Below are positions 1 to 64,000 of a stretch of 64,000 nucleotides of DNA, in pieces; the stretch's first letter is position 1; the number at the start of each line of letters is the position of its first letter. This DNA is from Pseudanabaena sp. PCC 6802 (GTDB lineage Bacteria; Cyanobacteriota; Cyanobacteriia; Pseudanabaenales; Pseudanabaenaceae): assembly GCF_000332175.1 (NCBI RefSeq), contig NZ_KB235914.1, positions 3,468,868 through 3,532,867 of the forward strand, in the 5' to 3' direction. The translations under genes and the position numbers were made by a program. A model generated the notes under the pieces. That model was not told the origin of the DNA and did no database searches. It was given only the letters and a program-made list of their open reading frames with translations.

Positions 1-2
1 TT

Positions 3-524
3 TTAAAACTATTGGCAGGCCTGCTAGTTCCTGCGTCAGGCCATATCGAGATCGAGCGACCCGTGGGTTTTGTATTTCAGAACCCCGATCACCAGTTGGT
101 AATGCCTACAGTTGGAGCGGATGTGGCATTTGGCTTAGTGGCAGAAAATCTCTCTTACCTCAATACCCAAATACGCGTGGATCGGGCACTTAGTGCTGTT
201 AACCTGGATAACTTTCAACGCCGCCCCATCTATGCGCTCAGCGGCGGGCAAAAGCAACGGGTAGCGATCGCCGGAGCGATCGCTCGACATTCCGAAGTAT
301 TGCTCTTAGACGAACCAACTGCGCTACTTGACGGCGACAGCCAGATCGACTTAGTTGCCGCTGTCCGTAGCTTAGTCAAAGAAAAATCCCTCACAGCATT
401 ATGGGTAACCCATCGACTTAACGAATTAGACTATGCCGACGGAGCCTTCCTTTTGCAAGACGGGAAAGTAATCGACCAGGGCGATCCGATGCGTCTGAAG
501 AGTTTATTGGAGGATGGAGGTTAG
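3..524 (+). CDS. ECF/CbiO-type ABC transporter ATPase (5' truncated by window edge)
   Basis: ATP-binding subunit of an energy-coupling-factor or cobalt-type importer, which would power uptake of a vitamin or metal ion together with membrane subunits not in this window. The reading frame is open to the first base. The first visible residues (LKLLAGLL) are the helix that follows Walker A, so the P-loop itself lies upstream of the window. Visible motifs are a Q-loop (VFQNPDHQL), the signature LSGGQKQRVAIAGA, Walker B LLLDEPT and the H-loop residue in WVTHR. The sequence FQNPDHQ is typical of the EcfA/CbiO branch. The TTG at 12 is internal, not the true start. The transported substrate cannot be read from the ATPase alone. 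Confidence 0.85.
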   Translation, partial: LKLLAGLLVPASGHIEIERPVGFVFQNPDHQLVMPTVGADVAFGLVAENLSYLNTQIRVDRALSAVNLDNFQRRPIYALSGGQKQRVAIAGAIARHSEVLLLDEPTALLDGDSQIDLVAAVRSLVKEKSLTALWVTHRLNELDYADGAFLLQDGKVIDQGDPMRLKSLLEDGG

Positions 525-532
525 AGGCTGGA

Positions 533-592
533 GTTTAGCATTTGCGACGAATGCTTGCATTTGATGCGACGATTGTCAGACAAATGCTAAAC
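533..592. repeat. Inverted repeat GTTTAGCATTTG / CAAATGCTAAAC
   Basis: Twelve-base arms, GTTTAGCATTTG at 533-544 and CAAATGCTAAAC at 581-592, flank a 36-base loop just after the ABC ATPase gene. The same arms occur at 25558-25618, also directly downstream of a plus-strand gene. This looks like a dispersed palindromic unit that may act as a transcript 3' end. No T-run follows, so it is not a classical intrinsic terminator. Confidence 0.6.
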
Positions 593-625
593 CCTTGCGA
601 CGATGAGGGTTAGAGGGAACCCCAT

Positions 626-1126
626 CTACCAGCCCATTGTCCCTGGCTCGCCCTTAAAGGGACCTACAATATCTTTAGTAATCCAGCCGCCGTAAAATCC
701 ACCTGGCTGCGGTTCTACTTTCTCGCCATCAACATAGCAAGCATCCATCAGATGCGGGTAAAAAGCCACGCAGTCTCTAATGGCGGCAAAAGCAGGGGTT
801 GGGTTGGGATAAAACCAGGCAGCATTTTGGCATTGCTGACCGTTGACGGAAATAGAATAGTAGCCTGCTAATCCTTTCCACTCGCAGAAACTAGAGTTCC
901 GCGATCGCTCCAAATATTCCATCTTGATATCCTCTGGCGGGATGTAGTAGACGGGGGGATGGCTGGTTTCCAGTACTCGTCTGGCATTGCGCGTATCGGC
1001 GATCGCCACGTCGTTAAATATGACGCGGATATGCTTAGGCGAAGCCTCCAGGCGAGGCGGACGGGGATAATCCCACACTGACTCTTGACCGGGCTGTGGG
1101 GGAATAGGCTGAGGACGATCGAACAT
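626..1126 (-). CDS. DUF427 domain protein
   Basis: A 166-residue soluble protein. The pattern of an Arg-rich strand segment (HIRVIFNDVAIADT), a Glu-Thr-Ser-His-Pro-Pro-Val-Tyr-Tyr-Ile-Pro-Pro stretch near residues 53-64 and the Cys-Glu-Trp-Lys-Gly segment near residues 81-85 is the DUF427 fold. Biochemical function in the family is not firmly established. It ends in a Gly-Trp-rich tail. Its start is 19 bases downstream of the end of the next gene on the same strand, so the two could be cotranscribed, although they do not look functionally related. Confidence 0.85.
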   Translation of the reverse strand: MFDRPQPIPPQPGQESVWDYPRPPRLEASPKHIRVIFNDVAIADTRNARRVLETSHPPVYYIPPEDIKMEYLERSRNSSFCEWKGLAGYYSISVNGQQCQNAAWFYPNPTPAFAAIRDCVAFYPHLMDACYVDGEKVEPQPGGFYGGWITKDIVGPFKGEPGTMGW

Positions 1127-1144
1127 ATTGCACCTGGCTTTAAC

Positions 1145-2575
1145 CTAAGCTCTTTGATAAATCTCAACCCAGTCTACTTGCATTGTCGTGGGGAATTTAG
1201 TTTTAGCATCGGGCGAACCTATGAAGGTATTACCAGGAGCACCCACACCAGTACCGATCGCGATCTTCCATTTGAGATTGGGTGGAATAGCAGAAGGGGT
1301 TGCGGTTTTGCGCAATTGCCCGTCAACATACCAACGAATAGAACCAGGTTCGTATTCAACCGTGTATGTATGGAAGGCGGTAGTAAAGTCACTGCCAACA
1401 TATGTAGTGGCATCATATTGGGGACCAGAACTTCCCTGCGTCCACACTGTCATCACGTTATTTTTGGGGTCTTTGCCCTGTACTTCCATAAATACAATTT
1501 CTGGCGGCCATACCGGATTACCTTGGGCATCTTCAGCATAAAGTCCCACATATCCACCTACTCCTATTCCGGCTGGGGCTTTAGCTCTTACGGACCACTT
1601 ACCGTATTCCTGCTTATAGCCGAAGCCAGTATCGATACCTGCGGCGGAATAATGCTTATCCCCATTCACCTCGGGCTTAATCGTAAGTTGCAGAAATCCG
1701 TTAGCAACAGTAGCATTGGCTGGCTTGTTCCATGAATCAATATCTGACGTACTGGGAACGCCGCTGTAGCGATTCCATTCTGGCCAACTCACATCTGTGG
1801 AAAAGTCTTCTCGATACTTTAATACCCAAGTTCCAGAATTGACTGTTGTTTTAGTCAAGAGGTTCGCCACGTTCGCCCCCGAAACCACGTTATTAGTTAC
1901 GAGATCGATCTGTCCATCTCGATTAAAGTCTCCAGCACCCACAGGTTTTGTATTGGGGAGCGTTGGGAGTACTACGATTGGAGAGCCGCTATTAGTGATG
2001 TCAACTCGACTTGTGCTATCTGTAGGATTATAGAGAATCAAATCTGGAGTTCCATCTCTACTCAAATCGGCGGCAGCAACAGGGATTAATCCATTCAGAT
2101 TCGATCGATCTTGCCAACCAATCTGCTGCGTGCCGCGCATCAACCAGATGCCACTCCATTGACCATCACGGTTGTAGATCGCGACATCCGCGTTACCATC
2201 TTTGTTGAAGTCTCCAGCCGCTACAGCATTAGAGCCTGCCCAGGTTGGCAAATCGACAAAACGAGAGTAGGTCGTTCCATTCATGTACCAAACGCGATTA
2301 CCACTGCCATTGGTTTGCGTTGCCACGATATCGACCTTATTATCTTTATTGAAGTCGCCGGTTGCCACTGGTTTCCAGCCAGGAGTACTGGGCAAATTAA
2401 CTTCTTGCAGCACCGTACCGCGATTCATCAAGGCAATTTTCGTACTGCTTTGTGCTGGGTTATACATCACCAGGTCGGCGTTGCCGTCGCGATTAAAGTC
2501 GGCAATCCCGGCAATTTGCCATCCCCCGAGCGATGAAGGTAAATTAATTTCCCCCGTGTAACTAAATGCATCCAT
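1145..2575 (-). CDS. FG-GAP/VCBS repeat protein with GH16-like C-terminal domain
   Basis: 476 residues in two parts. Residues 1 to about 240 carry five or six FG-GAP/VCBS-type repeats with the calcium-binding signature DFNRDGNADLV or DFNKDNKVDIV, a beta-propeller-like extracellular module. Residues from about 250 to 476 resemble a family 16 glycoside hydrolase jelly roll: a WPEWNRY entry, KYGKWSVRAK-type strands, the active-site strand and a YEPGSIRWYVDG strand. In GH16 enzymes the catalytic strand reads E-[ILV]-D-[IV]-x-E; here it reads EIVFME, so both Glu are kept and the middle Asp is Val. There is no clear signal peptide at this start. A glycan-binding or weakly active role is possible. 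Confidence 0.75.
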   Translation of the reverse strand: MDAFSYTGEINLPSSLGGWQIAGIADFNRDGNADLVMYNPAQSSTKIALMNRGTVLQEVNLPSTPGWKPVATGDFNKDNKVDIVATQTNGSGNRVWYMNGTTYSRFVDLPTWAGSNAVAAGDFNKDGNADVAIYNRDGQWSGIWLMRGTQQIGWQDRSNLNGLIPVAAADLSRDGTPDLILYNPTDSTSRVDITNSGSPIVVLPTLPNTKPVGAGDFNRDGQIDLVTNNVVSGANVANLLTKTTVNSGTWVLKYREDFSTDVSWPEWNRYSGVPSTSDIDSWNKPANATVANGFLQLTIKPEVNGDKHYSAAGIDTGFGYKQEYGKWSVRAKAPAGIGVGGYVGLYAEDAQGNPVWPPEIVFMEVQGKDPKNNVMTVWTQGSSGPQYDATTYVGSDFTTAFHTYTVEYEPGSIRWYVDGQLRKTATPSAIPPNLKWKIAIGTGVGAPGNTFIGSPDAKTKFPTTMQVDWVEIYQRA

Positions 2576-2714
2576 GTAATTTTTTCACTAATAGAAAATA
2601 CCCCCAGGTAAGATTACCCAAAGTAACTGTGAAACTAAGCACGGCTGCTCAAATATAAATATAAGCTTTACTTATAGATGTCTCCGCAACTGCATTTAGT
2701 TTCGATTATAGTTA

Positions 2715-2763
2715 TATAGTGGTTTTCAGATGAAAACGAGAATTGGGTTTGGGGGCAACGCCC
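2715..2763 (+). repeat. Truncated copy of the TATAGCG MITE-like element
   Basis: Begins TATAGTGGTTTTCAGATGAA and continues into a G-rich arm ending GGCAACGCCC, matching the left half of the complete elements at 33617 and 48476. The right half is missing. It lies in the gap downstream of the TpsB gene (2814-4532) and upstream of the start of the FG-GAP protein (2575), both on the minus strand. Confidence 0.65.
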
Positions 2764-2813
2764 TATGTGACGTGAACTAGTCGCTCTAGCTTTCCGAGAT
2801 CGCAGCAAGATAA

Positions 2814-4532
2814 CTAGAGATTAGTACTCAAGGAGAAGTATAAACCAGAATCTTGAAGGTTGTTAGGACTACTGGAGTTATTAATTTTAATCAGAGGGAT
2901 ACCATAATCAATCCGAATTGTAAAATTGCGACTGGGTTGCCATAGCAATCCGGTGCCAAAACCTACGATGGTTTGAGACAATCCACTGGTTTCTCCATTG
3001 GCATTCCATACAGTGCCAGCTTCGATAAATGGCAATATCTTTAGAATACTCGTACCCTCGTTATCCCTTACTACCGGAAACTGAAATTCTAAAGATCCCT
3101 GAATGCCACTATCGCCAGTAATTTGATTCTGGCGGTACCCTCTAACTGACTGCGGTCCACCTACACTGAAACGATTGGGTGGTAACAGCGAATCTCCGGT
3201 TAGTTGAGCGCTTAATCTCAGTAGGGCTAGTGTATCGCGATCGCTCCCCAGTCTTTGCACGCGCAAAACTTGTCCGTTCCAAGCAAAGAATCTCCCATCT
3301 GGGGCATCGTTTCTCACAGTGGCACCGAGCGCGTCGATACCAAAGTTAAATAAAGAGCGGAATGCCCAGGCTCCACCGGGATCGCGGCTGATAAAATCCT
3401 GCCCAAATTGCAAGATTGTAGCCTGAGACCCCCCATCATTAGAGTTCCCAGTTTGCAAATTAAAAGGTATGCCTTCGACAAAGAAGCTGCTTTGCTCGAT
3501 TGCCAAACCGAAGCTGAGCGCAAACTCCTCTCTCAAAGTACGCACGAGTGGCTGCCGATAGTTAAGTTCGTAAATCTGAGTATCTGCCCTGATATCTATG
3601 GTTGCGGGGGAGTTAATTGCCGTAATCTTAGCGGGATTCCTGTCAAAAGCGAAACTCAATCCCAATGTACCGCCTTTGGGATTGAGCGGCAATTGATAAT
3701 CAAAACTAAAAGCATCCGCACTACCCGATCGCGTGTAGTTAGCTGCAAGGCGATCGCCTATGCCTGAGAGATTCAGCAATTGGGGAGTCACGCCAAAACG
3801 ATATATACCCGTAGCAGAGTTGCCATAATTATCGAGCGATAGTCCTAGATTCAGTAATTTTGCTTCTTTAACAGTTACTTCCAGGATGCTGCTACCTCCT
3901 CCCTCCCCCGCCGACAGATTTGCTTTAATCTCAGCAATTAGCGGATCGTTGCGCAGCAGTTGGAGTTCCTCTTCGATGCGGGCAAAGTTGAGCGGTACGG
4001 TGACGGCTGGAGCAATGCGATCGCGAATGTAGTCTTCTGATAACCTGGCTGACTCGTCCTTTTTAATATCTATGCGTTCCAGTTTCCCTTCAATTACCTG
4101 GATGACAATTTCACCATCGTTAATATCTTGGTCGGCAGGCAGAACCGCACGGGATGTAATATAGTTATTCTCTTGATAGAGTTTGGTAACTTTATTTGCA
4201 AGCTCTTGTAGCTCGACTAAAGTAACCGAGCGGTTGAGGAGCGGAGCAACCAAAACTTGTAGCTGTTCGTCGCTAAAGACCGTACTACCAACAATTGCGA
4301 TCTTTTTAACCGGAATCAGCGGCTCTGAAGTGGCTTGGGCTAACTGTGAAGTTAGATCGGGATTACCACCAGTCTTGGGAGAGGGTGTAGGGGGGAACAG
4401 CCTGCTATCTGCCCAGCTAGCTGAGTTTGCGGGCAGACACACAAAACTTGTTACCATGACAGTACTGCCCAGCAATAAAAAATGTCCGATTTTGCTTTTT
4501 GCAGACTTGTCTACAAGGTTATGCAAATCCAC
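2814..4532 (-). CDS. ShlB/FhaC/HecB family outer-membrane transporter (TpsB)
   Basis: A 572-residue outer-membrane beta-barrel of the two-partner secretion type, which exports a large TpsA exoprotein. Residues 14-42 form a signal peptide (hydrophobic core around FLLLGSTVMVTSFV, ending ANSASWA). A Pro-rich linker follows, then two POTRA-like domains at about residues 75-225 (the first begins VKKIAIVGSTVF) and a C-terminal barrel. Barrel features include FSVGGPQSVRGYRQN near residue 453, the VRGY/F motif of Omp85/TpsB proteins, and a final strand ending in an alternating pattern to the terminal residue. No TpsA filamentous protein lies beside it. Family-typical length. Confidence 0.88.
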   Translation of the reverse strand: MDLHNLVDKSAKSKIGHFLLLGSTVMVTSFVCLPANSASWADSRLFPPTPSPKTGGNPDLTSQLAQATSEPLIPVKKIAIVGSTVFSDEQLQVLVAPLLNRSVTLVELQELANKVTKLYQENNYITSRAVLPADQDINDGEIVIQVIEGKLERIDIKKDESARLSEDYIRDRIAPAVTVPLNFARIEEELQLLRNDPLIAEIKANLSAGEGGGSSILEVTVKEAKLLNLGLSLDNYGNSATGIYRFGVTPQLLNLSGIGDRLAANYTRSGSADAFSFDYQLPLNPKGGTLGLSFAFDRNPAKITAINSPATIDIRADTQIYELNYRQPLVRTLREEFALSFGLAIEQSSFFVEGIPFNLQTGNSNDGGSQATILQFGQDFISRDPGGAWAFRSLFNFGIDALGATVRNDAPDGRFFAWNGQVLRVQRLGSDRDTLALLRLSAQLTGDSLLPPNRFSVGGPQSVRGYRQNQITGDSGIQGSLEFQFPVVRDNEGTSILKILPFIEAGTVWNANGETSGLSQTIVGFGTGLLWQPSRNFTIRIDYGIPLIKINNSSSPNNLQDSGLYFSLSTNL

Positions 4533-4693
4533 ATCCTCACACTACATATAGCGGTCAGCGATCGGCAGTCAGCGATCGGTTTGGAGCATACGGCAATTAC
4601 CTCGAAATAGAAATATATGTTATGTCAACAAACCAACATAGGAGTTTAGCTTATATTCCGATTTATTGCTTTATTAACGATCGAGATCTTCGA

Positions 4694-5725
4694 TTAGATG
4701 TTTTTCTGTCTCAGGTTTTGCAAAGCCAGCTTTTTGGCGGCGGCGGCTTCATGAAATTCTGGCTTGGCGTTAATGGCGCTATCAAAACAAACAATCGCGT
4801 CTTGATAGCGTTCTAATTTAGCCAGGACGTTACCGTATTGGTACCAGGCATCACCATAGTCTGGTTGCAATGCTACTACCGCCTCAAAGCAAGCGATCGC
4901 CTCTCTGTATAAAGATTGCCTTGCCATTACCAGTCCCTTGTTATACCAAGCTGCACAATAATTGGGTTTTAATCGCACTGATTCCGTATAGGCGGCGATC
5001 GCATCCTCGTAACGCTCTAACCTGCTGAGTACGGTGCCTTTATTGTTCCACGTCTCGTGCAAATTGGCTTTGCATTTAAGCGCTTTGTTATAGGCGCGTA
5101 AAGCTGCTTCGTACTGGTGCAATTTGCGCAGGACATTACCCTTATTATTCAAAGCCTGATAAAAATTAGACTTCAGCGTAATTGCTTGTTCGTAGGAGGT
5201 GAGTGCTTCGTCATAGCGTTGCAGTTCGCTCAGGGCAATACCTCGGTTATTCCAGACATGATAGGACTTGGGGTTACTAATCAACGCTCGATCGAAAGAA
5301 GCGATCGCTTCCTCATAGCGCTTAAGCTCGGATAACACCATCCCGCGATCGCTCCAGGCTTCACAGTAATTGGGCTTAAGCTCAGTGGCAATATCAAAAG
5401 CATCAATAGCTTCTTGGTAGCGATGCAATTTGCGTAACGCATTGCCTTTATATCGCCATGCTTCATAGAAATTGGGCTTAAGTTGGAGAATTTGGTCAAA
5501 AGACAGCAGGGCATCTTCATAGCGCTTTTCCTGCATGAGCATGATGCCCTGGCTGTACCAAAGCCCACGATCGGTGCCTTGTCCGCCTTGCCGAAGATTT
5601 GCCAACCATTGCGCGTACTTGTGCAAGCCCACAGGCGACCGTCCGGCACTATCATCGCTGGGGCGATCGCCACCCGCCGGTAAGTTTTTATTAGTGTTAT
5701 CGCTATTTGAGGTCACAAGTATCAA
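4694..5725 (-). CDS. Tetratricopeptide repeat protein
   Basis: 343 residues composed almost entirely of TPR motifs. At least eight consecutive 34-residue units are visible from about residue 57 onward, with the pattern W-Y-x-x-G-x-x-L-x-x-L-x-R-Y-x-x-A-[IL]-x-[AS]-[FY]-x-x-A-[IL]-x-[LI]-K-P. The first 45 residues are polar and lack a signal peptide, so a cytoplasmic scaffold or adaptor role is likely. The partner cannot be deduced. The gene follows the CIA30 protein with a 19-base gap on the same strand. Confidence 0.9.
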   Translation of the reverse strand: MILVTSNSDNTNKNLPAGGDRPSDDSAGRSPVGLHKYAQWLANLRQGGQGTDRGLWYSQGIMLMQEKRYEDALLSFDQILQLKPNFYEAWRYKGNALRKLHRYQEAIDAFDIATELKPNYCEAWSDRGMVLSELKRYEEAIASFDRALISNPKSYHVWNNRGIALSELQRYDEALTSYEQAITLKSNFYQALNNKGNVLRKLHQYEAALRAYNKALKCKANLHETWNNKGTVLSRLERYEDAIAAYTESVRLKPNYCAAWYNKGLVMARQSLYREAIACFEAVVALQPDYGDAWYQYGNVLAKLERYQDAIVCFDSAINAKPEFHEAAAAKKLALQNLRQKNI

Positions 5726-5744
5726 CCCCTATTGCTTTCAAGTC

Positions 5745-6503
5745 TCAGGATATTAGCATAGACTTACCGTAAGCCTTAATTGACTGCACCTGCAACTCAA
5801 ATAACCCTGCCCTAAATTTAGGGTTGAGATCGCCATCGTACTCAAATTTACTGAGCATGAGTTGCAGAGCATAGATGTTTTGTAGCTCCAAGGGGGGAGC
5901 ATCGCTGACCGTCCGCGCTCGAAATACAGGTACGAACGACGTAAAAGGAATGCAGACATCAATCCAGTTGCGATCGAGTGTATCAAATGAATAGCAGTAA
6001 GCAACACCATCCCATTTGGTTGAGGTACGCAGCATGAACTTATAACGCTGCCCATCACCCTTAACCCTCAGTTCAATGCCATCATAGCCTGCTAAATTAA
6101 TGGGCATCTCGAAGTTACGAGTGCGAACGGAAGCAAATCCGCCCGAGTTATTCGTCGATACATTGCCAGAGAATACCGCAATTCCATCGACAAGTCTAAT
6201 CCCGCTCTCACTCACACCACCCATCACGACATCGTCGAGCGCGCCCCAGATCTCGCTTATATCTTCTGATATTTGGCTGAAGTCAAACACCACTCTTGAT
6301 GTCGAGCGATCTGTAGGTACCTCTGGATGAGGATTAGAGATGCTTTGCTCGCCCATTGAACTGCCCGATCGATTGTCCGCACGAGCGAACTGAAATAATC
6401 TGTAAACTGGATTGGATGTCCCTAACCCAGGAATAGCTTCAAAGTAACACAGAGTTCTGAGGAAGCGTCCCAAGTCCCAGCGATTGGAGTTTTGCTGTGC
6501 CAT
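5745..6503 (-). CDS. CIA30 (complex I intermediate-associated 30) domain protein
   Basis: The open frame extends to 6626, but the start at 6503 (MAQQNSNRWDLGRFL) is preferred. It gives the usual form of this family and removes the overlap with the divergent gene starting at 6564. The protein has 252 residues. A short hydrophobic/aromatic N-terminus is followed by a CIA30/galactose-binding-like beta-sandwich, recognisable by DFSQISEDISEIWGALDDVVMGG, GGFASVRTRNFEMP and the DGIELRVKGDGQRYKFMLR strand. Cyanobacterial members are widespread but their role is not settled; homologs elsewhere assist assembly of complex I. Confidence 0.82.
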   Translation of the reverse strand: MAQQNSNRWDLGRFLRTLCYFEAIPGLGTSNPVYRLFQFARADNRSGSSMGEQSISNPHPEVPTDRSTSRVVFDFSQISEDISEIWGALDDVVMGGVSESGIRLVDGIAVFSGNVSTNNSGGFASVRTRNFEMPINLAGYDGIELRVKGDGQRYKFMLRTSTKWDGVAYCYSFDTLDRNWIDVCIPFTSFVPVFRARTVSDAPPLELQNIYALQLMLSKFEYDGDLNPKFRAGLFELQVQSIKAYGKSMLIS

Positions 6504-6563
6504 ATTCCACTGAGAAGATAAAATATGTTTGTTCAAGCTTAATTTTAGGACAGCCGCTTCATC

Positions 6564-7094
6564 ATGGAAATTAATGCCTACGCTCCAGATTTTGAGTTGC
6601 CCAGTACCACAGGTGATGTAGTCCACTTAACTCCTTACCTGGAGAAGTATAGTGCAGTAGTTGTCGTCTTTATGTGCAATCACTGCCCCTATGTTAAAGC
6701 TTATCTAGAACGCTTAAAAGATATTCAAAACGACTACCAGGACAAAGGCGTTACTTTAATTGGGATCAATGCCAATGACGAGCGCAAATATCCTGAGGAT
6801 AGCTTCGAGAAGATGAAAACCTATGGCCAGGAGTGGGGCTTAAATTTCCCCTACCTGCGCGATCGCACTCAGGATGTGGCCCATGCCTTTGGTGCTTCCT
6901 GCACGCCCGAACCCTTTGTCATCGATCGACAAGGCATTCTGCGCTACCGAGGTCAAATTGATGACAACTATCGCGATCCCAGTGCAGTTACCAGTCGCGA
7001 TCTGCGCGATGCGATCGACTGCGTATTGCGCGGCGAAACCGTGACCAAGCCCATAGAACCAGCAATTGGCTGTTCGGTCAAGTGGAGCGCTTAA
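6564..7094 (+). CDS. Thioredoxin-fold redoxin (AhpC/TSA-like)
   Basis: A 176-residue cytoplasmic protein of the thioredoxin/peroxiredoxin superfamily. The N-terminus has the typical APDFELPSTTGDVVHL entry. The redox site is FMCNHCPYVKAY (near residues 36-47), a C-x-x-C pair in the position used by thioredoxin-like reductases. The conserved cis-Pro segment is CTPEPFVIDRQG, and the fold closes with LRYRGQIDD. The CNHCPY variant defines a subgroup common in cyanobacteria. The reductant and substrate are unknown. The gene is divergent from the CIA30 gene, with 60 bases between their starts. Confidence 0.88.
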   Translation: MEINAYAPDFELPSTTGDVVHLTPYLEKYSAVVVVFMCNHCPYVKAYLERLKDIQNDYQDKGVTLIGINANDERKYPEDSFEKMKTYGQEWGLNFPYLRDRTQDVAHAFGASCTPEPFVIDRQGILRYRGQIDDNYRDPSAVTSRDLRDAIDCVLRGETVTKPIEPAIGCSVKWSA

Positions 7095-7127
7095 GGCGAT
7101 CGCTACACAATTCGCAGCACAGATCGT

Positions 7128-7167
7128 TAACAGCTAAAAGCCCAAAGCTAAAAGCTAAAAGCTGTTA
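7128..7167. terminator. Stem-loop after the redoxin gene
   Basis: TAACAGCT at 7128-7135 pairs with AGCTGTTA at 7160-7167 across a loop of AAAAGC-type direct repeats. It sits 34 bases downstream of the redoxin stop and before ndhM. No T-run follows, so its role as a terminator is only possible. Confidence 0.3.
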
Positions 7168-7216
7168 CAAATAGGTTTACAATTATGCTAAGACCTCAAT
7201 ATATAAGATTTAATCT

Positions 7217-7564
7217 ATGCCTCTAAAGTCAACTACCCGACATATTCAGGTTTATGCTGCTACCGTGGAGGACAATGAGCTAGTCGATAGTGAGTCCGCA
7301 TTGACCTTAGACGTTGACCCCGATAACGAACTGAACTGGAACGATAGCGCCCTCAAGCAGGTCTATGCCAAGTTTGAGGAATTAGTAGCTAGCTATAAGG
7401 GTGCGGATCTGACGGACTATAACCTCCGCCGCATTGGTTCAGATCTGGAGCATTTCGTGCGATCGCTCCTGCAAAAAGGCGAAATCTCCTACAATCTCAA
7501 ACATCGTGCTTTGAACTACAGTTTGGGACTACCCCAGGTCGTCTCGGCAGAGTCGGCGGATTAA
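7217..7564 (+). CDS. ndhM: NAD(P)H-quinone oxidoreductase subunit M
   Basis: 115-residue peripheral subunit of the cyanobacterial/chloroplast NDH-1 complex, which passes electrons from ferredoxin to plastoquinone for cyclic flow, respiration and CO2 uptake. The family hallmark is visible: KSTTRHI at the N-terminus, TLDVDPDNELNWNDSALKQVY, then the nearly invariant LTDYNLRRIGSDLEHFVRSL followed by GEISYNL and NYSLGLPQV. Length fits the family. The subunit has no catalytic cofactor and is oxygenic-phototroph specific. The gene stands alone between unrelated neighbours. Confidence 0.95.
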   Translation: MPLKSTTRHIQVYAATVEDNELVDSESALTLDVDPDNELNWNDSALKQVYAKFEELVASYKGADLTDYNLRRIGSDLEHFVRSLLQKGEISYNLKHRALNYSLGLPQVVSAESAD

Positions 7565-7730
7565 CTGTTTACTGACTTCATAGGGAAGAAGCCTTCAACC
7601 CTCAACTCTAACCCCTCCCCATCAGGGAAAGGGGGAACAGAACCAGAACGGGGGCTGCGCCCCTGCGACCCTTAAATTAATTGTAAGGATTATACGTAAT
7701 ATAAAATCCCTTATTCCTACACGTAAAATC

Positions 7731-8150
7731 ATGGCAGAAGAAACTACACCCGAATCTAAAGTCAAAACTGGAGAGAAGCCCAAGGCTAAGGCTAAGGCCG
7801 AAAAAGTCAAGGAGCCTACCATCGAGGAATTGCCCTTTGCCGAGTTTGTGGGGAAACACTACGTGCCTGCTCTGGCTAAAGCTTTGCAAGCCAAAGGCAT
7901 TGGGGATCTAGACCTCAAGTTCGAGCAATCTCAGGTGCAAGGGCGCTGGTTTAACGGCCTGCGTTCCTTTACTATTTATTTTACCAACCAGGATATTAAT
8001 GCCCAGAAAGCATTTTCCTGTGCCGATGGTGGGCTGAAGCCCAGCACGATCGAACCATTTTTGATTGACGAGCGCAAAGCCACCCTCGACTTATTGGTAT
8101 TTGGTGTAGTACAGAGACTAAATGCGCAAAAATGGTTAATGGCTAACTAA
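7731..8150 (+). CDS. DUF2996 family protein
   Basis: 139 residues. The first 35 are Lys/Ala/Glu/Pro rich and probably disordered (alternating Lys-Ala pairs). A globular domain follows, with PFAEFVGKHYVPALAKALQAKGI, FTIYFTNQDINAQKAFSCADGG, KPSTIEPFLIDERKATLDLLVFGVVQRL and a terminal QKWL. This arrangement is the cyanobacterial/plastid DUF2996 family, whose function is not known to me. The downstream protease gene starts 21 bases after its stop on the same strand. Confidence 0.82.
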   Translation: MAEETTPESKVKTGEKPKAKAKAEKVKEPTIEELPFAEFVGKHYVPALAKALQAKGIGDLDLKFEQSQVQGRWFNGLRSFTIYFTNQDINAQKAFSCADGGLKPSTIEPFLIDERKATLDLLVFGVVQRLNAQKWLMAN

Positions 8151-8170
8151 ATTAATTTGGTACCCTTGCC

Positions 8171-9712
8171 TTGAAGCGCTTTATTCTGAGCATCTTAACT
8201 TTTCTGGTTGCATTTTTTGTGGTGCAGACGCTGGCAGATAGCTGGAGTATTCCACAGGAGATGTCCGGTCTCGATCTGTTTCAAACTGACTTAGAATTAC
8301 AGGCTTTGGAGCTGCAAACTGGCACGAATGATGCAGCTTTGAAGTCTTTACTTTTGGGAGGCGAGGGCACCCAAAAAGCAACCGAACGAGCCCTGAAGAA
8401 CTACCAGGAAGCTCGCAAGAATAATTTAAGAGTAATTGCCACGCTTGCCGATCGCACCGACCGACGCGACCCTGCCATCGCCAATGCGATTCAACAAAAA
8501 CTCCGCAATATTCAAGACCGCAATCAACAGTTAGATTTACGCATAGGCATACTTCAGACCCAGTTGGGTCAGCGGACTGAGGCGATCGCCACATGGGAGA
8601 CTGTAACTGCCTGCCAGGGCGACACGATCTCGATCTGCGTAGAGGCAACACCTACGCGCTGGACGATGACCGCCAGGATATTGCAAGGTCTGTGGTCGGA
8701 GCCAACCGCAATTTTCCCCGATGCCGAAGCGCAAATCCGTCAAACCCTGGATGGCTGGTTTCGCGATCGCGCCCTGGAACAGTTATATCAATCGCAACAA
8801 CGACAGGAAAGCATACTTGAACTGAGGGATCGAGAACAAATTGCTGCCGTAGAAGCGGTTTCTCGCTTAGCAATTGCTAGTTCTATCCTCATTATTGGAG
8901 GGATCCTCGGCATTATAGTCTGGCTGTTTTTGGGCGTGCAGCGGTTGTTTTTCGCCGATAAATCTCCCTTCAGTCCCAAATCTCCGCCTCAAGCATGGAC
9001 AGTGACTTGGCCCTCAGAAACCACTTGGGAAGTCATGATTCTGTGGAGCACGGGGTTTATTGCGATCTCTAAAATATTATTGCCACTTACCTTACAACAG
9101 CTAGGCATTATTCCTAATGAGAGTTGGAGCTACAGGGATCAGGCTCTAGCCGTATTACTGCCCTACGTCATCTACATGGCACCCATGCTGCCTATCCTCG
9201 CGGTTTCACTTAAGCCTTTTGCCCCCTTAGCCAAACCCTGGTTCCAGATAAAATTCTGGCCGCTAACCTGGCTCAGAGACGCGATCTTGGGTTACTTAGC
9301 TGCCGTGCCTTTGGTATTTCTGGTTTCCTTGTTGAGTCGGCAGTTATTGCAGGGCAATGGTGGTGGCAATCCATTACTGCCGATTTTGGTGGAAAGCCAG
9401 GATAGCATTGCTAAGTTAATCTTGTGGTCAACTGTTGCGATCGCGGCTCCCTTTTTTGAGGAAATTCTGTTTCGCGGCTTCCTGATGCCGTCTTTAACTA
9501 AAATCGTGCCATTCTGGTCGGCGATCGCCATTAGCGGCTTCTTATTTGCCGTAGCCCACCTCAACCTGGCCGATCTAATGCCGCTGACCGTATTGGGAAC
9601 GATCTTAGGGTTTGTGTACGCGCGATCGGGCAATTTACTCGCCCCCATGTTTCTCCATGCCCTCTGGAATAGCGGTAGTTTTCTGGCTTTAGTGGCGCTG
9701 GGCGGTAAGTAG
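8171..9712 (+). CDS. CPBP family intramembrane metalloprotease (CAAX protease-like)
   Basis: 513 residues; the start is TTG at 8171. A signal-anchor helix (residues 1-22) is followed by a periplasmic or lumenal helical region of about 200 residues, a transmembrane helix near 235-258, then a multi-span C-terminal half. The Abi/CPBP catalytic motifs are present: EEILFRGF near residue 436, FAVAHLN near residue 458 and HALWN near residue 501. In this family the Glu-Glu and His residues form the active site, used on membrane substrates or in peptide maturation and immunity. The large N-terminal extension is common in cyanobacterial members. Confidence 0.88.
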   Translation: MKRFILSILTFLVAFFVVQTLADSWSIPQEMSGLDLFQTDLELQALELQTGTNDAALKSLLLGGEGTQKATERALKNYQEARKNNLRVIATLADRTDRRDPAIANAIQQKLRNIQDRNQQLDLRIGILQTQLGQRTEAIATWETVTACQGDTISICVEATPTRWTMTARILQGLWSEPTAIFPDAEAQIRQTLDGWFRDRALEQLYQSQQRQESILELRDREQIAAVEAVSRLAIASSILIIGGILGIIVWLFLGVQRLFFADKSPFSPKSPPQAWTVTWPSETTWEVMILWSTGFIAISKILLPLTLQQLGIIPNESWSYRDQALAVLLPYVIYMAPMLPILAVSLKPFAPLAKPWFQIKFWPLTWLRDAILGYLAAVPLVFLVSLLSRQLLQGNGGGNPLLPILVESQDSIAKLILWSTVAIAAPFFEEILFRGFLMPSLTKIVPFWSAIAISGFLFAVAHLNLADLMPLTVLGTILGFVYARSGNLLAPMFLHALWNSGSFLALVALGGK

Positions 9713-9720
9713 CAAGTATC

Positions 9721-11382
9721 CTAATTGCTTGTCGGACTAGGCGCAGGAGTTGCGGTCGGACTAGCGGTAGGCGTAATTTCGATCGTGCGCGTTGGCGGTG
9801 CGTCTGGCTCGGTCAACAGTACTTTTAGCTTGTAGTTGCTTTCAGGATTATCTTTACTGGCTTTTAACTGAATCTGGTAAGTCCCGTTAAAGCGTAACTT
9901 ACCGCTCCAGGACAAAGTTTGAGTCGCTAAATATTCCTTATCTGGGCCAACTACACTCATGGTGATATGTTCGCCTGTCAATTCTGTTTTTAGCTCCTGA
10001 CCTTCCTTGGCATCGAAGGTATAGCTTTTAATCAGATCGGCTTTCAGACTGCCTTCTTCTAGTTTTTCCTCGCTGACTTTTAGGGTCAAGCTCTGGCTAA
10101 AGGAGGGTGTCTGTGTGGTACTGCCTGGAGAGGCAGTTGGGCTGGCTTGGGAATTGGGGGTTGCTTGGGGGTTGGGGGTTGGACTGGCTTGGGGGTTGGG
10201 GGTGTTTGCTCCGATGGTAGGGGCTGGTGTGGTGGTGATACTAGACTTCTGCGGTCTGAGGAGGAGGGGAACTGTAAACGCGGTAACGCCTACCACGAGT
10301 AGTAAAACACCTAGTAATAAACCAGAGCTTGTATTCGATCGCGGTTGAGGTTTGGTCGTCCTGGCCGCTGCCATACCGCCAGCCTGCGAAGTGGCAGACG
10401 CTTTCACCATCGCAGAGGAACCAGCCGCATCCTTATCCTTTTGTTTTTGTTCTTCTGTAATCGTAAACGCAGATAGAGCCTGTTGTACTTCCTTAACCGA
10501 TTGATAGCGCTGGTTGTAGTGGTAGCGCACCATGCGCGTCAGTACCATCGCCAGGCCATTGCTCACCTTAGTGCGATCGCGCCAAACTAGCTCGCCTGTA
10601 TCGGGATCTGTGGGTAAGTCAGTAGGGCTAAATCCAGTTAACGCCTTGATTGCCAACATGCCAACTGCATAGATATCGCTACTAAAGTTGGGCCTGCCCG
10701 CGCACTGCTCGCTGGGCATGTAGCCAGGCGTACCGATCGTGACGGTAAACCGCGATTCTCCATTTGTTGATGTTTCTAGTTTCGAGCCAGGTTCTTGCAG
10801 GGCTTTCACCGCCCCAAAGTCGATCAGGACTAACTTGCCATCGCTTTTACGCCGAATCAGATTTTCTGGCTTAATGTCGCGGTGGATTACCCCTTCAGCA
10901 TGGACGAACTCCAGAACGTGCAATGTGTCCTGGAGCATGGCAAGCACTTCCGGCTCGGATAGCTGTCGCTCCTGTTGCGGTGTCGAACTACTATTGGCAT
11001 TACTGGCATTACCTTTAGGAGTATCTTCTGGTTCTGCTTCCTCCAATTTCAGCGGCTTCATCTCCTCGTACAGCGACTTACCTTCAATAAATTCCTGTAC
11101 CAGGAAAAACTGATTTTCTTCCTCAAAATATGCCAATAACTGGGGAATGCGATCGTGCTTGCCCAGTTTTTCTAAGGTTTCCGCCTCTGTATTAAATAAT
11201 CGCCTGGCTTCTCGAATAAAGGTCGGATCGTCGCTGGCGGGCTTGAGTTGCTTGACCACGCAGATAGGCGACCCCGGACGGCGCATATCGCGGGCAACAT
11301 AGGTGCGACCGAATCCCCCCACACCCAATACTTTGATCAGTTTATATCTGCCATCTAATACTTTTGCCGCCATCTCAGTCAC
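9721..11382 (-). CDS. Serine/threonine protein kinase with single membrane anchor
   Basis: 553 residues. The kinase domain covers about residues 10-305: glycine loop LGVGGFGRTYVA, catalytic Lys in CVVKQL, catalytic loop HRDIKPENLI, DFGAVK in place of DFG-x, and the activation segment GTPGYMPSEQ. A 25-residue insert rich in Ser/Asn/Gln precedes the helix that leads to the HRD motif. A transmembrane helix (LLLGVLLLVVGVTAFTVPLLL) lies near 355, followed by a Pro/Thr/Ser/Gln repeat stalk with NPQASPTP-like units and an extracytoplasmic beta domain (about 425-525). The C-terminal tail is Pro/Thr rich. Targets are unknown. The gene converges with the CPBP protease gene. Confidence 0.92.
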   Translation of the reverse strand: MTEMAAKVLDGRYKLIKVLGVGGFGRTYVARDMRRPGSPICVVKQLKPASDDPTFIREARRLFNTEAETLEKLGKHDRIPQLLAYFEEENQFFLVQEFIEGKSLYEEMKPLKLEEAEPEDTPKGNASNANSSSTPQQERQLSEPEVLAMLQDTLHVLEFVHAEGVIHRDIKPENLIRRKSDGKLVLIDFGAVKALQEPGSKLETSTNGESRFTVTIGTPGYMPSEQCAGRPNFSSDIYAVGMLAIKALTGFSPTDLPTDPDTGELVWRDRTKVSNGLAMVLTRMVRYHYNQRYQSVKEVQQALSAFTITEEQKQKDKDAAGSSAMVKASATSQAGGMAAARTTKPQPRSNTSSGLLLGVLLLVVGVTAFTVPLLLRPQKSSITTTPAPTIGANTPNPQASPTPNPQATPNSQASPTASPGSTTQTPSFSQSLTLKVSEEKLEEGSLKADLIKSYTFDAKEGQELKTELTGEHITMSVVGPDKEYLATQTLSWSGKLRFNGTYQIQLKASKDNPESNYKLKVLLTEPDAPPTRTIEITPTASPTATPAPSPTSN

Positions 11383-11488
11383 CTAGCTACGAGCTACTCT
11401 CAATTTTAAAAACAACATACCCATTCTTGTAGTCAATTTAGTACCGCTGGGCAATTAATTATTTAACGTCAGTTCGACAGACCTCACG

Positions 11489-11912
11489 TTAATAAGCGTG
11501 AAGCAGGGCATCTCCTGACTCGCGATCGAATAGGTATAACTTGCTGCTATCTAAGCGCCAGCCGGATTTTTCAGCGATCGCATAGGTAAGATCGGCAGAG
11601 ACTTTGGCATGGACAGAGAGATCGTCAATCGCGATCGCTAAATTAGTTTCCGAACCCAGCGCTTCGACTAACTGCACGAATCCACACAGATGGGCATCCT
11701 GGAGATCGGCGGGTTGGAGGTGTTCGGGGCGAATACCGACCATCGGTAACCGTTTCTAGTCCGGCAATCAGGCGCAGGAGCGTACTTTTGCCGCAGCCTG
11801 ACGGCCCTACCAGCACCATAAACTCGCGATCTGCGATCGTCAGATCTATATCCTTGAGAACCACATGTTGCCCAAATGCTTTGGACACACCACACAAGCG
11901 CACCGTCGCCAT
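11489..11912 (-). pseudogene. Deleted sugar-type ABC transporter ATPase (UgpC/MalK-like)
   Basis: The N-terminus is intact from ATG at 11912: a [18 protein letters not shown] strand, Walker [10 protein letters not shown], then [13 protein letters not shown]. At about 11745-11755 the sequence jumps to the C-terminal regulatory (TOBE/OB) part, starting [14 protein letters not shown] and ending near 11489. The signature motif, Walker B and H-loop are gone, and the second part is in another frame, so no ATPase can be made. The missing middle would be about 600-700 bases in an intact homolog. The remnant abuts the integron integrase gene. I infer one internal deletion, not two separate genes. Confidence 0.8.
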
Positions 11913-11972
11913 GAAAACCTTTTACATATTAATCAGCCTTAAATTTAGCACGTTGCCTTGAGTAGGCTGAGC

Positions 11973-12941
11973 CTATGCATCTAGCGGGCTGCGTACGCCT
12001 CGCCCCCCGCGATTGAGGACGTGCGTGTAGATCATTGTTGTGCGAATATCTTTGTGCCCCAATAATTCCTGTACGGTGCGGATATCATAGCCATCCTCCA
12101 ATAGATGCGTAGCAAAACTGTGTCGGAGAGTATGACAACTGCCATGTTTAGTAATTCCTGCTTTTCTAATTGCCGCTTTCATAGCACGTTGTAGTGAATC
12201 TTCGTAGATATGATGGCGGCGGACTATCCCAGTGCGGGGATCGATTGAGCGCTTTGCTGAGGGGAATACAAATTGCCACGACCATTCGCGATTTGCATTT
12301 GGATACTTTTGTTCTAATGCATTGGGTAAATATACTGCTCCAAATCCTTGTGCTAAATCCCTGTGATGTATGAGTTTGGCTTTTTCCAGTTGCAGCTTGA
12401 GCGGGATAATTGTTGAGGTTGGCAGCATTGTCATGCGGTCTTTATTGCCTTTACCGCTACGTACTATAATCTGTCGATACTCAAAGTCGATATCCTTTAC
12501 CCGTAGATTTAAGCACTCTGTAAGACGCAGTCCTGACCCGTAAAGCAAACTCGCCATCAGGTGATACTCATCCTCCAAATTGTCTAGAATAGCTTTCACT
12601 TCAGTGCGGGTAAACACGACAGGAAGTCTTTGCGGACGTTTGGCAGGCTCAATTCCATCCAAGAAGGGTAAGTCAATTTGTAAAACTTGCTGATACAAAA
12701 ACAAAAGTGCATTCCGTGCCACATTTTGCGTTGATGCTGCTACATTCTTGTCTATTGCCAAATGAGAAAGGTAAGACCGAATTTCAGGTACTCCCATATC
12801 CTTGGGGTGGCGTTTGTCATGGAAGAGGATGAAGTCTTTAGCGTAGTAAACATAAGATTTTTCGGTCTTTAAGCTCATGTGCTTGAGACGAATAACTTGA
12901 CGTACGCGATCGAGCAATCGTGGTGGTTGTGGCTCAGTCAT
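11973..12941 (-). CDS. intI: Integron integrase (tyrosine recombinase IntI)
   Basis: 322-residue tyrosine recombinase that moves gene cassettes between attC and attI. The start at 12941 ([13 protein letters not shown]) is preferred over the longer frame from 12986. An N-terminal SAM-like core-binding domain occupies residues 1-95. In the catalytic domain the Arg is in [14 protein letters not shown], the second box in [12 protein letters not shown], and the tyrosine in [12 protein letters not shown]. The extra helix specific to IntI, between boxes II and III, is present ([23 protein letters not shown]), which separates it from XerC/D. The terminus RGVRSPLD is also IntI-like. No frameshift or stop interrupts it. 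It reads away from the cassettes. Confidence 0.95.
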
Positions 12942-13194
12942 CTTAAAATGCGGTAATACATGCTTTCTAGCGGTACTAGACCGCACTAAGCTGTATTATT
13001 CCCAAATTCCGATGTGTTATACCGCACTGTGCGGTTAAAGATTCTTTACACAACTATTAGACCGCAATATGCAGTAAAACGCATACTAAACAGCAATATG
13101 CTCTAAAGACTGCTCTCCAGCATTACTAGACTGCTAAATACGGTAATATGCTCCAATTCAGTGTGCTATACTACACTTGGCGGTTTAATATATA
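12942..13194. promoter_or_regulatory. attI/intI promoter region with six spaced imperfect palindromes
   Basis: Between the intI start and the attI crossover lie six related 15-16-base imperfect palindromes with core GACCGCAATATGCGGT. They are at 12979-12994, 13021-13035 (nearly perfect, ACCGCACTGTGCGGT), 13060-13075, 13089-13104, 13129-13144 and 13170-13184. Most are preceded by TACTA or TATTA. Centres are spaced about 42, 39, 29, 40 and 41 bases apart, and a half-site (ATGCGGTAATA) sits at 12948-12958. The region has no gene. Integrase-binding direct repeats and regulator operators are known in some attI sites; this regular array could be either. Confidence 0.65.
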
Positions 13195-13201
13195 GTTAGC
13201 C
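13195..13201 (+). other. attI recombination box (GTTAGCC)
   Basis: GTTAGCC fits the G^TTRRRY core apart from its sixth base (C where R is expected). It marks the start of cassette 1: the following TTAGCC is the complement of the R'' box GGCTAAC of attC1 at 14293. Crossover is placed after G13195. The distance from the intI start codon is about 250 bases. Confidence 0.8.
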
Positions 13202-13318
13202 TGCTTTGTCTCTGGTCGAGGCAGTATACCAAGGTTGGTTGTCAGTGCCTAAGAATCAGTCATTTTAGAGTTGTCCATAGCATAATAAAGTATTAGTACA
13301 ACCAGCAAAATTTCAAAA

Positions 13319-14251
13319 GTGCTAAGAAAGGACGGGAAAAAACTTGAGGAGCTTGTTGCTGAAATTGAGAAAATTGTGGCAAGAGCTGGGAAAACCGTAG
13401 AAGTCAATAAACGTTTTTATGATGATCAAGGTGTTCAAGTAGCTGAATTTGATATATTTATCACTTTTTTATCAGATCTAGGTGGTCACAAGTGGCTAAT
13501 TGAATGCCGGGATCGTCCTTCTCAAGGTGCTGCCCCCGGAAGCTGGATAGAACAACTCATTGGGCGGAAATTTTTGCACCAATTAGATCGTGTCATTGCT
13601 GTCTCAACGACAGATTTTTCTCCTGGGGCAAAACACTGGGCAGAGGAAGGAAGTATCGAATTAAGAACGGTCAACCAAGTAGAAACGCCAGAAAGCTGGC
13701 TATGTAATGCTGTAACTTTCCTGAGTAGAACAGGTACTTTTAATAATTGCAAAGTGAACTTACTCAATAGAGGATTAGAGCAGAGCTATATTGACAATAT
13801 TGTAGAAAATATGCCGTCTAATCCAGACGAGATACTCATATCTTTTGAGAAAATAGATACTCGTCTACTTCCAAGAGAGTTGTTTCAAAACCTTTGCTTT
13901 GATGATAAAAATATGATTTATAAAAATATAACTCCTGGAACATCTAAATCGATTCATATCACTTGTCCTCCTGACCTCGAAAGAACTGGACTGATGTTCA
14001 TAGAATTTGACAATTTTAAAGTCCCGTTGGAAAACATAGAGTTTTCTGGCGAGGCAAGAATTGAGATGAATACAGTTCCCTTTGACAAGATAGAAATTTA
14101 TAAGCACAGCAAGGAAGCGGGGTTTATTGGTCAGAGAATGACTTGTTTGTTTGAAACTGATCAAGAAAAAATGAAGTTTCAATTCTATGATGTTCAAGTA
14201 GAGGAGGGTCGCCAAATTGCAATAAAAGCGGATAAGGAATCAAAAAACTAA
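13319..14251 (+). CDS. Cassette 1: Mrr/PD-(D/E)XK nuclease-like protein
   Basis: 310 residues from GTG at 13319; the frame is open to 13289 but has no ATG. The first 130 residues resemble the Mrr-like restriction endonuclease fold: a helix (KLEELVAEIEKIVARAG), a strand with the acidic residue in AEFDIFI, and the core strand KWLIECRDRPSQG. There, E-x-R takes the place of the usual E-x-K. A helix WIEQLIGRKFLHQLDRVIAVS follows, matching the Q-containing helix of this fold. Residues 150-310 are a beta-rich region I do not recognise. Codon use is more A/T-rich than the flanking housekeeping genes, as expected of a cassette gene. A DNA-targeting defence role is an inference; the Lys-to-Arg change could weaken activity. 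Confidence 0.65.
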   Translation: MLRKDGKKLEELVAEIEKIVARAGKTVEVNKRFYDDQGVQVAEFDIFITFLSDLGGHKWLIECRDRPSQGAAPGSWIEQLIGRKFLHQLDRVIAVSTTDFSPGAKHWAEEGSIELRTVNQVETPESWLCNAVTFLSRTGTFNNCKVNLLNRGLEQSYIDNIVENMPSNPDEILISFEKIDTRLLPRELFQNLCFDDKNMIYKNITPGTSKSIHITCPPDLERTGLMFIEFDNFKVPLENIEFSGEARIEMNTVPFDKIEIYKHSKEAGFIGQRMTCLFETDQEKMKFQFYDVQVEEGRQIAIKADKESKN

Positions 14252-14292
14252 AGTTGGTTTGCTAGCAGTCTTCAATAGTAGTAGTTGTCGCA

Positions 14293-14379
14293 GGCTAACA
14301 ACCCTGCTGGAGCGGACTGACGAGAGATCTTGGTTGTGTTGTAGAGGTCACTTTCAGCCGCTCAGCAGGAACGTTATAC
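14293..14379 (+). other. attC1 (cassette 1 recombination site)
   Basis: R'' GGCTAAC 14293-14299, L'' CCTGCTGGAGCGG 14303-14315, L' CCGCTCAGCAGG 14358-14369, R' GTTATAC 14373-14379. L'' pairs with L' along 12 bases with one extra G left unpaired in L'', the extrahelical base that sets attC polarity. Total 87 bases, in the usual attC range. Confidence 0.88.
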
Positions 14380-14680
14380 GTACCGATATCGCCGATTGAG
14401 TCCGTTGAGATTGTCTGAGTGCGATCGCAAACAAGCAAACAAGACGTATCGGTTACGTTTGCAAGTCCCAACAGGGGATCGGCGATCGCATAGATAAGCA
14501 GTTCGAGATTAGGCAAGCATAACGGGTCTGTTTTCTGCTCAAGTTCGGACAGTGGATCGGGGCGATCGCAAGAGATAAATAATTGTGAAGCGATCGGTGT
14601 ATAACACATCATTGGAGCGGAAAATATTGAGATATTGCGGTTTTGAGTTGGGGGCGATCGCTTACCGCTCAATTTAGCCG
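14374..14680 (+). mobile_element. Cassette 2: 307-bp cassette without a convincing gene (copy 1)
   Basis: Begins TTATACGTACCG and ends with the G of GTTAGGC. It contains HIP1 sites but no plus-strand reading frame of useful length. A minus-strand frame runs through it, but starts inside the attC stem and changes its C-terminus outside the cassette, so it is probably not a gene. The segment recurs with the same length at 15338-15644. Possible contents are a promoter, a small RNA or a spacer; none can be shown here. Confidence 0.85.
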
Positions 14681-14686
14681 TTAGGC
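14599..14686 (+). other. attC2
   Basis: R'' GTATAAC 14599-14605, L'' ATTGGAGCGG near 14611-14620, L' CCGCTCAAT near 14665-14673, R' GTTAGGC 14680-14686. ATTGAGCGG pairs fully, with one unpaired G in L'', as in attC1. R'' is the exact complement of GTTATAC, the joint formed when cassette 2 closes into a circle. Confidence 0.85.
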
Positions 14687-14723
14687 AGAGTTTGTGAGAG
14701 CTTAATGGGAGATTTTTGGGGTG

Positions 14724-15215
14724 ATGGAGAAGTTAGTGGAAATAGATAAAACAAAATTAATCATTCGCAAAGGAAATAGAAATGATATAGATGCAATAAC
14801 CAAATTTAATATTTATGGTTCCGAAGAAACTACTAATCAATCCCCTCCTGTTGATGACATTAAGGTTGGTGTTTCATTTGTTTTGCGTGGTCATCAAGAC
14901 TTTTATCTAGTAGCAAAGTACGAAAATGAATATGTTGGTCAATGCAAGGTGCACCACCATTGGTATGACTGGTATGATGCTTCCTTCTGGTGGGTTGAGC
15001 ATTTATATGTAGCAAAGAAGTACAGGAAACAGGGGATAGCATCAATGATTTTAGACGAGGTTTCTAAGCTTGCAAAAGAAAATGGCTATGTAAAAAAAAT
15101 TCTTTTACATGTACATCAAGATAATCATCTTGCTATAAAGGCATATGAAAAATGGGGATTTGACATCCATGACAATAAATTGATGTATTGGAGTATCACT
15201 AATGGTCTAAGTTAA
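14724..15215 (+). CDS. Cassette 3: GNAT family N-acetyltransferase
   Basis: 163-residue single-domain acetyltransferase that would move an acetyl group from acetyl-CoA to a small molecule or protein. ATG at 14724 is chosen; an adjacent GTG at 14721 is the alternative. Visible GNAT elements are an N-terminal LIIRKGNRNDIDAI strand-helix, the central strands (FYLVAKYENEYVGQCKV; WWVEHLYVAKKY), the acetyl-CoA pyrophosphate loop RKQGIAS in motif A, and the closing helix LAIKAYEKWGFDIHD. Acetyltransferases are among the commonest cassette cargo, often giving antibiotic resistance or toxin functions; the substrate here is unknown. The gene is A/T-rich compared with chromosomal neighbours and starts 44 bases into its cassette. 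Confidence 0.88.
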   Translation: MEKLVEIDKTKLIIRKGNRNDIDAITKFNIYGSEETTNQSPPVDDIKVGVSFVLRGHQDFYLVAKYENEYVGQCKVHHHWYDWYDASFWWVEHLYVAKKYRKQGIASMILDEVSKLAKENGYVKKILLHVHQDNHLAIKAYEKWGFDIHDNKLMYWSITNGLS

Positions 15216-15251
15216 ACATAAATATCCTGCTTGTTTTTATGCTTTTGAGGT

Positions 15252-15343
15252 GCCTAACAAGCGCGTGCACTCGGAACGGAGGTTTAAGCTATCGGTTATG
15301 ATGCAAAAATTGTCGCCGTCCGGTGACGCGCAGGGCGTTATAC
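15252..15343 (+). other. attC3
   Basis: R'' GCCTAAC 15252-15258, L'' GCGCGTGCACTCGG near 15261-15274, L' CCGGTGACGCGC near 15320-15331, R' GTTATAC 15337-15343. The stem GCGCGTCACCGG forms with two unpaired bases in L''. R'' complements TTAGGC at the left end of cassette 3. Confidence 0.85.
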
Positions 15344-15644
15344 GTACCGATATCGCCGATTGAGTCCGTTGAGATTGTCTGAGTGCGATCGCAAACAAGC
15401 AAACAAGACGTATCGGTTACGTTTGCAAGTCCCAACAGGGGATCGGCGATCGCATAGATAAGCAGTTCGAGATTAGGCAAGCATAACGGGTCTGTTTTCT
15501 GCTCAAGTTCGGACAGTGGATCGGGGCGATCGCAAGAGATAAATAATTGTGAAGCGATCGGTGTATAACACATCATTGGAGCGGAAAATATTGAGATATT
15601 GCGGTTTTGAGTTGGGGGCGATCGCTTACCGCTCAATTTAGCCG
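15338..15644 (+). mobile_element. Cassette 4: second copy of the 307-bp cassette
   Basis: Same length and, as far as I can read, the same sequence as 14374-14680. The match starts at TTATACGTACCG and ends at GCCG before TTAGG, that is, precisely at the cassette joints, while flanking bases differ (AACG versus GGCG on the left, CAGAG versus TGGCT on the right). Duplication through excision or re-integration by IntI explains this; ordinary tandem duplication would not respect these limits. Confidence 0.88.
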
Positions 15645-15650
15645 TTAGGT
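15563..15650 (+). other. attC4
   Basis: Same as attC2 with R'' GTATAAC 15563-15569; R' here is GTTAGGT 15644-15650 because the last six bases belong to cassette 5. Confidence 0.85.
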
Positions 15651-15758
15651 GGCTTCAATCCTTGGTGAAGACTTAACTTCATAGTTATCGATGAGCGTCC
15701 TGCATTAAGATATCGAATATACTTCTCTGTAGGCTTTCTGAAGGAACTTTCTGACTAG

Positions 15759-17729
15759 ATGCAGTTACTTGAGCACAAGTTAAATATCTCGGATCTCTTG
15801 AATGCTCTTTGGCATGAAACTTTGGGGAATCCCAATATTTGCATCGCTGTTCTAGATGGATCCGTCGATCTGTCTCATCCTTGCTTCAAGGGTTCTGACC
15901 TGACTGAGATACAAACTTTGGTGTCGGAGCGTTCCGGTACAGGCTATGCTTTGCAACACGGGACTCACGTTGCCAGCGTCATCTTTGGACAACACGATAG
16001 CCCTGTACGGGGAATTGCCCCTCAATGCCGGGGCTTAATCGTTCCGGTGTTCGCCGAGGGAGTAAAAGGTTCGCTTGCCCCCTGCTCCCAGCTTGACCTG
16101 GCAAGAGCCATTACCCAAGCCGTCGAGCAGGGAGCCAACATCATTAATATTAGTGGCGGTCAGATGACCCAATCGGGTCAGGCTGACTCTTTATTGGTTC
16201 GAGCCGTCCAGTTATGCGCTGAGAACAACGTGCTAATCGTGGCAGCAGCAGGCAACGATGGCTGCCAGTGCCTTCACCTGCCAGCAGCTTTGCCGACGGT
16301 TCTGGCTGTAGGGGCAATGGACGCTCAGGGATTGCCTCTCGATTTTAGTAATTGGGGCGATGCCTATCAAAACCAAGGTATCCTCGCCCCAGGCGAAAAC
16401 ATTTTGGGGGCAGTTTCTGGCGGCGGCACAGCCCTGAAAAGTGGCACTAGCTTCGCCACTCCCATCGTCTCTGGTATTGTTGCCCTGCTGTTGAGCCTCC
16501 AACTCAAACAGGGAAAACCGCCAGATCCTCAAGCCGTCCGCACAGCCATTCTCCAGAGTGCTTTGCCTTGCAACCAGCAAATTGCCGAAGATTGCCGCCG
16601 CTTTTTGGCGGGGAGTCTCGATCTTGCCGCCGTAGAAACTATAATCCTTAAAGGAGAGAGAACCCCTATGTCAGAGCTAAATTCCCAAGAAATGCCCCAA
16701 CCAGCAGAGGCGAACAGCACGGGTCAGGTGGAGGCTTCAACTGCCCCGCCAGTCCTAGAAAAACCGATGGTGACTGCCTCAGCCGCCATTTCTTCGCCCA
16801 CCCAGACAATTTCAGCCAACGTACCTGCCGTTACCCCTAGCAGTAGTTCAACTTCGGTTACACCCTCAGAAGGGTGTAGCTGTGGCGGAGGCGGGCCAAT
16901 GCAGTTAGTTTATGCCCTCGGAGAACTGGGTTTCGACTACGGTACCGAAGCTCGTCGAGATTCCTTTACGCAAGCCATCCCGCCTACCACGAACCTACTG
17001 GACTATCTCGCTCAGAATCCCTGGGAGGCACAGTCGCTGATTTGGACACTCAATCTGGATGCCACGCCAATTTACGCGATCATGCCGAAAGGTTCCTTTG
17101 CCTCTGAAACTTACGCTCGGCTTCGCGAATTTTACAGAAACCAAACAAATCCCGTCGAGGAGTCTAATCGCGTTGAGCGAGTCTCAATTCCAGGTTATAT
17201 CGGAGGTAGTATCAGGTTGCTTTCGGGGCAGACCGTTCCCGTTATTATCCCGGAAGTGCGAGGTATGTTCAGTTGGACTGTTCCAGCCTTAATCAACTCG
17301 TTAGTGCCACTTGCAATGCAAGCTGCAACGCAAGCTGCAACAGAATCGGAGAGGACACCACCAACGCAGGAGGAGGTGACAGGTAATCTGACACGTAAGC
17401 TTCAAGAGTATCTGGAGCGTATCTATTACGACTACCGTAACCTGGGCATTACCCCACAGGAACGGGCGCTAAACTTCTCAGCGACCAATGCCTTCCAAGC
17501 GACAGTGGTGATGCTTGATGCAGGAATAGGCGATCTAGCGCTTGACAGCATTACGGTAGAGAAGAGTCCTATTTGTCGTCCCGATTCAGATTGTTACGAC
17601 ATAAAGCTACAGTTTTTTAACCTAGTGGATAACCGAAGATCTGGAAAAGTCTATCGATTCACCATCGATGTCAGCGACGTGATTCCAGTCACTATCGGTA
17701 CGGTCCGCTCATGGTCTATAGCCAGCTAA
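15759..17729 (+). CDS. Cassette 5: PatA/PatG-type cyanobactin maturation protease (S8 family)
   Basis: 656 residues. Residues 20-295 form a subtilisin domain with catalytic Asp33 (AVLDGSVD), His67 (QHGTHVAS), oxyanion Asn166 (AAAGNDG) and Ser231 (SGTSFATP). A Ser/Thr/Pro-rich linker at about 300-370 ends in a Cys/Gly cluster (GCSCGGGG). A C-terminal domain (about 375-656) resembles that shared by PatA and PatG proteins of cyanobactin clusters: GPMQLVYALGELGFDYGTEARRDSF near its start, NLLDYLAQNPWEAQSLIWTLNLD, and an IPGYIGGSIRLLSGQTVPVI strand. In those pathways the proteases cut precursor leaders or join the ends of the core. It lacks a signal peptide, so acts in the cytoplasm. Five small peptide genes follow on the same strand. 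Confidence 0.88.
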   Translation: MQLLEHKLNISDLLNALWHETLGNPNICIAVLDGSVDLSHPCFKGSDLTEIQTLVSERSGTGYALQHGTHVASVIFGQHDSPVRGIAPQCRGLIVPVFAEGVKGSLAPCSQLDLARAITQAVEQGANIINISGGQMTQSGQADSLLVRAVQLCAENNVLIVAAAGNDGCQCLHLPAALPTVLAVGAMDAQGLPLDFSNWGDAYQNQGILAPGENILGAVSGGGTALKSGTSFATPIVSGIVALLLSLQLKQGKPPDPQAVRTAILQSALPCNQQIAEDCRRFLAGSLDLAAVETIILKGERTPMSELNSQEMPQPAEANSTGQVEASTAPPVLEKPMVTASAAISSPTQTISANVPAVTPSSSSTSVTPSEGCSCGGGGPMQLVYALGELGFDYGTEARRDSFTQAIPPTTNLLDYLAQNPWEAQSLIWTLNLDATPIYAIMPKGSFASETYARLREFYRNQTNPVEESNRVERVSIPGYIGGSIRLLSGQTVPVIIPEVRGMFSWTVPALINSLVPLAMQAATQAATESERTPPTQEEVTGNLTRKLQEYLERIYYDYRNLGITPQERALNFSATNAFQATVVMLDAGIGDLALDSITVEKSPICRPDSDCYDIKLQFFNLVDNRRSGKVYRFTIDVSDVIPVTIGTVRSWSIAS

Positions 17730-17847
17730 TAAAACCGTAACCGTTCACTCCCCCCCTACTTATCAACGAGAGAATAAGACGTTCGCCAATTTTTCAGAGG
17801 GGGGTGTGAATAATTGCAATAAAACCCCATTGGGAGGAGAATCAATA

Positions 17848-18024
17848 ATGCTATTGCCAATACAAGCACCACCAAAAATCAGAAAAGTCAGCCCGACAAA
17901 AATCTTAGGCGTGATGGCAGGGATTAATCCATCAAACTGGAAGTTGCGATGCGATCTCTGCTGTGAAGCGGGTGGGGGAGCAGTTTGTAATTCCATTCTT
18001 CCAGGCTGTGTTTGTCCGCTATGA
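17848..18024 (+). CDS. Cassette 5: Cys-rich precursor-like peptide 1
   Basis: 58 residues from ATG at 17848, preceded by a strong ribosome site (GGGAGGAGA, 7 bases before ATG). An earlier in-frame ATG at 17806 has no such site. The leader begins MLLPIQAPPKIRKVSPTKI, a divergent form of the MKLPIQAQPV leader of the later peptides. The C-terminal part has six Cys, including the pair LCC and a CVC near the end, and a Gly-Gly-Gly turn. It lies 118 bases after the protease gene. Likely substrate of the protease; not recognised as a named family. Confidence 0.7.
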   Translation: MLLPIQAPPKIRKVSPTKILGVMAGINPSNWKLRCDLCCEAGGGAVCNSILPGCVCPL

Positions 18025-18060
18025 AGCATAACTTGAGCTACACAACAGGAGGAAGTTACT

Positions 18061-18438
18061 ATGTCCATAAAATGTGTGAGGAAGTTTAGTCAGATTGTCG
18101 AGAATAATACAGAGATTCAAAAGAGTCTAGAAGCAAAGACAGATCGAGAAAGTTTAATAAATCTCGCTGTGCAGATTGGTTCTGAAATAGGCTTGAGTTT
18201 CACAGCCGACGAGGTAAACGAATATTATACAGAAGAGAGGAGAAAAATTGAAAGAGCGTCTAACAGTATCTTTCCGGCGATTCTTAGCAATACGATTAGA
18301 TTTCTCCAAACAACAATCTCAGCATTCCCCCTTGCAGGTGGGATGCGTGTCCCACCAGTTGATACAGCCTCCAGCATTTGCGATAAACTGCCGCAGCACT
18401 TGGCACGTTTAATATGTGAAAAAGTTGTAAATTCCTAA
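18061..18438 (+). CDS. Cassette 5: Nif11-like leader peptide protein
   Basis: 125 residues, with ribosome site AGGAGGAA before ATG 18061. Residues 5-60 match the Nif11 leader pattern (FSQIVENNTEIQKSL, then RESLINLAVQIGSEIGLSFTADEVNEYY), used as a leader in several RiPP classes. The tail from about residue 85 contains AGGMRVPPVDTASSICDKLP with a Gly-Gly pair and only two Cys. Unlike the other peptides it has no LPIQAQPV leader. It could be a precursor of a second type or a helper protein that uses the Nif11 fold for recognition. Confidence 0.7.
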   Translation: MSIKCVRKFSQIVENNTEIQKSLEAKTDRESLINLAVQIGSEIGLSFTADEVNEYYTEERRKIERASNSIFPAILSNTIRFLQTTISAFPLAGGMRVPPVDTASSICDKLPQHLARLICEKVVNS

Positions 18439-18451
18439 AGGAGCAATCACC

Positions 18452-18670
18452 ATGAAACTTCCGATTCAAGCCCAACCCGTCATGAGAGGAGTTAGTTCCT
18501 CAAAACTTGCAGGCAAGACAATTACCCCTTCTGAATGTAGTTATTTGCGTTGTGGCGCAAAAGTCTTAGAGTGTGCATCCGCTTGCTACGAAGGTGGAGT
18601 GGCTGCCTGTCTAGCCTGTCTGGGTCCTTCTTATGAAGCTTGTAAAGACTGCTTCAGCGATATCTTCTAA
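18452..18670 (+). CDS. Cassette 5: Cys-rich precursor-like peptide 2
   Basis: 72 residues, ribosome site AAGGAGC before ATG 18452. The leader is MKLPIQAQPVMRGVSSSKLA followed by a Thr/Pro/Ser stretch. Core: eight Cys, with the spacing C-x3-C-x7-C-x2-C-x7-C-x2-C in its second half. The same scaffold recurs in the last peptide of the cassette. Leader residues LP-x-Q-x-QPV-x-R match the start of cyanobactin (PatE-type) leaders, but the LAELSEEAL heterocyclase-recognition segment is absent. Confidence 0.75.
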   Translation: MKLPIQAQPVMRGVSSSKLAGKTITPSECSYLRCGAKVLECASACYEGGVAACLACLGPSYEACKDCFSDIF

Positions 18671-18748
18671 TCAAAGTATCCTAGTAGTCAGCTTGCTTTA
18701 CTGGCATAAACTTTCAAAAGTAAACCTCAATAAACAGGAGAAATCACC

Positions 18749-18928
18749 ATGAAGCTTCCCATTCAAGCCCAACCAGTTTTACGTCAATTGAATAACTACA
18801 CTTCTCAACATCAAGGCATCCTGCCATCTGCCAGCAAGTGTTGCGGTAGTGATGAATATTGTTTAGGTTCTTGTATATGTTTCTTGGGAGACTGTAGTTG
18901 TGCTGGTGCGTGCGTTCCTAAACTGTAA
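18749..18928 (+). CDS. Cassette 5: Cys-rich precursor-like peptide 3
   Basis: A 59-residue gene with ribosome site CAGGAGAAATCACC before ATG 18749. Leader MKLPIQAQPVLRQLNNYTS, then a 10-residue spacer and a core with eight Cys. The core begins KCCGSDEYC and continues CICF, CSC and AC, ending CVPKL. The Cys spacing differs from peptides 2 and 4, so the core has diverged while the leader DNA is nearly unchanged. This is the usual sign of a precursor family that shares one processing enzyme. Confidence 0.78.
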   Translation: MKLPIQAQPVLRQLNNYTSQHQGILPSASKCCGSDEYCLGSCICFLGDCSCAGACVPKL

Positions 18929-18991
18929 ACAGATCGTGTTTGTTGAGTTTCCATTTTCACAAATTAACCTTAGAAATCAGGAGAAAGAATC

Positions 18992-19213
18992 ATGAAACTT
19001 CCCGTTCAAGCCCAACCAGTACTGCGAAATGTCAGCGATACCAAAATAGCCATGACGAATGCAGTGATAGCATCAGGGTGTTCGACTTGGAAAAAAATTG
19101 GCTGTGCTGGTGCAGTAGCAGCCTGTGCAGCAGTCTGCTATGCAAGTGGAGGACTCGCATGTGCGGGTTGTTTTGCCGGTCTAGGGCAGAGCAGTTGCAT
19201 TGATTGCCTATAA
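18992..19213 (+). CDS. Cassette 5: Cys-rich precursor-like peptide 4
   Basis: 73 residues, ribosome site CAGGAGAAAG before ATG 18992. Leader MKLPVQAQPVLRNVSDTKIA. The core starts near residue 30 and has eight Cys: C-x7-C, then C-x3-C-x7-C-x2-C-x8-C-x2-C, ending CIDCL. It contains a hydrophobic Ala/Gly/Val stretch (CAGAVAACAAVC), resembling membrane-active bacteriocins. The Cys scaffold parallels peptide 2 with one extra spacer residue. Last gene of the cassette. Confidence 0.78.
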   Translation: MKLPVQAQPVLRNVSDTKIAMTNAVIASGCSTWKKIGCAGAVAACAAVCYASGGLACAGCFAGLGQSSCIDCL

Positions 19214-19236
19214 AGGATCGAAATTTTTAAAATTTG

Positions 19237-19281
19237 GAGATTGGGGATAGGCAAGATTCATTTCTTGCAGTCCCCAATCTC
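19237..19281 (+). terminator. Strong stem-loop after the last precursor gene
   Basis: GAGATTGGGGA at 19237-19247 pairs perfectly with TCCCCAATCTC at 19271-19281, and an inner GCAAGA/TCTTGC stem continues it. It lies 24 bases after the final peptide stop and before attC5. No clear T-run follows, so it may be a terminator or an mRNA-stabilising structure. Confidence 0.5.
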
Positions 19282-19348
19282 GGTATTAAATAACTCAACA
19301 CAAAAAAATACTACAAAATCAAGTGAAGTTGCGAGTAGCCACAGCGCC

Positions 19349-19435
19349 ACCTAACCAGCGCGTTGCAGCGGACGGAATGGAAACCTTGTTGCTGCATCCA
19401 AGGCGACTTGCCGCCGCTGAACGCAACCGTTAGTG
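19349..19435 (+). other. attC5 (last attC of the array)
   Basis: R'' ACCTAAC 19349-19355, L'' GCGTTGCAGCGG near 19360-19371, L' CCGCTGAACGC near 19414-19424, R' GTTAGTG 19429-19435. The stem GCGTTCAGCGG forms with one unpaired G in L''. R'' complements TTAGGT at 15645, the left end of cassette 5. R' is degenerate, as often at the distal end of an array, where it joins the chromosome. Confidence 0.88.
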
Positions 19436-19485
19436 GATGTGGGATCGGATCCCCCAGACTGGATATAACCCATAGAGTATAAATT

Positions 19486-21603
19486 TTAAGCAGAAAGAGC
19501 TTGGAATGGGCTAGTGAGGCTTTCTAACTGCTGGACTAGCAGGCTCAGGAATAAACCTACATCCGTAACAACCCCAACGGATTCCACGGAGCCGCGATCG
19601 GCTAGCTTAGTGACTACAGCGGGATTGATATCGACGCATACCATCTTCACTCCAGCCGGAGTCATGTTGCCCACGCCAATTGAATGCAGCATCGAAGACA
19701 GCATCAGAATCATATCCGCACCTTTAATTTGCTCGGCATATTTCTCCTGCGCCTTAATCAAATCCATTTCCGTATCCGGCAGCGGGCCGTCATCGCGAAT
19801 GGAACCAGCCAGAACGAACGGTACGTTGTGGGTGACGCATTCGTACATGATGCCTCTGGTCAGGACTCCGTGCTCGATCGCTTTGGCAATACTGCCATAG
19901 CGGCGAATTGTATTGATTACCTTGAGGTGGTGGCGATGTCCGCCGCGCACGGGTACGCCCTTTTGCATATCCACGCCTAGAGAAGTCCCCATCAGCGCTT
20001 GCTCGATGTCGTGCACGGCGATCGCGTTGCCCCCCAACAAAGCCTGCACGTAGCCTTCGCGGATTAAATGGGAGAGATGCTCGGCACCGCCCGTGTGGAT
20101 GACGACGGGACCAGCGGTGACGACGACCCTACCACCGCGATCGCGAATTTGCCGCAATTCCCAGGCGATTTGCTCGACGATTAGCTCTACTCGCCGTTCG
20201 CTGGAGACTCCAGCCCCCATAAAGCTAAATTCTGGAGCCGTAGTATTGCGTTTCTCACGGGATTCGGTTTTACGACTGGTACGAATGCCTTCTACGCCAA
20301 CAATGACGCGATCGCCCACTTCCAAATCCCTCAGAATTTTACAGGTAGCCATTACTCCATCGGGCGTTTTGCTAACCACGATCGCCCCATCCATGCGCTG
20401 ATTCTGCACCTTAACCCATTCGCACTCTACCCGCACCTCGGTGGGATAGATTGTCGTCACGTAGAAATCATCCGGCGCTACGCCCCGTTGCGCGCACACT
20501 TCGATATTCGTATCGCAGGCTTCCTGCGGAGGCGGTACGGCTCCTAGATCGATGAGTTGCGTCACGATCTCTTCCATGACATCGTGGGAGGGCGCAGATA
20601 CCTTCACATCAGCAACAGAGATACTTTGTCTCTGTTCGCCCAACGCAAAGTTTAGAACTTGGAAACTACCGCCATTGCCAACGATCAGGTCTAACGCCTG
20701 ATTCATAATGCCCGCATCTAGCAAATGTCCTTCCATGTGGATGGTACGACTTTCCACAGGAGTGCTGGCGTGTACGTCTTCCAGAACTGGCTCCGTAACG
20801 CGCAGGGTCAGGCATTTTGCCGCACCCCCAGCTTTGAGAAACTCCGTCAGAGGCGTTTCGATGACCTGAAATCCCGCATCGGCAAGCCGACTTTTCAGCG
20901 ACTTACTAGCTTTGTTCATCACGACGGTCGTCTCAATATTCACGGCGTTGCAGGCAAAATTCACCGCGTCGGCTTCCTCGATCGCGATGCGTTTTTCCGC
21001 TGCCACCCGCATCTCGATCGCGCGGTTGGAATAGGTATCAAAAGCACCAGGATAGTAAAGTAAATAGCCGCCACTCAGGGGACAAAAACAAGTATCTAAA
21101 TGATAGAAGCGATTATCGATTAAATGCAGGGATAATACTTCGATATCCAGCCACTTAGCGAGATAGGGATGTGAGTCCAGTTCGGAGCGGAAGCCATAGC
21201 CCGCCCACAACCAACGACCTTCGCGATCGAGCAGAGCGTCACCCGCCCCCTCAAATGGCAATTCCTTGGGAAGTTCAAATACCGTATAACCCTGCGACTC
21301 AAACCAGGCTTTGAAATAGGGTTCTTCACCCTGACGCTCTTTGTGGAAAAAGCGACTCAGCACTACATTTTGTCCCAACACCAAACCCGCATTGGCGGTA
21401 AATACCATATCGGGCCAGCCCTTTTCTGGTGGCACGAGATCGACTACTGCCATGTCTTTGAGAATATCGTGCAACCCCTGCCACTGCTCGACAGCAAGCG
21501 CGCGACTGGAACGATGGATATTACCTTCCATCCAGGGATTAATGACATAATCGACATCGTAGTGGTCGGGAGCGCACATTAAAAAACGGATTGGCATGGT
21601 CAT
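19486..21603 (-). CDS. argZ: Bifunctional arginine dihydrolase/ornithine cyclodeaminase
   Basis: 705 residues, the length of cyanobacterial ArgZ/AgrE. It splits arginine into ornithine, CO2 and ammonia without releasing citrulline, and a second domain converts ornithine to proline. The N-terminal amidinotransferase-fold domain (1-270) has the nucleophile Cys264 (AAKCLTLR), Asn71 (FTANAG), Glu118 (FEGAGD) and His168 (FYHLD). The middle is a LOR/SDH-type domain with RTIHMEGHLLDAG. The C-terminal half (about 370-705) is a Rossmann-type cyclodeaminase region with the DIEQALMGTSLGVDM and VLAGSIRDDGPLPDTEMD segments. It supports nitrogen storage and remobilisation. An alternative start is Met3. Confidence 0.93.
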   Translation of the reverse strand: MTMPIRFLMCAPDHYDVDYVINPWMEGNIHRSSRALAVEQWQGLHDILKDMAVVDLVPPEKGWPDMVFTANAGLVLGQNVVLSRFFHKERQGEEPYFKAWFESQGYTVFELPKELPFEGAGDALLDREGRWLWAGYGFRSELDSHPYLAKWLDIEVLSLHLIDNRFYHLDTCFCPLSGGYLLYYPGAFDTYSNRAIEMRVAAEKRIAIEEADAVNFACNAVNIETTVVMNKASKSLKSRLADAGFQVIETPLTEFLKAGGAAKCLTLRVTEPVLEDVHASTPVESRTIHMEGHLLDAGIMNQALDLIVGNGGSFQVLNFALGEQRQSISVADVKVSAPSHDVMEEIVTQLIDLGAVPPPQEACDTNIEVCAQRGVAPDDFYVTTIYPTEVRVECEWVKVQNQRMDGAIVVSKTPDGVMATCKILRDLEVGDRVIVGVEGIRTSRKTESREKRNTTAPEFSFMGAGVSSERRVELIVEQIAWELRQIRDRGGRVVVTAGPVVIHTGGAEHLSHLIREGYVQALLGGNAIAVHDIEQALMGTSLGVDMQKGVPVRGGHRHHLKVINTIRRYGSIAKAIEHGVLTRGIMYECVTHNVPFVLAGSIRDDGPLPDTEMDLIKAQEKYAEQIKGADMILMLSSMLHSIGVGNMTPAGVKMVCVDINPAVVTKLADRGSVESVGVVTDVGLFLSLLVQQLESLTSPFQALSA

Positions 21604-21824
21604 AGATACTTTGAGGGATGCTGGGATAGCTGATGGACGTTACAGGAATTACGCAAAAGCCTTGCAATCGATTGCAGGCTAAGATCTTAAACCTATTGAA
21701 ACAGGTTAACCGCAGCCATTTACTCAGTCTGCTTTAGCTGACTTTAGCTTTCAGCCAAGAAATCGATCTCTGGGATTTCCCGGATGGCGCGCGATCGCTA
21801 GAGTAGCGATCGGGTTTGGCAAAT

Positions 21825-24431
21825 TTATAATAGCTCTACGTGTACTATTTTTGCCGCACCGCTCAACTCAACTATGGGCTGTCCTTGCCCGTTGCATGGC
21901 TGCAAAGGCAGTTCTTCTATCGGAATTTGGAGGATGCGCGGTTGAGGATCGTCGCTGGAATTGCCCACTAATAAGGCGATCTGGCTGTGGTGGGGAGCGA
22001 TCGCTGCCGCTGCGATTAAGTAATCTTGTTTGTTCCGAAATGTCATGGTTTGCGAACCAATGCTACCCCTTGGTGCGAGGCGAAGGAGATCGGCTTTAAG
22101 GCGTTTGGCATAACCTTGAGCCGTCACCAGAACTAACTCTAGTTTGGGATTGATGTCGAAATTCAGAGGCATAGCTGCTACTAAATTCTCTGTGAGTCTG
22201 AGCCGCAGAGCTGGATTACCCGCCGCTGCCCGTCCGAGCGTAGGGATTTGTTCTTCGTCGGCGGCCATGCGCAGGATGCGTCCCGCCGTGGTGGCGATCG
22301 CAATTTCCCAATCTAAACCCACTAGACCTGCCCAGAAAAGTCGATCGTCATCTTTTAGTTTCATCACTGTCAAACCGCGAGCGTTGATGCCCGCATAGTC
22401 TGCTAGGGGCGATCGCTTGATTTTGGATTGACTGCTAATTAAGACCAGGTTATCCGTGGTTTCGGGATTGCGCTCCCAAACCAGGTGAGACACGATCTTG
22501 TCGGCGGCATCGGGTAGCAGCGTTACTAGAGGCGTGCCTTTACTTTTGCTGTTTTTAGCTAGGGGTGGAATATCAGAAACTGGCAAGGCAAAAGCCTTAC
22601 CGCCGCTGGTGAATGTCAGCAGTTCCCGATCGCTGCGGGTAGGGTAGACGGCTATGGGGAAGTCATCGGCGATCGGCTTGACAGGACTGTGACCGTTATT
22701 GGTGCTGGATTCCTGGCGCTTGATATAACCTTTGTAGGTAATTTGGATGGTCGTATCCTCGATCTCTACGAGCCGCAGTGGGGGCAAACTGCGGGAACCG
22801 CCTTTGGTGTTTTCGAGTGCGTTATTTTCACGATCGTCCGCTGCGAGATCTCGCGCTGCTTCGCTACTACTACTGGCTTTGCGGGATGATGAGTTAGGAG
22901 GATTTGGCTCCAGCCAGCCAATGCGGGTGCGGCGTGCGTCGCCGTGTTTCTTCTTGAGGTAGCGCAGGTCTTTTTTCATCGCTTTGAATAATTCGCGGCG
23001 ATCGCCGAGCAATAATTCCAGTTGGGCGATTTGCGCTTGCAGCTCTGCCATCTCGTCGCGCAGGTTTTGTTGCTCCATCCCCGTGATGCGGCGCAAGGGC
23101 ATGGAGAGAATGGCATCGGACTGCGGCTCGCTCAGACCCAGGCGGGACTGGATTTCTAATTTGGCTGAGGGGGCATCGATCGCCTGACGCAGAATTTCGA
23201 TCAAAACATCGAGGCGGGCGATCGCGCTGGATAAACCTTCGACTATGTGCAGTCTGTTGGTGGCTTTGCCTAACTCGTGGCGATAGCTGCGCGTGAGCGT
23301 CTCTTCGCGGAAGTCAACGAACTGCTGTAATAGTTCGCGCAGGCTCATTTGTTTGGGCTGAGAGCCAACCAGTGCCAGCATAATCGCGCCAAAATTAGTT
23401 TGCAGTGCCGTCTGCTGGTACAAACGCTCTAAAACTGCGTCGGGATTGATTTCTTTCTTTAGCTCGATTACCACCCGCATGCCCGTGCGATCGCTCTCGT
23501 CGCGGATATCAGCTATGCCTTCTAGCTTGCCCAGGTTAACCAATTCGGCAATTTTTTCAATCCAGGCTGCTTTATTCACCTGGAATGGCAGCTCGGTGAC
23601 CACAATGGCAGTACGGGAACGGCGCGACTTGCTGCCCTCAATCGTCTCAAACGTAGCGATGCCGCGAATGGTGATGCTGCCCCTACCCGTCGTATACGCC
23701 TCTTTAATGCCGCCATCGTCAACGACAATGCCGCCAGTGGGGAAATCCGGGGCGGGAATTAACTCGAATAGTTTTTCATCGGGGAGATCGGGGCGATCTA
23801 TTAAAGCGATCGTGCCGTCAATTACCTCGCTCAGATTATGGGGTGGAATGTTGGTTGCCATACCCACCGCAATCCCCGACGCACCATTCAGCAATAGCAT
23901 CGGCAATTGCGACGGCAGCACGATCGGCTCCTGCTGCGAGCCGTCGAAATTATCGGTAAAGTCAATTACCGAGTCATTGATGTCGCTCAGGAGGGCATCG
24001 TTACCAATTTCGGACAGGCGGCATTCGGTGTAGCGCATTGCCGCTGCCGGATCGTTATCTACAGAGCCAAAGTTACCGTGTCCTGCCAGGACGGGATAGC
24101 GGCTAGAAAAGTCCTGCACCAAACGCACCAGCGCGTCGTAGACCGATTGATCGCCGTGGGGATGGTACTTACCCAGCACGTCGCCCACTACTCTGGCGCA
24201 CTTACGGTAGGGGCGATCGGGTAGCAGCCCCAACTCGTGCATGGCATAGAGAATGCGTCGGTGCACGGGTTTCAAGCCATCGCGGGCATCGGGTAACGCC
24301 CGCCCTACAATTACGCTCATGGCGTATTCCAGATAGGATCGCTGCATTTCCGCGTGCAGATCCATGGGAACAATTTTTCCCTGCGATGGTTCTGGGGCTA
24401 AAAAATTTAATTGCTCTGTCCGCTTTGCCAT
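21825..24431 (-). CDS. gyrA: DNA gyrase/topoisomerase IV subunit A paralog
   Basis: 868 residues. The catalytic tyrosine is Tyr134 ([11 protein letters not shown]); the winged-helix CAP region includes [20 protein letters not shown] and [13 protein letters not shown]. The coiled coil and C-gate occupy 340-480, and a beta-pinwheel C-terminal domain 540-868. A charged Ser-rich linker (about 515-550) separates the two. I do not see the canonical GyrA box (Q-R/K-R-G-G-R/K-G) in the C-terminal domain, which is needed for DNA wrapping and negative supercoiling. Cyanobacteria commonly carry two GyrA-type subunits, and this looks like the less canonical, ParC-like one. The B subunit is not in the window. 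Confidence 0.85.
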
Positions 24432-24647
24432 TAACTTGGTACTACAACGATCGCGCTATCTGAACTAATTAATGCTTACAACATAAGTGCGTAAAAACAC
24501 AAATTTTTATTTGTATTGTGAAGTATGGGGTGTTAGTTTTGGTGTTAGCTTTGAGGGGACAGATCGCAGAACAATTAATCCCCCCAAATTTTCACATTTA
24601 AAAACCATAACTAAGTAATTAGTGTAAACATTCAGAATTCTAGGTTA
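24432..24647. promoter_or_regulatory. Divergent intergenic region between gyrA-like and TPR genes
   Basis: A/T-rich 216-base spacer between two divergent genes, so it should hold promoters for both. I see no strongly scoring -35/-10 pair, palindrome or RNA element that I would defend. Confidence 0.3.
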
Positions 24648-25532
24648 GTGACTGTGCCAAAACGTACTACTAAACAATGGATAATCAATATCGTCTTGAT
24701 TATTACTACGCTCTCTTTTTTAGGGATTTCGATCGCGCCGCTACTGGGGGGTATTCTAGCACCGCAACAGGCAGCCAATAAGCCTACTACTACCCAAACC
24801 AGCGAGAAGGAAAAGTTAAAAATTCAAATTGAAGGCTTTGAAGCTGTCCTGAAGCGCGAGCCTAAAAATCGCACTGCTTTAGAGAATTTAGCCATTCTGC
24901 GCATCCAGGCTGGCGATCTTAAGGGCGCGATCGAACCTTTACAAACCCTGGCAGATATTAACCCTGACATTGCGGACTACAGGCTGAAACTGGCGGAAAC
25001 ACACCTGAGGCTGAAACAACGCGATCTTGCCATTGCTGAATATCGTAAAATCCTGAGCACTAAACCCGGCGAACTGCGCGCTCTTGATAGCTTAATTGGT
25101 CTAGAGCTGAAAGATAAGCGTCCTGAAGCCGCGATCGGTCTGCTGAAAGAAACGATCGCGGCTGCCGATACTGTCAATAAAATCCAGCCGGATAGCATCG
25201 ACAAAACTACCGTCACGCTGATGTTGGGTGACGTATACCTCAATCAAAAGCGCTACGAGGAGGCAAAGGATGTCTTCGATAAGCTTGCCAAGCAAGAGAC
25301 TAAAGATTTCAGACCTTTAGTGGGGCAAGCTCAAGTAGCACGCGCTCAAGGCGATGAAACTAAAGCTAGCTCTCTATTTACGAAAGCAGCCGAATTAGCG
25401 CCTCCTCAATATAAAGACAACATTAATAAGCTGGCTGCAAAACCGCCAGAATCAACAACAAACGTGGCACCAAAGCCAGATACGACCGATCCCAAGGAAA
25501 AAACAGATAATAAACCTGACAAGAAAAATTAG
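24648..25532 (+). CDS. Membrane-anchored TPR protein
   Basis: 294 residues from GTG at 24648; a second GTG at 24654 would give an almost identical product. One signal-anchor helix (about 10-34, IINIVLIITTLSFLGISIAPLLGG) is followed by a Thr/Gln linker and five or six TPR units (about 50-255). These include AVLKREPKNRTALENLAILRIQ, a central NPDIADYRLKLAETHL unit and QKRYEEAKDVFDKLA. The C-terminal 35 residues are Pro/Lys/Asp rich and disordered. This is a typical cyanobacterial TPR protein attached to the plasma or thylakoid membrane; its partners are unknown. Confidence 0.85.
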   Translation: MTVPKRTTKQWIINIVLIITTLSFLGISIAPLLGGILAPQQAANKPTTTQTSEKEKLKIQIEGFEAVLKREPKNRTALENLAILRIQAGDLKGAIEPLQTLADINPDIADYRLKLAETHLRLKQRDLAIAEYRKILSTKPGELRALDSLIGLELKDKRPEAAIGLLKETIAAADTVNKIQPDSIDKTTVTLMLGDVYLNQKRYEEAKDVFDKLAKQETKDFRPLVGQAQVARAQGDETKASSLFTKAAELAPPQYKDNINKLAAKPPESTTNVAPKPDTTDPKEKTDNKPDKKN

Positions 25533-25556
25533 ATAGGACGGATGGCGTTGACGCAG

Positions 25557-25619
25557 GGGTTTAGCATTTGTTACTGATGTTTGGGTTTAATGCGAGACTT
25601 TCGGACAAATGCTAAACCC
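25557..25619. repeat. Inverted repeat GGTTTAGCATTTGT / ACAAATGCTAAACC
   Basis: Second copy of the palindromic unit found at 533-592, directly downstream of the TPR gene. Arms of at least 12 bases flank a spacer of about 35 bases. Confidence 0.6.
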
Positions 25620-25787
25620 TTACGGGTTGGTATGGCAAACTCTTGATGATGGCGTTGAAGTTTGAGGTTAAAGATATGACGGATGTTTGGGTTTAATGCG
25701 AGACTTTCGGACAAATGCTAAACCCTTACGGGTTGGTATGGCAAACTCCTGGTGATGGCGTTGAAGTTTGAGGTTAAAGATATGGCG
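25576..25787 (+). repeat. Tandem duplication, two 106-bp units
   Basis: Unit 1 is 25576-25681 and unit 2 is 25682-25787; only about five bases differ. Both start GATGTTTGGGTTTAATGCGA and end near GATATG(A/G)CGGA. Unit 2 ends in the start codon region of the zinc-ribbon gene (ATG 25782). Unit 1 therefore carries a copy of the upstream region and ATG (25676) that runs into a stop after six codons (M-T-D-V-W-V). Confidence 0.85.
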
Positions 25788-26276
25788 GAATATTTTTCTT
25801 GTCCTATCTGTGGTGCGGATGTACCCATCAAAGCGCGTGCCTGTCCTGAATGCGGCTCGGACGAGCAAACTGGTTGGTCGGAAGCCGCAAAGTACGCGCA
25901 CTTGCTGCCATATACAGGCGAGCCGGAACTAACGCAATCCAGCACTCCAGTTTGGCAGCGCTATGTAATTTTTGCGATCGCCGTCCTGTTGACCCTAGCG
26001 TTTTCGATCGCGCAGAATATGGCCTGGATCGTGCCCGCGATCGCAGCAGTAGCTCTCATCTGCGGTGCGGCTTATTGGTTAGGTCAAAAATTCTCGAATA
26101 GCCGTAGGGGGATGGAAAGAAAACTATACCGACAACTGGTACAAAGAGCCAGCGGCGATCGCGACCTGGCTAACAGACTGCTGGAATACGAAAAGCAGCG
26201 CGCTCCTGAAGCTAATCGCTTGCAATTACTGCAAAATGCCATTTATCGTTGGGATCGCGATCGCATTCGGTACTAG
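25782..26276 (+). CDS. Zinc-ribbon membrane protein
   Basis: 164 residues using ATG 25782 ([14 protein letters not shown]). The open frame begins at 25752, but the earlier codons lie in the duplicated leader. The N-terminal zinc ribbon has CPICG and CPECG pairs (residues 7-10 and 22-25). Two adjacent transmembrane helices lie near 60-105. A basic cytoplasmic helical tail ([20 protein letters not shown]) completes it. No function is assigned; zinc-ribbon plus two helices is common in cyanobacterial proteins of unknown role. Its stop overlaps the convergent dnaJ stop by four bases. Confidence 0.8.
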
Positions 26277-27397
26277 CGATGGAAAATACCACCTAGGAAA
26301 CCTTCTATGCCGCCTTTGGCAGAATTGCCCTTATATTTTTCCAGAAGTTTCTCCAGTACTTCTCGCTCTTCGCTGCTGAGCTTGGTGGGGATGTCCACCT
26401 TAATCGTAATCAGATGATCGCCTCTAGCAACGGGATTACCTAGCTTGGGTACGCCCAAACCTTCTAAGGTCAAGACCGTACCGGGCTGCGTACCTGAGGG
26501 AATGGTTAAAGGCTTTTTGCCATCGACCGTATTAATTGTGATTTTGTCGCCCAGAATCGCCTGCAGGTAGCCAATCTTGATTTCCGACAGGATGTTAATG
26601 CCTTCGCGCTCGAATTCCGTATCGGCTTGTACGAAGAGGTAAACGTACAGATCTCCTGGCGGGCCGCCTTTTTGACCGGCATCGCCTTCGCCGGATACGC
26701 GAAGTCTGGTGCCGCTATCTACGCCAGCGGGAATGGTAATTTTGAGTTTTTTGGTGACCTGGTTCAAACCCTGACCGCCGCAGACTTCACACTTTTCTTC
26801 GATCGTCTGACCAGTGCCATTACAGGTGGGACAGGTCGATACTTGCGTAAAGCTGCCAAACGGCGTGCGCGTGGCACGACGTACCTGCCCGCTGCCGCTG
26901 CAAGTGCTGCAAGTACGCGGCTTTGTCCCTGGCTTTGCCCCAGAGCCAGCACAATTCGAGCAGGTTTCTAAATGAGAAACGTTAATTTGCTTCTCGCCAC
27001 CAAAAATAGCTTCGCGAAACTCTAATTTCTGATCGACCCTGAGGTCGTTGCCGCGCGTGGGGCCGCTGCGGCGACGAGGTTGTTGCCCCCCACCCGCAAA
27101 GCCACTAAAGAAGCTTTCAAAGATATCGGCAAACCCACCCATGTCGCCGAAGTCTTGATATCCCCCTCCTGCCGCACCGGGCACTCCAGCTTCGCCAAAG
27201 CGATCGTAGCGCGAGCGACTGTCCGGTTCTGAGAGGACTTCATAGGCTCGATTAATTTCTTTGAACCGCTCATCTGCGCCATCATCTTTATTTACATCTG
27301 GATGGTACTTACGTGCCAAACGTCGATAAGCTCGTTTGATCTCCTCTTTATCTGCACCGCGAGAGACTCCAAGGATTTCATAGTAATCACGCGCCAT
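26273..27397 (-). CDS. dnaJ: Chaperone protein DnaJ (Hsp40, type I)
   Basis: 374 residues. The J domain (4-69) has the HPD motif in [11 protein letters not shown], which activates DnaK ATPase. A Gly/Phe-rich stretch (70-125) contains [18 protein letters not shown]. The zinc-binding region has four CxxCxGxG-type motifs ([32 protein letters not shown]). The C-terminal substrate-binding beta domains carry [13 protein letters not shown] and [12 protein letters not shown]. Type I architecture and typical length, so a full protein-folding co-chaperone. No dnaK lies beside it. Confidence 0.95.
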
Positions 27398-27607
27398 ATG
27401 GTATCTACTCGGTCACTTAAAATTTTGGGACTTATCTTAATTTAACCTAGCAACAACGATTCTGTAAAAGTCAATGTAGAGCTTTCAGCGATTAGCAGTT
27501 AGCGGTTGGCTTTTTTTAATTAAATCTTCCCTGTAGGATGCGTTAGGCAGCAACTGTAGCGCATCATCACCCATCGTCACTAACCTCAACATTGGTGGGT
27601 ATCCACG

Positions 27608-27904
27608 CTAAGGACGAGTTTTAACCGATATATCCCCATTCACCAGGGTTTGACAAGCAAGGCGATAGCTGTTGGGCTTGCGCTTGAGCTTTCTTTTTTC
27701 AAAATCCGTCCGGGGAGAGAGCTGCTCGCCGCCTTCGGTAATTTCCACAATGCAGGTGCCGCATTGACCGTAACCACCGCAATTCGTGAGCTTGCCAACT
27801 AACTTATAGAGATCGATGCCATTTTCTATGGCTTTAGTGCGTAAATTAGCGCCATCCATAGCAATTACTTGTTTACCTTCTTCGACAAAATTGATATTAG
27901 CCAT
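27608..27904 (-). CDS. Plant-type [2Fe-2S] ferredoxin
   Basis: 98 residues of the beta-grasp ferredoxin fold. Cluster ligands are the Cys residues in [11 protein letters not shown] (C-x5-C-x2-C, near residues 42-50) and a distal Cys in RLACQTL (near residue 83). The spacing C-G-x-Y/G-x-x-C-G-T-C resembles the FdxH-like and adrenodoxin-like side branches more than photosynthetic PetF. A specialised electron carrier is therefore likely. Confidence 0.88.
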
Positions 27905-28048
27905 GGCCCGTGCGTTAACTTTTGTAAATCAAATGTGGTAGCAATACCCTTTGAGTTTAAGTGGAGGGTGTGGGGGCTTTGCCTCCACGCAGGGGTTCTA
28001 TCCCTGCACCCGTCCTCACTCTTTGTTCGTAAAGCTTTATTAAGTAAA

Positions 28049-28765
28049 TTAAACCATTGATGTGGATAGACTCACAATCAGTAAAGAGAAGTAGGGCAGA
28101 TCTAAATCTGGAAATTGCGTGAGGTTTGACCACACTTTTTGCTGGGGTAGCGTGGCGTGGGCAACGACATGACTGTGGTGCAGGAGGTTTCGCGATCGCA
28201 GTAATTTCCACACCTCAGAGTAGACGCTGCTCACTTTCATCAGCACCACCACATCCGCCCAATCTAAAGCTGTCTCTAGCTCGGCAAAACTATGCATGGC
28301 GGGCAAAATTGCTAGCTTGTCAGACCAAATTGTGAGGGGAATGCCGATCGCGGCGGCAGCCGCCATGGGAGACGACACGCCTGGAATTATTTCGATTTCA
28401 TATTCATGGGGCTGAGATTTTAGTCCCCACATCAGATAGGTGAGCGTGCTATAGAAGCTCACATCTCCCTCAGCAATAAAGGAAACATTTTGGCCTTTGC
28501 GCAAGTGCTGAGCAATTTTGAGCACGGCTGCCTGCCATGCTGCCTTTAGTACGAGTTTATCCTGGACGAAAGGTAGCTCCAGGGGGAGTTTGATCTGACT
28601 GGGGTGCAAAAATTGGGCAGCGATCGCTTCGGCAATGCCCTGCTTGCCACACCGCCCCGCTGGAAATGCTACAACGGCAGAATTTTGCAAGGCCTTCATT
28701 CCTTTTAAGGTGATTAATTCCGGATCGCCGGGGCCAACACCAATACCGTAAAACTTACCCTGCAC
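28049..28765 (-). CDS. cobI: Precorrin-2 C(20)-methyltransferase
   Basis: 238 residues of the tetrapyrrole methylase superfamily. It methylates precorrin-2 (or cobalt-precorrin-2) at C20 using S-adenosylmethionine, making precorrin-3 for cobalamin. Visible motifs are GIGVGPGDPELITLKGMKAL at the N-terminus, FIAEGDVSFYSTLTYLMWGL (substrate/SAM loop), IIPGVSSPMAAAAAIGIPL and VVLMKVSS. These separate CobI/CbiL from CobJ/CobM. No other cob genes adjoin it, and I see no cobalamin riboswitch upstream. Confidence 0.93.
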   Translation of the reverse strand: MQGKFYGIGVGPGDPELITLKGMKALQNSAVVAFPAGRCGKQGIAEAIAAQFLHPSQIKLPLELPFVQDKLVLKAAWQAAVLKIAQHLRKGQNVSFIAEGDVSFYSTLTYLMWGLKSQPHEYEIEIIPGVSSPMAAAAAIGIPLTIWSDKLAILPAMHSFAELETALDWADVVVLMKVSSVYSEVWKLLRSRNLLHHSHVVAHATLPQQKVWSNLTQFPDLDLPYFSLLIVSLSTSMV

Positions 28766-28959
28766 TTGATTTAATTTCTACCTCGTAAAGCGTTACTGAA
28801 GCAAGCGCATCAAGACTAGCAAAATTTTGTTTCCGCGATCGGGATAATTTCCTAAAAAATCCTGAAAACCATTGCTAATTTCCGCAAAGAATGTGTCATA
28901 TTGTCAGCAAACAAACAAGGTTTAGATTTTAGTTTGCTTAAGTTGGGCTTGATAACCCT

Positions 28960-31900
28960 ATGTCAACAGTTCAGAGTAGTCGCCTGATTGCCGAGATCAA
29001 TAATTTGCTGAGCCATCCGCTCGGCTCAGCTTCTCACGTTCTGTCTGATGAGGTAATTCAGCGTCGCGAGCAACTCAAGCAACTGAGGTTTCAACTAGAA
29101 AATGCTCAAGATCCTCGTCGCATTAAAACCCTGGAGCAGAAATGCCAGCTTTTGATCTATCAGCTTGATGGCACGCTAGACGCGATCGCTGATTCCCTGA
29201 ACCATCCCCAAGCAAACAGTCCCGAGGCAATTGCATCCAGCCAGAATACGCTGCTGGATACATCAAGTACGCGAGACAATCCGAACGATCTAAGCGATCG
29301 AGTCGATCGAGTCACCGATCTAAGCGATCGCAGCGATCGCGAAACACAGCCGCAAATGCCATCGGGCGCACCGGAGTTGCCGAGACTAATTACCATAACG
29401 CCATCGCCTACGCCCCAGAAACCACCGTCCGAGAATGGCAGTACAGCAAATGAAATATTCGATCGCACCATGTTAGGGAACGACGAACAGGTTGCCTCAA
29501 TTCAGCAGACAGTTAAGCAGGCGATCGAGCAAACCCTAGCCGTAGAAAGAGCGTTGACGATCGCGGAAATTAATGGCAACATCAAAAACTTAGTTGAGGC
29601 GCAACGGCGCGCAGCGCTGAGTCAGGAGCTACAGGAACTGGAGCAGCAGAAGCAGATACTACATACAGAGATTGCAAACCTGGAGGCGCAACGCCAAGAA
29701 CAAATCCAGCAATTCACCCAACAGCTAGATCGGCACCAGCAAGAGGTAATCGCTCGAATTACCCAACAGCAACAGTCTGAGATCGAGATGTTTGCAGAAC
29801 AGCAAAAGCTGTACCAGACTGAGATTAGGAACTCCATTCTGGCTTTGCAGGAATTAGTGCGCGATCGCATTCCCAATGAAGTCGATCGAGTCATCCAGGC
29901 AATTCGGGCAGAAGAAGAGAAGCGATGGCAAGATGCGAATGCATCGCATCGAGAATTTATGGAACGAGTGCAGGTACAAAGAGAGCGCTTCGCTACGGAT
30001 CTCGATACTAGATTTGCCTCAACCTTTGAGGAGTTAGAACAGAACGTTCAAGCGTATAAGGATTCTCTTGCCCGCCAGGTCGAACAAGTGAAGGCTTACG
30101 AACGGGAGCATGAAGCTTTGCTCGCAACCTTAACCGACCGTTTGGCGGCTAAGGTGGAATCACTCCCAACTTCAATGCCTGATTCTCAGGCAGATAATCT
30201 CTTACTTGAGTCAGAATCGGAACCCGAATTATTACTTGACGAACAAACCAATCTATTCGAGGTGTCGGAGCCTGAATTATTCTCTGGCGAGCAGGTCGAA
30301 GAGGGTAGCGATCGAGTAGATGAATTATTTACGGGCGATGTCACAGGCGATCGCGATGAGGATGTCGAAGAGCGTGACGATCGAGCAGATGAATTATTTG
30401 CGAGCGATGCCACAAGCGATCGCGATGAGGATGGAGATGCGGACGCGATCGAAGATCTAATTAACGAATCAAATCCTTTTTTGAATGAAGATACTAGAAC
30501 TGCTAGCGACGATAATTCAGCAGCGATTGAGGATCTAATAGCCAGCCTGGATTCTTTAGTAGGAACGTCCGATACACCCGAACAGACTGAACCAGAAGTC
30601 ACTCTGCCTGAAATTACCGAACTTGCCGATCTAACTGCTCAAATTGAAGCGGATAGCGATCGCTCTAACGATCTTTTGCTAACTACAGATGAATCGGTAG
30701 AGGCACCTGAAGAAATAGATGCGATCGTTCCCACCGATCTGACGACAGATATTACAAGCACGGATGAACTGGTTGAATTAATTGAATCGACTGAAGAAAT
30801 AGAAGATAGGTTAGTACCTGAATCTCAAGTTGAAGCCGAGATAGAACCAGAACTCGATCTAGAAGCAAATCCAGAATTCAACGAACTAGCGAATCAAATT
30901 GAAGCAGAGTTCGGTCAAGATCTCGACCGAATAATCTATTATGTTCGACCAGGGCAGGAACCAAGTATGGCAAGTTACGATCTTTCTGCAAATACGACAA
31001 AATCAGAGCGGGAGATCGCAGCCAATCTATCACCAGAAACTAACTATGCGATCGCGAATCTGTCAGAGTCCCCTATCCCTGTCCCCTCGATGGACGATGA
31101 ACTCGAACGCCTGCTCGATGCTGTAGTGGCAAAGAAGTCACCGGATGAGCAAACCTCAGCGATCGCAGAAACACAAGAATTAACGGAACTGCCAGATTTA
31201 TTGCCAGACTTAGATAGAGAAGAAGACCAGCTATCTGCGCTAGCAGACGTGGAATCTTTAAGCTCTGAGTTAATCTCTAACGATTCTCCCACATCAGAGC
31301 GAGTGCGATCGGAAGCGGTTACGGCTACTCCAGGTGGATCGCTAGAAGAGAGCGAGCTGGAGAGATCGGATTCTACTCTGCCACCAGAAGACGGTATCGA
31401 CCCCAGCTACAGCATAGATGATACCTGGTTTTTAGGTATCGACTTCGGCACTACATCCTTGCGGGCTAGTTTATTCAATGCTACAACAAACAAAATTTAT
31501 CCTCTCCTATTTGATGTATCTTCAGGGCATTCTAGCGAATATCTACCCAGTACTGGACATGCCTCACCAGAGCCGCTGTCCTTAGATCCATTACAAGCAC
31601 GATCTATCGATCCTCCTGACTATGAAGATCGGAGGGATGAAGATGCGATCGCCAACTTCAAGAGGTTACTAAAATTAGGCTTGCCCTATCACGGTGTGAG
31701 TAATTGGCAGCCGATCGTGCAGTGGACGGATCGGGAGCGCATTCCCCTTCGCTATTTTCAAGCAATGCTGAAACAGCTCGTCCTCAAACTACAGGCTAAG
31801 GCAATCTGTGGCAAACTGCCAGAGCTGCATACAATCTTATCTAAGCGCATCTATGCCGTAATTTTGGGACATCCCACCGCATGGTCGGATACCTACGTGC

Positions 31901-33075
31901 ACAATCTGCGCGAAGCAGTTCTGGTAACCGGAATCGTCGATCGAGCCGAGCAGGTGATGGTAATCGATCAAGCGATCGCTCCCTTATTTGCACTCATCCA
32001 TCAAAATAAAGCACCGCAGGATATCGCTCTAGCGATCGACATCGGCGCGCAAACCACGGATATCTTACTGACAAAGGCGGGAAATGGGATAATTAGTCGC
32101 AGCACGATTGGCAGTCTGGGCTTTGATTATGCCGGACTGGGGATTAATCAAGATATCGTCGTGCAATTACTTTATCCCCGCTGTCGATTACTGGCTGCCC
32201 CAGATAGCGATGACTGCGATCTAGATCGTTTGTTAATGCCTGCGCCAGGCGATCCGGCACCTGGTCTGCGAGCGGAACTGCAGAAATGTTTAATGAGTTC
32301 GTTGGTTGGGAGGGAGTTACTGAACGCAGCCGAGCAACTGAAGCTGGCGCTATCGACGCATTTAGATCGAGATGAATGGGGCGCGACGGTATGCGATCGA
32401 CCGCTGAGCGTATGGCGACGGGAGTTGGAAAGTCAGGTGATGCAGCCATTTATCCAATATCTCAATCGCGAACTCAACGATTTACTCAGTAGTTCTGGAG
32501 TTCTGGCAGATGAGGTAAAATTGCTATGGAAGCTGGGTGGTTCTGTAGCTTTGCCTAGTCTGTCGCGATGGTTAGAGCAAAAATTCCCCAATGCCGCGAT
32601 CGAGCACCTGCCACCGTCAACAGTTGCCAGTGGCCTGGCGATCGCACCCATGTATCGCTACCTAATCAATATTGGACGGCAGCAATATTCTGACTACTTC
32701 TTACTACAGGAGATTTGCCACCTCAACCTGCAAAGTGCAATTACACCTGACCAACTTATGCAGCAGCTTCAGAATCGCGGTGTTAATTCTAAGTCTTGTC
32801 GCGATCGCATTTTTACATTCCTCCAGGGCGATCTGCCTATGGGGATCTTTCCTTGGCAGGAGCAAGAGCAAAGTATTTTCTTGAGCGATCCTTCCCTCAG
32901 TCACGATCTATTTGCGGGGAGGCTATTCGAGCTAGATAGCAACGGTACGTATCAACCAAACTTAAGGAAATTTCAAGCTCTGAAACTCTACCTCCAATCT
33001 ATCCTCGGCAACATGCAACAATCTCTCGCGGAGCCTTTAGTATTTCCTGAGTTTGGTCGTACCGCGATCGGTTAG
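28960..33075 (+). CDS. Giant coiled-coil protein with C-terminal Hsp70/actin-like ATPase domain
   Basis: 1371 residues in three parts. Residues 1-430 are helical and Gln/Glu rich; a long coiled coil at about 185-395 holds heptads such as LQELEQQKQILHTEIANLEA. Residues about 430-810 are strongly acidic, Asp/Glu/Ser rich and probably disordered, with repeated DRDED- and EEIEDR-like runs. Residues about 820-1371 form an actin-fold ATPase: phosphate-1 loop FLGIDFGTTSLRASLF (near 825), phosphate-2 loop ALAIDIGAQTTDILLTKAG (near 1025) and adenosine-type motif KLGGSVALPSLSRW (near 1190). No Hsp70 substrate-binding domain or CCC Walker motif is present. Probably a cyanobacteria-specific Hsp70-like filament or scaffold ATPase; the role is unknown. 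Confidence 0.8.
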   Translation: MSTVQSSRLIAEINNLLSHPLGSASHVLSDEVIQRREQLKQLRFQLENAQDPRRIKTLEQKCQLLIYQLDGTLDAIADSLNHPQANSPEAIASSQNTLLDTSSTRDNPNDLSDRVDRVTDLSDRSDRETQPQMPSGAPELPRLITITPSPTPQKPPSENGSTANEIFDRTMLGNDEQVASIQQTVKQAIEQTLAVERALTIAEINGNIKNLVEAQRRAALSQELQELEQQKQILHTEIANLEAQRQEQIQQFTQQLDRHQQEVIARITQQQQSEIEMFAEQQKLYQTEIRNSILALQELVRDRIPNEVDRVIQAIRAEEEKRWQDANASHREFMERVQVQRERFATDLDTRFASTFEELEQNVQAYKDSLARQVEQVKAYEREHEALLATLTDRLAAKVESLPTSMPDSQADNLLLESESEPELLLDEQTNLFEVSEPELFSGEQVEEGSDRVDELFTGDVTGDRDEDVEERDDRADELFASDATSDRDEDGDADAIEDLINESNPFLNEDTRTASDDNSAAIEDLIASLDSLVGTSDTPEQTEPEVTLPEITELADLTAQIEADSDRSNDLLLTTDESVEAPEEIDAIVPTDLTTDITSTDELVELIESTEEIEDRLVPESQVEAEIEPELDLEANPEFNELANQIEAEFGQDLDRIIYYVRPGQEPSMASYDLSANTTKSEREIAANLSPETNYAIANLSESPIPVPSMDDELERLLDAVVAKKSPDEQTSAIAETQELTELPDLLPDLDREEDQLSALADVESLSSELISNDSPTSERVRSEAVTATPGGSLEESELERSDSTLPPEDGIDPSYSIDDTWFLGIDFGTTSLRASLFNATTNKIYPLLFDVSSGHSSEYLPSTGHASPEPLSLDPLQARSIDPPDYEDRRDEDAIANFKRLLKLGLPYHGVSNWQPIVQWTDRERIPLRYFQAMLKQLVLKLQAKAICGKLPELHTILSKRIYAVILGHPTAWSDTYVHNLREAVLVTGIVDRAEQVMVIDQAIAPLFALIHQNKAPQDIALAIDIGAQTTDILLTKAGNGIISRSTIGSLGFDYAGLGINQDIVVQLLYPRCRLLAAPDSDDCDLDRLLMPAPGDPAPGLRAELQKCLMSSLVGRELLNAAEQLKLALSTHLDRDEWGATVCDRPLSVWRRELESQVMQPFIQYLNRELNDLLSSSGVLADEVKLLWKLGGSVALPSLSRWLEQKFPNAAIEHLPPSTVASGLAIAPMYRYLINIGRQQYSDYFLLQEICHLNLQSAITPDQLMQQLQNRGVNSKSCRDRIFTFLQGDLPMGIFPWQEQEQSIFLSDPSLSHDLFAGRLFELDSNGTYQPNLRKFQALKLYLQSILGNMQQSLAEPLVFPEFGRTAIG

Positions 33076-33167
33076 CACCGCTACGTTGACACGCCGTCTC
33101 ATGCCTGCATTGCCGTACCTATGTTGCTTGACTTGCTTCATGGCCTTGTCTAGAACCCTGCTATATT

Positions 33168-33280
33168 TATAGCGGTTTTCAGATCGGAAAGAGTAGGGGG
33201 GTTGGGGGCGTTGCCCCCAAGAAGGGGTTCTACCCCTTCACCCCGTCAATAAAACCTGTTCTCAATTGAAAAACGCTATA
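33168..33280 (+). repeat. MITE-like element copy A
   Basis: Starts TATAGCGGTTTTCAGAT and ends AATTGAAAAACGCTATA, so the termini are imperfect inverted repeats. The interior has a G-run/C-run hairpin (GGGGGCGTTGCCCCC) and a second hairpin (GAAGGGG-TTCTA-CCCCTTC). No protein-coding content. 113 bases. Confidence 0.8.
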
Positions 33281-33343
33281 GCTTAAATTTTTTCCAGACT
33301 ATGGCTTGACTTTTTCCTCCTTTCCTTAACTTGACACCACTGC

Positions 33344-33411
33344 CCCCGTGTCTGCCTCAACCCTGTGCCTACCCCAACCCCGTGCCTGCCCTAACCCCGT
33401 GCCTGTTGTAA
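33344..33411 (+). repeat. Four tandem 17-bp units upstream of tRNA-Arg
   Basis: Units at 33344, 33361, 33378 and 33395 follow the consensus CCCCGTGYCTRCCYYAA; the last is degenerate. No spacers, so it is not a CRISPR. It lies about 60 bases upstream of the tRNA. Confidence 0.8.
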
Positions 33412-33469
33412 ATTCCTAAACAAATGGCAACCAGGTATGGGGTGAGAATATGTTATGATCGCCCACGAA

Positions 33470-33542
33470 GGGCATATAGCTCAGTGGATAGAGCACCAGG
33501 TTCCGGTCCTGGGTGTCGGGGGTTCGAGTCCCTCTATGCTCG
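33470..33542 (+). tRNA. tRNA-Arg (anticodon CCG)
   Basis: 73 nucleotides. Acceptor GGGCATA pairs with TATGCTC (one G-T); D arm AGCTCAGTGGATAGAGCA; anticodon stem CCAGG/CCTGG with loop TTCCGGT gives anticodon CCG; T arm GGGGGTTCGAGTCCCTC; discriminator G. CCA is not encoded. A TATGAT -10-like box is at 33454-33459. Confidence 0.93.
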
Positions 33543-33616
33543 TTGCTAGTAACCTCGCTCGGATGATATTGACACTCCGCTAACTGAAGATTTTTGGGAA
33601 ACCATCTTCGAGATAA

Positions 33617-33728
33617 TATAGCGGTTTTCAGATGAAAACGAGAAGGGGGGTTGGGGGCGTTGCCCCCAAGAAGGGGTAGGACCCCTTCACCCCGTCAATA
33701 AAACCTGTTCTCAATTGAAAAACGCTAT
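33617..33728 (+). repeat. MITE-like element copy B
   Basis: Same family and orientation as copy A, only about 340 bases away, placing tRNA-Arg between two copies. TATAGCGGTTTTCAGATGAA start, GAAAAACGCTAT end. Confidence 0.8.
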
Positions 33729-33842
33729 TAATGTTCCCGATCGTGGGAGAATGATCGGTAAGTGCGATTTATGCTCTAGGCTTCAGAGAGTCAAATAAAG
33801 ATTGCTGTCCTCATCTTTAGATATGGTCTTTGACAAAGAAAC

Positions 33843-34484
33843 ATGCCAGATACTACTACTTTTTTGATTTTCCTGACTGCTGCTATAACCCTAATTATGA
33901 CTCCGGGGCCTAATACTCTATACGTTACAACGCGCAGTATGGAGCTAGGGCAAAAGGCAGGGCTTGTTGCAGCATTTGGAGTAGGGGTAGGCTGCCTCAT
34001 TCATACTTCAGCAGCGGCATTTGGTCTATCGGCTTTGCTGATGTCCTCCGATTTTGCCTATGAAGTAGTTAAGTATTTAGGTGCTGGGTACTTAGTGTAT
34101 TTGGGCGTTCGTACTGTCTGGGAACACAAAAAGGTACTTGTGTCATCTGCGGTCAGAAAGATCGATTCCCTTGGTATTTTTGGTGAAAGCATTCTAACTA
34201 GTTTGCTCAATCCTAAAATTGCATTATTCTTTATCGCTTTTCTACCCCAGTTCACCAATCCCGATATTCCTTTGATGGGGCAAATTTTTTTATTGGGAAG
34301 CGTCTACAGTATCCTATGCACTGGCTGGTATGTCATCCTGGGGTTATTGCTAGGTTCCACCAGCACTTGGTTTATGAACCAGCTCAGCCTTACTCGCATA
34401 CGTTCGTGGATAACAGGATGCATTCTAGTAGCCCTTGGGCTTAGCATCGCTCTGCCCCTACATATCCTGCCCGAGCATGTCTAA
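33843..34484 (+). CDS. LysE/RhtB family amino-acid exporter
   Basis: 213 residues with six predicted transmembrane helices. The N-terminal signature PGPNTLYVTTRSMELGQKAGLVAAFGVGVG is that of the LysE/RhtB family, which exports amino acids or homoserine-type compounds by proton antiport. The mid-sequence SLLNPKIALFFIAFLPQF is the second conserved family motif. Its 3' end overlaps the convergent phosphoesterase gene by 44 bases. The substrate is unknown. Confidence 0.92.
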   Translation: MPDTTTFLIFLTAAITLIMTPGPNTLYVTTRSMELGQKAGLVAAFGVGVGCLIHTSAAAFGLSALLMSSDFAYEVVKYLGAGYLVYLGVRTVWEHKKVLVSSAVRKIDSLGIFGESILTSLLNPKIALFFIAFLPQFTNPDIPLMGQIFLLGSVYSILCTGWYVILGLLLGSTSTWFMNQLSLTRIRSWITGCILVALGLSIALPLHILPEHV

Positions 34485-35256
34485 TTACTTCTGTTTCTAT
34501 TCTTCCATTGGTATAAAGGCGTAGAAGCCGAAAACCAGGATTGTTAAGCCGATCTAGTTCAAATTTTGGGGTACGAGGTGCAAACTGAGCGCAGGTAGAT
34601 GGTGTCACCAAATAGCGTGCTTTAGAGGCACGATCGCTTCTTTCTCCATCCAATTCACTATCAAAGGCTTGATGGGCGTGACCGCTGACAATTACTTGTA
34701 TCTGAGGATGGCGATCGCAGATCTGCCAAAACCGCTCCCGATCTTGCAACCCACTTTTATCGATCCAATCACAGCCGAGCGAGATGGCCGGATGGTGCAG
34801 GGCAATTAAGGTCGGTAAATCGGGTTGCTCGCCAAGTTGCCGATCTAGCCAGGCGAGACTCTCAGCATCAAGATAACCATGGACCTGTCCCGCGATCGCA
34901 GAATTCAGCGGCACTAAATTCCAGCCACCCCTCTGCAGGCATGAGTCCCAGAGCACGGCACAACCTCGTAATTCTCTAGCCATAATCGAGACATCGTCGT
35001 GATTTCCCGGCAGGCAGTAGGCTGGAATGCCCAGCGATTCGAGAGACTGCTGCAATCTTGCATATGCAGGAATGCCACCATCCTGCGTCAGATCGCCAGT
35101 TAAGAGCAAAAAATCCGGTGCGGGTTGCAGATGCCCAACCGACTGCAAAATGGCATGATAGGATACATCCGTATTCACTCCCATGACTAACTGCTGCGGA
35201 TCGTCCGTCAAATGGATATCTGTAATCTGCGCGATCGACAAGTAAGGGTTAAGCAT
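34441..35256 (-). CDS. Metallophosphoesterase (CpdA-like)
   Basis: 271 residues from ATG 35256 (MLNPYLSIAQITDIHL). The open frame continues to 35331, but those codons come from a MITE-like element. Calcineurin-fold metal-binding motifs are visible in order: DIHLTDD, GDLTQDG, GNHDD, HHP in IALHHPAIS, and GHAHQAF. This matches 3',5'-cyclic-AMP phosphodiesterase-like class III enzymes, which use two metal ions. Substrates of individual members vary, so the assignment to cAMP is not certain. Confidence 0.88.
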   Translation of the reverse strand: MLNPYLSIAQITDIHLTDDPQQLVMGVNTDVSYHAILQSVGHLQPAPDFLLLTGDLTQDGGIPAYARLQQSLESLGIPAYCLPGNHDDVSIMARELRGCAVLWDSCLQRGGWNLVPLNSAIAGQVHGYLDAESLAWLDRQLGEQPDLPTLIALHHPAISLGCDWIDKSGLQDRERFWQICDRHPQIQVIVSGHAHQAFDSELDGERSDRASKARYLVTPSTCAQFAPRTPKFELDRLNNPGFRLLRLYTNGRIETEVIRHARAGYVGAERC

Positions 35257-35292
35257 TTGCTCGAAAATCTTGGTATTAATCACAGATATAGC

Positions 35293-35434
35293 TATAGCCA
35301 ATAGGCTTAGGACGGGGTGCAGGGGTTCCACACGGCAGTGGCTCTAGCGGGGAACCCCCAAGACCGCCCTGCCTCCCCTGCGTGGGGGCGCAGCCCCCAC
35401 ACCCCCTGTCCTAACAGATCTGTCTGCGGCTATA
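35293..35434. repeat. MITE-like element copy H (long form)
   Basis: TATAGCCA at the left and GGCTATA at the right flank a 142-base GC-rich element. It contains an insert, TTCCACACGGCAGTGGCTCT followed by a further ~35 bases including AAGACCGCCCTGCC, shared with copy D. It has shifted the apparent upstream reading frames of both flanking genes. Confidence 0.75.
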
Positions 35435-35519
35435 TTACATGTAAATGCTTAAACCCTCCGATATCTCCGATACCCTCGACATTCCCGATATCCCCGATAT
35501 CCACTATCCCCATCCCCCA

Positions 35520-36734
35520 ATGCACCCAGGCAAATCCCGCACCTATCACGACCCACTCCACGGAGCGATCGCGCTCAGCGGAGACGATCGCTTGGAAGCA
35601 CTCCTGATTCGCCTGATCGATACACCTGAATTCCAAAGATTGCGGCGCATTCGGCAGTTGGACACGGCCTGTTTTACTTTCCACGGTGCCGAAGGATCGC
35701 GCTTTACACATTCTCTTGGTGTCATGGCGGTGACGCGGCGCGCCTTCGATCGCATTGCCCACCTTTACCCCAGTCTGGCGACCCATCGAGATGTAACGCT
35801 GATAGCGGCATTACTGCACGACTTGGGACATGGGCCATTCAGTCACGCTGGCGAGGAGACATTTGGCAGTCAGCATGAAATATGGACGAGGAGGCTGATC
35901 CAGGAATCTAGCATCGGTGAAATCGTGGCAAGCTACGATCGCGATCTTCCCGCATCTTTAGATCGGGTGTTTGCGAAGCAGTATCCCTTACCGCTAGTCA
36001 GCCAACTGGTTTCCAGTCAACTGGATTGCGATCGCCTGGATTACCTGCTCAGAGATAGTTATTTTACGGGCGTGCAGTACGGACATCTCGATCTAGATCG
36101 AATTTTGATGGCTTTGAGTTACGATCCGGTATCGCAACGGTTGGTGGTAACGAGGAAAGGTTTAGTAGCGATCGAGCACTATTTGACCGTGCGTTACTTC
36201 ATGTACTTACAGGTTTACAACCATCCCAAAAATCTGTCAGCCCGATTTACTCTAGATAAGATCTTTGCTAGAGCTAAGTTGTTGATGCAGTTGGGGCAAA
36301 TAGAGGCAGATCCCATAGTTACCGCATGGCTGTCACGAGATCCGCAATCTTTAGATTGCCAAACTTATCTTGCTGCCGACGATATTGTCTTTACTTACCA
36401 CGTGCATCGCTGGCGTTACAGTGCCGATCCCATATTGTCAGATCTCTGCCGCCGTTACCTGGACAGAGATCTGCTCAAAACCACGGATATAAGTACTTAT
36501 AGCGATTTAGAGAAACAAGAAACGCAAAAAAGGCTTGAGAGTAAACTCAAAAGCCAGAAATTAGACCCTCAATATTACTGTGGTATACGAGTCGCTTTGA
36601 CTAAAGGATACACGCTTTACCAGCAAGGGATTGAAATTCAAACACCGCATGGGTTGCAGGAAATAACGCAATTATCGCATTTAGTACAAACCCTCAGTCA
36701 GCCGATCCAAAGAGCCTGGCTAGTACATCCGTAG
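35520..36734 (+). CDS. HD-domain phosphohydrolase (SAMHD1/dGTPase-like)
   Basis: 404 residues from ATG 35520 (MHPGKSRTYHDPLHG). An upstream ATG at 35445 would add a repetitive Asp/Ile/Pro tail encoded by GATATCC-type repeats and is less likely. HD motifs: RFTHSLGV, HDLGHGPFSHAGEE, and the later DRLDYLLRDSYFTGV that supplies the distal Asp. The YNHPKNLSARFTLDKIF segment is typical of YdhJ/SAMHD1-related proteins. It probably hydrolyses a phosphate ester such as a (d)NTP or a nucleotide second messenger. Confidence 0.87.
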   Translation: MHPGKSRTYHDPLHGAIALSGDDRLEALLIRLIDTPEFQRLRRIRQLDTACFTFHGAEGSRFTHSLGVMAVTRRAFDRIAHLYPSLATHRDVTLIAALLHDLGHGPFSHAGEETFGSQHEIWTRRLIQESSIGEIVASYDRDLPASLDRVFAKQYPLPLVSQLVSSQLDCDRLDYLLRDSYFTGVQYGHLDLDRILMALSYDPVSQRLVVTRKGLVAIEHYLTVRYFMYLQVYNHPKNLSARFTLDKIFARAKLLMQLGQIEADPIVTAWLSRDPQSLDCQTYLAADDIVFTYHVHRWRYSADPILSDLCRRYLDRDLLKTTDISTYSDLEKQETQKRLESKLKSQKLDPQYYCGIRVALTKGYTLYQQGIEIQTPHGLQEITQLSHLVQTLSQPIQRAWLVHP

Positions 36735-36746
36735 CTAGCGACAAAC

Positions 36747-37052
36747 TTACCAGCTTGATTTCACTACACCTGGCAACAAGCCCTGGTGTGCCATTTCGCG
36801 AAATACGTGGCGGGATAAACCAAAATCTCTGTAATATCCACGGGATCTACCAGTTAGCCAGCAACGATTCCGCAGACGGGTGGGATTGGCATTGCGAGGA
36901 ATTTGCTGCAACTCGCGATGCAAGGAAATCTTTTCTTGCTGGGATAACTCGGGGGAGGCTAGCTGCGATTTTAAGGACTCTGCTTTAGCAGCATATTTTG
37001 CAACTAGCTTTTCGCGCTTTTTCTCGCGCTCCCGCATACTTTTTTTAGCCAT
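36747..37052 (-). CDS. rpsN: 30S ribosomal protein S14
   Basis: 101 residues. N-terminal [20 protein letters not shown] and C-terminal [36 protein letters not shown] are the S14 signature. There is no CxxC pair, so it is the zinc-independent (C-minus) form of usual bacterial length. It stands apart from the ribosomal operon, as is normal in cyanobacteria. It converges with the HD-hydrolase gene. Confidence 0.96.
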
Positions 37053-37220
37053 TTGTGCTCAAGGATTTATTGCGACAGTTAACTATACTAGCTAATTTAA
37101 GCCTACTTAAGCAAGAGTTATATTCGATTTTTCATTTTTATTATGCGTTTAGTAGGGTGGGCAATGCCCACCTTACCGATGGTATCTCTGCTATATTTGC
37201 CAAATGTTGCGGAAGAAATC

Positions 37221-38918
37221 ATGACGGACTCGATCGCTAAAACTTACCCAGATCTGTTACTGAGACTGTTACCTGCTGATGCCGATGTCATTGTTGAGAT
37301 TGGTTGCGGTAATGGCATGATGGGCGAGCAGTATAAGCGCATAAATCCTAAGTGTCTTTATTGTGGGATCGAAACCGATCGCGATCGCGCCTCTGTTGCC
37401 TCCATGCGTTTAGATGCTGTAGTCGATGCGATCGCCGACTTACCAATTGCTCCAGGCGAGGTAAATTGTTTTGTCTATGGTGATATCCTGCGGTGCGCGT
37501 TAGATCTAGAAACTACGCTGAGACAGTATAACCACTGGCTCAAGGAAGACGGGCAAGTTGTGGCGTATATGCCCAACCCGCAGTACTGGTTGAGAATCGC
37601 CAGGTTCTTGCAAGGGAATTGGGGTAGCGAACCAGAATTTATCACCGCACCCAACCAGATTTACTTTGCGTCGATCGATAATATCAAGCAAATCTTTGCG
37701 GTGGCCAACCTGAACTTATACGAAATTCAAACTGACTGTCCCCAACTGTCGCCTCAGCAAGCCGAGCAGCTAGAGAAATTTCAAACCCTGATTGCTCCCC
37801 TGGTTGAATATTTGGGGTTGCAGACTGCTAATTTCCACAAGATTATCCGTGCGCATGCCTTTGTCGCGAGAGCGACAAAGACTCCGATCGCTTCGCGCTT
37901 ATTAGTTCAAACTTTCATTGCGGCGGCGGCGGGCTGCGCTCGCATTCGCGTCTACGAACCCAGCAGCTTTCTATCGACTATTCCTGGCACGCGCACCTTT
38001 AATATTCAGCGCGATCGCCCCATCGACCTGAATCTGGCGATGCCGGACGAAGAAAAAGTATTTATTTGGCAAAGAGCTTTATTGTTATATCCCCAGGATA
38101 TGCAAAGGCAAAAAACGCTAATGCAACGCGGGTTTCTAATCGTGGCAGAGCACGATGACGATCCCTACTTCTGGCCGGAAAATGCGGATAACAAGTTCCT
38201 ACTATTTATTAGTTCCCACTGCATCCAAACCAGTACCGAGCCACTCGCCCAACACCTGAAGCAATTTAATCCCAATGTCAAGGCATTTGCCAATCAACTA
38301 GCCTATCTGCCACCTCGACGCGAGCATACCAATCCAGATAATGTAACTTTGTTTTTTGGGGCGCTGAACCGCCAGAATGATTGGCAACCGCTTTTACCCG
38401 CTCTCAATCGCGTCTTGAATAAGTACGATCGCGTGGCGGTAAAAGTAATTCACGATCGCGAATTTTTTGAGGCGATCTCTACCGAACGCAAGCAATTTCA
38501 GCCCTTCTGTCCCTACGAGGAATATCAAGTCATCTTGCATACCTGCGACATCGGCATCCTCCCCCTGGCCGATACCCAATTTAATCGCATGAAATCGGAT
38601 CTGAAATTTCTCGAACATGCGGGACATGGTGTGGCGGCGCTAGCGAGTCCCGTGGTTTATGCCGACACGATTAGAGATGGCGAAACCGGCCTGATCTACC
38701 GCGATCCCGATGACTTTGCCGACAAACTAGAGGAACTGATCCGCAGTGCTTCTCTACGTCAAGAACTAGCCGATCGCGCTTATAAATGGGTAGCAGAAAA
38801 CCGATTAATGTCGCAGCACTATCACACGCGCCGTGAATGGTACCTGGAAATGCGATCGCAACTGCCGAGACTCAATGCCGAACTGCGCGATCGCTGTCCC
38901 GAAATGTTTGTCGTGTAG
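37221..38918 (+). CDS. Methyltransferase-glycosyltransferase fusion protein
   Basis: 565 residues from ATG 37221 (MTDSIAKTYPDLLL), with ribosome site GGAAGAAATC. The N-terminal half (1-200) is a class I SAM methyltransferase: motif I VIVEIGCGNGMMGEQY, then YGDILRCALD, and NHWLKEDGQVVAYMPN as motif III. The C-terminal half (about 235-565) looks like a GT-B glycosyltransferase: the LPLADTQFNRMKSDLKFLEH donor loop, then AALASPVVYADTIRDGETGLIY. Such fusions occur in cell-surface glycan clusters; this one stands alone. Acceptor and donor are unknown. Confidence 0.8.
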   Translation: MTDSIAKTYPDLLLRLLPADADVIVEIGCGNGMMGEQYKRINPKCLYCGIETDRDRASVASMRLDAVVDAIADLPIAPGEVNCFVYGDILRCALDLETTLRQYNHWLKEDGQVVAYMPNPQYWLRIARFLQGNWGSEPEFITAPNQIYFASIDNIKQIFAVANLNLYEIQTDCPQLSPQQAEQLEKFQTLIAPLVEYLGLQTANFHKIIRAHAFVARATKTPIASRLLVQTFIAAAAGCARIRVYEPSSFLSTIPGTRTFNIQRDRPIDLNLAMPDEEKVFIWQRALLLYPQDMQRQKTLMQRGFLIVAEHDDDPYFWPENADNKFLLFISSHCIQTSTEPLAQHLKQFNPNVKAFANQLAYLPPRREHTNPDNVTLFFGALNRQNDWQPLLPALNRVLNKYDRVAVKVIHDREFFEAISTERKQFQPFCPYEEYQVILHTCDIGILPLADTQFNRMKSDLKFLEHAGHGVAALASPVVYADTIRDGETGLIYRDPDDFADKLEELIRSASLRQELADRAYKWVAENRLMSQHYHTRREWYLEMRSQLPRLNAELRDRCPEMFVV

Positions 38919-38942
38919 CTTTTAGCGGTTGGCTTTTAGCAG

Positions 38943-39293
38943 TTAAGGCTCGAAGCCTTCTAGTTCCGGTACGTCGGCAACTAAATGCACGCCCTGGATG
39001 TAGAGCGATCGCCCGTATTTGCCCACATTAATCAAGCGCAACTTACCGCCCTGTTTTTTTGCCTGTACGGCCATATCAATTGCCGCACCAACACCTCGAC
39101 TCACGATCTTGGTGATACCTTCAAAATCGAGCACTATGGTGCTGAAGGTTTGCTCGAGGTAGGGTTGCACGACTTCGCGGAAATAGGGCACTGTTGTTAC
39201 GCTTAATGCACCGCTGAGTTGCAACACAACCTTATCTCCGTCTATTTGCTCGGAGATTTTGAGTTCATCTTGTAGGAAAGAGGAGTAAGTCAT
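38943..39293 (-). CDS. STAS-domain anti-sigma factor antagonist
   Basis: 116 residues of the SpoIIAA/RsbV fold: VVLQLSGALSVTTVPYFREVVQPYL, then TIVLDFEGITKIVSRGVGAAIDM with the Ser that would be phosphorylated (near residue 65; the usual D/S-S-x-G reads VSRGVG here). Partner of the upstream kinase gene, whose stop overlaps its start by four bases (39290-39293). In partner switching, the dephosphorylated form binds the anti-sigma kinase. Confidence 0.85.
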   Translation of the reverse strand: MTYSSFLQDELKISEQIDGDKVVLQLSGALSVTTVPYFREVVQPYLEQTFSTIVLDFEGITKIVSRGVGAAIDMAVQAKKQGGKLRLINVGKYGRSLYIQGVHLVADVPELEGFEP

Positions 39294-39745
39294 GTTTGAG
39301 GTGTAAGTGAACTTGAATCAGGACTGGACAAAAATGTACTCATACGGATTAGGGTACCCTGGTCAGAGGATTCAATTTCAACCCTATCGACCAGAGACTT
39401 AATCATATGAATGCCAAAACCACCATTTTTAACCCCAATCTCTGAGATTAAGTCAAAATCAGGGGCTGGCACGCTATCTGGGTTGAAGCCAGGACCGCGA
39501 TCCCGCACCTCTAGAATTAAGCTATTATGCATGGCTATGAATGTGATGTCCACATCCATCTCATCTGAGTCGCTGTAAATGATAGCGTTTACGCAAGCTT
39601 CAGTGAGGGCTTGGACAATATCCTGCACGCGACTTGGCTCAAATCCCATCTTACGAGCAAGTACCTCTACCGCTGCAACTGGCACATCCTCAACTCCCGA
39701 AATTGGGGGAATTGAGATTCGCAATTTTAGTGGTTTATCGCTCAT
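39290..39745 (-). CDS. Anti-sigma regulatory factor, RsbW-like serine kinase
   Basis: 151 residues from ATG 39745 (MSDKPLKLRI). GHKL ATPase motifs: N box ALTEACVNAIIYS, G1 box LEVRDRGPGFNP and G2 box GVKNGGFGIHMIKSLVD. It would phosphorylate the STAS protein and sequester a sigma factor or other target. The ATGA overlap with the STAS gene indicates translational coupling. The SpoIIE-type phosphatase is encoded divergently, starting about 390 bases away, so all three partners of a switch are here. Confidence 0.88.
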   Translation of the reverse strand: MSDKPLKLRISIPPISGVEDVPVAAVEVLARKMGFEPSRVQDIVQALTEACVNAIIYSDSDEMDVDITFIAMHNSLILEVRDRGPGFNPDSVPAPDFDLISEIGVKNGGFGIHMIKSLVDRVEIESSDQGTLIRMSTFLSSPDSSSLTPQT

Positions 39746-40135
39746 GCTCGATTCATGTAGGATTACCAAACGGTTGATTTAATGCCCCCTCAAGGTGCCT
39801 CAGCATTTAATAAATTGTCTGTTTGCAAAAAACCTTAATTTATCAGACACGATTATACACCTTTTCTGTTTGCGTCCTGATTAGATTGATACAGCCAGAA
39901 CTTAGATTGATTTGGATCGCTTAAGGCAAAACTCTGCATGGGAGTATAGCCTATATGCACCCCCATATAGCAATAATAACTCGATGGGGGTTGGCTCAAA
40001 ACGCTATTATAAAATGTCTTAGGAACAAAGCTCCTGTTTGGGTTTTGTGCCTCGGCTTAACTGTGAATTGCAAGTTTAGGTTGAGGAGTAAGGAGCTAAA
40101 ATACTAAGGATGGTATTAGTACTAAAATTGCCAAT
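39746..40135. promoter_or_regulatory. Divergent control region of the partner-switching module
   Basis: 390 bases between the RsbW-like gene and the phosphatase gene, so it should carry both promoters. Sequence seen: an A/T-rich stretch and a small palindrome-like segment (CCCCCATATAGCAATAATAA / CGATGGGGG) near 39960-39988. No defended -35/-10 pair. Confidence 0.35.
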
Positions 40136-43100
40136 ATGCAGTTGAACCATGCTTCTAACGACCTGACTAGCGGCAGGATGCTGCAAAGGAGTTTGCTACC
40201 TCAAGCTCTGCCAGCATACCCTGGCTTGGATATAGCGGCTGAAGTTTGGACAGCGGTAGACTTGGGAGGAGATTACTATCAGTTTCTCGAACAACCCGGA
40301 TTGCTAGCAGTTGCGATCGCTGACTCATCCGGCAAATCGGTGGCGGGGGCAATTCATGCAGCTCTGTTTAAGGGGCAACTAGATGCCTATGCATCTCAAG
40401 GTAGGCTGCAAAACCCTGTATCGGTTTTGAATTCCTTAAATCATTTGCTTTGTCGGAGTCGTACCGAGGATGCAGTGGCTTTAGCCTATGGTGCCCTCGA
40501 TTTTGGCAGTTACGAGATCCACCTCGGTAATGCTGGAATACCCGGCCCCATTATTTATCGTGCAGCTCAGCGTGGGTGCGAAGAAGTAGTCAACCCTGGT
40601 ATTGCCCTGGGTAGATTCGGCGATACTTTCTATAAATCAACTACGCGATCGCTAAATGAGGGAGATGTTGTAGTTTTCTTTAGCGACGGCTTGACGGAGG
40701 CAACCAATTCTAAAGGAGAGGAATTCTCCGAACGAGGTGCTGATGGTCTTTCACCTTTGCAAAAAGCAATTATCAAGCTCGCTCACCTATCCGCCCCAGA
40801 AATTCGAGATGGGCTGAAGCAGGCATTAGATGAATTTTCAGGGCAGGAAATCCCCGATGATGATGTTTCTATCGTCACGATCAAGCTCAATCAAAAGGTA
40901 CCGCTCTCGCTGTTGCGCAATTGTCCGTATCAAGAAGCTCTACAGGTATGGATACGCTCTGAGGAAAGGGATGAATCTGCTTTGTTACGCGGAGCGCGGC
41001 TAGCGGAAGCATTAAAGTGGGCGCACGGTCAAAAGCTCAGCCATACAGACACGGAGTTTTTGGAGGCGAGCAAGCGTATTGACGAACGCGAGCACATGCA
41101 GGCACAGTTGCTCGAAGCCGCCCAAGTACGAGCCGCCGCTGCCGATCGCCTCGAAAAACTCAGTCGCGACCTGGCTAAAAGCCTGGAATCTGAAAAGCAA
41201 CACCGCCTGCAGGCAGAGATGGGCGAACTCAACGAGCGGATTGTGGCACTGACAATGTCATCGGAAGCCCTCTACCTATCGAATAACCACCTCGAAGCGT
41301 TAATTGCTACGACAATTGGGGGCGTGCAGCTCAAAAAGCTCACCTCGCAGCTAGCGCAAAAATCGATGGAACTGAAGCCCAATACCCAGATTCGTACCAC
41401 GACTGCTTTAGAGCAGGTGGTCTATGGTATTAACGAATATAACCGCCTGGAAGGGCATGGGTTTTGGGTCAACCGCGTCAGTTTCAGTCCTGGCGGGAAT
41501 CTGATTGCTTCCTGTAGTAGCGATCGCAGTATCAATGTTTGGGATCCCCAAGGTAAACTGCTGCAAAGGCTCTACGGTCATACTAATTGGGTCACCAGCG
41601 TAGAGTTTAGCCCCGATGGCAGTACCTTGGCATCTGCCAGTCGCGATAATACGTTGAAACTTTGGTATTTTAGCAATGACGAATCTGGGTTATTTGCTGA
41701 GAAAGCAACTCATACTCTCAAAGGGCATGACGGTCCAGTCCTGGATGTAAGCTTCAGCCCTGATGGCGAGTTGATTGCCTCTGCAAGTGAGGATACCACC
41801 ATCAGGATTTGGAAAATTAATGGTGCATTAATGAGAACTTTGCGCGGAGGGCACAGCCGTTGGGCTACCTGCGTTAGCTTCAGCCCGGTTGGCGACACGA
41901 TCGCTTCCGGTAGCGCCGATCGCACCATCATATTGTGGCACGTTAACGGTACGCCGATCAGAACGCTCAAAGGTCACGATAGCTTTGTCGAAAGCGTCAG
42001 TTTCAGTCCTGATGGACAATTACTGGTCTCGGCCAGTCGAGACAAAACTGTCAAGCTATGGAGCATAGATGGTACGCTCCTGAAGACGTTTCACGGCCAC
42101 ACCGATAAGGTATGGGATGCGGACTTTCACCCAGATGGTAAAACTATAGCTTCAGCCAGTTGGGATCGCACGATCAAAATTTGGGATATAGAAGGCACGC
42201 TGCTCAAAACTTTCAAAGGACATGGCGATGCCGTACATAGCATAACTTTTAGTCCTGACGGTAGGACGCTCGCCAGTGGGAGCAGAGATACCACGGTTAA
42301 ATTGTGGAATATCACGGGCACGCAACTGCACAGATTGGTCGGTCATACGGATGAAATTTACAGTCTGGCGATTAGCCCGGATGGCTTGATGCTGGCTTCT
42401 GTGGGCAAAGATCGACAGGTTAATCTTTGGAATATGAAGGGTAAGCTATTAGCTTCGTTGAGCGGGCACAACGATCGCATACATAGCGTCTGTTTTAGCC
42501 CCGACGGACAGACAGTGGTATCGGCTAGCGGTGACAGTACGATTATGTTTTGGCAAAGCCGCAACGGTAAACTGATTAATACTCTGAAGGGGCATAGATC
42601 CGAGGTGTATGGCATCTGCTATCGGCCAGACGGTCAGGTAATTGCTTCCTGTAGTGCAGATACTACGGTACGCATTTGGACGGCTGAGGGTACGTGGTTG
42701 CAAACTCTGAGCGAGCATGGTGGTGAAGTTTACAGCGTTGCCTTCAGTGCTGACGGTAGCATGATTGCCTCTGCCAGCAAGGATAAAACTGTTAAGCTCT
42801 GGAATTGGAATGGTAGCTTGATCCGCACCTTTGAAGGGCATAGTGCTGAAGTATTAACTGTTTGCTTTAGCCCTGATAACCAGACGATCGCCTCTGGCAG
42901 CATGGATCAGAGCGTCAGGCTGTGGAGTTTGGATGGAACCCTGCTCAAAACTTTAAACGGTCACAGTGCCGAGGTCAGATCTGTTTGTTTTAGTCCCGAT
43001 GGTAAGGCGATTGCCTCTGGCGGTGAAGATACGCTGGTGCAACTGTGGAGTATAGACGGTACTTTGCTGCGCACGTTTAACGGTCACACTGGAGCAGTAA

Positions 43101-43342
43101 AAAGTCTTTGCTTTAGACCGAATAGCAAGGCTTTGATCTCCGCTAGCGAGGATCGCACGATCGTGATCTGGAATCTGGACATGGATAACCTGCTCATGCG
43201 TGGCTGCCAGTGGTTGCAGGAATACCTCAGAACCAATACCAATGTTTCGCAAGACGATCGCCGTACCTGTCTGGGTGGATGCAGTTGGCTATTTAAACAT
43301 TTGCAGTCCAATAACTCTGGACAAACCCAAGCTCAGGGTTGA
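40136..43342 (+). CDS. SpoIIE/PP2C phosphatase-WD40 fusion protein
   Basis: 1068 residues. Residues 12-258 form a SpoIIE/RsbU-type PP2C phosphatase: GGDYYQF with the metal-binding Asp, AIADSSGKSVAGAIHAAL, FFSDGLTEATNSKGEEFSE and IPDDDVSIVTIKL. Residues about 265-430 are a helical region with a coiled coil (AAQVRAAAADRLEKLSRDLA) that resembles the linker of cyanobacterial WD40 signalling proteins. Residues about 440-1020 contain 14 WD repeats (VKLWS, IKIWD and similar, each preceded by SFSPDG), enough for two seven-bladed propellers. The STAND-type NTPase that usually sits before such propellers is absent, with the phosphatase in its place. Probably dephosphorylates the STAS protein in response to a bound signal. 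Confidence 0.88.
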   Translation: MQLNHASNDLTSGRMLQRSLLPQALPAYPGLDIAAEVWTAVDLGGDYYQFLEQPGLLAVAIADSSGKSVAGAIHAALFKGQLDAYASQGRLQNPVSVLNSLNHLLCRSRTEDAVALAYGALDFGSYEIHLGNAGIPGPIIYRAAQRGCEEVVNPGIALGRFGDTFYKSTTRSLNEGDVVVFFSDGLTEATNSKGEEFSERGADGLSPLQKAIIKLAHLSAPEIRDGLKQALDEFSGQEIPDDDVSIVTIKLNQKVPLSLLRNCPYQEALQVWIRSEERDESALLRGARLAEALKWAHGQKLSHTDTEFLEASKRIDEREHMQAQLLEAAQVRAAAADRLEKLSRDLAKSLESEKQHRLQAEMGELNERIVALTMSSEALYLSNNHLEALIATTIGGVQLKKLTSQLAQKSMELKPNTQIRTTTALEQVVYGINEYNRLEGHGFWVNRVSFSPGGNLIASCSSDRSINVWDPQGKLLQRLYGHTNWVTSVEFSPDGSTLASASRDNTLKLWYFSNDESGLFAEKATHTLKGHDGPVLDVSFSPDGELIASASEDTTIRIWKINGALMRTLRGGHSRWATCVSFSPVGDTIASGSADRTIILWHVNGTPIRTLKGHDSFVESVSFSPDGQLLVSASRDKTVKLWSIDGTLLKTFHGHTDKVWDADFHPDGKTIASASWDRTIKIWDIEGTLLKTFKGHGDAVHSITFSPDGRTLASGSRDTTVKLWNITGTQLHRLVGHTDEIYSLAISPDGLMLASVGKDRQVNLWNMKGKLLASLSGHNDRIHSVCFSPDGQTVVSASGDSTIMFWQSRNGKLINTLKGHRSEVYGICYRPDGQVIASCSADTTVRIWTAEGTWLQTLSEHGGEVYSVAFSADGSMIASASKDKTVKLWNWNGSLIRTFEGHSAEVLTVCFSPDNQTIASGSMDQSVRLWSLDGTLLKTLNGHSAEVRSVCFSPDGKAIASGGEDTLVQLWSIDGTLLRTFNGHTGAVKSLCFRPNSKALISASEDRTIVIWNLDMDNLLMRGCQWLQEYLRTNTNVSQDDRRTCLGGCSWLFKHLQSNNSGQTQAQG

Positions 43343-43498
43343 GCAAATTGCTACGAAAAATTTACCAATAGCTGTAGGGGCAGCGCCTCCGTGCCTACCC
43401 TAAGCTAAAAGTGCCAATCGCCCGATCGGATGAAGTACGAATATATGCCATATCCCTAAAGTGCTAGACTATCCCCTATAAAATTGGGGCTATTAGTG

Positions 43499-44824
43499 AT
43501 GAAAGTCAACCAGCTACAAAGACTAGGATCGTTGCTCGTCCTAATGGCTTTAAGTGCTTGCAGCCAGAGCGGGGCAACTAACAATACTGGCGCAGGTAAT
43601 TTTTCTGGGTTGCCTGTAAGGATAGCTAGTGTGGCATCGGGCACCATTGAGGACAGTTCCGACTACGTGGCGAGCATGAACTCCCGCACCTCGATTACTT
43701 TGCAACCGCGCGTATCGGGTCAGGTAGCGCAGATTTTTGTCCAGGCTGGCGATCGCGTGGATGCAGGCACGCCCATCCTGGCGATCGATCCATCTAAACA
43801 GCAGGCTGCTGTCACTAGTAAAATTGCGGCGATGGAGTCAGCCGAAGCAGCTCTAGAAGAAGCTAAAGCGGATCTAGCTAATGCCGAAGACCAACTGAAG
43901 TCGTTACAGGCCAAGAAACAGGCTAATCTTTCAACGCTAGCCAATAACCGCCGCAACCTGGAGCGCGATCGCCAACTGGTAGCAGAGGGCGCAATTAACC
44001 AGCGCATATTCGATGACACTGCTACCAAGGTAGCAACATCCCAGGCGGATCTCGACTCTATAGATGCCGATATTAGAGCGCAAAGATCGTCGATCGCCAG
44101 AGCCAGAGCTGCGATCGCCCGCAACCAGAGGCTGTTGCAACAGGCGCAAGCCGATATGCGAGAGCAAAAGGTACAGCTAGAATTTTTTACGATCAAAGCC
44201 CCATTTGCTGGCACGGTAGGAGATATCCCCATTAAAGTAGGTGATTTTGTCAGCGAATCCACCAAGCTCTTAACTCTCAGCCAAAACGATCGCCTGGAAC
44301 TACAAATAGCCGTTCCGCTTGAGAAGGCATCTCAGTTAAAAACGGGATTGCCAGTTAGATTAATCGATGACCAGGAAAAATCTAAAGCAGATGGGAAAAT
44401 CTCCTTTGTTGCCCCCAATGTAGATAACTCAACTCAGTCGATTCTCGTGAAGGCTGTATTCGACAATCCCAAAAACTCTATGCGCGCCGATCAGTTTGTC
44501 AAAGCCAGATTGGTTTGGTCTAGCCGCCCTGGAGTATTAGTTCCTACTACAGCAATTTCGCGGCTGGGCGGTCAGAATTTTATCTTTGTGGCTGAAAACA
44601 AGGCCGATACTGTTGGGCAAACTCAATTAGTTGCCAGTCAAAGGCCAATTAAGCTGGGCAAGATTGTAGGCAATAATCAGGAGGTATTAGAAGGTCTTAA
44701 ACCAGGTGAGAAGATAGTTACCTCAGGTATTTTACAGTTACGAGATGGCATTCCCATTGTTTCCGCTCCTGCCAAAGATAATGTCAAAGAAGGTACGTCT
44801 TCTAAACCCGAGTCAAAAAGTTAG
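43499..44824 (+). CDS. RND efflux periplasmic adaptor (HlyD/AcrA family lipoprotein)
   Basis: 441 residues from ATG 43499. Lipoprotein signal LLVLMALSACS places the lipid-modified Cys near residue 21. Biotinyl-lipoyl-like halves flank an alpha-helical hairpin: a PRVSGQVAQIFVQAGDRVDAGTP strand, a coiled-coil hairpin (about 95-205) of alternating Ala/Leu/Glu heptads, and IKAPFAGTVGDIPIKVGDFV. The beta-barrel and membrane-proximal domains follow. It couples the inner-membrane pump gene 34 bases downstream to an outer-membrane channel not seen in the window. Confidence 0.93.
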   Translation: MKVNQLQRLGSLLVLMALSACSQSGATNNTGAGNFSGLPVRIASVASGTIEDSSDYVASMNSRTSITLQPRVSGQVAQIFVQAGDRVDAGTPILAIDPSKQQAAVTSKIAAMESAEAALEEAKADLANAEDQLKSLQAKKQANLSTLANNRRNLERDRQLVAEGAINQRIFDDTATKVATSQADLDSIDADIRAQRSSIARARAAIARNQRLLQQAQADMREQKVQLEFFTIKAPFAGTVGDIPIKVGDFVSESTKLLTLSQNDRLELQIAVPLEKASQLKTGLPVRLIDDQEKSKADGKISFVAPNVDNSTQSILVKAVFDNPKNSMRADQFVKARLVWSSRPGVLVPTTAISRLGGQNFIFVAENKADTVGQTQLVASQRPIKLGKIVGNNQEVLEGLKPGEKIVTSGILQLRDGIPIVSAPAKDNVKEGTSSKPESKS

Positions 44825-44858
44825 CCTCAGGTTCCGCTCTCTATCTCAGTTCTAGACT

Positions 44859-47800
44859 ATGATTCTATCCATATCGGACTTTTTCATTCGGCGGCCCGTG
44901 CTGGCTACGGTGTGCTCGGTGATTATCACATTGATGGGAATCGCCTGTATTTTTATTCTACCGATCGCCCAATACCCCGAAATCGCACCACCCAAAGTTA
45001 ACGTACAGTCTAATTACATTGGAGCAAATGCCGAAACCGTAGAGTCAACCGTGACCAGCGTTTTGGAAAGGGAACTCAACGGTATTGAAGGTGTGAGGTA
45101 TATTTCCTCGACTAGTGGCAATGATGGCAGTAGTGCGATCGCTCTGACCTTCGATCTGGGAAGGGATAAAGATATCGCTGCCGTGGACGTGCAAAACCGG
45201 GTTTCGTCTGTGGTGTCGCAGTTGCCAGGGCCAGTGCAGCAAACCGGAGTCCGAGTGTCAAAGGAATCTGGTGGGTTTCTGCTGGCTATTGGGGTTTATG
45301 CCGAGGATGGCGAGGATGGCAAGCCTAGATATGACAACCTTTATCTCAGTAATTATGCCGATCTCTACATTGTGGATGCGATCAAGCGAGTTAAGGGTGT
45401 CAGTAACGTTCAGATCTTTGGCGAGCGCAAGTACGCTATGCGGTTGTGGCTGGATCCCAGTCGCATGGCAGCGCGCAACTTAACCTCCCAGGATGTAGTG
45501 AATGCGATCCAGGAGCAAAACCTCCAGGTAGGAGCGGGGCAAATCGGGCAACAGCCCGCCCCGGAGAATCAGCAGTACCAGCTATCAGTTTCTGCTAAGG
45601 GCAGGTTGATTAACGCCGATGAGTTTGCCGATATTGTCATCAGGAGCAATGCTGACGGTACGTTAATCAGGCTCAAGGATGTGGGGAGAGTGGAGTTAGG
45701 CGCAGAAAACTACGGCTCTGTGTTGAGATTCAATCGTCGTCGCAATATCGGTTTGGGTGTCAGTCAGTTACCGAATGCTAATGCCCTGGAGGTAGCGCAC
45801 CAGGTCAAAAAAGTATTAGAGGAGTTAAAACCGAGTTTCCCGCCTGGTCTGAACTACGCGATCGCCTTCGATACCACATTATTTGTAGAAGCGGGGACGG
45901 AGGAAGTAATTATCTCGCTGCTCATGGCAGTCACTCTGGTAATTATCATTATTTTCTTCTTTTTACAGAACTGGCGTTCTACTTTAATTCCCGCGATCGC
46001 CATTCCCGTCGCTTTAATCGGTACGTTCCTGTTCGTCAAACTGTTGAATTTTAATATCAATACGCTTACCCTATTTGGTTTGACCCTGGCTACGGGGCTG
46101 GTGGTGGATGACGCGATCGTGGTAGTCGAAGATGTGACTCGCAACATCCAGGAAAAAGGCATGAATCCGATCCAGGCGGCTATGCAATCGATGGATGAAT
46201 TGCTCAGCGCTGTCGTTGCGAGTTCCTTGGTATTAATTGCCGTGTTCGTGCCCGTAGCATTTTTCCCCGGTACCACGGGGTTGCTGTACAAGCAGTTTGC
46301 CTTGACCATTGCCTTTTCGATTGCGATTTCCACTTTCAACGCAATTACGCTAACTCCCACGCTCTCGGCAATGCTGTTGCGTCAGGGGCAAACGCCGGAC
46401 AATTGGTTCTTCAATGCAATTAACCGGGTTATAGATCGTACCAGGCTGGGATATAGATGGATGCTCGACCTGATTGTAAATCTCAAGGGCATCATCATAC
46501 TGTTATTCATACTGTCGCTGGGTCTAACCTATTGGATCTATATGATCGTCCCCACCGGCTTTTTGCCAGAGGAAGATCAGGGATATATCATTACGATTGT
46601 GAAAGCGCCGGAAGGCGTATCGCTGAACTATACCGAGAAGGTATTGGAACAGGCAGAAGCGATTATGAAGGAGGTGCCTGAAATTGAGAACGTCTTTGCG
46701 GTGGGAGGTTTTAGTTTTAGCGGCACCACGCCTGAGAATGGTATTATCTTTTCCACTCTGAAACCTTGGAAAGAGCGATCGCGTCCAGAGCAATCTGCTC
46801 AAGCAGTTATAGGTAAGCTTTTGCCCCAACTGCTATCAATTAAGGAGGCATTTGTCATTCCCATTCCCCCACCAGCAATTATTGGTCTGGGGGATGTTGG
46901 TGGTTTTGAATTCCAACTTCAGGATAAAACTAGCCAGGGCTTCCCAGTTATGGAGCAAGCCATCGGTCAGTTATTGGGCAGAGCCAGTACCTATCCCAAT
47001 CCCCCCGACACTCCGCCCAACGATTCTAAACCTCCGCAATTAGTGGGCTTGCGACCGGATTTCAGCGGTAATACACCGCAGCTTTCCGTAGAAGTGGATC
47101 GGGCTAAGGCTAGCGCGTTGCAGGTATCGCTGCAAGATATCTTTAGTTCCTTGCAAACATTCCTCGGATCCCGCTATGTAAATGATTTCAACCAGTTTGG
47201 TCGTACCTATCGCGTTTACGTTCAAGCCGATCGCGATTTCCGCTCCTCGCCTGAGGATATCAATAAGCTATACGTGCGATCGGCAAGCGGCAAGATGATC
47301 CCGTTGGGGAATTTAGTCAAGGTCACCCCAACGATCGCGCCATCCACCATCTATCATTTCAATCTGTTTCGCTCTGCCAAAATTTCTGGCAATGCAGCCC
47401 TAGGAGTGAGTTCGGGGCAGGCAATTAACATCATGGAAAAGGTAGCAAAAGAAACGCTACCGCAAGGTTTTGGCTTTGAATGGTCGGGTCTGTCGCTGGA
47501 GGAAATCAGTGCGGGCGGTCAGGCTTATATTATCTTTGGTTTGGGTCTAGTATTTGTATTTCTGGTGCTGGCAGCGCAGTACGAAAACTACATCGATCCT
47601 ACAATTATCATGCTGACGGTGCCGTTAGCAATTTTAGGCGCTCTGTTTTTTGTGATGCTGCGCGGGCTTGCCAATGATGTCTACACTCAAATTGGCTTCG
47701 TCATGCTGATTGGGATGGCAAGCAAAAACGCTATCTTGATCGTAGAGTTTGCCAATCAATTACGCGCTACGGGACTTTCCATTACCAAAGCAGCAGTGGA

Positions 47801-48254
47801 GGCAGCGCAGCAACGCCTGCGTCCAATTTTGATGACCGCTTTATCTACAATTATCGGTACGGTACCGCTGGCGATCGCCTCTGGAGCGGGAGCGGCATCG
47901 CGTAAATCTCTAGGTACGGCGGTAATTGGTGGGATGTGCGTGGCCACTGTGCTGAGTTTATTTATCGTTCCGGTTTTGTACATCACGATCCAGACCATGC
48001 AAGAGCGGTTGCGCCGAGGTTTGTACAAACCCGCTTTGGCTGGCATTGGTAGCGATCCGGAACCGGAAACCATAGATGTGGAGATCGTCTCTAACCATCA
48101 GGGGTTACCCGACCGCATCCAGAGCGATCGGAATTTTACTAAGGCAGATCCCAGACAGGAATCTACATCTAACCAAACTGGAAACGGATCTGATAGTTCC
48201 CACACTCCCGATCCGAGCAAAGATCCCGATCCCCGAGAGACACCCAAGACATAA
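44859..48254 (+). CDS. RND efflux transporter, HAE1 family (AcrB-like)
   Basis: 1131 residues with 12 predicted transmembrane helices and two large periplasmic loops. N-terminal ISDFFIRRPVLATVCSVIITL is the family start. TM4 carries LATGLVVDDAIVVVEDV with the proton-relay Asp pair. The second half shows the AILGALFFVMLRGLANDVYTQIGFVMLIGMASKNAILIVEF block. The C-terminal tail of about 85 residues is Asp/Ser/Pro rich and unusual, probably disordered and cytoplasmic. Proton-driven export of hydrophobic compounds is expected; the substrate is unknown. Confidence 0.95.
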   Translation: MILSISDFFIRRPVLATVCSVIITLMGIACIFILPIAQYPEIAPPKVNVQSNYIGANAETVESTVTSVLERELNGIEGVRYISSTSGNDGSSAIALTFDLGRDKDIAAVDVQNRVSSVVSQLPGPVQQTGVRVSKESGGFLLAIGVYAEDGEDGKPRYDNLYLSNYADLYIVDAIKRVKGVSNVQIFGERKYAMRLWLDPSRMAARNLTSQDVVNAIQEQNLQVGAGQIGQQPAPENQQYQLSVSAKGRLINADEFADIVIRSNADGTLIRLKDVGRVELGAENYGSVLRFNRRRNIGLGVSQLPNANALEVAHQVKKVLEELKPSFPPGLNYAIAFDTTLFVEAGTEEVIISLLMAVTLVIIIIFFFLQNWRSTLIPAIAIPVALIGTFLFVKLLNFNINTLTLFGLTLATGLVVDDAIVVVEDVTRNIQEKGMNPIQAAMQSMDELLSAVVASSLVLIAVFVPVAFFPGTTGLLYKQFALTIAFSIAISTFNAITLTPTLSAMLLRQGQTPDNWFFNAINRVIDRTRLGYRWMLDLIVNLKGIIILLFILSLGLTYWIYMIVPTGFLPEEDQGYIITIVKAPEGVSLNYTEKVLEQAEAIMKEVPEIENVFAVGGFSFSGTTPENGIIFSTLKPWKERSRPEQSAQAVIGKLLPQLLSIKEAFVIPIPPPAIIGLGDVGGFEFQLQDKTSQGFPVMEQAIGQLLGRASTYPNPPDTPPNDSKPPQLVGLRPDFSGNTPQLSVEVDRAKASALQVSLQDIFSSLQTFLGSRYVNDFNQFGRTYRVYVQADRDFRSSPEDINKLYVRSASGKMIPLGNLVKVTPTIAPSTIYHFNLFRSAKISGNAALGVSSGQAINIMEKVAKETLPQGFGFEWSGLSLEEISAGGQAYIIFGLGLVFVFLVLAAQYENYIDPTIIMLTVPLAILGALFFVMLRGLANDVYTQIGFVMLIGMASKNAILIVEFANQLRATGLSITKAAVEAAQQRLRPILMTALSTIIGTVPLAIASGAGAASRKSLGTAVIGGMCVATVLSLFIVPVLYITIQTMQERLRRGLYKPALAGIGSDPEPETIDVEIVSNHQGLPDRIQSDRNFTKADPRQESTSNQTGNGSDSSHTPDPSKDPDPRETPKT

Positions 48255-48475
48255 AGTCACGCTTAAGCACAGGCCGGAGCGCTAACCTGGATAATTCATG
48301 AAGAGAAGGAAAAAGGGAGCATCTCAGTTTTGCAAGGCAAGGTTAAGAGAGCCATTAAGGTATGCAGAACGGTGTTTGCATTGCTTTTTCCTGCTCTGGA
48401 GTCATGGTTGCTCTCCTTGGGTTTGGTTTCTCGTATTCCTATCTTCTGACTTCTGATTTCATTTTTGCTTATAGT

Positions 48476-48588
48476 TATAGCGGTTTTCAGATGAAAACGA
48501 GAAGGGGGTTTGGGGGCAACGCCCCCAAGAAGGGGTTCTACCCCTTCACCCCATCAATAAAACCCGTTCTCAATTGCAAAGCGCTATA
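48476..48588 (+). repeat. MITE-like element copy C
   Basis: Full-length 113-base copy, TATAGCGGTTTTCAGATGAA to GCAAAGCGCTATA, in the gap between the RND pump and the DUF4288 gene. That gap (48255-48690) shows nothing else I can support. Confidence 0.8.
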
Positions 48589-48690
48589 AAAAGATTATTT
48601 TTATTATATCCTGAGAGACTGGTGAATACGTCACTGAAAGTCTACTCCAGTAGGGTTCGTTAATAAAGAAGGGGGGATTACTAGTTTATT

Positions 48691-49059
48691 ATGACTTGGT
48701 ATGCTGCTCACGCAATCATGTATGTGAAGTTTAAAGATGGCAATCAAGATAAATATCCTATTTGGGAGAATGCGATCTTGATAGAAGCTTCATCTTCAGA
48801 TGAGGCATGGGAGAAAGCTAAAATCAGAGCAAAGGAAGATGAAGATGATGGTGAAAATCCCAGAGGAGAGTCATTATGGGAAGGTCGTCCTTTCATATTT
48901 GTCTTTGCTGGTATTCGGAAAATTGTTTCGTGCGTGGATGAAGAGAATCGACCCACAGACGGCACGGAGATCGCGTATTCCCAGATGGAACTTCCCGATC
49001 TTGATTCCCTATCAAAATTCCTGAAAGAGGAAGAAGTATTCCTAAGATATGATTGCTGA
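48691..49059 (+). CDS. DUF4288 domain protein
   Basis: 122 residues. Family features: WYAAHAIMYVKFKDGNQDKYPIWENAILIEASSSDEAWEKA at the N-terminus, an acidic loop (KEDEDDGENPRG), then WEGRPFIFVFAGIRKIVSC. The function of DUF4288 is unknown to me. Codon use is more A/T-rich than the RND genes upstream, consistent with an accessory gene. Confidence 0.75.
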   Translation: MTWYAAHAIMYVKFKDGNQDKYPIWENAILIEASSSDEAWEKAKIRAKEDEDDGENPRGESLWEGRPFIFVFAGIRKIVSCVDEENRPTDGTEIAYSQMELPDLDSLSKFLKEEEVFLRYDC

Positions 49060-49196
49060 TGTTGATTTGTATGGAGCATGGAAAGCCTCATTTTGATTTT
49101 AACTTCTCCGCTCGGAAACTCTGCATCGGTGAAAGTGTATATCCAGATTGGATGAGATCTGCGAGAGGAGGGGTGTTAGATGAAACTACCCATATG

Positions 49197-49413
49197 AGAT
49201 CGCCATTTATTGAGGGATTTTACCGAAGCGATCGCCTCAGCTTTTTATTCAGAGAGCGATCGTCAATGATTGAGATGTTTTGTCGAAGCGATCGCCTCAG
49301 TTTTTTATTGAGAGAGCGATCGCTCATTAGTTTTTCCCAGTGAGATCGCCATTGATTCAGGGATGCTGCCAAAGCGATCGCCATTTATCGAAGGGGTTTG
49401 TCGAGGCGATCGC
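49197..49413 (+). repeat. HIP1-rich degenerate tandem repeats, left block
   Basis: Roughly 60-base units around the pattern GAGATCGCCATTTATTGAGG, a short spacer, then AAGCGATCGCCTCAGTTTTT and TATTCAGAGAGCGATCG. Three to four degenerate units, each with one or two CGATCG cores. The same units recur at 50065-50162. Confidence 0.7.
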
Positions 49414-49536
49414 CCTTATTGCTCATGCTTGCGGTTGTTTTAGAACGATCGCGTACGTCACTCTTTGATGGGCGATCGAGATTGCCTCTTTTACTAAAGG
49501 GTTACAATGTAAATGTTACTGAATTGGGAAGGAGCT

Positions 49537-49767
49537 ATGCAAACAATTTATCGGTTAAAAGCAAATGAACTCGATCTCAATTTTCTGGAAGGGTTAAAAG
49601 CCACTTTCCAAGGGAAAGAGATTGAGATTGTTGTGTATGAAGTTGATGAGACTGCATATTTACTTAGCTCAGAGGCAAATAAACAAAGGTTGCTCAAAGC
49701 TATAGAAAATGTTAGCAAGGACAGAAATCTGATTGAGGTTAATCTAGAGGAATTGAACGTTGAATGA
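49537..49767 (+). CDS. Antitoxin of a YoeB-type toxin-antitoxin pair
   Basis: 76 residues from ATG 49537, after a strong ribosome site (GGAAGGAG). A 24-base longer frame exists but lacks such a site. A beta-strand-rich N-terminus (MQTIYRLKANELD) and a helix with LLSSEANKQRLLKAIENV precede an acidic C-terminus (NLEELNVE), as expected for a toxin-wrapping tail. Stop and toxin start overlap in ATGA. The antitoxin family resembles those found beside YoeB/Txe toxins in cyanobacteria; I did not identify a named domain. Confidence 0.75.
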   Translation: MQTIYRLKANELDLNFLEGLKATFQGKEIEIVVYEVDETAYLLSSEANKQRLLKAIENVSKDRNLIEVNLEELNVE

Positions 49768-50027
49768 AACGAAAAATCAAATTTGATGCTGATGCGTTCG
49801 ATGATTTTACTCAATGGGCAAAAGAAGATAGAAAGCTGTATGCAAAGATAATTGATTTGATTAAGGATATTGAGCGATCTCCTTTTCAAGGTTTGGGTAA
49901 ACCCGAACCATTGAAATATGAATTAAGTGGTTATTGGTCGAGGCGAATTAATGACGAGCACCGCCTTGTCTATAAAGTGACCGATGACGAAATTACTATT
50001 ATTGCTTGTAGAAATCATTACTCCTAA
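49764..50027 (+). CDS. Txe/YoeB family toxin (mRNA interferase)
   Basis: 87 residues of the RelE/YoeB fold. Visible features: DDFTQWAKEDRKLYAKIIDLIKDIERSPFQGLGKPEPLK, then the strand YWSRRINDEHRLVYKV and the terminal IIACRNHYS. The Glu, Arg and C-terminal His-Tyr of YoeB catalysis are in place. It would cut ribosome-bound mRNA when freed from its antitoxin. The pair is bracketed on both sides by the same HIP1-rich repeats. Confidence 0.9.
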   Translation: MKRKIKFDADAFDDFTQWAKEDRKLYAKIIDLIKDIERSPFQGLGKPEPLKYELSGYWSRRINDEHRLVYKVTDDEITIIACRNHYS

Positions 50028-50064
50028 AGATAAAGCACTCCTCAAATTTATCAGGGATATCATC

Positions 50065-50162
50065 AAAGCGATCGCCTCAGTCTCTTATTCAGAAAGAGAT
50101 CGCCATTTATTGAGGGGTTTTGTTGCAGCGATCGCCCCAGCTTTTCATTCAGAAAGCGATCG
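50065..50162 (+). repeat. HIP1-rich degenerate tandem repeats, right block
   Basis: Units AAAGCGATCGCCTCAGTCTC, GAGATCGCCATTTATTGAGG and GCAGCGATCGCCCCAGCTTT match the left block at 49197. The toxin-antitoxin genes therefore sit inside one interrupted repeat array. Confidence 0.7.
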
Positions 50163-50321
50163 TAACCAGTTATCCAAATCTGAGGAACTCTCAAAATCCA
50201 AAAGTGCTTCGGCTAAGCTATCCAATTGTGTAACGCTTAGAGCAGAAACGCGCTCGGTTATCTGAGGAGAAACCAGCGCTCTAGCCTCTTCCTGTAAACC
50301 TACATTGCCGCCCTTCTTGTC
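50145..50321 (-). pseudogene. 3' remnant of a DUF4351 (Rpn-like) protein
   Basis: The minus-strand frame encodes the C-terminal DUF4351 tail (EEARALVSPQITERVSALSV, then LDSLAEALLDFESSSDLDNW), normally found at the end of PD-(D/E)XK Rpn-type transposase-like proteins. Upstream the frame runs into MITE-like copy D (50322-50478) and the nuclease part is absent, so only a 3' fragment remains. Confidence 0.7.
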
Positions 50322-50478
50322 TATAGCGGTTTTCACTTGAGAATGGGTTTTATTGACGGGGTGAAGGGGTTCCACACGGCAGTGGCTCTAGCGGGTAACC
50401 CCCAAGACCGCCCTGCCTCCCCTTCTTGGGGGCAACGCCCCCAAACCCCCTGCTCTTTCCGATCTGAAAACCGCTATA
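50322..50478 (-). repeat. MITE-like element copy D (long form)
   Basis: Reverse orientation: TATAGCGGTTTTCACTTGAG to CTGAAAACCGCTATA. 157 bases, with the same 50-base insert as copy H (CCACACGGCAGTGGCTCTAG and onward). It interrupts the DUF4351 remnant. Confidence 0.8.
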
Positions 50479-50633
50479 CCTTACCTGCAAGATTTCCTGA
50501 TAAATAACAGATTCACGCATCATTGGCTCCCTGAATAACCCTTCAGTCAGTAGACTTTATCGGCAATAAAAAGGGCGAAATGCCATCAAAAGCTTATGCA
50601 GCAAGCATTTCGCTTAATTTCAGGCCATTTCTG

Positions 50634-50656
50634 AAAGCCTTGTGTAGCAAGGCTTT
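50634..50656. terminator. Short perfect hairpin
   Basis: AAAGCCTTG pairs perfectly with CAAGGCTTT across the loop TGTAG. It lies in the 50479-50852 gap before smc, which otherwise shows no gene I would support. A T-run does not follow. Confidence 0.4.
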
Positions 50657-50852
50657 GACTATTTCCGAAGTCTATTCTATGTTTATGCAGAAAGATTTGG
50701 GGAGCCATTGGAGTGCAAAGTTTGTACCTAACGCATATGGACGTCCTCACCTGCGACACGTAAAATTTTGCCAGTAATTTGCGATCGCCGTGCCTAATGC
50801 TAAAATTGCGTGCTAATTTATTGGCATTCTCGATCGACCAGAAGTTATTGCC

Positions 50853-53800
50853 GTGTACATCAAACACATCGAGTTGTCTCGGTTCAAATCCTTCGGTGGT
50901 ACTACCCCGATCCCGATCCTGCCAGGGTTTACAGTTGTCTCTGGTCCCAACGGATCTGGCAAGTCAAATATCCTGGACGCTCTGTTGTTTGCCCTGGGTC
51001 TGTCCAGTTCCAAGGGTATGAGAGCCGAGCGCCTGCCCGACCTGGTCAATCAAGCACACTCGCAAAAGGGTCGCACGGTAGAAGCTAGCGTTAAAGTCGT
51101 GTTTGCCCTGGAGCCTGGAGATCGGCAACCTGAAGCTGCCCCTGCTACCAATTCCGAAGTAGCCGACGATCGCCCCGCACCAACCGCAAGCATCGTTGCC
51201 CCCCCAGAAGATACGGCGGAAACCATTGAGGATAGTGAAAGTACGGCCATCCATGCCGCGATCGCCGATCGCTGCGATCGAGAAGCTCCCCACACCCCAG
51301 CACCCCAAAACGAGACGAGCAATCCCGATGAATGGGCGATTACTCGTAAACTGAGGGTTACCAGCCAGGGCACCTATACATCTACCTACTACATCAACGA
51401 CCAGCCCTGCACCTTAGGGGAACTGCACGAGGAGCTTGCCAGGTTCCGCATTTATCCCGAAGGCTATAACGTCGTGCTACAGGGCGACGTTACGGGCATT
51501 ATTTCCATGAACTCGCGCGATCGCCGCGAAATTATCGACGAGCTAGCCGGAGTGGGCGAGTTCGATCGCAAAATCGACCAGGCCAAAAACAAACTCGATG
51601 ACGTTAAAGACCAGGAAGACCGCTTTCGCATTGTCGAGCAGGAGCTAGTCGCCAACCAGGAAAAACTCAAAAGCGATCGCGTGAAGGCGGAAAAATACCA
51701 GGCTCTCCGTAAGGAATTAGAGAGCATGGTGACGGCAGAGGTAGTGCTGCAACATCGCCAGTTAGTTCAACAACAGTCCGCCAAAGAAACCGAACTGAGC
51801 AATTGCCAGACCGCTGCCACTCAGCTACGGGAGCAAATTGTGGAATTGGACGGCGCGATCGCTACGACCAGCACGGAACTGGATGCACTCAACGCCAAAG
51901 TCCGCACCCTCGGCGAAGAGGAATACCTCGCCGTATCCACGGAAATTGCCAATAAAAGTGCGGAATTGCGCGCTATGCAACGGCAGCAACAGGAATTTAC
52001 TAATAACTACAAAAATACCCAGAACAACATCATTGCCACCCAAGCAGAAATCGAGCAGTTACTCAAGCAAATCGAACAACTGGAGGGACAAAAGCAAGTT
52101 CAGGCGCAGGAAATCGAAAAACTCAGTCTGGCACGCGAGCAACAAGCTGGCGTTGTCGATACCTATCGCCGCGAACTCCAGTCCATCGCCGCATCCGCCA
52201 ACGATTGGATGAAGCAGCAGGCGCAACTTTTCCAAGCGATCGAAACATTACAGCAAACCATCGATCCGCAACGGCAGGAACGCACGCGCCTGAGCGAGTC
52301 ACTAAGACAATGGACGCTACAGTTAACTAACCAGGAGGCAGAGCTAGCCGAACTGCAAGAACCACAGGGACAATCCCTCACGGACGAACTAAGTCGATAT
52401 CAAGCAGAAGCGAGCCAAGCGCAGACGCTGATTCAATCCGTAGCGATATCCCTCAGCGAAGCGCAAACCGAATTGCAAACTACGAAAGAGACGATCGATC
52501 GCCTCACCCAAGAGCAAAGGGTCAAAGGGAGGCAGTTGGATAAACTGGATGCCCAGGTACAGGCTACCAGCGAAGCCCAGGGCACGAGAGCTTCTCAGAT
52601 TGTTCTGGAAGCCAATATCTCCGGTGTCTATGGCCTGGTGGCAACCTTGGGGAAGGTAGAGCCGAAATATCAACTTGCCCTGGAAATTGCAGCGGGCAAT
52701 CGCCTCGCCAATATCGTTGTCGATAGCGATGAAGTGGCAGCGAAAGCAATTAATCTGCTCAAGCAGTCAAGGGGTGGTAGAGCGACATTTCTACCTCTGA
52801 ATAAGCTGAAGCCAGCCCGCGACCTGTTCGACCTCGATCCGAAATTGGGCGCGATCGCCTATGCCCTCGATCTGGTGGAATTTGACGTGCGTTACGAGGA
52901 TGTCTTTGCTTATATCTTTGGCAATACCATCGTCTTCGATCGCCTGGACAAAGCTCGCCTGCATATCGGCAAATACCGTATGGTAACGCTCGACGGCGAA
53001 CTGCTGGAGGTTACGGGTGCGATTACAGGTGGTAGCGCGCCCAGTCAAAGCGGCATTCACTTCGGCACGCTCGCCCCTGCCGAATCAGCAGAAATGGCTC
53101 AACTGCGCGATCGCCTTATGGAAATCGATCGCCTCCTCGGTCACCTCTACAAACAAGCCGACAAGCTCCAAGCACAGGTAACAAAATCTGAAGCGCAACT
53201 CCAAAACGCTCGCGTTACCCAGCGAGAAGCTCAAATCCAATGCGATCGCCTCACCGAACAAATTAACCGCACTTTTAAGGGGCGCGATCGCCTTACCGAA
53301 CAAATGCATCAAAATCGCACCGCGATCGAGGTGGCACAGTCACAGATTCTTGGGTTAGAGCGATCGATCGCCGATCTCGAATCGCGCATACAAGCTGAAA
53401 AAACACAACTAGCGGAGCTGGAAAAATCCGGCACGCATCAACGCTGGCAACGGGAACAGGAGGCGCTCCAACTACAGGAGCAACAACTCAATACCGTTGA
53501 TTTATCCCTGCGGGCGGCTCGCCAGCAACTTACCGACTGGGAAAACCAGGGTCAACTACTACATGAAAAAATTAACCAGCGCCAGGTCACCCTTCAGGAA
53601 CTGCGCTCTACCCAAACCGACTTGCTAAATCAGCGCAACAAAGCCCAAGCTGAAATTAAACAGTTAGAGGAAGAAATTACCAATCTGCAAGTCCGACTCA
53701 ATGCCCTCGAACAAACTATCGGTACTGCCAAAGCCGAACGGGATGCCTGCGATCGCGCCCTGCGCAACCATCAATCCAACCATCAGCAACTGACCTGGCA

Positions 53801-54566
53801 ACTGGAGAAAAATGGCGAACGACAGGCAGAACTAACCGAGCAAATCTCTCAAATTAAGGCTAGCTTCGCCAATATCGAACTGCCAGAGATCCTGCCAGAA
53901 ATTCCCGAAAGCATGACCCTGGAGCAACTCCAACTGGAGCAACGCCGCCTGCAAAAACGCTTGCAGGCAATGGAACCGGTAAACATGATGGCGATCGCGG
54001 AATATGAAGCCACCACGGCTCGCCTCACGGAGTTGAGCGCCCGTTTGGAAACCCTCAATCAAGAACGTACGGAGTTGCTACTACGGATTGAGAACTTTAC
54101 AACCCTGCGTCAACGCGCCTTTATGCAAGCATTTGATGCCGTCAACGAGCACTTCAAAACCATCTTTGCCGAGCTATCCGATGGCGACGGTCACCTGCAA
54201 TTAGAGAATCCCTCCGCACCGCTCAGTGGCGGTCTAACCCTGGTGGCACATCCCAAGGGCAAACCAGTGCAACACTTAGCTTCCATGTCCGGCGGCGAAA
54301 AGTCGCTCACCGCCCTCAGCTTTATCTTTGCCCTGCAACGCTATCGCCCGTCACCCTTCTATGCTTTCGATGAGGTAGACATGTTCCTCGACGGTGCTAA
54401 TGTGGAACGATTGGCAAAGATGGTACGCAAACAAGCAGAACTGGCGCAGTTTATTGTAGTCAGCCTGCGTCGCCCTATGATTGACTGTGCCGAACGTACA
54501 ATTGGTGTCACGCAGGCACGGGGAGCGCATACTCAAGTGCTGGGTTTAGAACTGCGATCGAGCTAG
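50853..54566 (+). CDS. smc: Chromosome segregation ATPase SMC
   Basis: 1237 residues from GTG 50853 (MYIKHIELSRFKSFGG). Head: Walker A GPNGSGKSNILDALLFALG. Two long coiled coils flank a hinge at about 575-720 (GVYGLVATLGKVEPKYQLALEI). C-terminal head: signature ASMSGGEKSLTALSF and Walker B PFYAFDEVDMFLDGANV. Near residues 90-155 there is a low-complexity Pro/Glu/Asp insert in the N-terminal head (SEVADDRPAPTASIVAPPED and onward) that accounts for the slightly large size. Such inserts occur in cyanobacterial SMC. Condenses and segregates chromosomes; ScpA/B are not in view. Confidence 0.95.
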   Translation: MYIKHIELSRFKSFGGTTPIPILPGFTVVSGPNGSGKSNILDALLFALGLSSSKGMRAERLPDLVNQAHSQKGRTVEASVKVVFALEPGDRQPEAAPATNSEVADDRPAPTASIVAPPEDTAETIEDSESTAIHAAIADRCDREAPHTPAPQNETSNPDEWAITRKLRVTSQGTYTSTYYINDQPCTLGELHEELARFRIYPEGYNVVLQGDVTGIISMNSRDRREIIDELAGVGEFDRKIDQAKNKLDDVKDQEDRFRIVEQELVANQEKLKSDRVKAEKYQALRKELESMVTAEVVLQHRQLVQQQSAKETELSNCQTAATQLREQIVELDGAIATTSTELDALNAKVRTLGEEEYLAVSTEIANKSAELRAMQRQQQEFTNNYKNTQNNIIATQAEIEQLLKQIEQLEGQKQVQAQEIEKLSLAREQQAGVVDTYRRELQSIAASANDWMKQQAQLFQAIETLQQTIDPQRQERTRLSESLRQWTLQLTNQEAELAELQEPQGQSLTDELSRYQAEASQAQTLIQSVAISLSEAQTELQTTKETIDRLTQEQRVKGRQLDKLDAQVQATSEAQGTRASQIVLEANISGVYGLVATLGKVEPKYQLALEIAAGNRLANIVVDSDEVAAKAINLLKQSRGGRATFLPLNKLKPARDLFDLDPKLGAIAYALDLVEFDVRYEDVFAYIFGNTIVFDRLDKARLHIGKYRMVTLDGELLEVTGAITGGSAPSQSGIHFGTLAPAESAEMAQLRDRLMEIDRLLGHLYKQADKLQAQVTKSEAQLQNARVTQREAQIQCDRLTEQINRTFKGRDRLTEQMHQNRTAIEVAQSQILGLERSIADLESRIQAEKTQLAELEKSGTHQRWQREQEALQLQEQQLNTVDLSLRAARQQLTDWENQGQLLHEKINQRQVTLQELRSTQTDLLNQRNKAQAEIKQLEEEITNLQVRLNALEQTIGTAKAERDACDRALRNHQSNHQQLTWQLEKNGERQAELTEQISQIKASFANIELPEILPEIPESMTLEQLQLEQRRLQKRLQAMEPVNMMAIAEYEATTARLTELSARLETLNQERTELLLRIENFTTLRQRAFMQAFDAVNEHFKTIFAELSDGDGHLQLENPSAPLSGGLTLVAHPKGKPVQHLASMSGGEKSLTALSFIFALQRYRPSPFYAFDEVDMFLDGANVERLAKMVRKQAELAQFIVVSLRRPMIDCAERTIGVTQARGAHTQVLGLELRSS

Positions 54567-54692
54567 AGGCTGTCATAAGCAAAGATAATGACATCGATCT
54601 CCAACGATCGAGATTGGCAATGAAATTTCTATTGGTTCTTGCTATAAGAGCCTCTTTTTTTGGGAATCATAGCGATCGCATTCCTGCTTGCT

Positions 54693-54807
54693 TATAGCGC
54701 TTTTCAACTGAGAACGGGGTTTATCGGTGGGGTGAAGGGGTTCCACCCCTTCTTGGAGGCAACGCCCCCAAACCCCTACCTCTTCAACCGATCTGAAAAC
54801 TGCTATA
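54693..54807 (-). repeat. MITE-like element copy E
   Basis: Reverse orientation, 115 bases: TATAGCGCTTTTCAACTGAG to CTGAAAACTGCTATA, between smc and the DUF4436 gene. Confidence 0.78.
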
Positions 54808-54855
54808 GAAGTTTAAGCGAGTGCTGCCTGAAAGTAACTTTATCAGTCAAATTAC

Positions 54856-55737
54856 ATGAAAATTGCCCAGAGACTTCAAATCAAACGCATTTTGATAGGG
54901 CTTATTTGCCTTGCCCTTTTTTGCGGAGCCTTCTTTTTTGTCCTTTCTGCTTACAATAACGACAGTACCCAGCGCAGCAGCTCGTTTAGTTTTGGAGCCG
55001 ATGAAAAAGAATCCAATCGCATGGAGGTTACTGCCACTCTTCTAGGTGCTGACCCTGTTAAAGGAGATCTGCCCATCAGGATTTCAGTCGTGCCCAAAGG
55101 GAGTTTTGCCATTAACGATTCCCCCCGCATGAGCCAGGATCTGACTTTTATAACCACCGTTGAAGGGGCGAAATCAGATGGGACGCTTGCTAAGAATAAA
55201 GTCCCACCCTACATAGATGGCACGCTTAGTCTTTATAACGGACGGGTAAATGATTATCCTTTCGATAAACACGAAGCCGATCTTTACCTTTATTTTGTTA
55301 ATCCAAAGAACGACCAGCAAAGCATTCCCATGTCCGTTGATTTTAATGGTTCTATTCCTGGGTTTAATGTCGACGCAGATATCATTAAAGGGTTTGATAG
55401 CGAAGACAATATTGGAATCAAGGTTCATATCTCGCGCTCGATCGTCACCAAAATATTTGCCATTTTTATCATGGTAGCGATGTGGTTTGTTGCCATAATT
55501 GTATTAACAATGTCATTAGCCGTGCTTCTGCAGAAACGTCCTATTGAGCCAGCTTTATTTACATATATGGGCGCGCTTCTGTTCGCACTTCCGGCAGTCC
55601 GCAACATTCAGCCAGGTGTTCCTCCTGTGGGCACTCTCACCGACTTCCTCAGCTTTTTCTGGGCTGAAACCATCATTGCAGCTTCTATGGGTATTATGTT
55701 TTATTGCTGGTTTACCCGTTACCAGCCCAAAACTTAA
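54856..55737 (+). CDS. DUF4436 family membrane protein
   Basis: 293 residues. One N-terminal transmembrane helix (IGLICLALFCGAFFFVLSAY) is followed by an extracytoplasmic beta domain of about 170 residues with NDYPFDKHEADLYLYFVNPK, then three closely spaced C-terminal helices (IFAIFIMVAMWFVAIIVLTM; LFTYMGALLFALPAVRN; IIAASMGIMFYCWF). This is the DUF4436 arrangement; function is unknown. The segment LPAVRNIQPGVPPVGTLTD is the best-conserved part. Confidence 0.85.
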   Translation: MKIAQRLQIKRILIGLICLALFCGAFFFVLSAYNNDSTQRSSSFSFGADEKESNRMEVTATLLGADPVKGDLPIRISVVPKGSFAINDSPRMSQDLTFITTVEGAKSDGTLAKNKVPPYIDGTLSLYNGRVNDYPFDKHEADLYLYFVNPKNDQQSIPMSVDFNGSIPGFNVDADIIKGFDSEDNIGIKVHISRSIVTKIFAIFIMVAMWFVAIIVLTMSLAVLLQKRPIEPALFTYMGALLFALPAVRNIQPGVPPVGTLTDFLSFFWAETIIAASMGIMFYCWFTRYQPKT

Positions 55738-55843
55738 GGAGAACTAATGTTCTGTTAAGGATTTTTCGACGGGCAGATCGCCTTCCAAAATAACTCTGAC
55801 AGCACATCCTGAACAGTCAACTTAAACTTAACGAAATACCGAA

Positions 55844-55937
55844 TATAGCGTTTTTCAATTGAGAACGGGTTTTATTGACGGGGTGAAGGGGCGGCGGCCC
55901 CAAACCCCCTACTCTTTTCGGTCTGAAAACTGCTATA
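55844..55937 (-). repeat. MITE-like element copy F (internally deleted)
   Basis: Reverse orientation, 94 bases: TATAGCGTTTTTCAATTGAG to CTGAAAACTGCTATA. One hairpin arm (about 20 bases) is missing compared with copy E. It lies in the 55738-56039 gap, which shows nothing else before the tRNA promoter. Confidence 0.78.
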
Positions 55938-56011
55938 AAAGGGCATTGCTAGGTCTAGAAAATTTCTGATTGCAAATTTTTTTTGCCAAGACTGCCCTTC
56001 TATTGCTAGGA

Positions 56012-56017
56012 TATAAT
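56012..56017 (+). promoter_or_regulatory. Probable -10 box of tRNA-Leu
   Basis: TATAAT preceded by AGGA, ending 23 bases before the mature tRNA 5' end. No strong -35 box is evident at 17 bases. Confidence 0.4.
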
Positions 56018-56039
56018 ACTGCAAATAACGCAATAACCT

Positions 56040-56121
56040 GCGGTCATGGTGGAACTGGTAGACACGCTATCTTGAGGGGGTAGTGGCTAACGCCGTGAGA
56101 GTTCGAGTCTCTCTGACCGCA
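56040..56121 (+). tRNA. tRNA-Leu (anticodon GAG)
   Basis: 82 nucleotides with a long variable arm, as for class II tRNAs. Acceptor GCGGTCA pairs with TGACCGC; anticodon stem CTATC/GGTAG with loop TTGAGGG gives anticodon GAG; T arm GAGAGTTCGAGTCTCTC; discriminator A. CCA not encoded. It marks the left edge of an accessory island, a common position for integration. Confidence 0.92.
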
Positions 56122-56241
56122 TTAACATAAGAAGAACGCTTTTAAAATCAACAGTTTCAAGGATTGTAAAAGTAGCTATGACCAATTTTATGACCGAAAT
56201 TTGATATCGTAAGTTTTTTGTAAACCATAGCAAAGATATAC

Positions 56242-56460
56242 TTACCTCCTTCGCTCAAGAGGTATGCTGAAGTATTCTTCGAGGGCTTCTAAACAGAACA
56301 GATAGGTAGCCCCTGCGCGGATAAAGTGCCTCTTTATTTTGAGGCTATCTGCCTTTATTAAACGCATGAGTTTTTGGGTACTGATGTTTGGCTTTCCCCA
56401 TTCATTGAACCCAAAAGCAGCAGAGGCTTGAACCGTTGTAAGGTTGAAACGAGATTTCAT
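56242..56460 (-). CDS. Small DNA-binding-like protein (excisionase-like)
   Basis: 72 residues, basic. A helix-turn-helix-like pattern is followed by a wing-like segment: NLTTVQASAAFGFNEWGKPN, ISTQKLMRLIKADSLKIKRH, then FIRAGATYLFCLEALEEYF. Size, charge and position next to a tRNA suggest an excisionase or AlpA-like regulator, but I do not recognise a family. Starts directly after the stop of the next upstream gene in the minus-strand operon. Confidence 0.5.
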   Translation of the reverse strand: MKSRFNLTTVQASAAFGFNEWGKPNISTQKLMRLIKADSLKIKRHFIRAGATYLFCLEALEEYFSIPLERRR

Positions 56461-56922
56461 CTAGCACTTCTCCTCGATCTGCATGGATATCTGTTGCGTC
56501 AGGTTAGAAATTGACTGTCCGTAGTTAAGCTGTTTCGATCGCTCTTGCGCCCAGGCGTCCCATTGCCTTTTGTGCCAGAGGTGCATTTGTTCGCAGTGGG
56601 CAACTGTGAGGCGAATATCCCACTGAGCCTGATACTCTTGCTGAGTCATGACCTCACCACCGTGTTTTTGGGCATAGTCCTGCCGTTGGGCATCAGTGGC
56701 AAAGTAGGCATTCCTGTACTTTTCCCCGGCTTTGCAGTCGAGACGCTGGCAGATGAAGGGTTTACCGTTTTTACCACTCACGAGTTGACTCAGATAAGGG
56801 TTATCGACTAGTCCTCCGTCACAGCAGCAGAAACATTTCCACTGAGGGCGGACATCGCGATCGCACCGCGAAGGAGCAGGAATAGCTATCAGTTTTTCAC
56901 CTTCGTCGAATTCGCCACTCAT
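56461..56922 (-). CDS. Hypothetical Cys-rich island protein
   Basis: 153 residues. The Cys pattern KCFCCCDG, then ICQRLDCKAG resembles a small zinc-binding fold (about residues 28-70); the rest is helical and Gln/Trp rich. Two bases separate its start from the stop of the interrupted gene upstream. Not recognised; DNA or RNA binding is possible. Confidence 0.55.
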   Translation of the reverse strand: MSGEFDEGEKLIAIPAPSRCDRDVRPQWKCFCCCDGGLVDNPYLSQLVSGKNGKPFICQRLDCKAGEKYRNAYFATDAQRQDYAQKHGGEVMTQQEYQAQWDIRLTVAHCEQMHLWHKRQWDAWAQERSKQLNYGQSISNLTQQISMQIEEKC

Positions 56923-57297
56923 AATTACCTCCTTCTCTGATAAGCGACGGCAAACTGGTAACGCTCCTCGTATTCGGGCGAAGTTTGGTCTATGCCGACT
57001 GTGAGCAGATGGGTCATGCCCTTAAACGGATCGCTGAGGATAGCTTCCCACTCAGCATATCTGCTGTCTGGTGAGGCAGTTTGCGGGTAGAGCCTTTCGT
57101 ATTCAGCTTCAAGATGTTCGAGGCGCGAGAGTATCCAGGCGATCGGAGCGGCGGGGCAATTGGGTAACTTGTCCACCTGTTGCCAGCAGAAGTTTTTAAA
57201 GGTGTCATCCAGGTTTGCCCAAGTTCTGGCGGCGCGGCGAGATTTGTCTTTATTTCTTGGTTCTACAGAGGTTTTATCTGGAGTTTCTGCGTTATTT

Positions 57298-58781
57298 CTG
57301 GAGTTTAGACTAAAAGGCAACAAGAAGCATCTCGCTAGATAGAAACTAGCGAGAGAGAGGATAAAAGGGAAGAAGTTGAGCTAAGCAGTTGCAGCGGAAG
57401 CTTTTTTGAGGGGCTTGGCATAGCGTTTTTTGACAGTAGGATAACGAATCCGTTGGGTTCGTTTTTTCCCAAGAGGCCAACCTGGAGACTTACCGCGAGG
57501 TTTAGGGTCAGGGGAAGGAGAGCCAATCCTGACCAAAACTAAAGCAAAAGCATTTGCAACTCGACCAGGAGACAATTTAGTCATCGGTTTCTGCCAAGGC
57601 AGAGGAGAGTCTTGGACAAGTTCACGAGCGAGCCACAATTGCCAAGTAAGTAAAGGCATCAAGTCCGACCAAGTCTCCATCTGAGCAGGGGTAGAAAGCT
57701 GAGGGATTGTCCAATGGAGACGTTGACGCACCAAGCGATACCAATGCTCAATGGCAAATCTGCGCAGATATTTTTGCCATACCTCACTCAAGATTGGCTC
57801 GTCTTTAGCGACCCAAATCAACCACAGGGGTTTCGATTCAGGCATATCAAGACGTTCGACCAGAATGAGTGTAAAGGGATGGTCTGCGGCTTGCTTTAAG
57901 TGCAGGTTTGGCCATCGACGAATTTGCAATCGTCCCAGTTTAGGCTCTGCAATTGTGATGTCTGCTTGGGGAATAGACCAAGTGTCAGAGTCTTTGAGGC
58001 TAAATTTCTCTCCATGCTTATGGGGTCGCCCATGCCCCTCGTAATCCTTTGGGGCATGATACAGAACCCGGTTGGGGCGTAGCCTGAGCAGCTTGATACA
58101 CGGGATGTCTGCTGTTTGCTGCAAAAATGGTGCGCACCCATACTCGCCATCCCCCAGGAAAAGCACAGTCCCAGGAATTTCCGCACAAACCAAGCGTAAC
58201 TGACTAGCGGCTTTCTGAATCGGGTTCTCGAAACTGGTGATCCGCTCATGCCGCAACGGTAAGGCAAAACTCCCTTCTGACTCTGGAATCCAGGCAATTG
58301 TGCTGTATCCTTGCCCCACCGTAACAGGTTTGCTTCCTACTCCCGGTTGAGGTTGATGTTCGTAGGTGCGTTCTTGTAATGTCACCGCATAGGGACGCGA
58401 CCAGGCTGTATGGTCGCCCGCCAATATCGTCACCTCTGCTGCCGGCATTTGCTGTATGTATTGCTTCATCAAGTCTTCACGTGGAGGATGACTATCTTGC
58501 AGTGCTTCATAGATACTCGACCACTCCCTCCGAAATAATGGGCTTAACGAAAGTTCCACAAACGATGAAACACTCCGACTCGTCAGTACCGCATCCATCA
58601 AGTCGAACAGCGCATCTCTCCCGTTCCCTATAATTTCGTACGTGTACTTGCGAAATTGCTCAAGTTTATCCAAACTAATCATGATGAAGCTGTTGATTTT
58701 ATAGTCTTTTCAGCTTCCATCATCAAGCGGTCAGTCTGCAATGGCTGGCTGCTTTTTACCACTTTTTAGTCTAAACTCCAG
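57298..58781 (-). mobile_element. 1484-bp insertion sequence with 18-base inverted ends
   Basis: Left end CTGGAGTTTAGACTAAAA (57298-57315) and right end TTTTAGTCTAAACTCCAG (58764-58781) are perfect inverted repeats. TTATTT flanks both ends (57292-57297 and 58782-58787), giving a 6-base target duplication. One transposase gene fills it. Intact ends and perfect duplication indicate a recent insertion. Confidence 0.92.
57381..58682 (-). CDS. Transposase of the IS701/IS4-type (DDE)
   Basis: 433 residues. DDE core: first Asp in ILAGDHTAWSRP (near residue 89), second in VLFLGDGEYGCAPF (near 197), Glu in RFAIEHWYRLVRQRLHW (near 309) with the Y-x3-R-x6-W pattern of IS4-like enzymes. N-terminal helical part about 1-80; basic C-terminus (KKRTQRIRYPTVKKRYAKPL). 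No stop or frameshift, so probably functional. Confidence 0.9.
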   Translation of the reverse strand: MISLDKLEQFRKYTYEIIGNGRDALFDLMDAVLTSRSVSSFVELSLSPLFRREWSSIYEALQDSHPPREDLMKQYIQQMPAAEVTILAGDHTAWSRPYAVTLQERTYEHQPQPGVGSKPVTVGQGYSTIAWIPESEGSFALPLRHERITSFENPIQKAASQLRLVCAEIPGTVLFLGDGEYGCAPFLQQTADIPCIKLLRLRPNRVLYHAPKDYEGHGRPHKHGEKFSLKDSDTWSIPQADITIAEPKLGRLQIRRWPNLHLKQAADHPFTLILVERLDMPESKPLWLIWVAKDEPILSEVWQKYLRRFAIEHWYRLVRQRLHWTIPQLSTPAQMETWSDLMPLLTWQLWLARELVQDSPLPWQKPMTKLSPGRVANAFALVLVRIGSPSPDPKPRGKSPGWPLGKKRTQRIRYPTVKKRYAKPLKKASAATA

Positions 58782-59363
58782 TTATTTGAAAAATTTTCAA
58801 AATTCTCTCTCTCCACAGTTTTTGTTGGTGCAGACAGAGAGAGATCTTTTTTAACTTCTTCTTTGTGGAATTCATTATTTATATGCGTGCGATCGCCCAT
58901 AAATGGTTCGCCCATTTGTGGTAAACCTGAAAGTGGCTGAAGTGGTTTTGCGGCAAGCGGTAGAGTAAGCTGTTCGACTGGCTCGTGCTGCTGAATTTTT
59001 CGACCTTCAGGCAGTGGGTCAATGGGTAAGGGACGTTCGTATACTTCGTAGTCCCAAGATTGAAATTGTCCCGACGGCGATCGCTTGATGACGCGGCGCA
59101 CGTAACCAAAATTGATTAGCTCGTCGATCGCAGAACGGATAGCGGAGATCCCATCTTTGACGCGATCTGCGATCCAGTTCAGATCGAAATGCCAATCTGG
59201 TGGAAAGCTGAGCAAGTAGCTGTGCAGACCGTGGGCGCGAAAAGATAAGCGCTCGTCGCGCAAAATGTCATTGTCGATTTGGGTAAAGCGGTTGCTGTGA
59301 ATGGCATGAACGACAGTCATAAATTACACTCCTGTTCAAAAATCAGTTATTGAGGGCTAGGGG

Positions 59364-59804
59364 TCAGTCGCTATAGGGATCTGCTGGTGGCAAATCTAAG
59401 GGGCGAGTGCTTGGCATATTGCGATGTTTGGGCTGGCGGGAGCTGTTTGCTTTCTTCCGCTGCTGGCGGCTGGAGAGCTTTGAGGCGATTGCCTGACGGA
59501 TAGTCCCTAAGATAATTTCGAGCTGAGGCAAGACAGATTCGATGTCCTCATCGGCAACCATCCTGAAGCTGACTTGGGCACGCCACTCTTGCAGTTTTTT
59601 AGCGGCGACTGTCACCGCAGACTCACCTGGGAGCAAAGGGATACTGAAAAGCTTGCAGATTTCATAGGCGTATTTAGCAACGGGAACGCGATACTGACCG
59701 CCTTTCATCAGTTCGGTCATCAGGCGTGTCGCCACACCGATCGCGCGTTGCCTTAGCGTTGGGTCGAGAGGCAGTAAGGGTTTAGTACGAAAGCTCATAT
59801 TCAT
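59364..59804 (-). CDS. Hypothetical island protein
   Basis: 146 residues. A helical, globular first 110 residues (LRQRAIGVATRLMTELMKGG, YRVPVAKYAYEICKLFSI) is followed by a basic, Ser/Gln/Pro-rich tail (SSRQQRKKANSSRQPKHR). Its start overlaps the upstream ribbon-helix-helix gene stop by four bases (ATGA), so the two are translationally coupled. Not recognised. Confidence 0.55.
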   Translation of the reverse strand: MNMSFRTKPLLPLDPTLRQRAIGVATRLMTELMKGGQYRVPVAKYAYEICKLFSIPLLPGESAVTVAAKKLQEWRAQVSFRMVADEDIESVLPQLEIILGTIRQAIASKLSSRQQRKKANSSRQPKHRNMPSTRPLDLPPADPYSD

Positions 59805-59965
59805 ACCCCCTCAGCAAATAGCTGTTCTAGTCTCTGCGCGTAGGGGAGCACGCCATCGTCGATAATGCGACGTATTGGTATTCCTGTTTGTGCGGAAACT
59901 TTCTTGAGATATTCGTGTACCTCAACCGAGATATCCGCTTTCGTGGTTTTTAATGATTGCGGCAT
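59801..59965 (-). CDS. Small ribbon-helix-helix-like protein
   Basis: A 54-residue gene starting at 59965 (MPQSLKTTKADISVEVHEYL) and ending in the ATGA overlap at 59801. A beta-strand and two helices (ADISVEVHEYLKKVSAQTGI, PIRRIIDDGVLPYAQRL) fit the MetJ/Arc/CopG-type fold, so a DNA-binding regulator or partition-like protein is likely. First gene of the minus-strand island operon; it is divergent from the XRE-like gene. Confidence 0.65.
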   Translation of the reverse strand: MPQSLKTTKADISVEVHEYLKKVSAQTGIPIRRIIDDGVLPYAQRLEQLFAEGV

Positions 59966-60052
59966 ATTATGTTGTATAACGTGATCTCACGTAATATTAC
60001 TTTTTCTGCGTATATGCGTCAATATCAGTTCAGGTATTTTTCAAGGGCAGTT

Positions 60053-60496
60053 ATGTATGATGACCACCGCGTAAATATTGACAAGGAGAAGTTGCAGAAC
60101 TGGACGAAAGCTGAGGCTGCTAAAACCAGTCAGAATCGGTTTGCCAAGGATTTAGGGACAACGGCAACCACGATCAATCGTTGGGTTTATGGTAGGGTTG
60201 ATGCAGTAACGGGTAAGCAGTTGAAGGCGATCGCGGCGTATCGGGGCGAAGCCATTGAGGATACGTTGAGCTGGATAGCACTGCCTGAAACTGAGCCAGT
60301 GAATCAAGATGAGTTTGGTGACCTTGTTGCCAAGTTTAATCATCGGATCGCGAAACTTGAGCAAGATAACGAACTCCTTAAGGAAGAGAAAGATCTTCTG
60401 AGAGAGGAGATCGACGATCTCAAGGAGTTTGTTGAGGTTCTAGCGGCGGAATTCCATGACTCAAAAAGAACTAAACCATACAAGGCTAAAGTTTAA
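60053..60496 (+). CDS. HTH regulator with C-terminal coiled coil
   Basis: 147 residues from ATG 60053 (MYDDHRVNIDKEKL); the open frame to 59957 would overlap the opposite gene's start. A helix-turn-helix (NRFAKDLGTTATTINRWVYG, about residues 24-46) is followed by a KQLKAIAAYRG helix, as in XRE-type regulators. Residues 95-140 form a coiled coil rich in Glu/Lys/Leu. Its position, divergent from an operon of replication-like genes, is that of a repressor or immunity regulator in an integrative element. Confidence 0.65.
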   Translation: MYDDHRVNIDKEKLQNWTKAEAAKTSQNRFAKDLGTTATTINRWVYGRVDAVTGKQLKAIAAYRGEAIEDTLSWIALPETEPVNQDEFGDLVAKFNHRIAKLEQDNELLKEEKDLLREEIDDLKEFVEVLAAEFHDSKRTKPYKAKV

Positions 60497-60785
60497 GAGC
60501 ATTGAGAGGTATCTCATTCTTTGCGATTGGACGTTAGCGGGGCGATCGCTCCTGATTTCGTGCTCTGAGCGAGTAGCTGAAAAGCTTAAAGTTAGACTTG
60601 ATGCACTGGTCTTAAGTTTTGAGCATTTGGAAAAAATTACGCTCAATGACTCAGTGGTTTTCGATGTGCCCTTGCCTGAACTTCCAGATCCGTCTGCTTT
60701 TGGGGAGATGAGGGTAGTGAAGATTATGCGACCATCAAAAGCGCTACTCGAAGCGAAGTTTCCTCTGATTGAGATAAAAATCTGA
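60456..60785 (+). CDS. Hypothetical island protein overlapping the HTH gene
   Basis: 109 residues. The start overlaps the previous gene by 41 bases in another frame. Two regions are seen: a strand/helix half (RLKFKSIERYLILCDWTLAG) and a beta-rich half with VPLPELPDPSAFGEMRVVKI. Not recognised. Weak ribosome site, so translational coupling to the upstream gene is likely. Confidence 0.5.
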   Translation: MTQKELNHTRLKFKSIERYLILCDWTLAGRSLLISCSERVAEKLKVRLDALVLSFEHLEKITLNDSVVFDVPLPELPDPSAFGEMRVVKIMRPSKALLEAKFPLIEIKI

Positions 60786-61356
60786 TGGAGATAAGCATAG
60801 GTTTGCTTAGAGGCTGCTACTTTTTTCTCTACATCGCTAAATAGCTAGAGGATCACTTGCAAATCTTTTCGGGGCGTTGCTCTTTGGGGGATATCTCAGG
60901 TGTACTGACCCTGAAAATCGGTCTTGGTGAATTACCTTGCATTTGTCTGAATCTTACTTTTCACGGCATCTCTGAAAGCCCTTTCAGGTAAGGGTTTTGC
61001 CCAAAGATTTATTGTCAATAATCTTGGCTTAATGACAATAAGTAATGGTTGAATCAGGTTTGTGAGATCGGGCTATCAGTGCTTTTGCTAGAACAACAAG
61101 ATAACGTGAAAAGTCAGGTCTGGATAACTCACCAATATTGGTATGTTACCCAGAAGTTTTCTATATAACCAATGGTGCTAGTTGCTCAAATCCAGTCGGA
61201 ATGCCCGCACAAGCAAAACGCCCATACTAGAAACGATTTTTCAAGGCTTCTAGACATTTGGGTACACTTCACACCAAAGGTTATATAATTGCCTTAATAA
61301 GGTGTGTTACCCAGAAAAAGTTTGTATACAAACTAGTAATGCCCTAGAGGAGCGTC
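60786..61356. promoter_or_regulatory. 571-bp intergenic region with inverted and direct repeats
   Basis: No gene found. Seen: stem CTGAAAG/CTTTCAG at 60972-60987; stem TTATTGTCA/TGACAATAA at 61009-61041; direct repeat TGTTACCCAGAA at 61144-61155 and 61305-61316; inverted TATATAACC (61162-61170) and GGTTATATA (61279-61287). The last two pairs are nested and precede the membrane-protein gene at 61357. They may be operators, an origin-like region or a cassette junction. Confidence 0.4.
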
Positions 61357-62163
61357 ATGCTCAACATCCTCACATCCGAAACATTTTGGGCCGCATTTAG
61401 CGCACTGGTTGCTTTTGCAGCATTGCTTTTCACAATTGTAGGTGTCATCATTGCAATGTATACCGCAGGCAAGTGGCGCCGGCTTCAATCCGCTCTACAA
61501 AAGGAACGAAAGTTTTATGAGGAACAGGCTCGACGCGTTGCGCATCCAACCATAAATCTTCCCGGAGAGTCCACCACTGAACGTTACTTGAAGTCAATCG
61601 ACAATGGTTTACTTGCAATCGCTCAACTATCTAGCGAACAACGAGAGCACACGAAGGACAAGCTACGCGATCTCCTTGGGCAGTTAAGAGCTACACACAC
61701 AACTTTGGTCAATGAATTGAAGCCGTTTATGGAGGACAACGCAAAAAAGTTTTTCAAGGGCTTCAACAAATTCAACCGGAACTTTGGCGTGCGGTACGAT
61801 GCTGGAAATATTCCCCATAATGCCAGAACTCACTGTGACGACGTGGTGGGCATCATCAAAGATGTAGCATCACAATTAGAGTCCGATGGCAATGCAACTA
61901 AAACTCCATCAGACGTGATCTACAAGATTCGAGAGATTGGGTATTCCATGGAATATGCTGACCAAGAGGTTATCGTCCCCATCATGAGATTCATTCTTTC
62001 GAAGACAGAGGTGGAGCTTTCATTGATCAACTCCGCGATCATAGACGGCGACATGCGTAAGGCGATTTGGCTCAAAGAGCGTTATAGATTTGACATTAAG
62101 AACTTATATGGGCAGCTTGATGAGGCTCTTACGACAATGAGCAGTTTGACCTCGAAGCTATAG
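61357..62163 (+). CDS. Membrane-anchored hypothetical protein, cassette-like
   Basis: 268 residues. A transmembrane helix at about 10-36 (FWAAFSALVAFAALLFTIVG) is followed by a basic coiled coil and a long all-helical soluble domain (FNKFNRNFGVRYDAGNIPHN, THCDDVVGIIKDV). One helix plus a helical sensor-like domain resembles phage-defence and phage-sensing membrane proteins, but no family is recognised. An attC-like site starts 31 bases after its stop and runs in the same direction, so this looks like a cassette gene that moved in through IntI. Confidence 0.6.
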   Translation: MLNILTSETFWAAFSALVAFAALLFTIVGVIIAMYTAGKWRRLQSALQKERKFYEEQARRVAHPTINLPGESTTERYLKSIDNGLLAIAQLSSEQREHTKDKLRDLLGQLRATHTTLVNELKPFMEDNAKKFFKGFNKFNRNFGVRYDAGNIPHNARTHCDDVVGIIKDVASQLESDGNATKTPSDVIYKIREIGYSMEYADQEVIVPIMRFILSKTEVELSLINSAIIDGDMRKAIWLKERYRFDIKNLYGQLDEALTTMSSLTSKL

Positions 62164-62194
62164 ACTGTCAAACTCATCAGATACTAATTGCTGA

Positions 62195-62284
62195 GCATAA
62201 CCAAGCATTGCACTGGAGCGAGGTGGTCCGTTTGTTTTGAAATCAATGTCATTCCCTGCCGCCCGGTGAATGCAACCGTTATAT
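62195..62284 (+). other. Isolated attC-like site (attC6)
   Basis: R'' GCATAAC 62195-62201, L'' GCATTGCACTGGAGCG near 62205-62220, L' CGCCCGGTGAATGC near 62260-62273, R' GTTATAT 62278-62284. The stem GCATTCACCGGGCG forms, with an unpaired G in L'' at the same place as in attC5, and L' is similar to attC5 (GAATGCAACC versus GAACGCAACC). R'' predicts a cassette starting TTATGC; the nearest match upstream is TAATGC at 61337, one base off, 20 bases before the gene start. Confidence 0.65.
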
Positions 62285-62335
62285 CTCATTCGGATCGCTA
62301 TAGTTGAGAGATGTCGCACGCATCCCCAGAATCAA

Positions 62336-63028
62336 TCAGTAGCCTAGCAGGGCAGGTAGCTGCTGGTGCATTCTGTCGAGTTTGCTGACAGGTTGCCGTT
62401 TTGCTTTTTCTGTAAATGCCATCAGCAGATTAAACTTCGTTGGTTCGCGAAATTCCTCATGGCATGGCTGCTTGTACTCATTCCATACGCCGAGCATTTC
62501 ACTGGGCGCGATGACTCCCTTCTCTGGCGTCCTGAAGATGACTGCTCTGGCTTCGTCATCGGATAGTCCTTCCAGTTTCAAACGCTCCAGATTCTTGAAT
62601 AGGTTCTCGATCTGGTCGGGCAATTGCTTGAATGCATCACAGACGATCGCACCAATATCGATTCCCGATGTGTGCTTGCGCTTGACGCGAAATGCACCAG
62701 AAAAGGCAAGATTATCGCACAGGAAGATACGCGCTCCTGCTACGATGCCTGCTGTCATTGTCTTGTCGTGGGAATTGCGAATGCCGATGCAGAAACCATG
62801 CTCTGCACTCTGCTCGAATGCTAATACTCCGAACAGTCGATGTCCGTGTCTGGTGAGTCCATAGCCTTCACTTTTGAGCGTCAAACCAGCACAAGCGCTC
62901 AGCTCCAAAATAGACTCGACAAATTGCCGATGGGCAACGGGTTTCCATGTGGTGGTTGGTTCAGGCGTGGGAATGGCAAAAACTTCATCGCGGCTTGCAG
63001 AAAAAGCGTTACAGTGCAGCATTAACAT
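62336..63028 (-). CDS. DUF932 (plasmid/phage-like) protein
   Basis: 230 residues. DUF932 features: VAHRQFVESILELSACAGLT, GYGLTRHGHRLFGVLAF, the GIRNSHDKTMTAGIVAGARIFLCDNLAFSG core and IGAIVCDAFKQLPDQIE. DUF932 proteins are typical of plasmids and phages and are often near replication or recombination genes; their activity is not defined. Family-typical core length. It transcribes toward the orphan attC. Confidence 0.8.
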   Translation of the reverse strand: MLMLHCNAFSASRDEVFAIPTPEPTTTWKPVAHRQFVESILELSACAGLTLKSEGYGLTRHGHRLFGVLAFEQSAEHGFCIGIRNSHDKTMTAGIVAGARIFLCDNLAFSGAFRVKRKHTSGIDIGAIVCDAFKQLPDQIENLFKNLERLKLEGLSDDEARAVIFRTPEKGVIAPSEMLGVWNEYKQPCHEEFREPTKFNLLMAFTEKAKRQPVSKLDRMHQQLPALLGY

Positions 63029-63097
63029 GATAGGTTCTCCTGATTTTTGTGTCGTCTTGATGGTGGGGCGAACGTATCGCCCCGATGGAATGGATAG

Positions 63098-63664
63098 CTA
63101 CTCGTCGGAACCAGGCAAAGCGTAAACAGTCAGTGCTTCGTAGGGCAGATTGGCTGCAAATCTCTTGATTTCGTCAATGCGCTCTTGCTGGTTGGGTTGC
63201 CAAGCAAACTCAACCGCGTAATAGGTCGTACCATTGGCACGGGACGAACGAGATTGCATTTGAGCAGTTACGATGCCACAAGCGATCGGCTGCTGTTTTT
63301 CTGCTAGATCGAGCAACATCTCATCGAAATTGTCCATCGATTCTGTCTTGAACAGGATGTGAGAAATGATGTTTTGCTGGTCGATAAAGATGATTTCCAG
63401 CCAGGTCTGAAAGTCATAGCCAAACAATTCGTCCTGTAGTTTGCGCCATGCCAGAACCTCCATTTTTAAGGTTTTATCAAGTTTCTTGGCAGCCCCGATC
63501 TTAAATTGCCCAGATTGACAATCGGCGCGATATTGACGCGGCTTACCTGTGAACGTGATGCCTTCAATAGTGAAGTTATCGAAACCATTGCTGAACACAC
63601 TGCCTTCGACTTCAACCGTCGCTGTTTGGGGTTCAGTCTTTGTAGTGCCATTTTTACGAGACAT
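63098..63664 (-). CDS. Hypothetical plasmid-like protein
   Basis: 188 residues from ATG 63664 (MSRKNGTTKTEPQ); the longer frame to 63718 is less likely. A basic/Thr-rich tail is followed by a mixed alpha/beta domain (FTIEGITFTGKPRQYRAD, EVLAWRKLQDELFGYDFQ, TTYYAVEFAWQPNQQERIDE). Not recognised. The arrangement with DUF932 and a small acidic protein suggests a plasmid-type accessory block. Confidence 0.55.
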   Translation of the reverse strand: MSRKNGTTKTEPQTATVEVEGSVFSNGFDNFTIEGITFTGKPRQYRADCQSGQFKIGAAKKLDKTLKMEVLAWRKLQDELFGYDFQTWLEIIFIDQQNIISHILFKTESMDNFDEMLLDLAEKQQPIACGIVTAQMQSRSSRANGTTYYAVEFAWQPNQQERIDEIKRFAANLPYEALTVYALPGSDE

Positions 63665-63734
63665 AGGTTTTCTCCTTGATTGGTAGGTTAATTCGTGCGG
63701 ATATATGGCGAATCGCACCCCGCCCCGTCGCTAG

Positions 63735-63947
63735 TTAAAAGTCATCCTCGTAGTCGGGATCTGATTCCAACTCTTCCTGCGTGCGGCAGTACAGATGAAA
63801 AATGCGCTTAGACTCAACTTCGGATTCCAGCATGGCAGGGCTAGTTGCGCTCTGCTCGTCCAGCCACTGCTCGTATTCAGCCCAGGCATTGCGGTCGTGC
63901 CATGCCTCTTGCTCGTCCAGTCTCATGACTTCGTTGTCTGTCGGCAT
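63735..63947 (-). CDS. Small acidic hypothetical protein
   Basis: 70 residues, strongly acidic (many Glu/Asp), with a single Cys and four Trp. No recognisable domain; helical. Could be a DNA-mimic or anti-restriction type, but nothing shows that. First readable gene of the minus-strand block at the window edge. Confidence 0.5.
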   Translation of the reverse strand: MPTDNEVMRLDEQEAWHDRNAWAEYEQWLDEQSATSPAMLESEVESKRIFHLYCRTQEELESDPDYEDDF

Positions 63948-64000
63948 TGTGTTATCCTCATGGTGAAAGTTTTCCGATCTGGTGAGGCAGTTTAACGACT

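What the first reader, a model, noticed from the sequence alone, without database searches (positions are those of the whole stretch)
18452..19213. Cyanobactin-like leader without the heterocyclase recognition segment; Cys scaffold conserved between cores
Seen: leader LP-[IV]-QAQPV-[LM]-R in three peptides and a diverged form in a fourth. It matches the LPxQxQPVIR start of PatE-type leaders as I recall them, but without LAELSEEAL. Peptides 2 and 4 share C-x3-C-x7-C-x2-C-x7/8-C-x2-C; peptide 3 differs. No cyclodehydratase, prenyltransferase or transporter is in the cassette. The products may be disulphide peptides or may use enzymes elsewhere.
Basis: partly seen in the sequence, partly recalled or inferred. 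Interest (0 to 1): 0.78.

Follow-up and report, generated by a model that had tools for sequence, protein, structure and literature searches.

The report
Integron-borne protease-only cyanobactin-like peptide cassette
A mobile gene cassette in a cyanobacterium carries one peptide-cutting enzyme, a relative of the first protease of the cyanobactin pathway, and four small cysteine-rich peptides with matching 'address labels' but none of the usual modifying enzymes; the same pared-down arrangement turns up in other cyanobacteria and in Streptomyces, and looks like an overlooked family of peptides that are simply cut free and probably cross-linked by disulphides.

Summary
Three peptides (18452, 18749, 18992) begin MKLP[IV]QAQPV[LM]R and a fourth (17848) MLLPIQAPPKIR. 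They follow a 656-aa PatA/PatG-family protease and lack LAELSEEAL.

This is not a broken cyanobactin cluster. I found 14 further cyanobacterial loci with one A-type protease, no macrocyclase beside it, and leader peptides next door. Six of 12 such genomes have no YcaO at all. In 14 of the loci all 172 cysteines lie in the cores, and all 32 cysteine-bearing precursors have an even number; heterocyclase-type precursors do not (8 of 18 odd). This favours disulphide-paired, otherwise unmodified linear products released by one protease.

The same layout occurs on Streptomyces plasmids (amphipathic cores). A split form (separate subtilase and PatG-DUF genes, leader KMPGFTAE) occurs in the window's own family. 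The window copy is the last cassette of an integron (IntI 467 bits; attC sites at 14294, 15253, 19350), unusually large (3.8 kb, six genes).

New variant of a known kind. Cleavage, disulphides and activity are inferred, not shown.

The parts
11973..12986 (-). integron integrase IntI
   Evidence: TIGR02249 integrase_gron 467.3 bits, cut-off 265
14294..14379 (+). attC-like site ending the first cassette (Mrr_cat-type nuclease gene 13319-14251)
   Evidence: scan for inverted-repeat attC sites, 3 hits in 64 kb, 0 in shuffles; DNA fold z -3.1
14372..14685 (+). 314-bp unit without a clear gene, ending in a weak attC-like repeat; first copy
   Evidence: 100% identical to 15336-15649; GTTATAC...CGTTAGG borders read directly
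15253..15343 (+). attC-like site ending the GNAT cassette (gene 14721-15215)
   Evidence: fold z -1.7
15336..15649 (+). second copy of the 314-bp unit, directly before the peptide cassette
15650..19436 (+). the peptide cassette: protease, peptide 1, Nif11-like ORF, peptides 2-4, attC (about 3.8 kb)
   Evidence: bounded by the preceding CGTTAGG and the attC at 19350-19435
15759..17729 (+). PatA-type maturation protease, 656 aa: subtilase domain (aa 26-268), then PatG_D/PatG_C domain of unknown function (aa 384-652)
   Evidence: TIGR03895 728.8 bits; PF00082, PF18047, PF18065; PDB 4h6w N-terminal cyanobactin protease 6e-118 and 4uvq PatG-DUF 6e-59; macrocyclase insert absent
17848..18024 (+). 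precursor peptide 1: MLLPIQAPPKIR leader, GINPS site, predicted core 17935-18021 (6 Cys)
   Evidence: same core scaffold in L213 11007 and L243 10187
18061..18438 (+). Nif11-like ORF, 125 aa, role unknown
   Evidence: PF07862 8.7e-6, 26.4 bits over cut-off 23.8; a Nif11-like ORF also follows the protease in L243
18452..18670 (+). precursor peptide 2: MKLPIQAQPVMR leader, TITPS site, predicted core 18533-18667 (8 Cys)
18749..18928 (+). precursor peptide 3: MKLPIQAQPVLR leader, GILPS site, predicted core 18830-18925 (8 Cys)
18992..19213 (+). precursor peptide 4: MKLPVQAQPVLR leader, AVIAS site, predicted core 19076-19210 (8 Cys)
19350..19435 (+). attC-like site ending the peptide cassette and the array
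   Evidence: fold z -1.9

Best explanation
A protease-only peptide-release system carried as an integron cassette. The four precursors are held by their N-terminal LPxQAxPVxR motif. The PatA-type protease cuts after a G-[IVL]-x-[AP]-S-like site (peptide 1 GINPS|NWK, 2 TITPS|ECS, 3 GILPS|ASK, 4 AVIAS|GCS). This frees linear cores of 29-45 residues, each with 6 or 8 cysteines, which pair as disulphides. No heterocyclisation and no macrocyclisation take place. I infer that the DUF fused to the protease reads the leader motif. The products are probably exported peptides that act on other cells (bacteriocin-like); that last step is the weakest. Shown by sequence: protease family and domains, leader, site-like segment, even Cys counts, purifying selection, recurrence, integron setting. 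Inferred: cleavage, disulphides, role of the DUF, export, activity.
For: Protease is A-type: best PDB match is an N-terminal cyanobactin protease, the macrocyclase insert between Asp and His is missing, and it groups with other single proteases, not with PatG. PatA cuts after G(L/V)E(A/P)S in known clusters (PMC10885120); relatives carry the canonical form (GMEAS in L243, GVEAS in L206, L212 and L043), and a loose form is found in 38 of 47 precursors against 5.9 by shuffling. No RSI or C-terminal RSIII in 40 precursors; 172 of 172 cysteines lie in cores; 32 of 32 Cys-bearing precursors are even, against 8 of 18 odd in heterocyclase-type precursors and 41% odd in other ORFs with 4 or more Cys. 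The split system with another leader is also all even. Six of 12 genomes with such loci lack YcaO. dN/dS between the window and G381: protease 0.12, peptides 0.18, 0.23, 0.33 (from dN and dS). Some cores have no Cys at all and look like amphipathic helices (L206, L207, L212; Streptomyces L259), needing no modification.
Against: No expression, cleavage or mass data. Peptides 2 and 4 have non-canonical sites (TITPS, AVIAS, no Gly). Disulphides need an oxidising place and no transporter is in the cassette. This genome does hold a YcaO and a LanM-like enzyme. Even counts among paralogues are not independent. The role of the DUF is a guess: isolated PatG-DUF showed no convincing binding to PatE (PMC4259220).
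Confidence: 0.68

Rival explanations
1. Split pathway: the peptides are heterocyclised or lanthionine-bridged by enzymes encoded elsewhere in the genome, then cut by the PatA-type protease.
For: One YcaO (L044) and one LanM-like gene (C5:1930079) exist in this genome. In G073 a LanM-like gene lies about 5 kb from the protease.
Against: The YcaO sits in its own cluster with a Nif11-type precursor and an ABC transporter gene, 2.7 Mb away. Six of 12 genomes with such loci lack YcaO and 6 of 10 lack LanC. Leaders lack RSI. Neither chemistry demands an even Cys count.
Confidence: 0.12
2. Metal-binding or redox-active intracellular peptides (metallothionein-like) released by the protease.
For: Dense Cys, including CC and CxC, in peptide 3.
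Against: Strictly even counts fit pairing better than metal clusters; other members of the same system have only 2-4 Cys or none.
Confidence: 0.08
3. A decayed cyanobactin cluster that lost its D and G genes.
For: Shared protease family and leader motif.
Against: Single A-type proteases form groups of their own (SH-aLRT 99; 98) with fixed neighbours and intact reading frames; purifying selection; same layout in another phylum; no RSI/RSIII remnants.
Confidence: 0.04
4. The protease and the peptides are unrelated neighbours in the cassette.
For: None beyond the lack of a biochemical test.
Against: Motif-bearing ORFs cluster beside the protease in 15 cyanobacterial loci and on Streptomyces plasmids.
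Confidence: 0.03

Closest known systems
Cyanobactins (patellamide type: PatA, PatD, PatE, PatG)
   Same: PatA-type subtilase with the DUF; LPxQxxPVxR-like leader start; PatA-type cut site before the core.
   Different: No G macrocyclase beside it, no D heterocyclase, no RSI, no RSIII, cores 29-45 aa with even Cys numbers instead of 6-8 aa rings.
Anacyclamide/piricyclamide-type cyanobactins (no D gene)
   Same: Leader without LAELSEEAL, as in L189, L190, L191 and L202 here (MTKKNIRPQQVAPVER...).
   Different: Those have PatG and the C-terminal FAGDD signature and make rings (PMC3877893).
Linear cyanobactins (aeruginosamide, viridisamide)
   Same: Linear products.
   Different: Described as highly modified (heterocycle, prenyl and methyl groups; own knowledge and the title of Leikoski 2013 cited); here no such enzyme is present.
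Integron gene cassettes
   Same: IntI and attC sites.
   Different: Cassettes generally hold one ORF, at times two or none (PMC8618304); this one holds six and is about 3.8 kb.
Nif11/TOMM systems
   Same: A Nif11-like ORF is in the cassette.
   Different: The four precursors do not have a Nif11 leader, and no YcaO is linked.

Membership tests
Cyanobactins | N-terminal (A) protease of the PatA type with DUF | tested here: met
   TIGR03895 728.8 bits; PatG_D and PatG_C; groups on the A side of the tree
Cyanobactins | C-terminal (G) protease/macrocyclase in the cluster ('all clusters feature two proteases', PMC3877893) | tested here: not met
   only one TIGR03895 protein over cut-off in the genome; insert absent
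Cyanobactins | precursor with RSII, the PatA site G(L/V)E(A/P)S | tested here: inconclusive
   related but not canonical in the window (GINPS, TITPS, GILPS, AVIAS); canonical in several relatives
Cyanobactins | RSIII (AYDG/SYDG/FAGDD) after the core | tested here: not met
   none in 40 precursors
Cyanobactins | RSI (LAELSEEAL) and D protein, where heterocycles are made | tested here: not met
Cyanobactins | N-to-C macrocyclic or heterocyclised product | not testable with these tools
   needs mass spectrometry
RiPPs in the broad sense | short precursor with conserved leader and variable core next to a maturation enzyme | tested here: met
   leader DNA 78-83% identical among paralogues while core 3 does not align with 2 or 4
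RiPPs in the broad sense | post-translational change beyond proteolysis | not testable with these tools
   disulphides inferred from even Cys counts only
Integron cassette | integron integrase nearby | tested here: met
   467.3 bits, cut-off 265
Integron cassette | attC sites at cassette ends | tested here: met
   only 3 hits in 64 kb, all at the expected places; 0 in 6 shuffles; hairpins with extrahelical bases
Integron cassette | excision as a circle by IntI | not testable with these tools
   needs experiment
Nif11 leader RiPP precursor (ORF 18061) | Nif11 domain over the curated cut-off | tested here: inconclusive
   over the Pfam cut-off (26.4 against 23.8), under the NCBIfam cut-off (17.4 against 32.3)

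The most novel reading that the evidence does not exclude
A widespread family of peptide-release systems, spanning Cyanobacteriota and Streptomyces, in which a subtilase plus the PatG-type DUF (fused or as separate genes) reads a short leader and frees otherwise unmodified peptides, either disulphide-rich (even Cys) or amphipathic. Cyanobactin biosynthesis would be one elaborated branch of it, made by adding a macrocyclase and YcaO. The DUF would be the leader reader, and the system would move between species as integron cassettes and on plasmids.
Probability: 0.4. Interest if true: 0.85.

Novelty: new variant of a known kind. Interest (0 to 1): 0.72.

Why it matters
It would give a natural minimal system with only a leader, a cut site and one protease. 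In it the unknown job of the cyanobactin DUF and of the LPxQxxPVxR motif can be tested without heterocyclase or macrocyclase. It also points to a set of small genes that are easily missed: the leader ORF beside the Gloeocapsa PCC 7428 protease is absent from the plasmid collection's gene table, though that table is incomplete. The products are likely defined disulphide or amphipathic peptides. The window adds a case of a multi-gene peptide pathway packaged as an integron cassette.

Tried and rejected
A viral-contig scan with the protease found no relative. No HMM in Pfam or NCBIfam matched peptides 1-4 above cut-off. AlphaFold of peptide 2 without an alignment gave a helical model at pLDDT 72, and Foldseek against PDB found nothing, so no fold is claimed. 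The second folding job was not used because its rules do not cover proteins from genome-search loci. Conserved modifying enzymes near the single proteases were looked for and not found: neighbours differ (patatin in three, a glycosyltransferase in three, a CAP protein in three, a methyltransferase-like gene in one). L210 was first counted as a single-protease locus but its protease falls in the G clade and it was dropped; G579, its genome, was therefore left out of the YcaO count. Whether single proteases are ancestral could not be settled: the rooted S8-only tree leaves the base open and has long branches. Literature searches covered open PMC papers only; none found describes protease-only loci.

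Full report
What is in the window. The window is G000:C5:3468868-3532867 of a 5.6-Mb cyanobacterial genome (class read from the relatives found). At 15759-17729 lies a 656-aa protease of the PatA/PatG family (TIGR03895, 728.8 bits, cut-off 421). It has a subtilase domain and the two Pfam parts of the PatG domain of unknown function. Its best solved relatives are an N-terminal cyanobactin protease (4h6w, 6e-118) and, over aa 384-654, the PatG DUF (4uvq, 6e-59). The insert that marks macrocyclases between the catalytic Asp and His is missing. It is the only such protein in the genome. After it come peptide 1 (17848), a Nif11-like ORF (18061) and peptides 2-4.

Anatomy of the precursors. Each precursor has three parts. 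The first is the leader start LPIQAxPxxR. The second is a stretch ending 15-17 residues after that Arg in GINPS, TITPS, GILPS or AVIAS. The third is a core holding every cysteine: 6, 8, 8 and 8. The second part resembles the sequence after which PatA cuts in cyanobactins, G(L/V)E(A/P)S (PMC10885120). The LAELSEEAL element and the C-terminal macrocyclase signature are absent. Leader DNA is 78-83% identical among peptides 2-4, while core 3 cannot be aligned with cores 2 or 4. That is the usual mark of duplicated precursor genes.

Relatives. A search of 390 genomes of the class found 28 with a TIGR03895 protein over cut-off; further ones came from the genus of G381 and from plasmids. I read up to 20 kb around them. 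Besides ordinary two-protease clusters there are single A-type proteases with no G gene beside them: G381 (two loci, L045 and L243), G073, G087, G121, G176, G237, G513, G516, G555, G613, Gloeocapsa sp. PCC 7428 plasmid pGLO7428.01 and Acaryochloris marina MBIC10699 plasmid pREC1; the end of one is on a short contig of G040, where absence of G cannot be judged. All have leader peptides close by. Small ORFs with the motif are concentrated at these proteases: 37 of 1614 within 3.5 kb, 1 of 1364 farther. The first-core scaffold recurs across genera: RCDLCCEAGGGAVCNSILPGCVC in the window, QCKLCCLSGSGVCNTIFPGCSC in G121, ACDLCCQSGGGIACGAISGCSC in G381.

The even-number result. In 40 precursors of 14 single-protease loci (the window included, its near-copy L045 left out) all 172 cysteines are in the core, and each of the 32 Cys-bearing precursors has 2, 4, 6, 8 or 10 of them, never an odd number. 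The count came from a simple ORF reader and the paralogues are not independent, so the nominal 2e-10 overstates it. The controls behave differently: 8 of 18 precursors from heterocyclase-type clusters are odd, and among other ORFs of 45-110 aa with at least 4 Cys, 58 of 142 are odd. Pairing of cysteines explains this; azole or lanthionine formation does not require it. The Cys-free members have short amphipathic-looking cores such as GFFDILKGAAGGALNALG (L207), which need no modification either.

Not heterocyclised as a rule. YcaO is missing from 6 of the 12 genomes that hold single A-type loci (G073, G087, G237, G513, G516, G555). LanC-like proteins are missing from 6 of 10. In the window's genome the one YcaO lies in a separate locus with a Nif11-type precursor and an ABC transporter gene (L044). 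Modification in trans cannot be excluded for this one strain.

Tree. Without Streptomyces, 13 single proteases form one group (SH-aLRT 99) next to canonical PatA, with L205 nearer to PatA; PatG is separate. With Streptomyces added, ten still group (98), three branch alone, and PatA plus PatG form the other side (98). An S8-only tree rooted on other subtilases leaves the base unresolved. I therefore do not claim that single proteases came first.

Wider than cyanobacteria. Streptomyces plasmids carry the same layout: subtilase plus PatG-type DUF (PF18065 104 and 106 bits) followed by several small ORFs such as ...LQMPQQVPPVDRTSARPTGAHSDQSGVEAN-GFLDEWGPKIARGIGGLFG. In two genomes of the window's own family (G004, G025) the subtilase and the DUF are separate genes (PatG_C 123-124 bits, PatG_D 114 bits). 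They stand beside precursors with a different leader, KMPGFTAE, and the eight distinct ones counted by the script have even Cys numbers, 4 to 10. This is an independent repeat of the even-number result.

Integron setting. An integron integrase (467 bits) lies at 11973-12986. A scan for attC-like inverted repeats on both strands found three in 64 kb, each at the end of a cassette: 14294, 15253 and 19350. Six shuffles gave none. A 314-bp unit is present twice, 100% identical, once before the GNAT cassette and once before the peptide cassette. Cassettes generally hold one ORF, at times two or none (PMC8618304); this one holds six. In G381 the same genes lie without attC-like flanks by eye and without an integrase in the genome. 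Protease DNA there is 96.6% identical, dS 0.107 and dN 0.013; peptides 2-4 have dN/dS of about 0.18, 0.23 and 0.33. The two genomes are in different families, so transfer is likely.

How it most likely works. The leader motif presents the precursor to the protease, the protease cuts after the G-x-x-[AP]-S-like site, and the core leaves as a linear peptide whose cysteines pair. Since the motif is the one element kept by heterocyclase-type, heterocyclase-free and single-protease clusters alike, I infer that the protease or its DUF reads it. The DUF has had no known role; isolated PatG DUF did not show convincing binding to PatE (PMC4259220). An exported, bacteriocin-like product is the likeliest use, but nothing here tests it.

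Limits. No transcript, cleavage or mass data. Papers outside open PMC were not searched.

Noticed in passing
window 11973-19436: Integron with IntI, three attC-like sites and cassettes for an Mrr_cat-type nuclease, a GNAT acetyltransferase and the peptide operon; a second full-length IntI lies on C1 of the same genome (C1:2190-3131).
   Followed up: partly
window 14372-14685 and 15336-15649: Two 100% identical 314-bp units without a clear gene, each following an attC; perhaps a gene-less or promoter cassette.
   Followed up: partly
L262 4116-7690, L263 4347-8799: Split system: subtilase and PatG-type DUF as two adjacent genes with an array of precursors sharing the leader KMPGFTAE and even Cys counts; in L263 a second PatG_C piece lies at 6089-6496.
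   Followed up: partly
L258, L259, L261 (Streptomyces plasmids): PatA-like subtilase plus DUF with tandem precursors (MPQQxPPVDR ... GVEA) and amphipathic cores, next to a BTAD-type regulator gene.
   Followed up: partly
L243 11925-13016, L213 11878-13050, L206 13130-14254: A patatin-like phospholipase gene directly downstream of the precursors in three loci of different families; the L243 copy matches a CBASS phospholipase model below cut-off.
   Followed up: no
L189, L191, L192, L199, L208 and other cyanobactin loci: The short protein of unknown function that I take to be PatC (…GANYNDP…) itself begins with a leader-like LPxxSPPVxRP motif.
   Followed up: no
L041, L042, L241: A glycosyltransferase gene follows the precursors in three loci; CAP-domain genes lie beside the protease or precursors in L042, L211 and L241.
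   Followed up: no
L044 5611-14007: Separate Nif11-type YcaO cluster in the same genome with an ABC transporter gene and a cyclase-like gene.
   Followed up: partly
window 18061-18438: Nif11-like ORF inside the cassette with a conserved C-terminal SSICxKxPxxLARLICE in G381; its role is unknown.
   Followed up: partly
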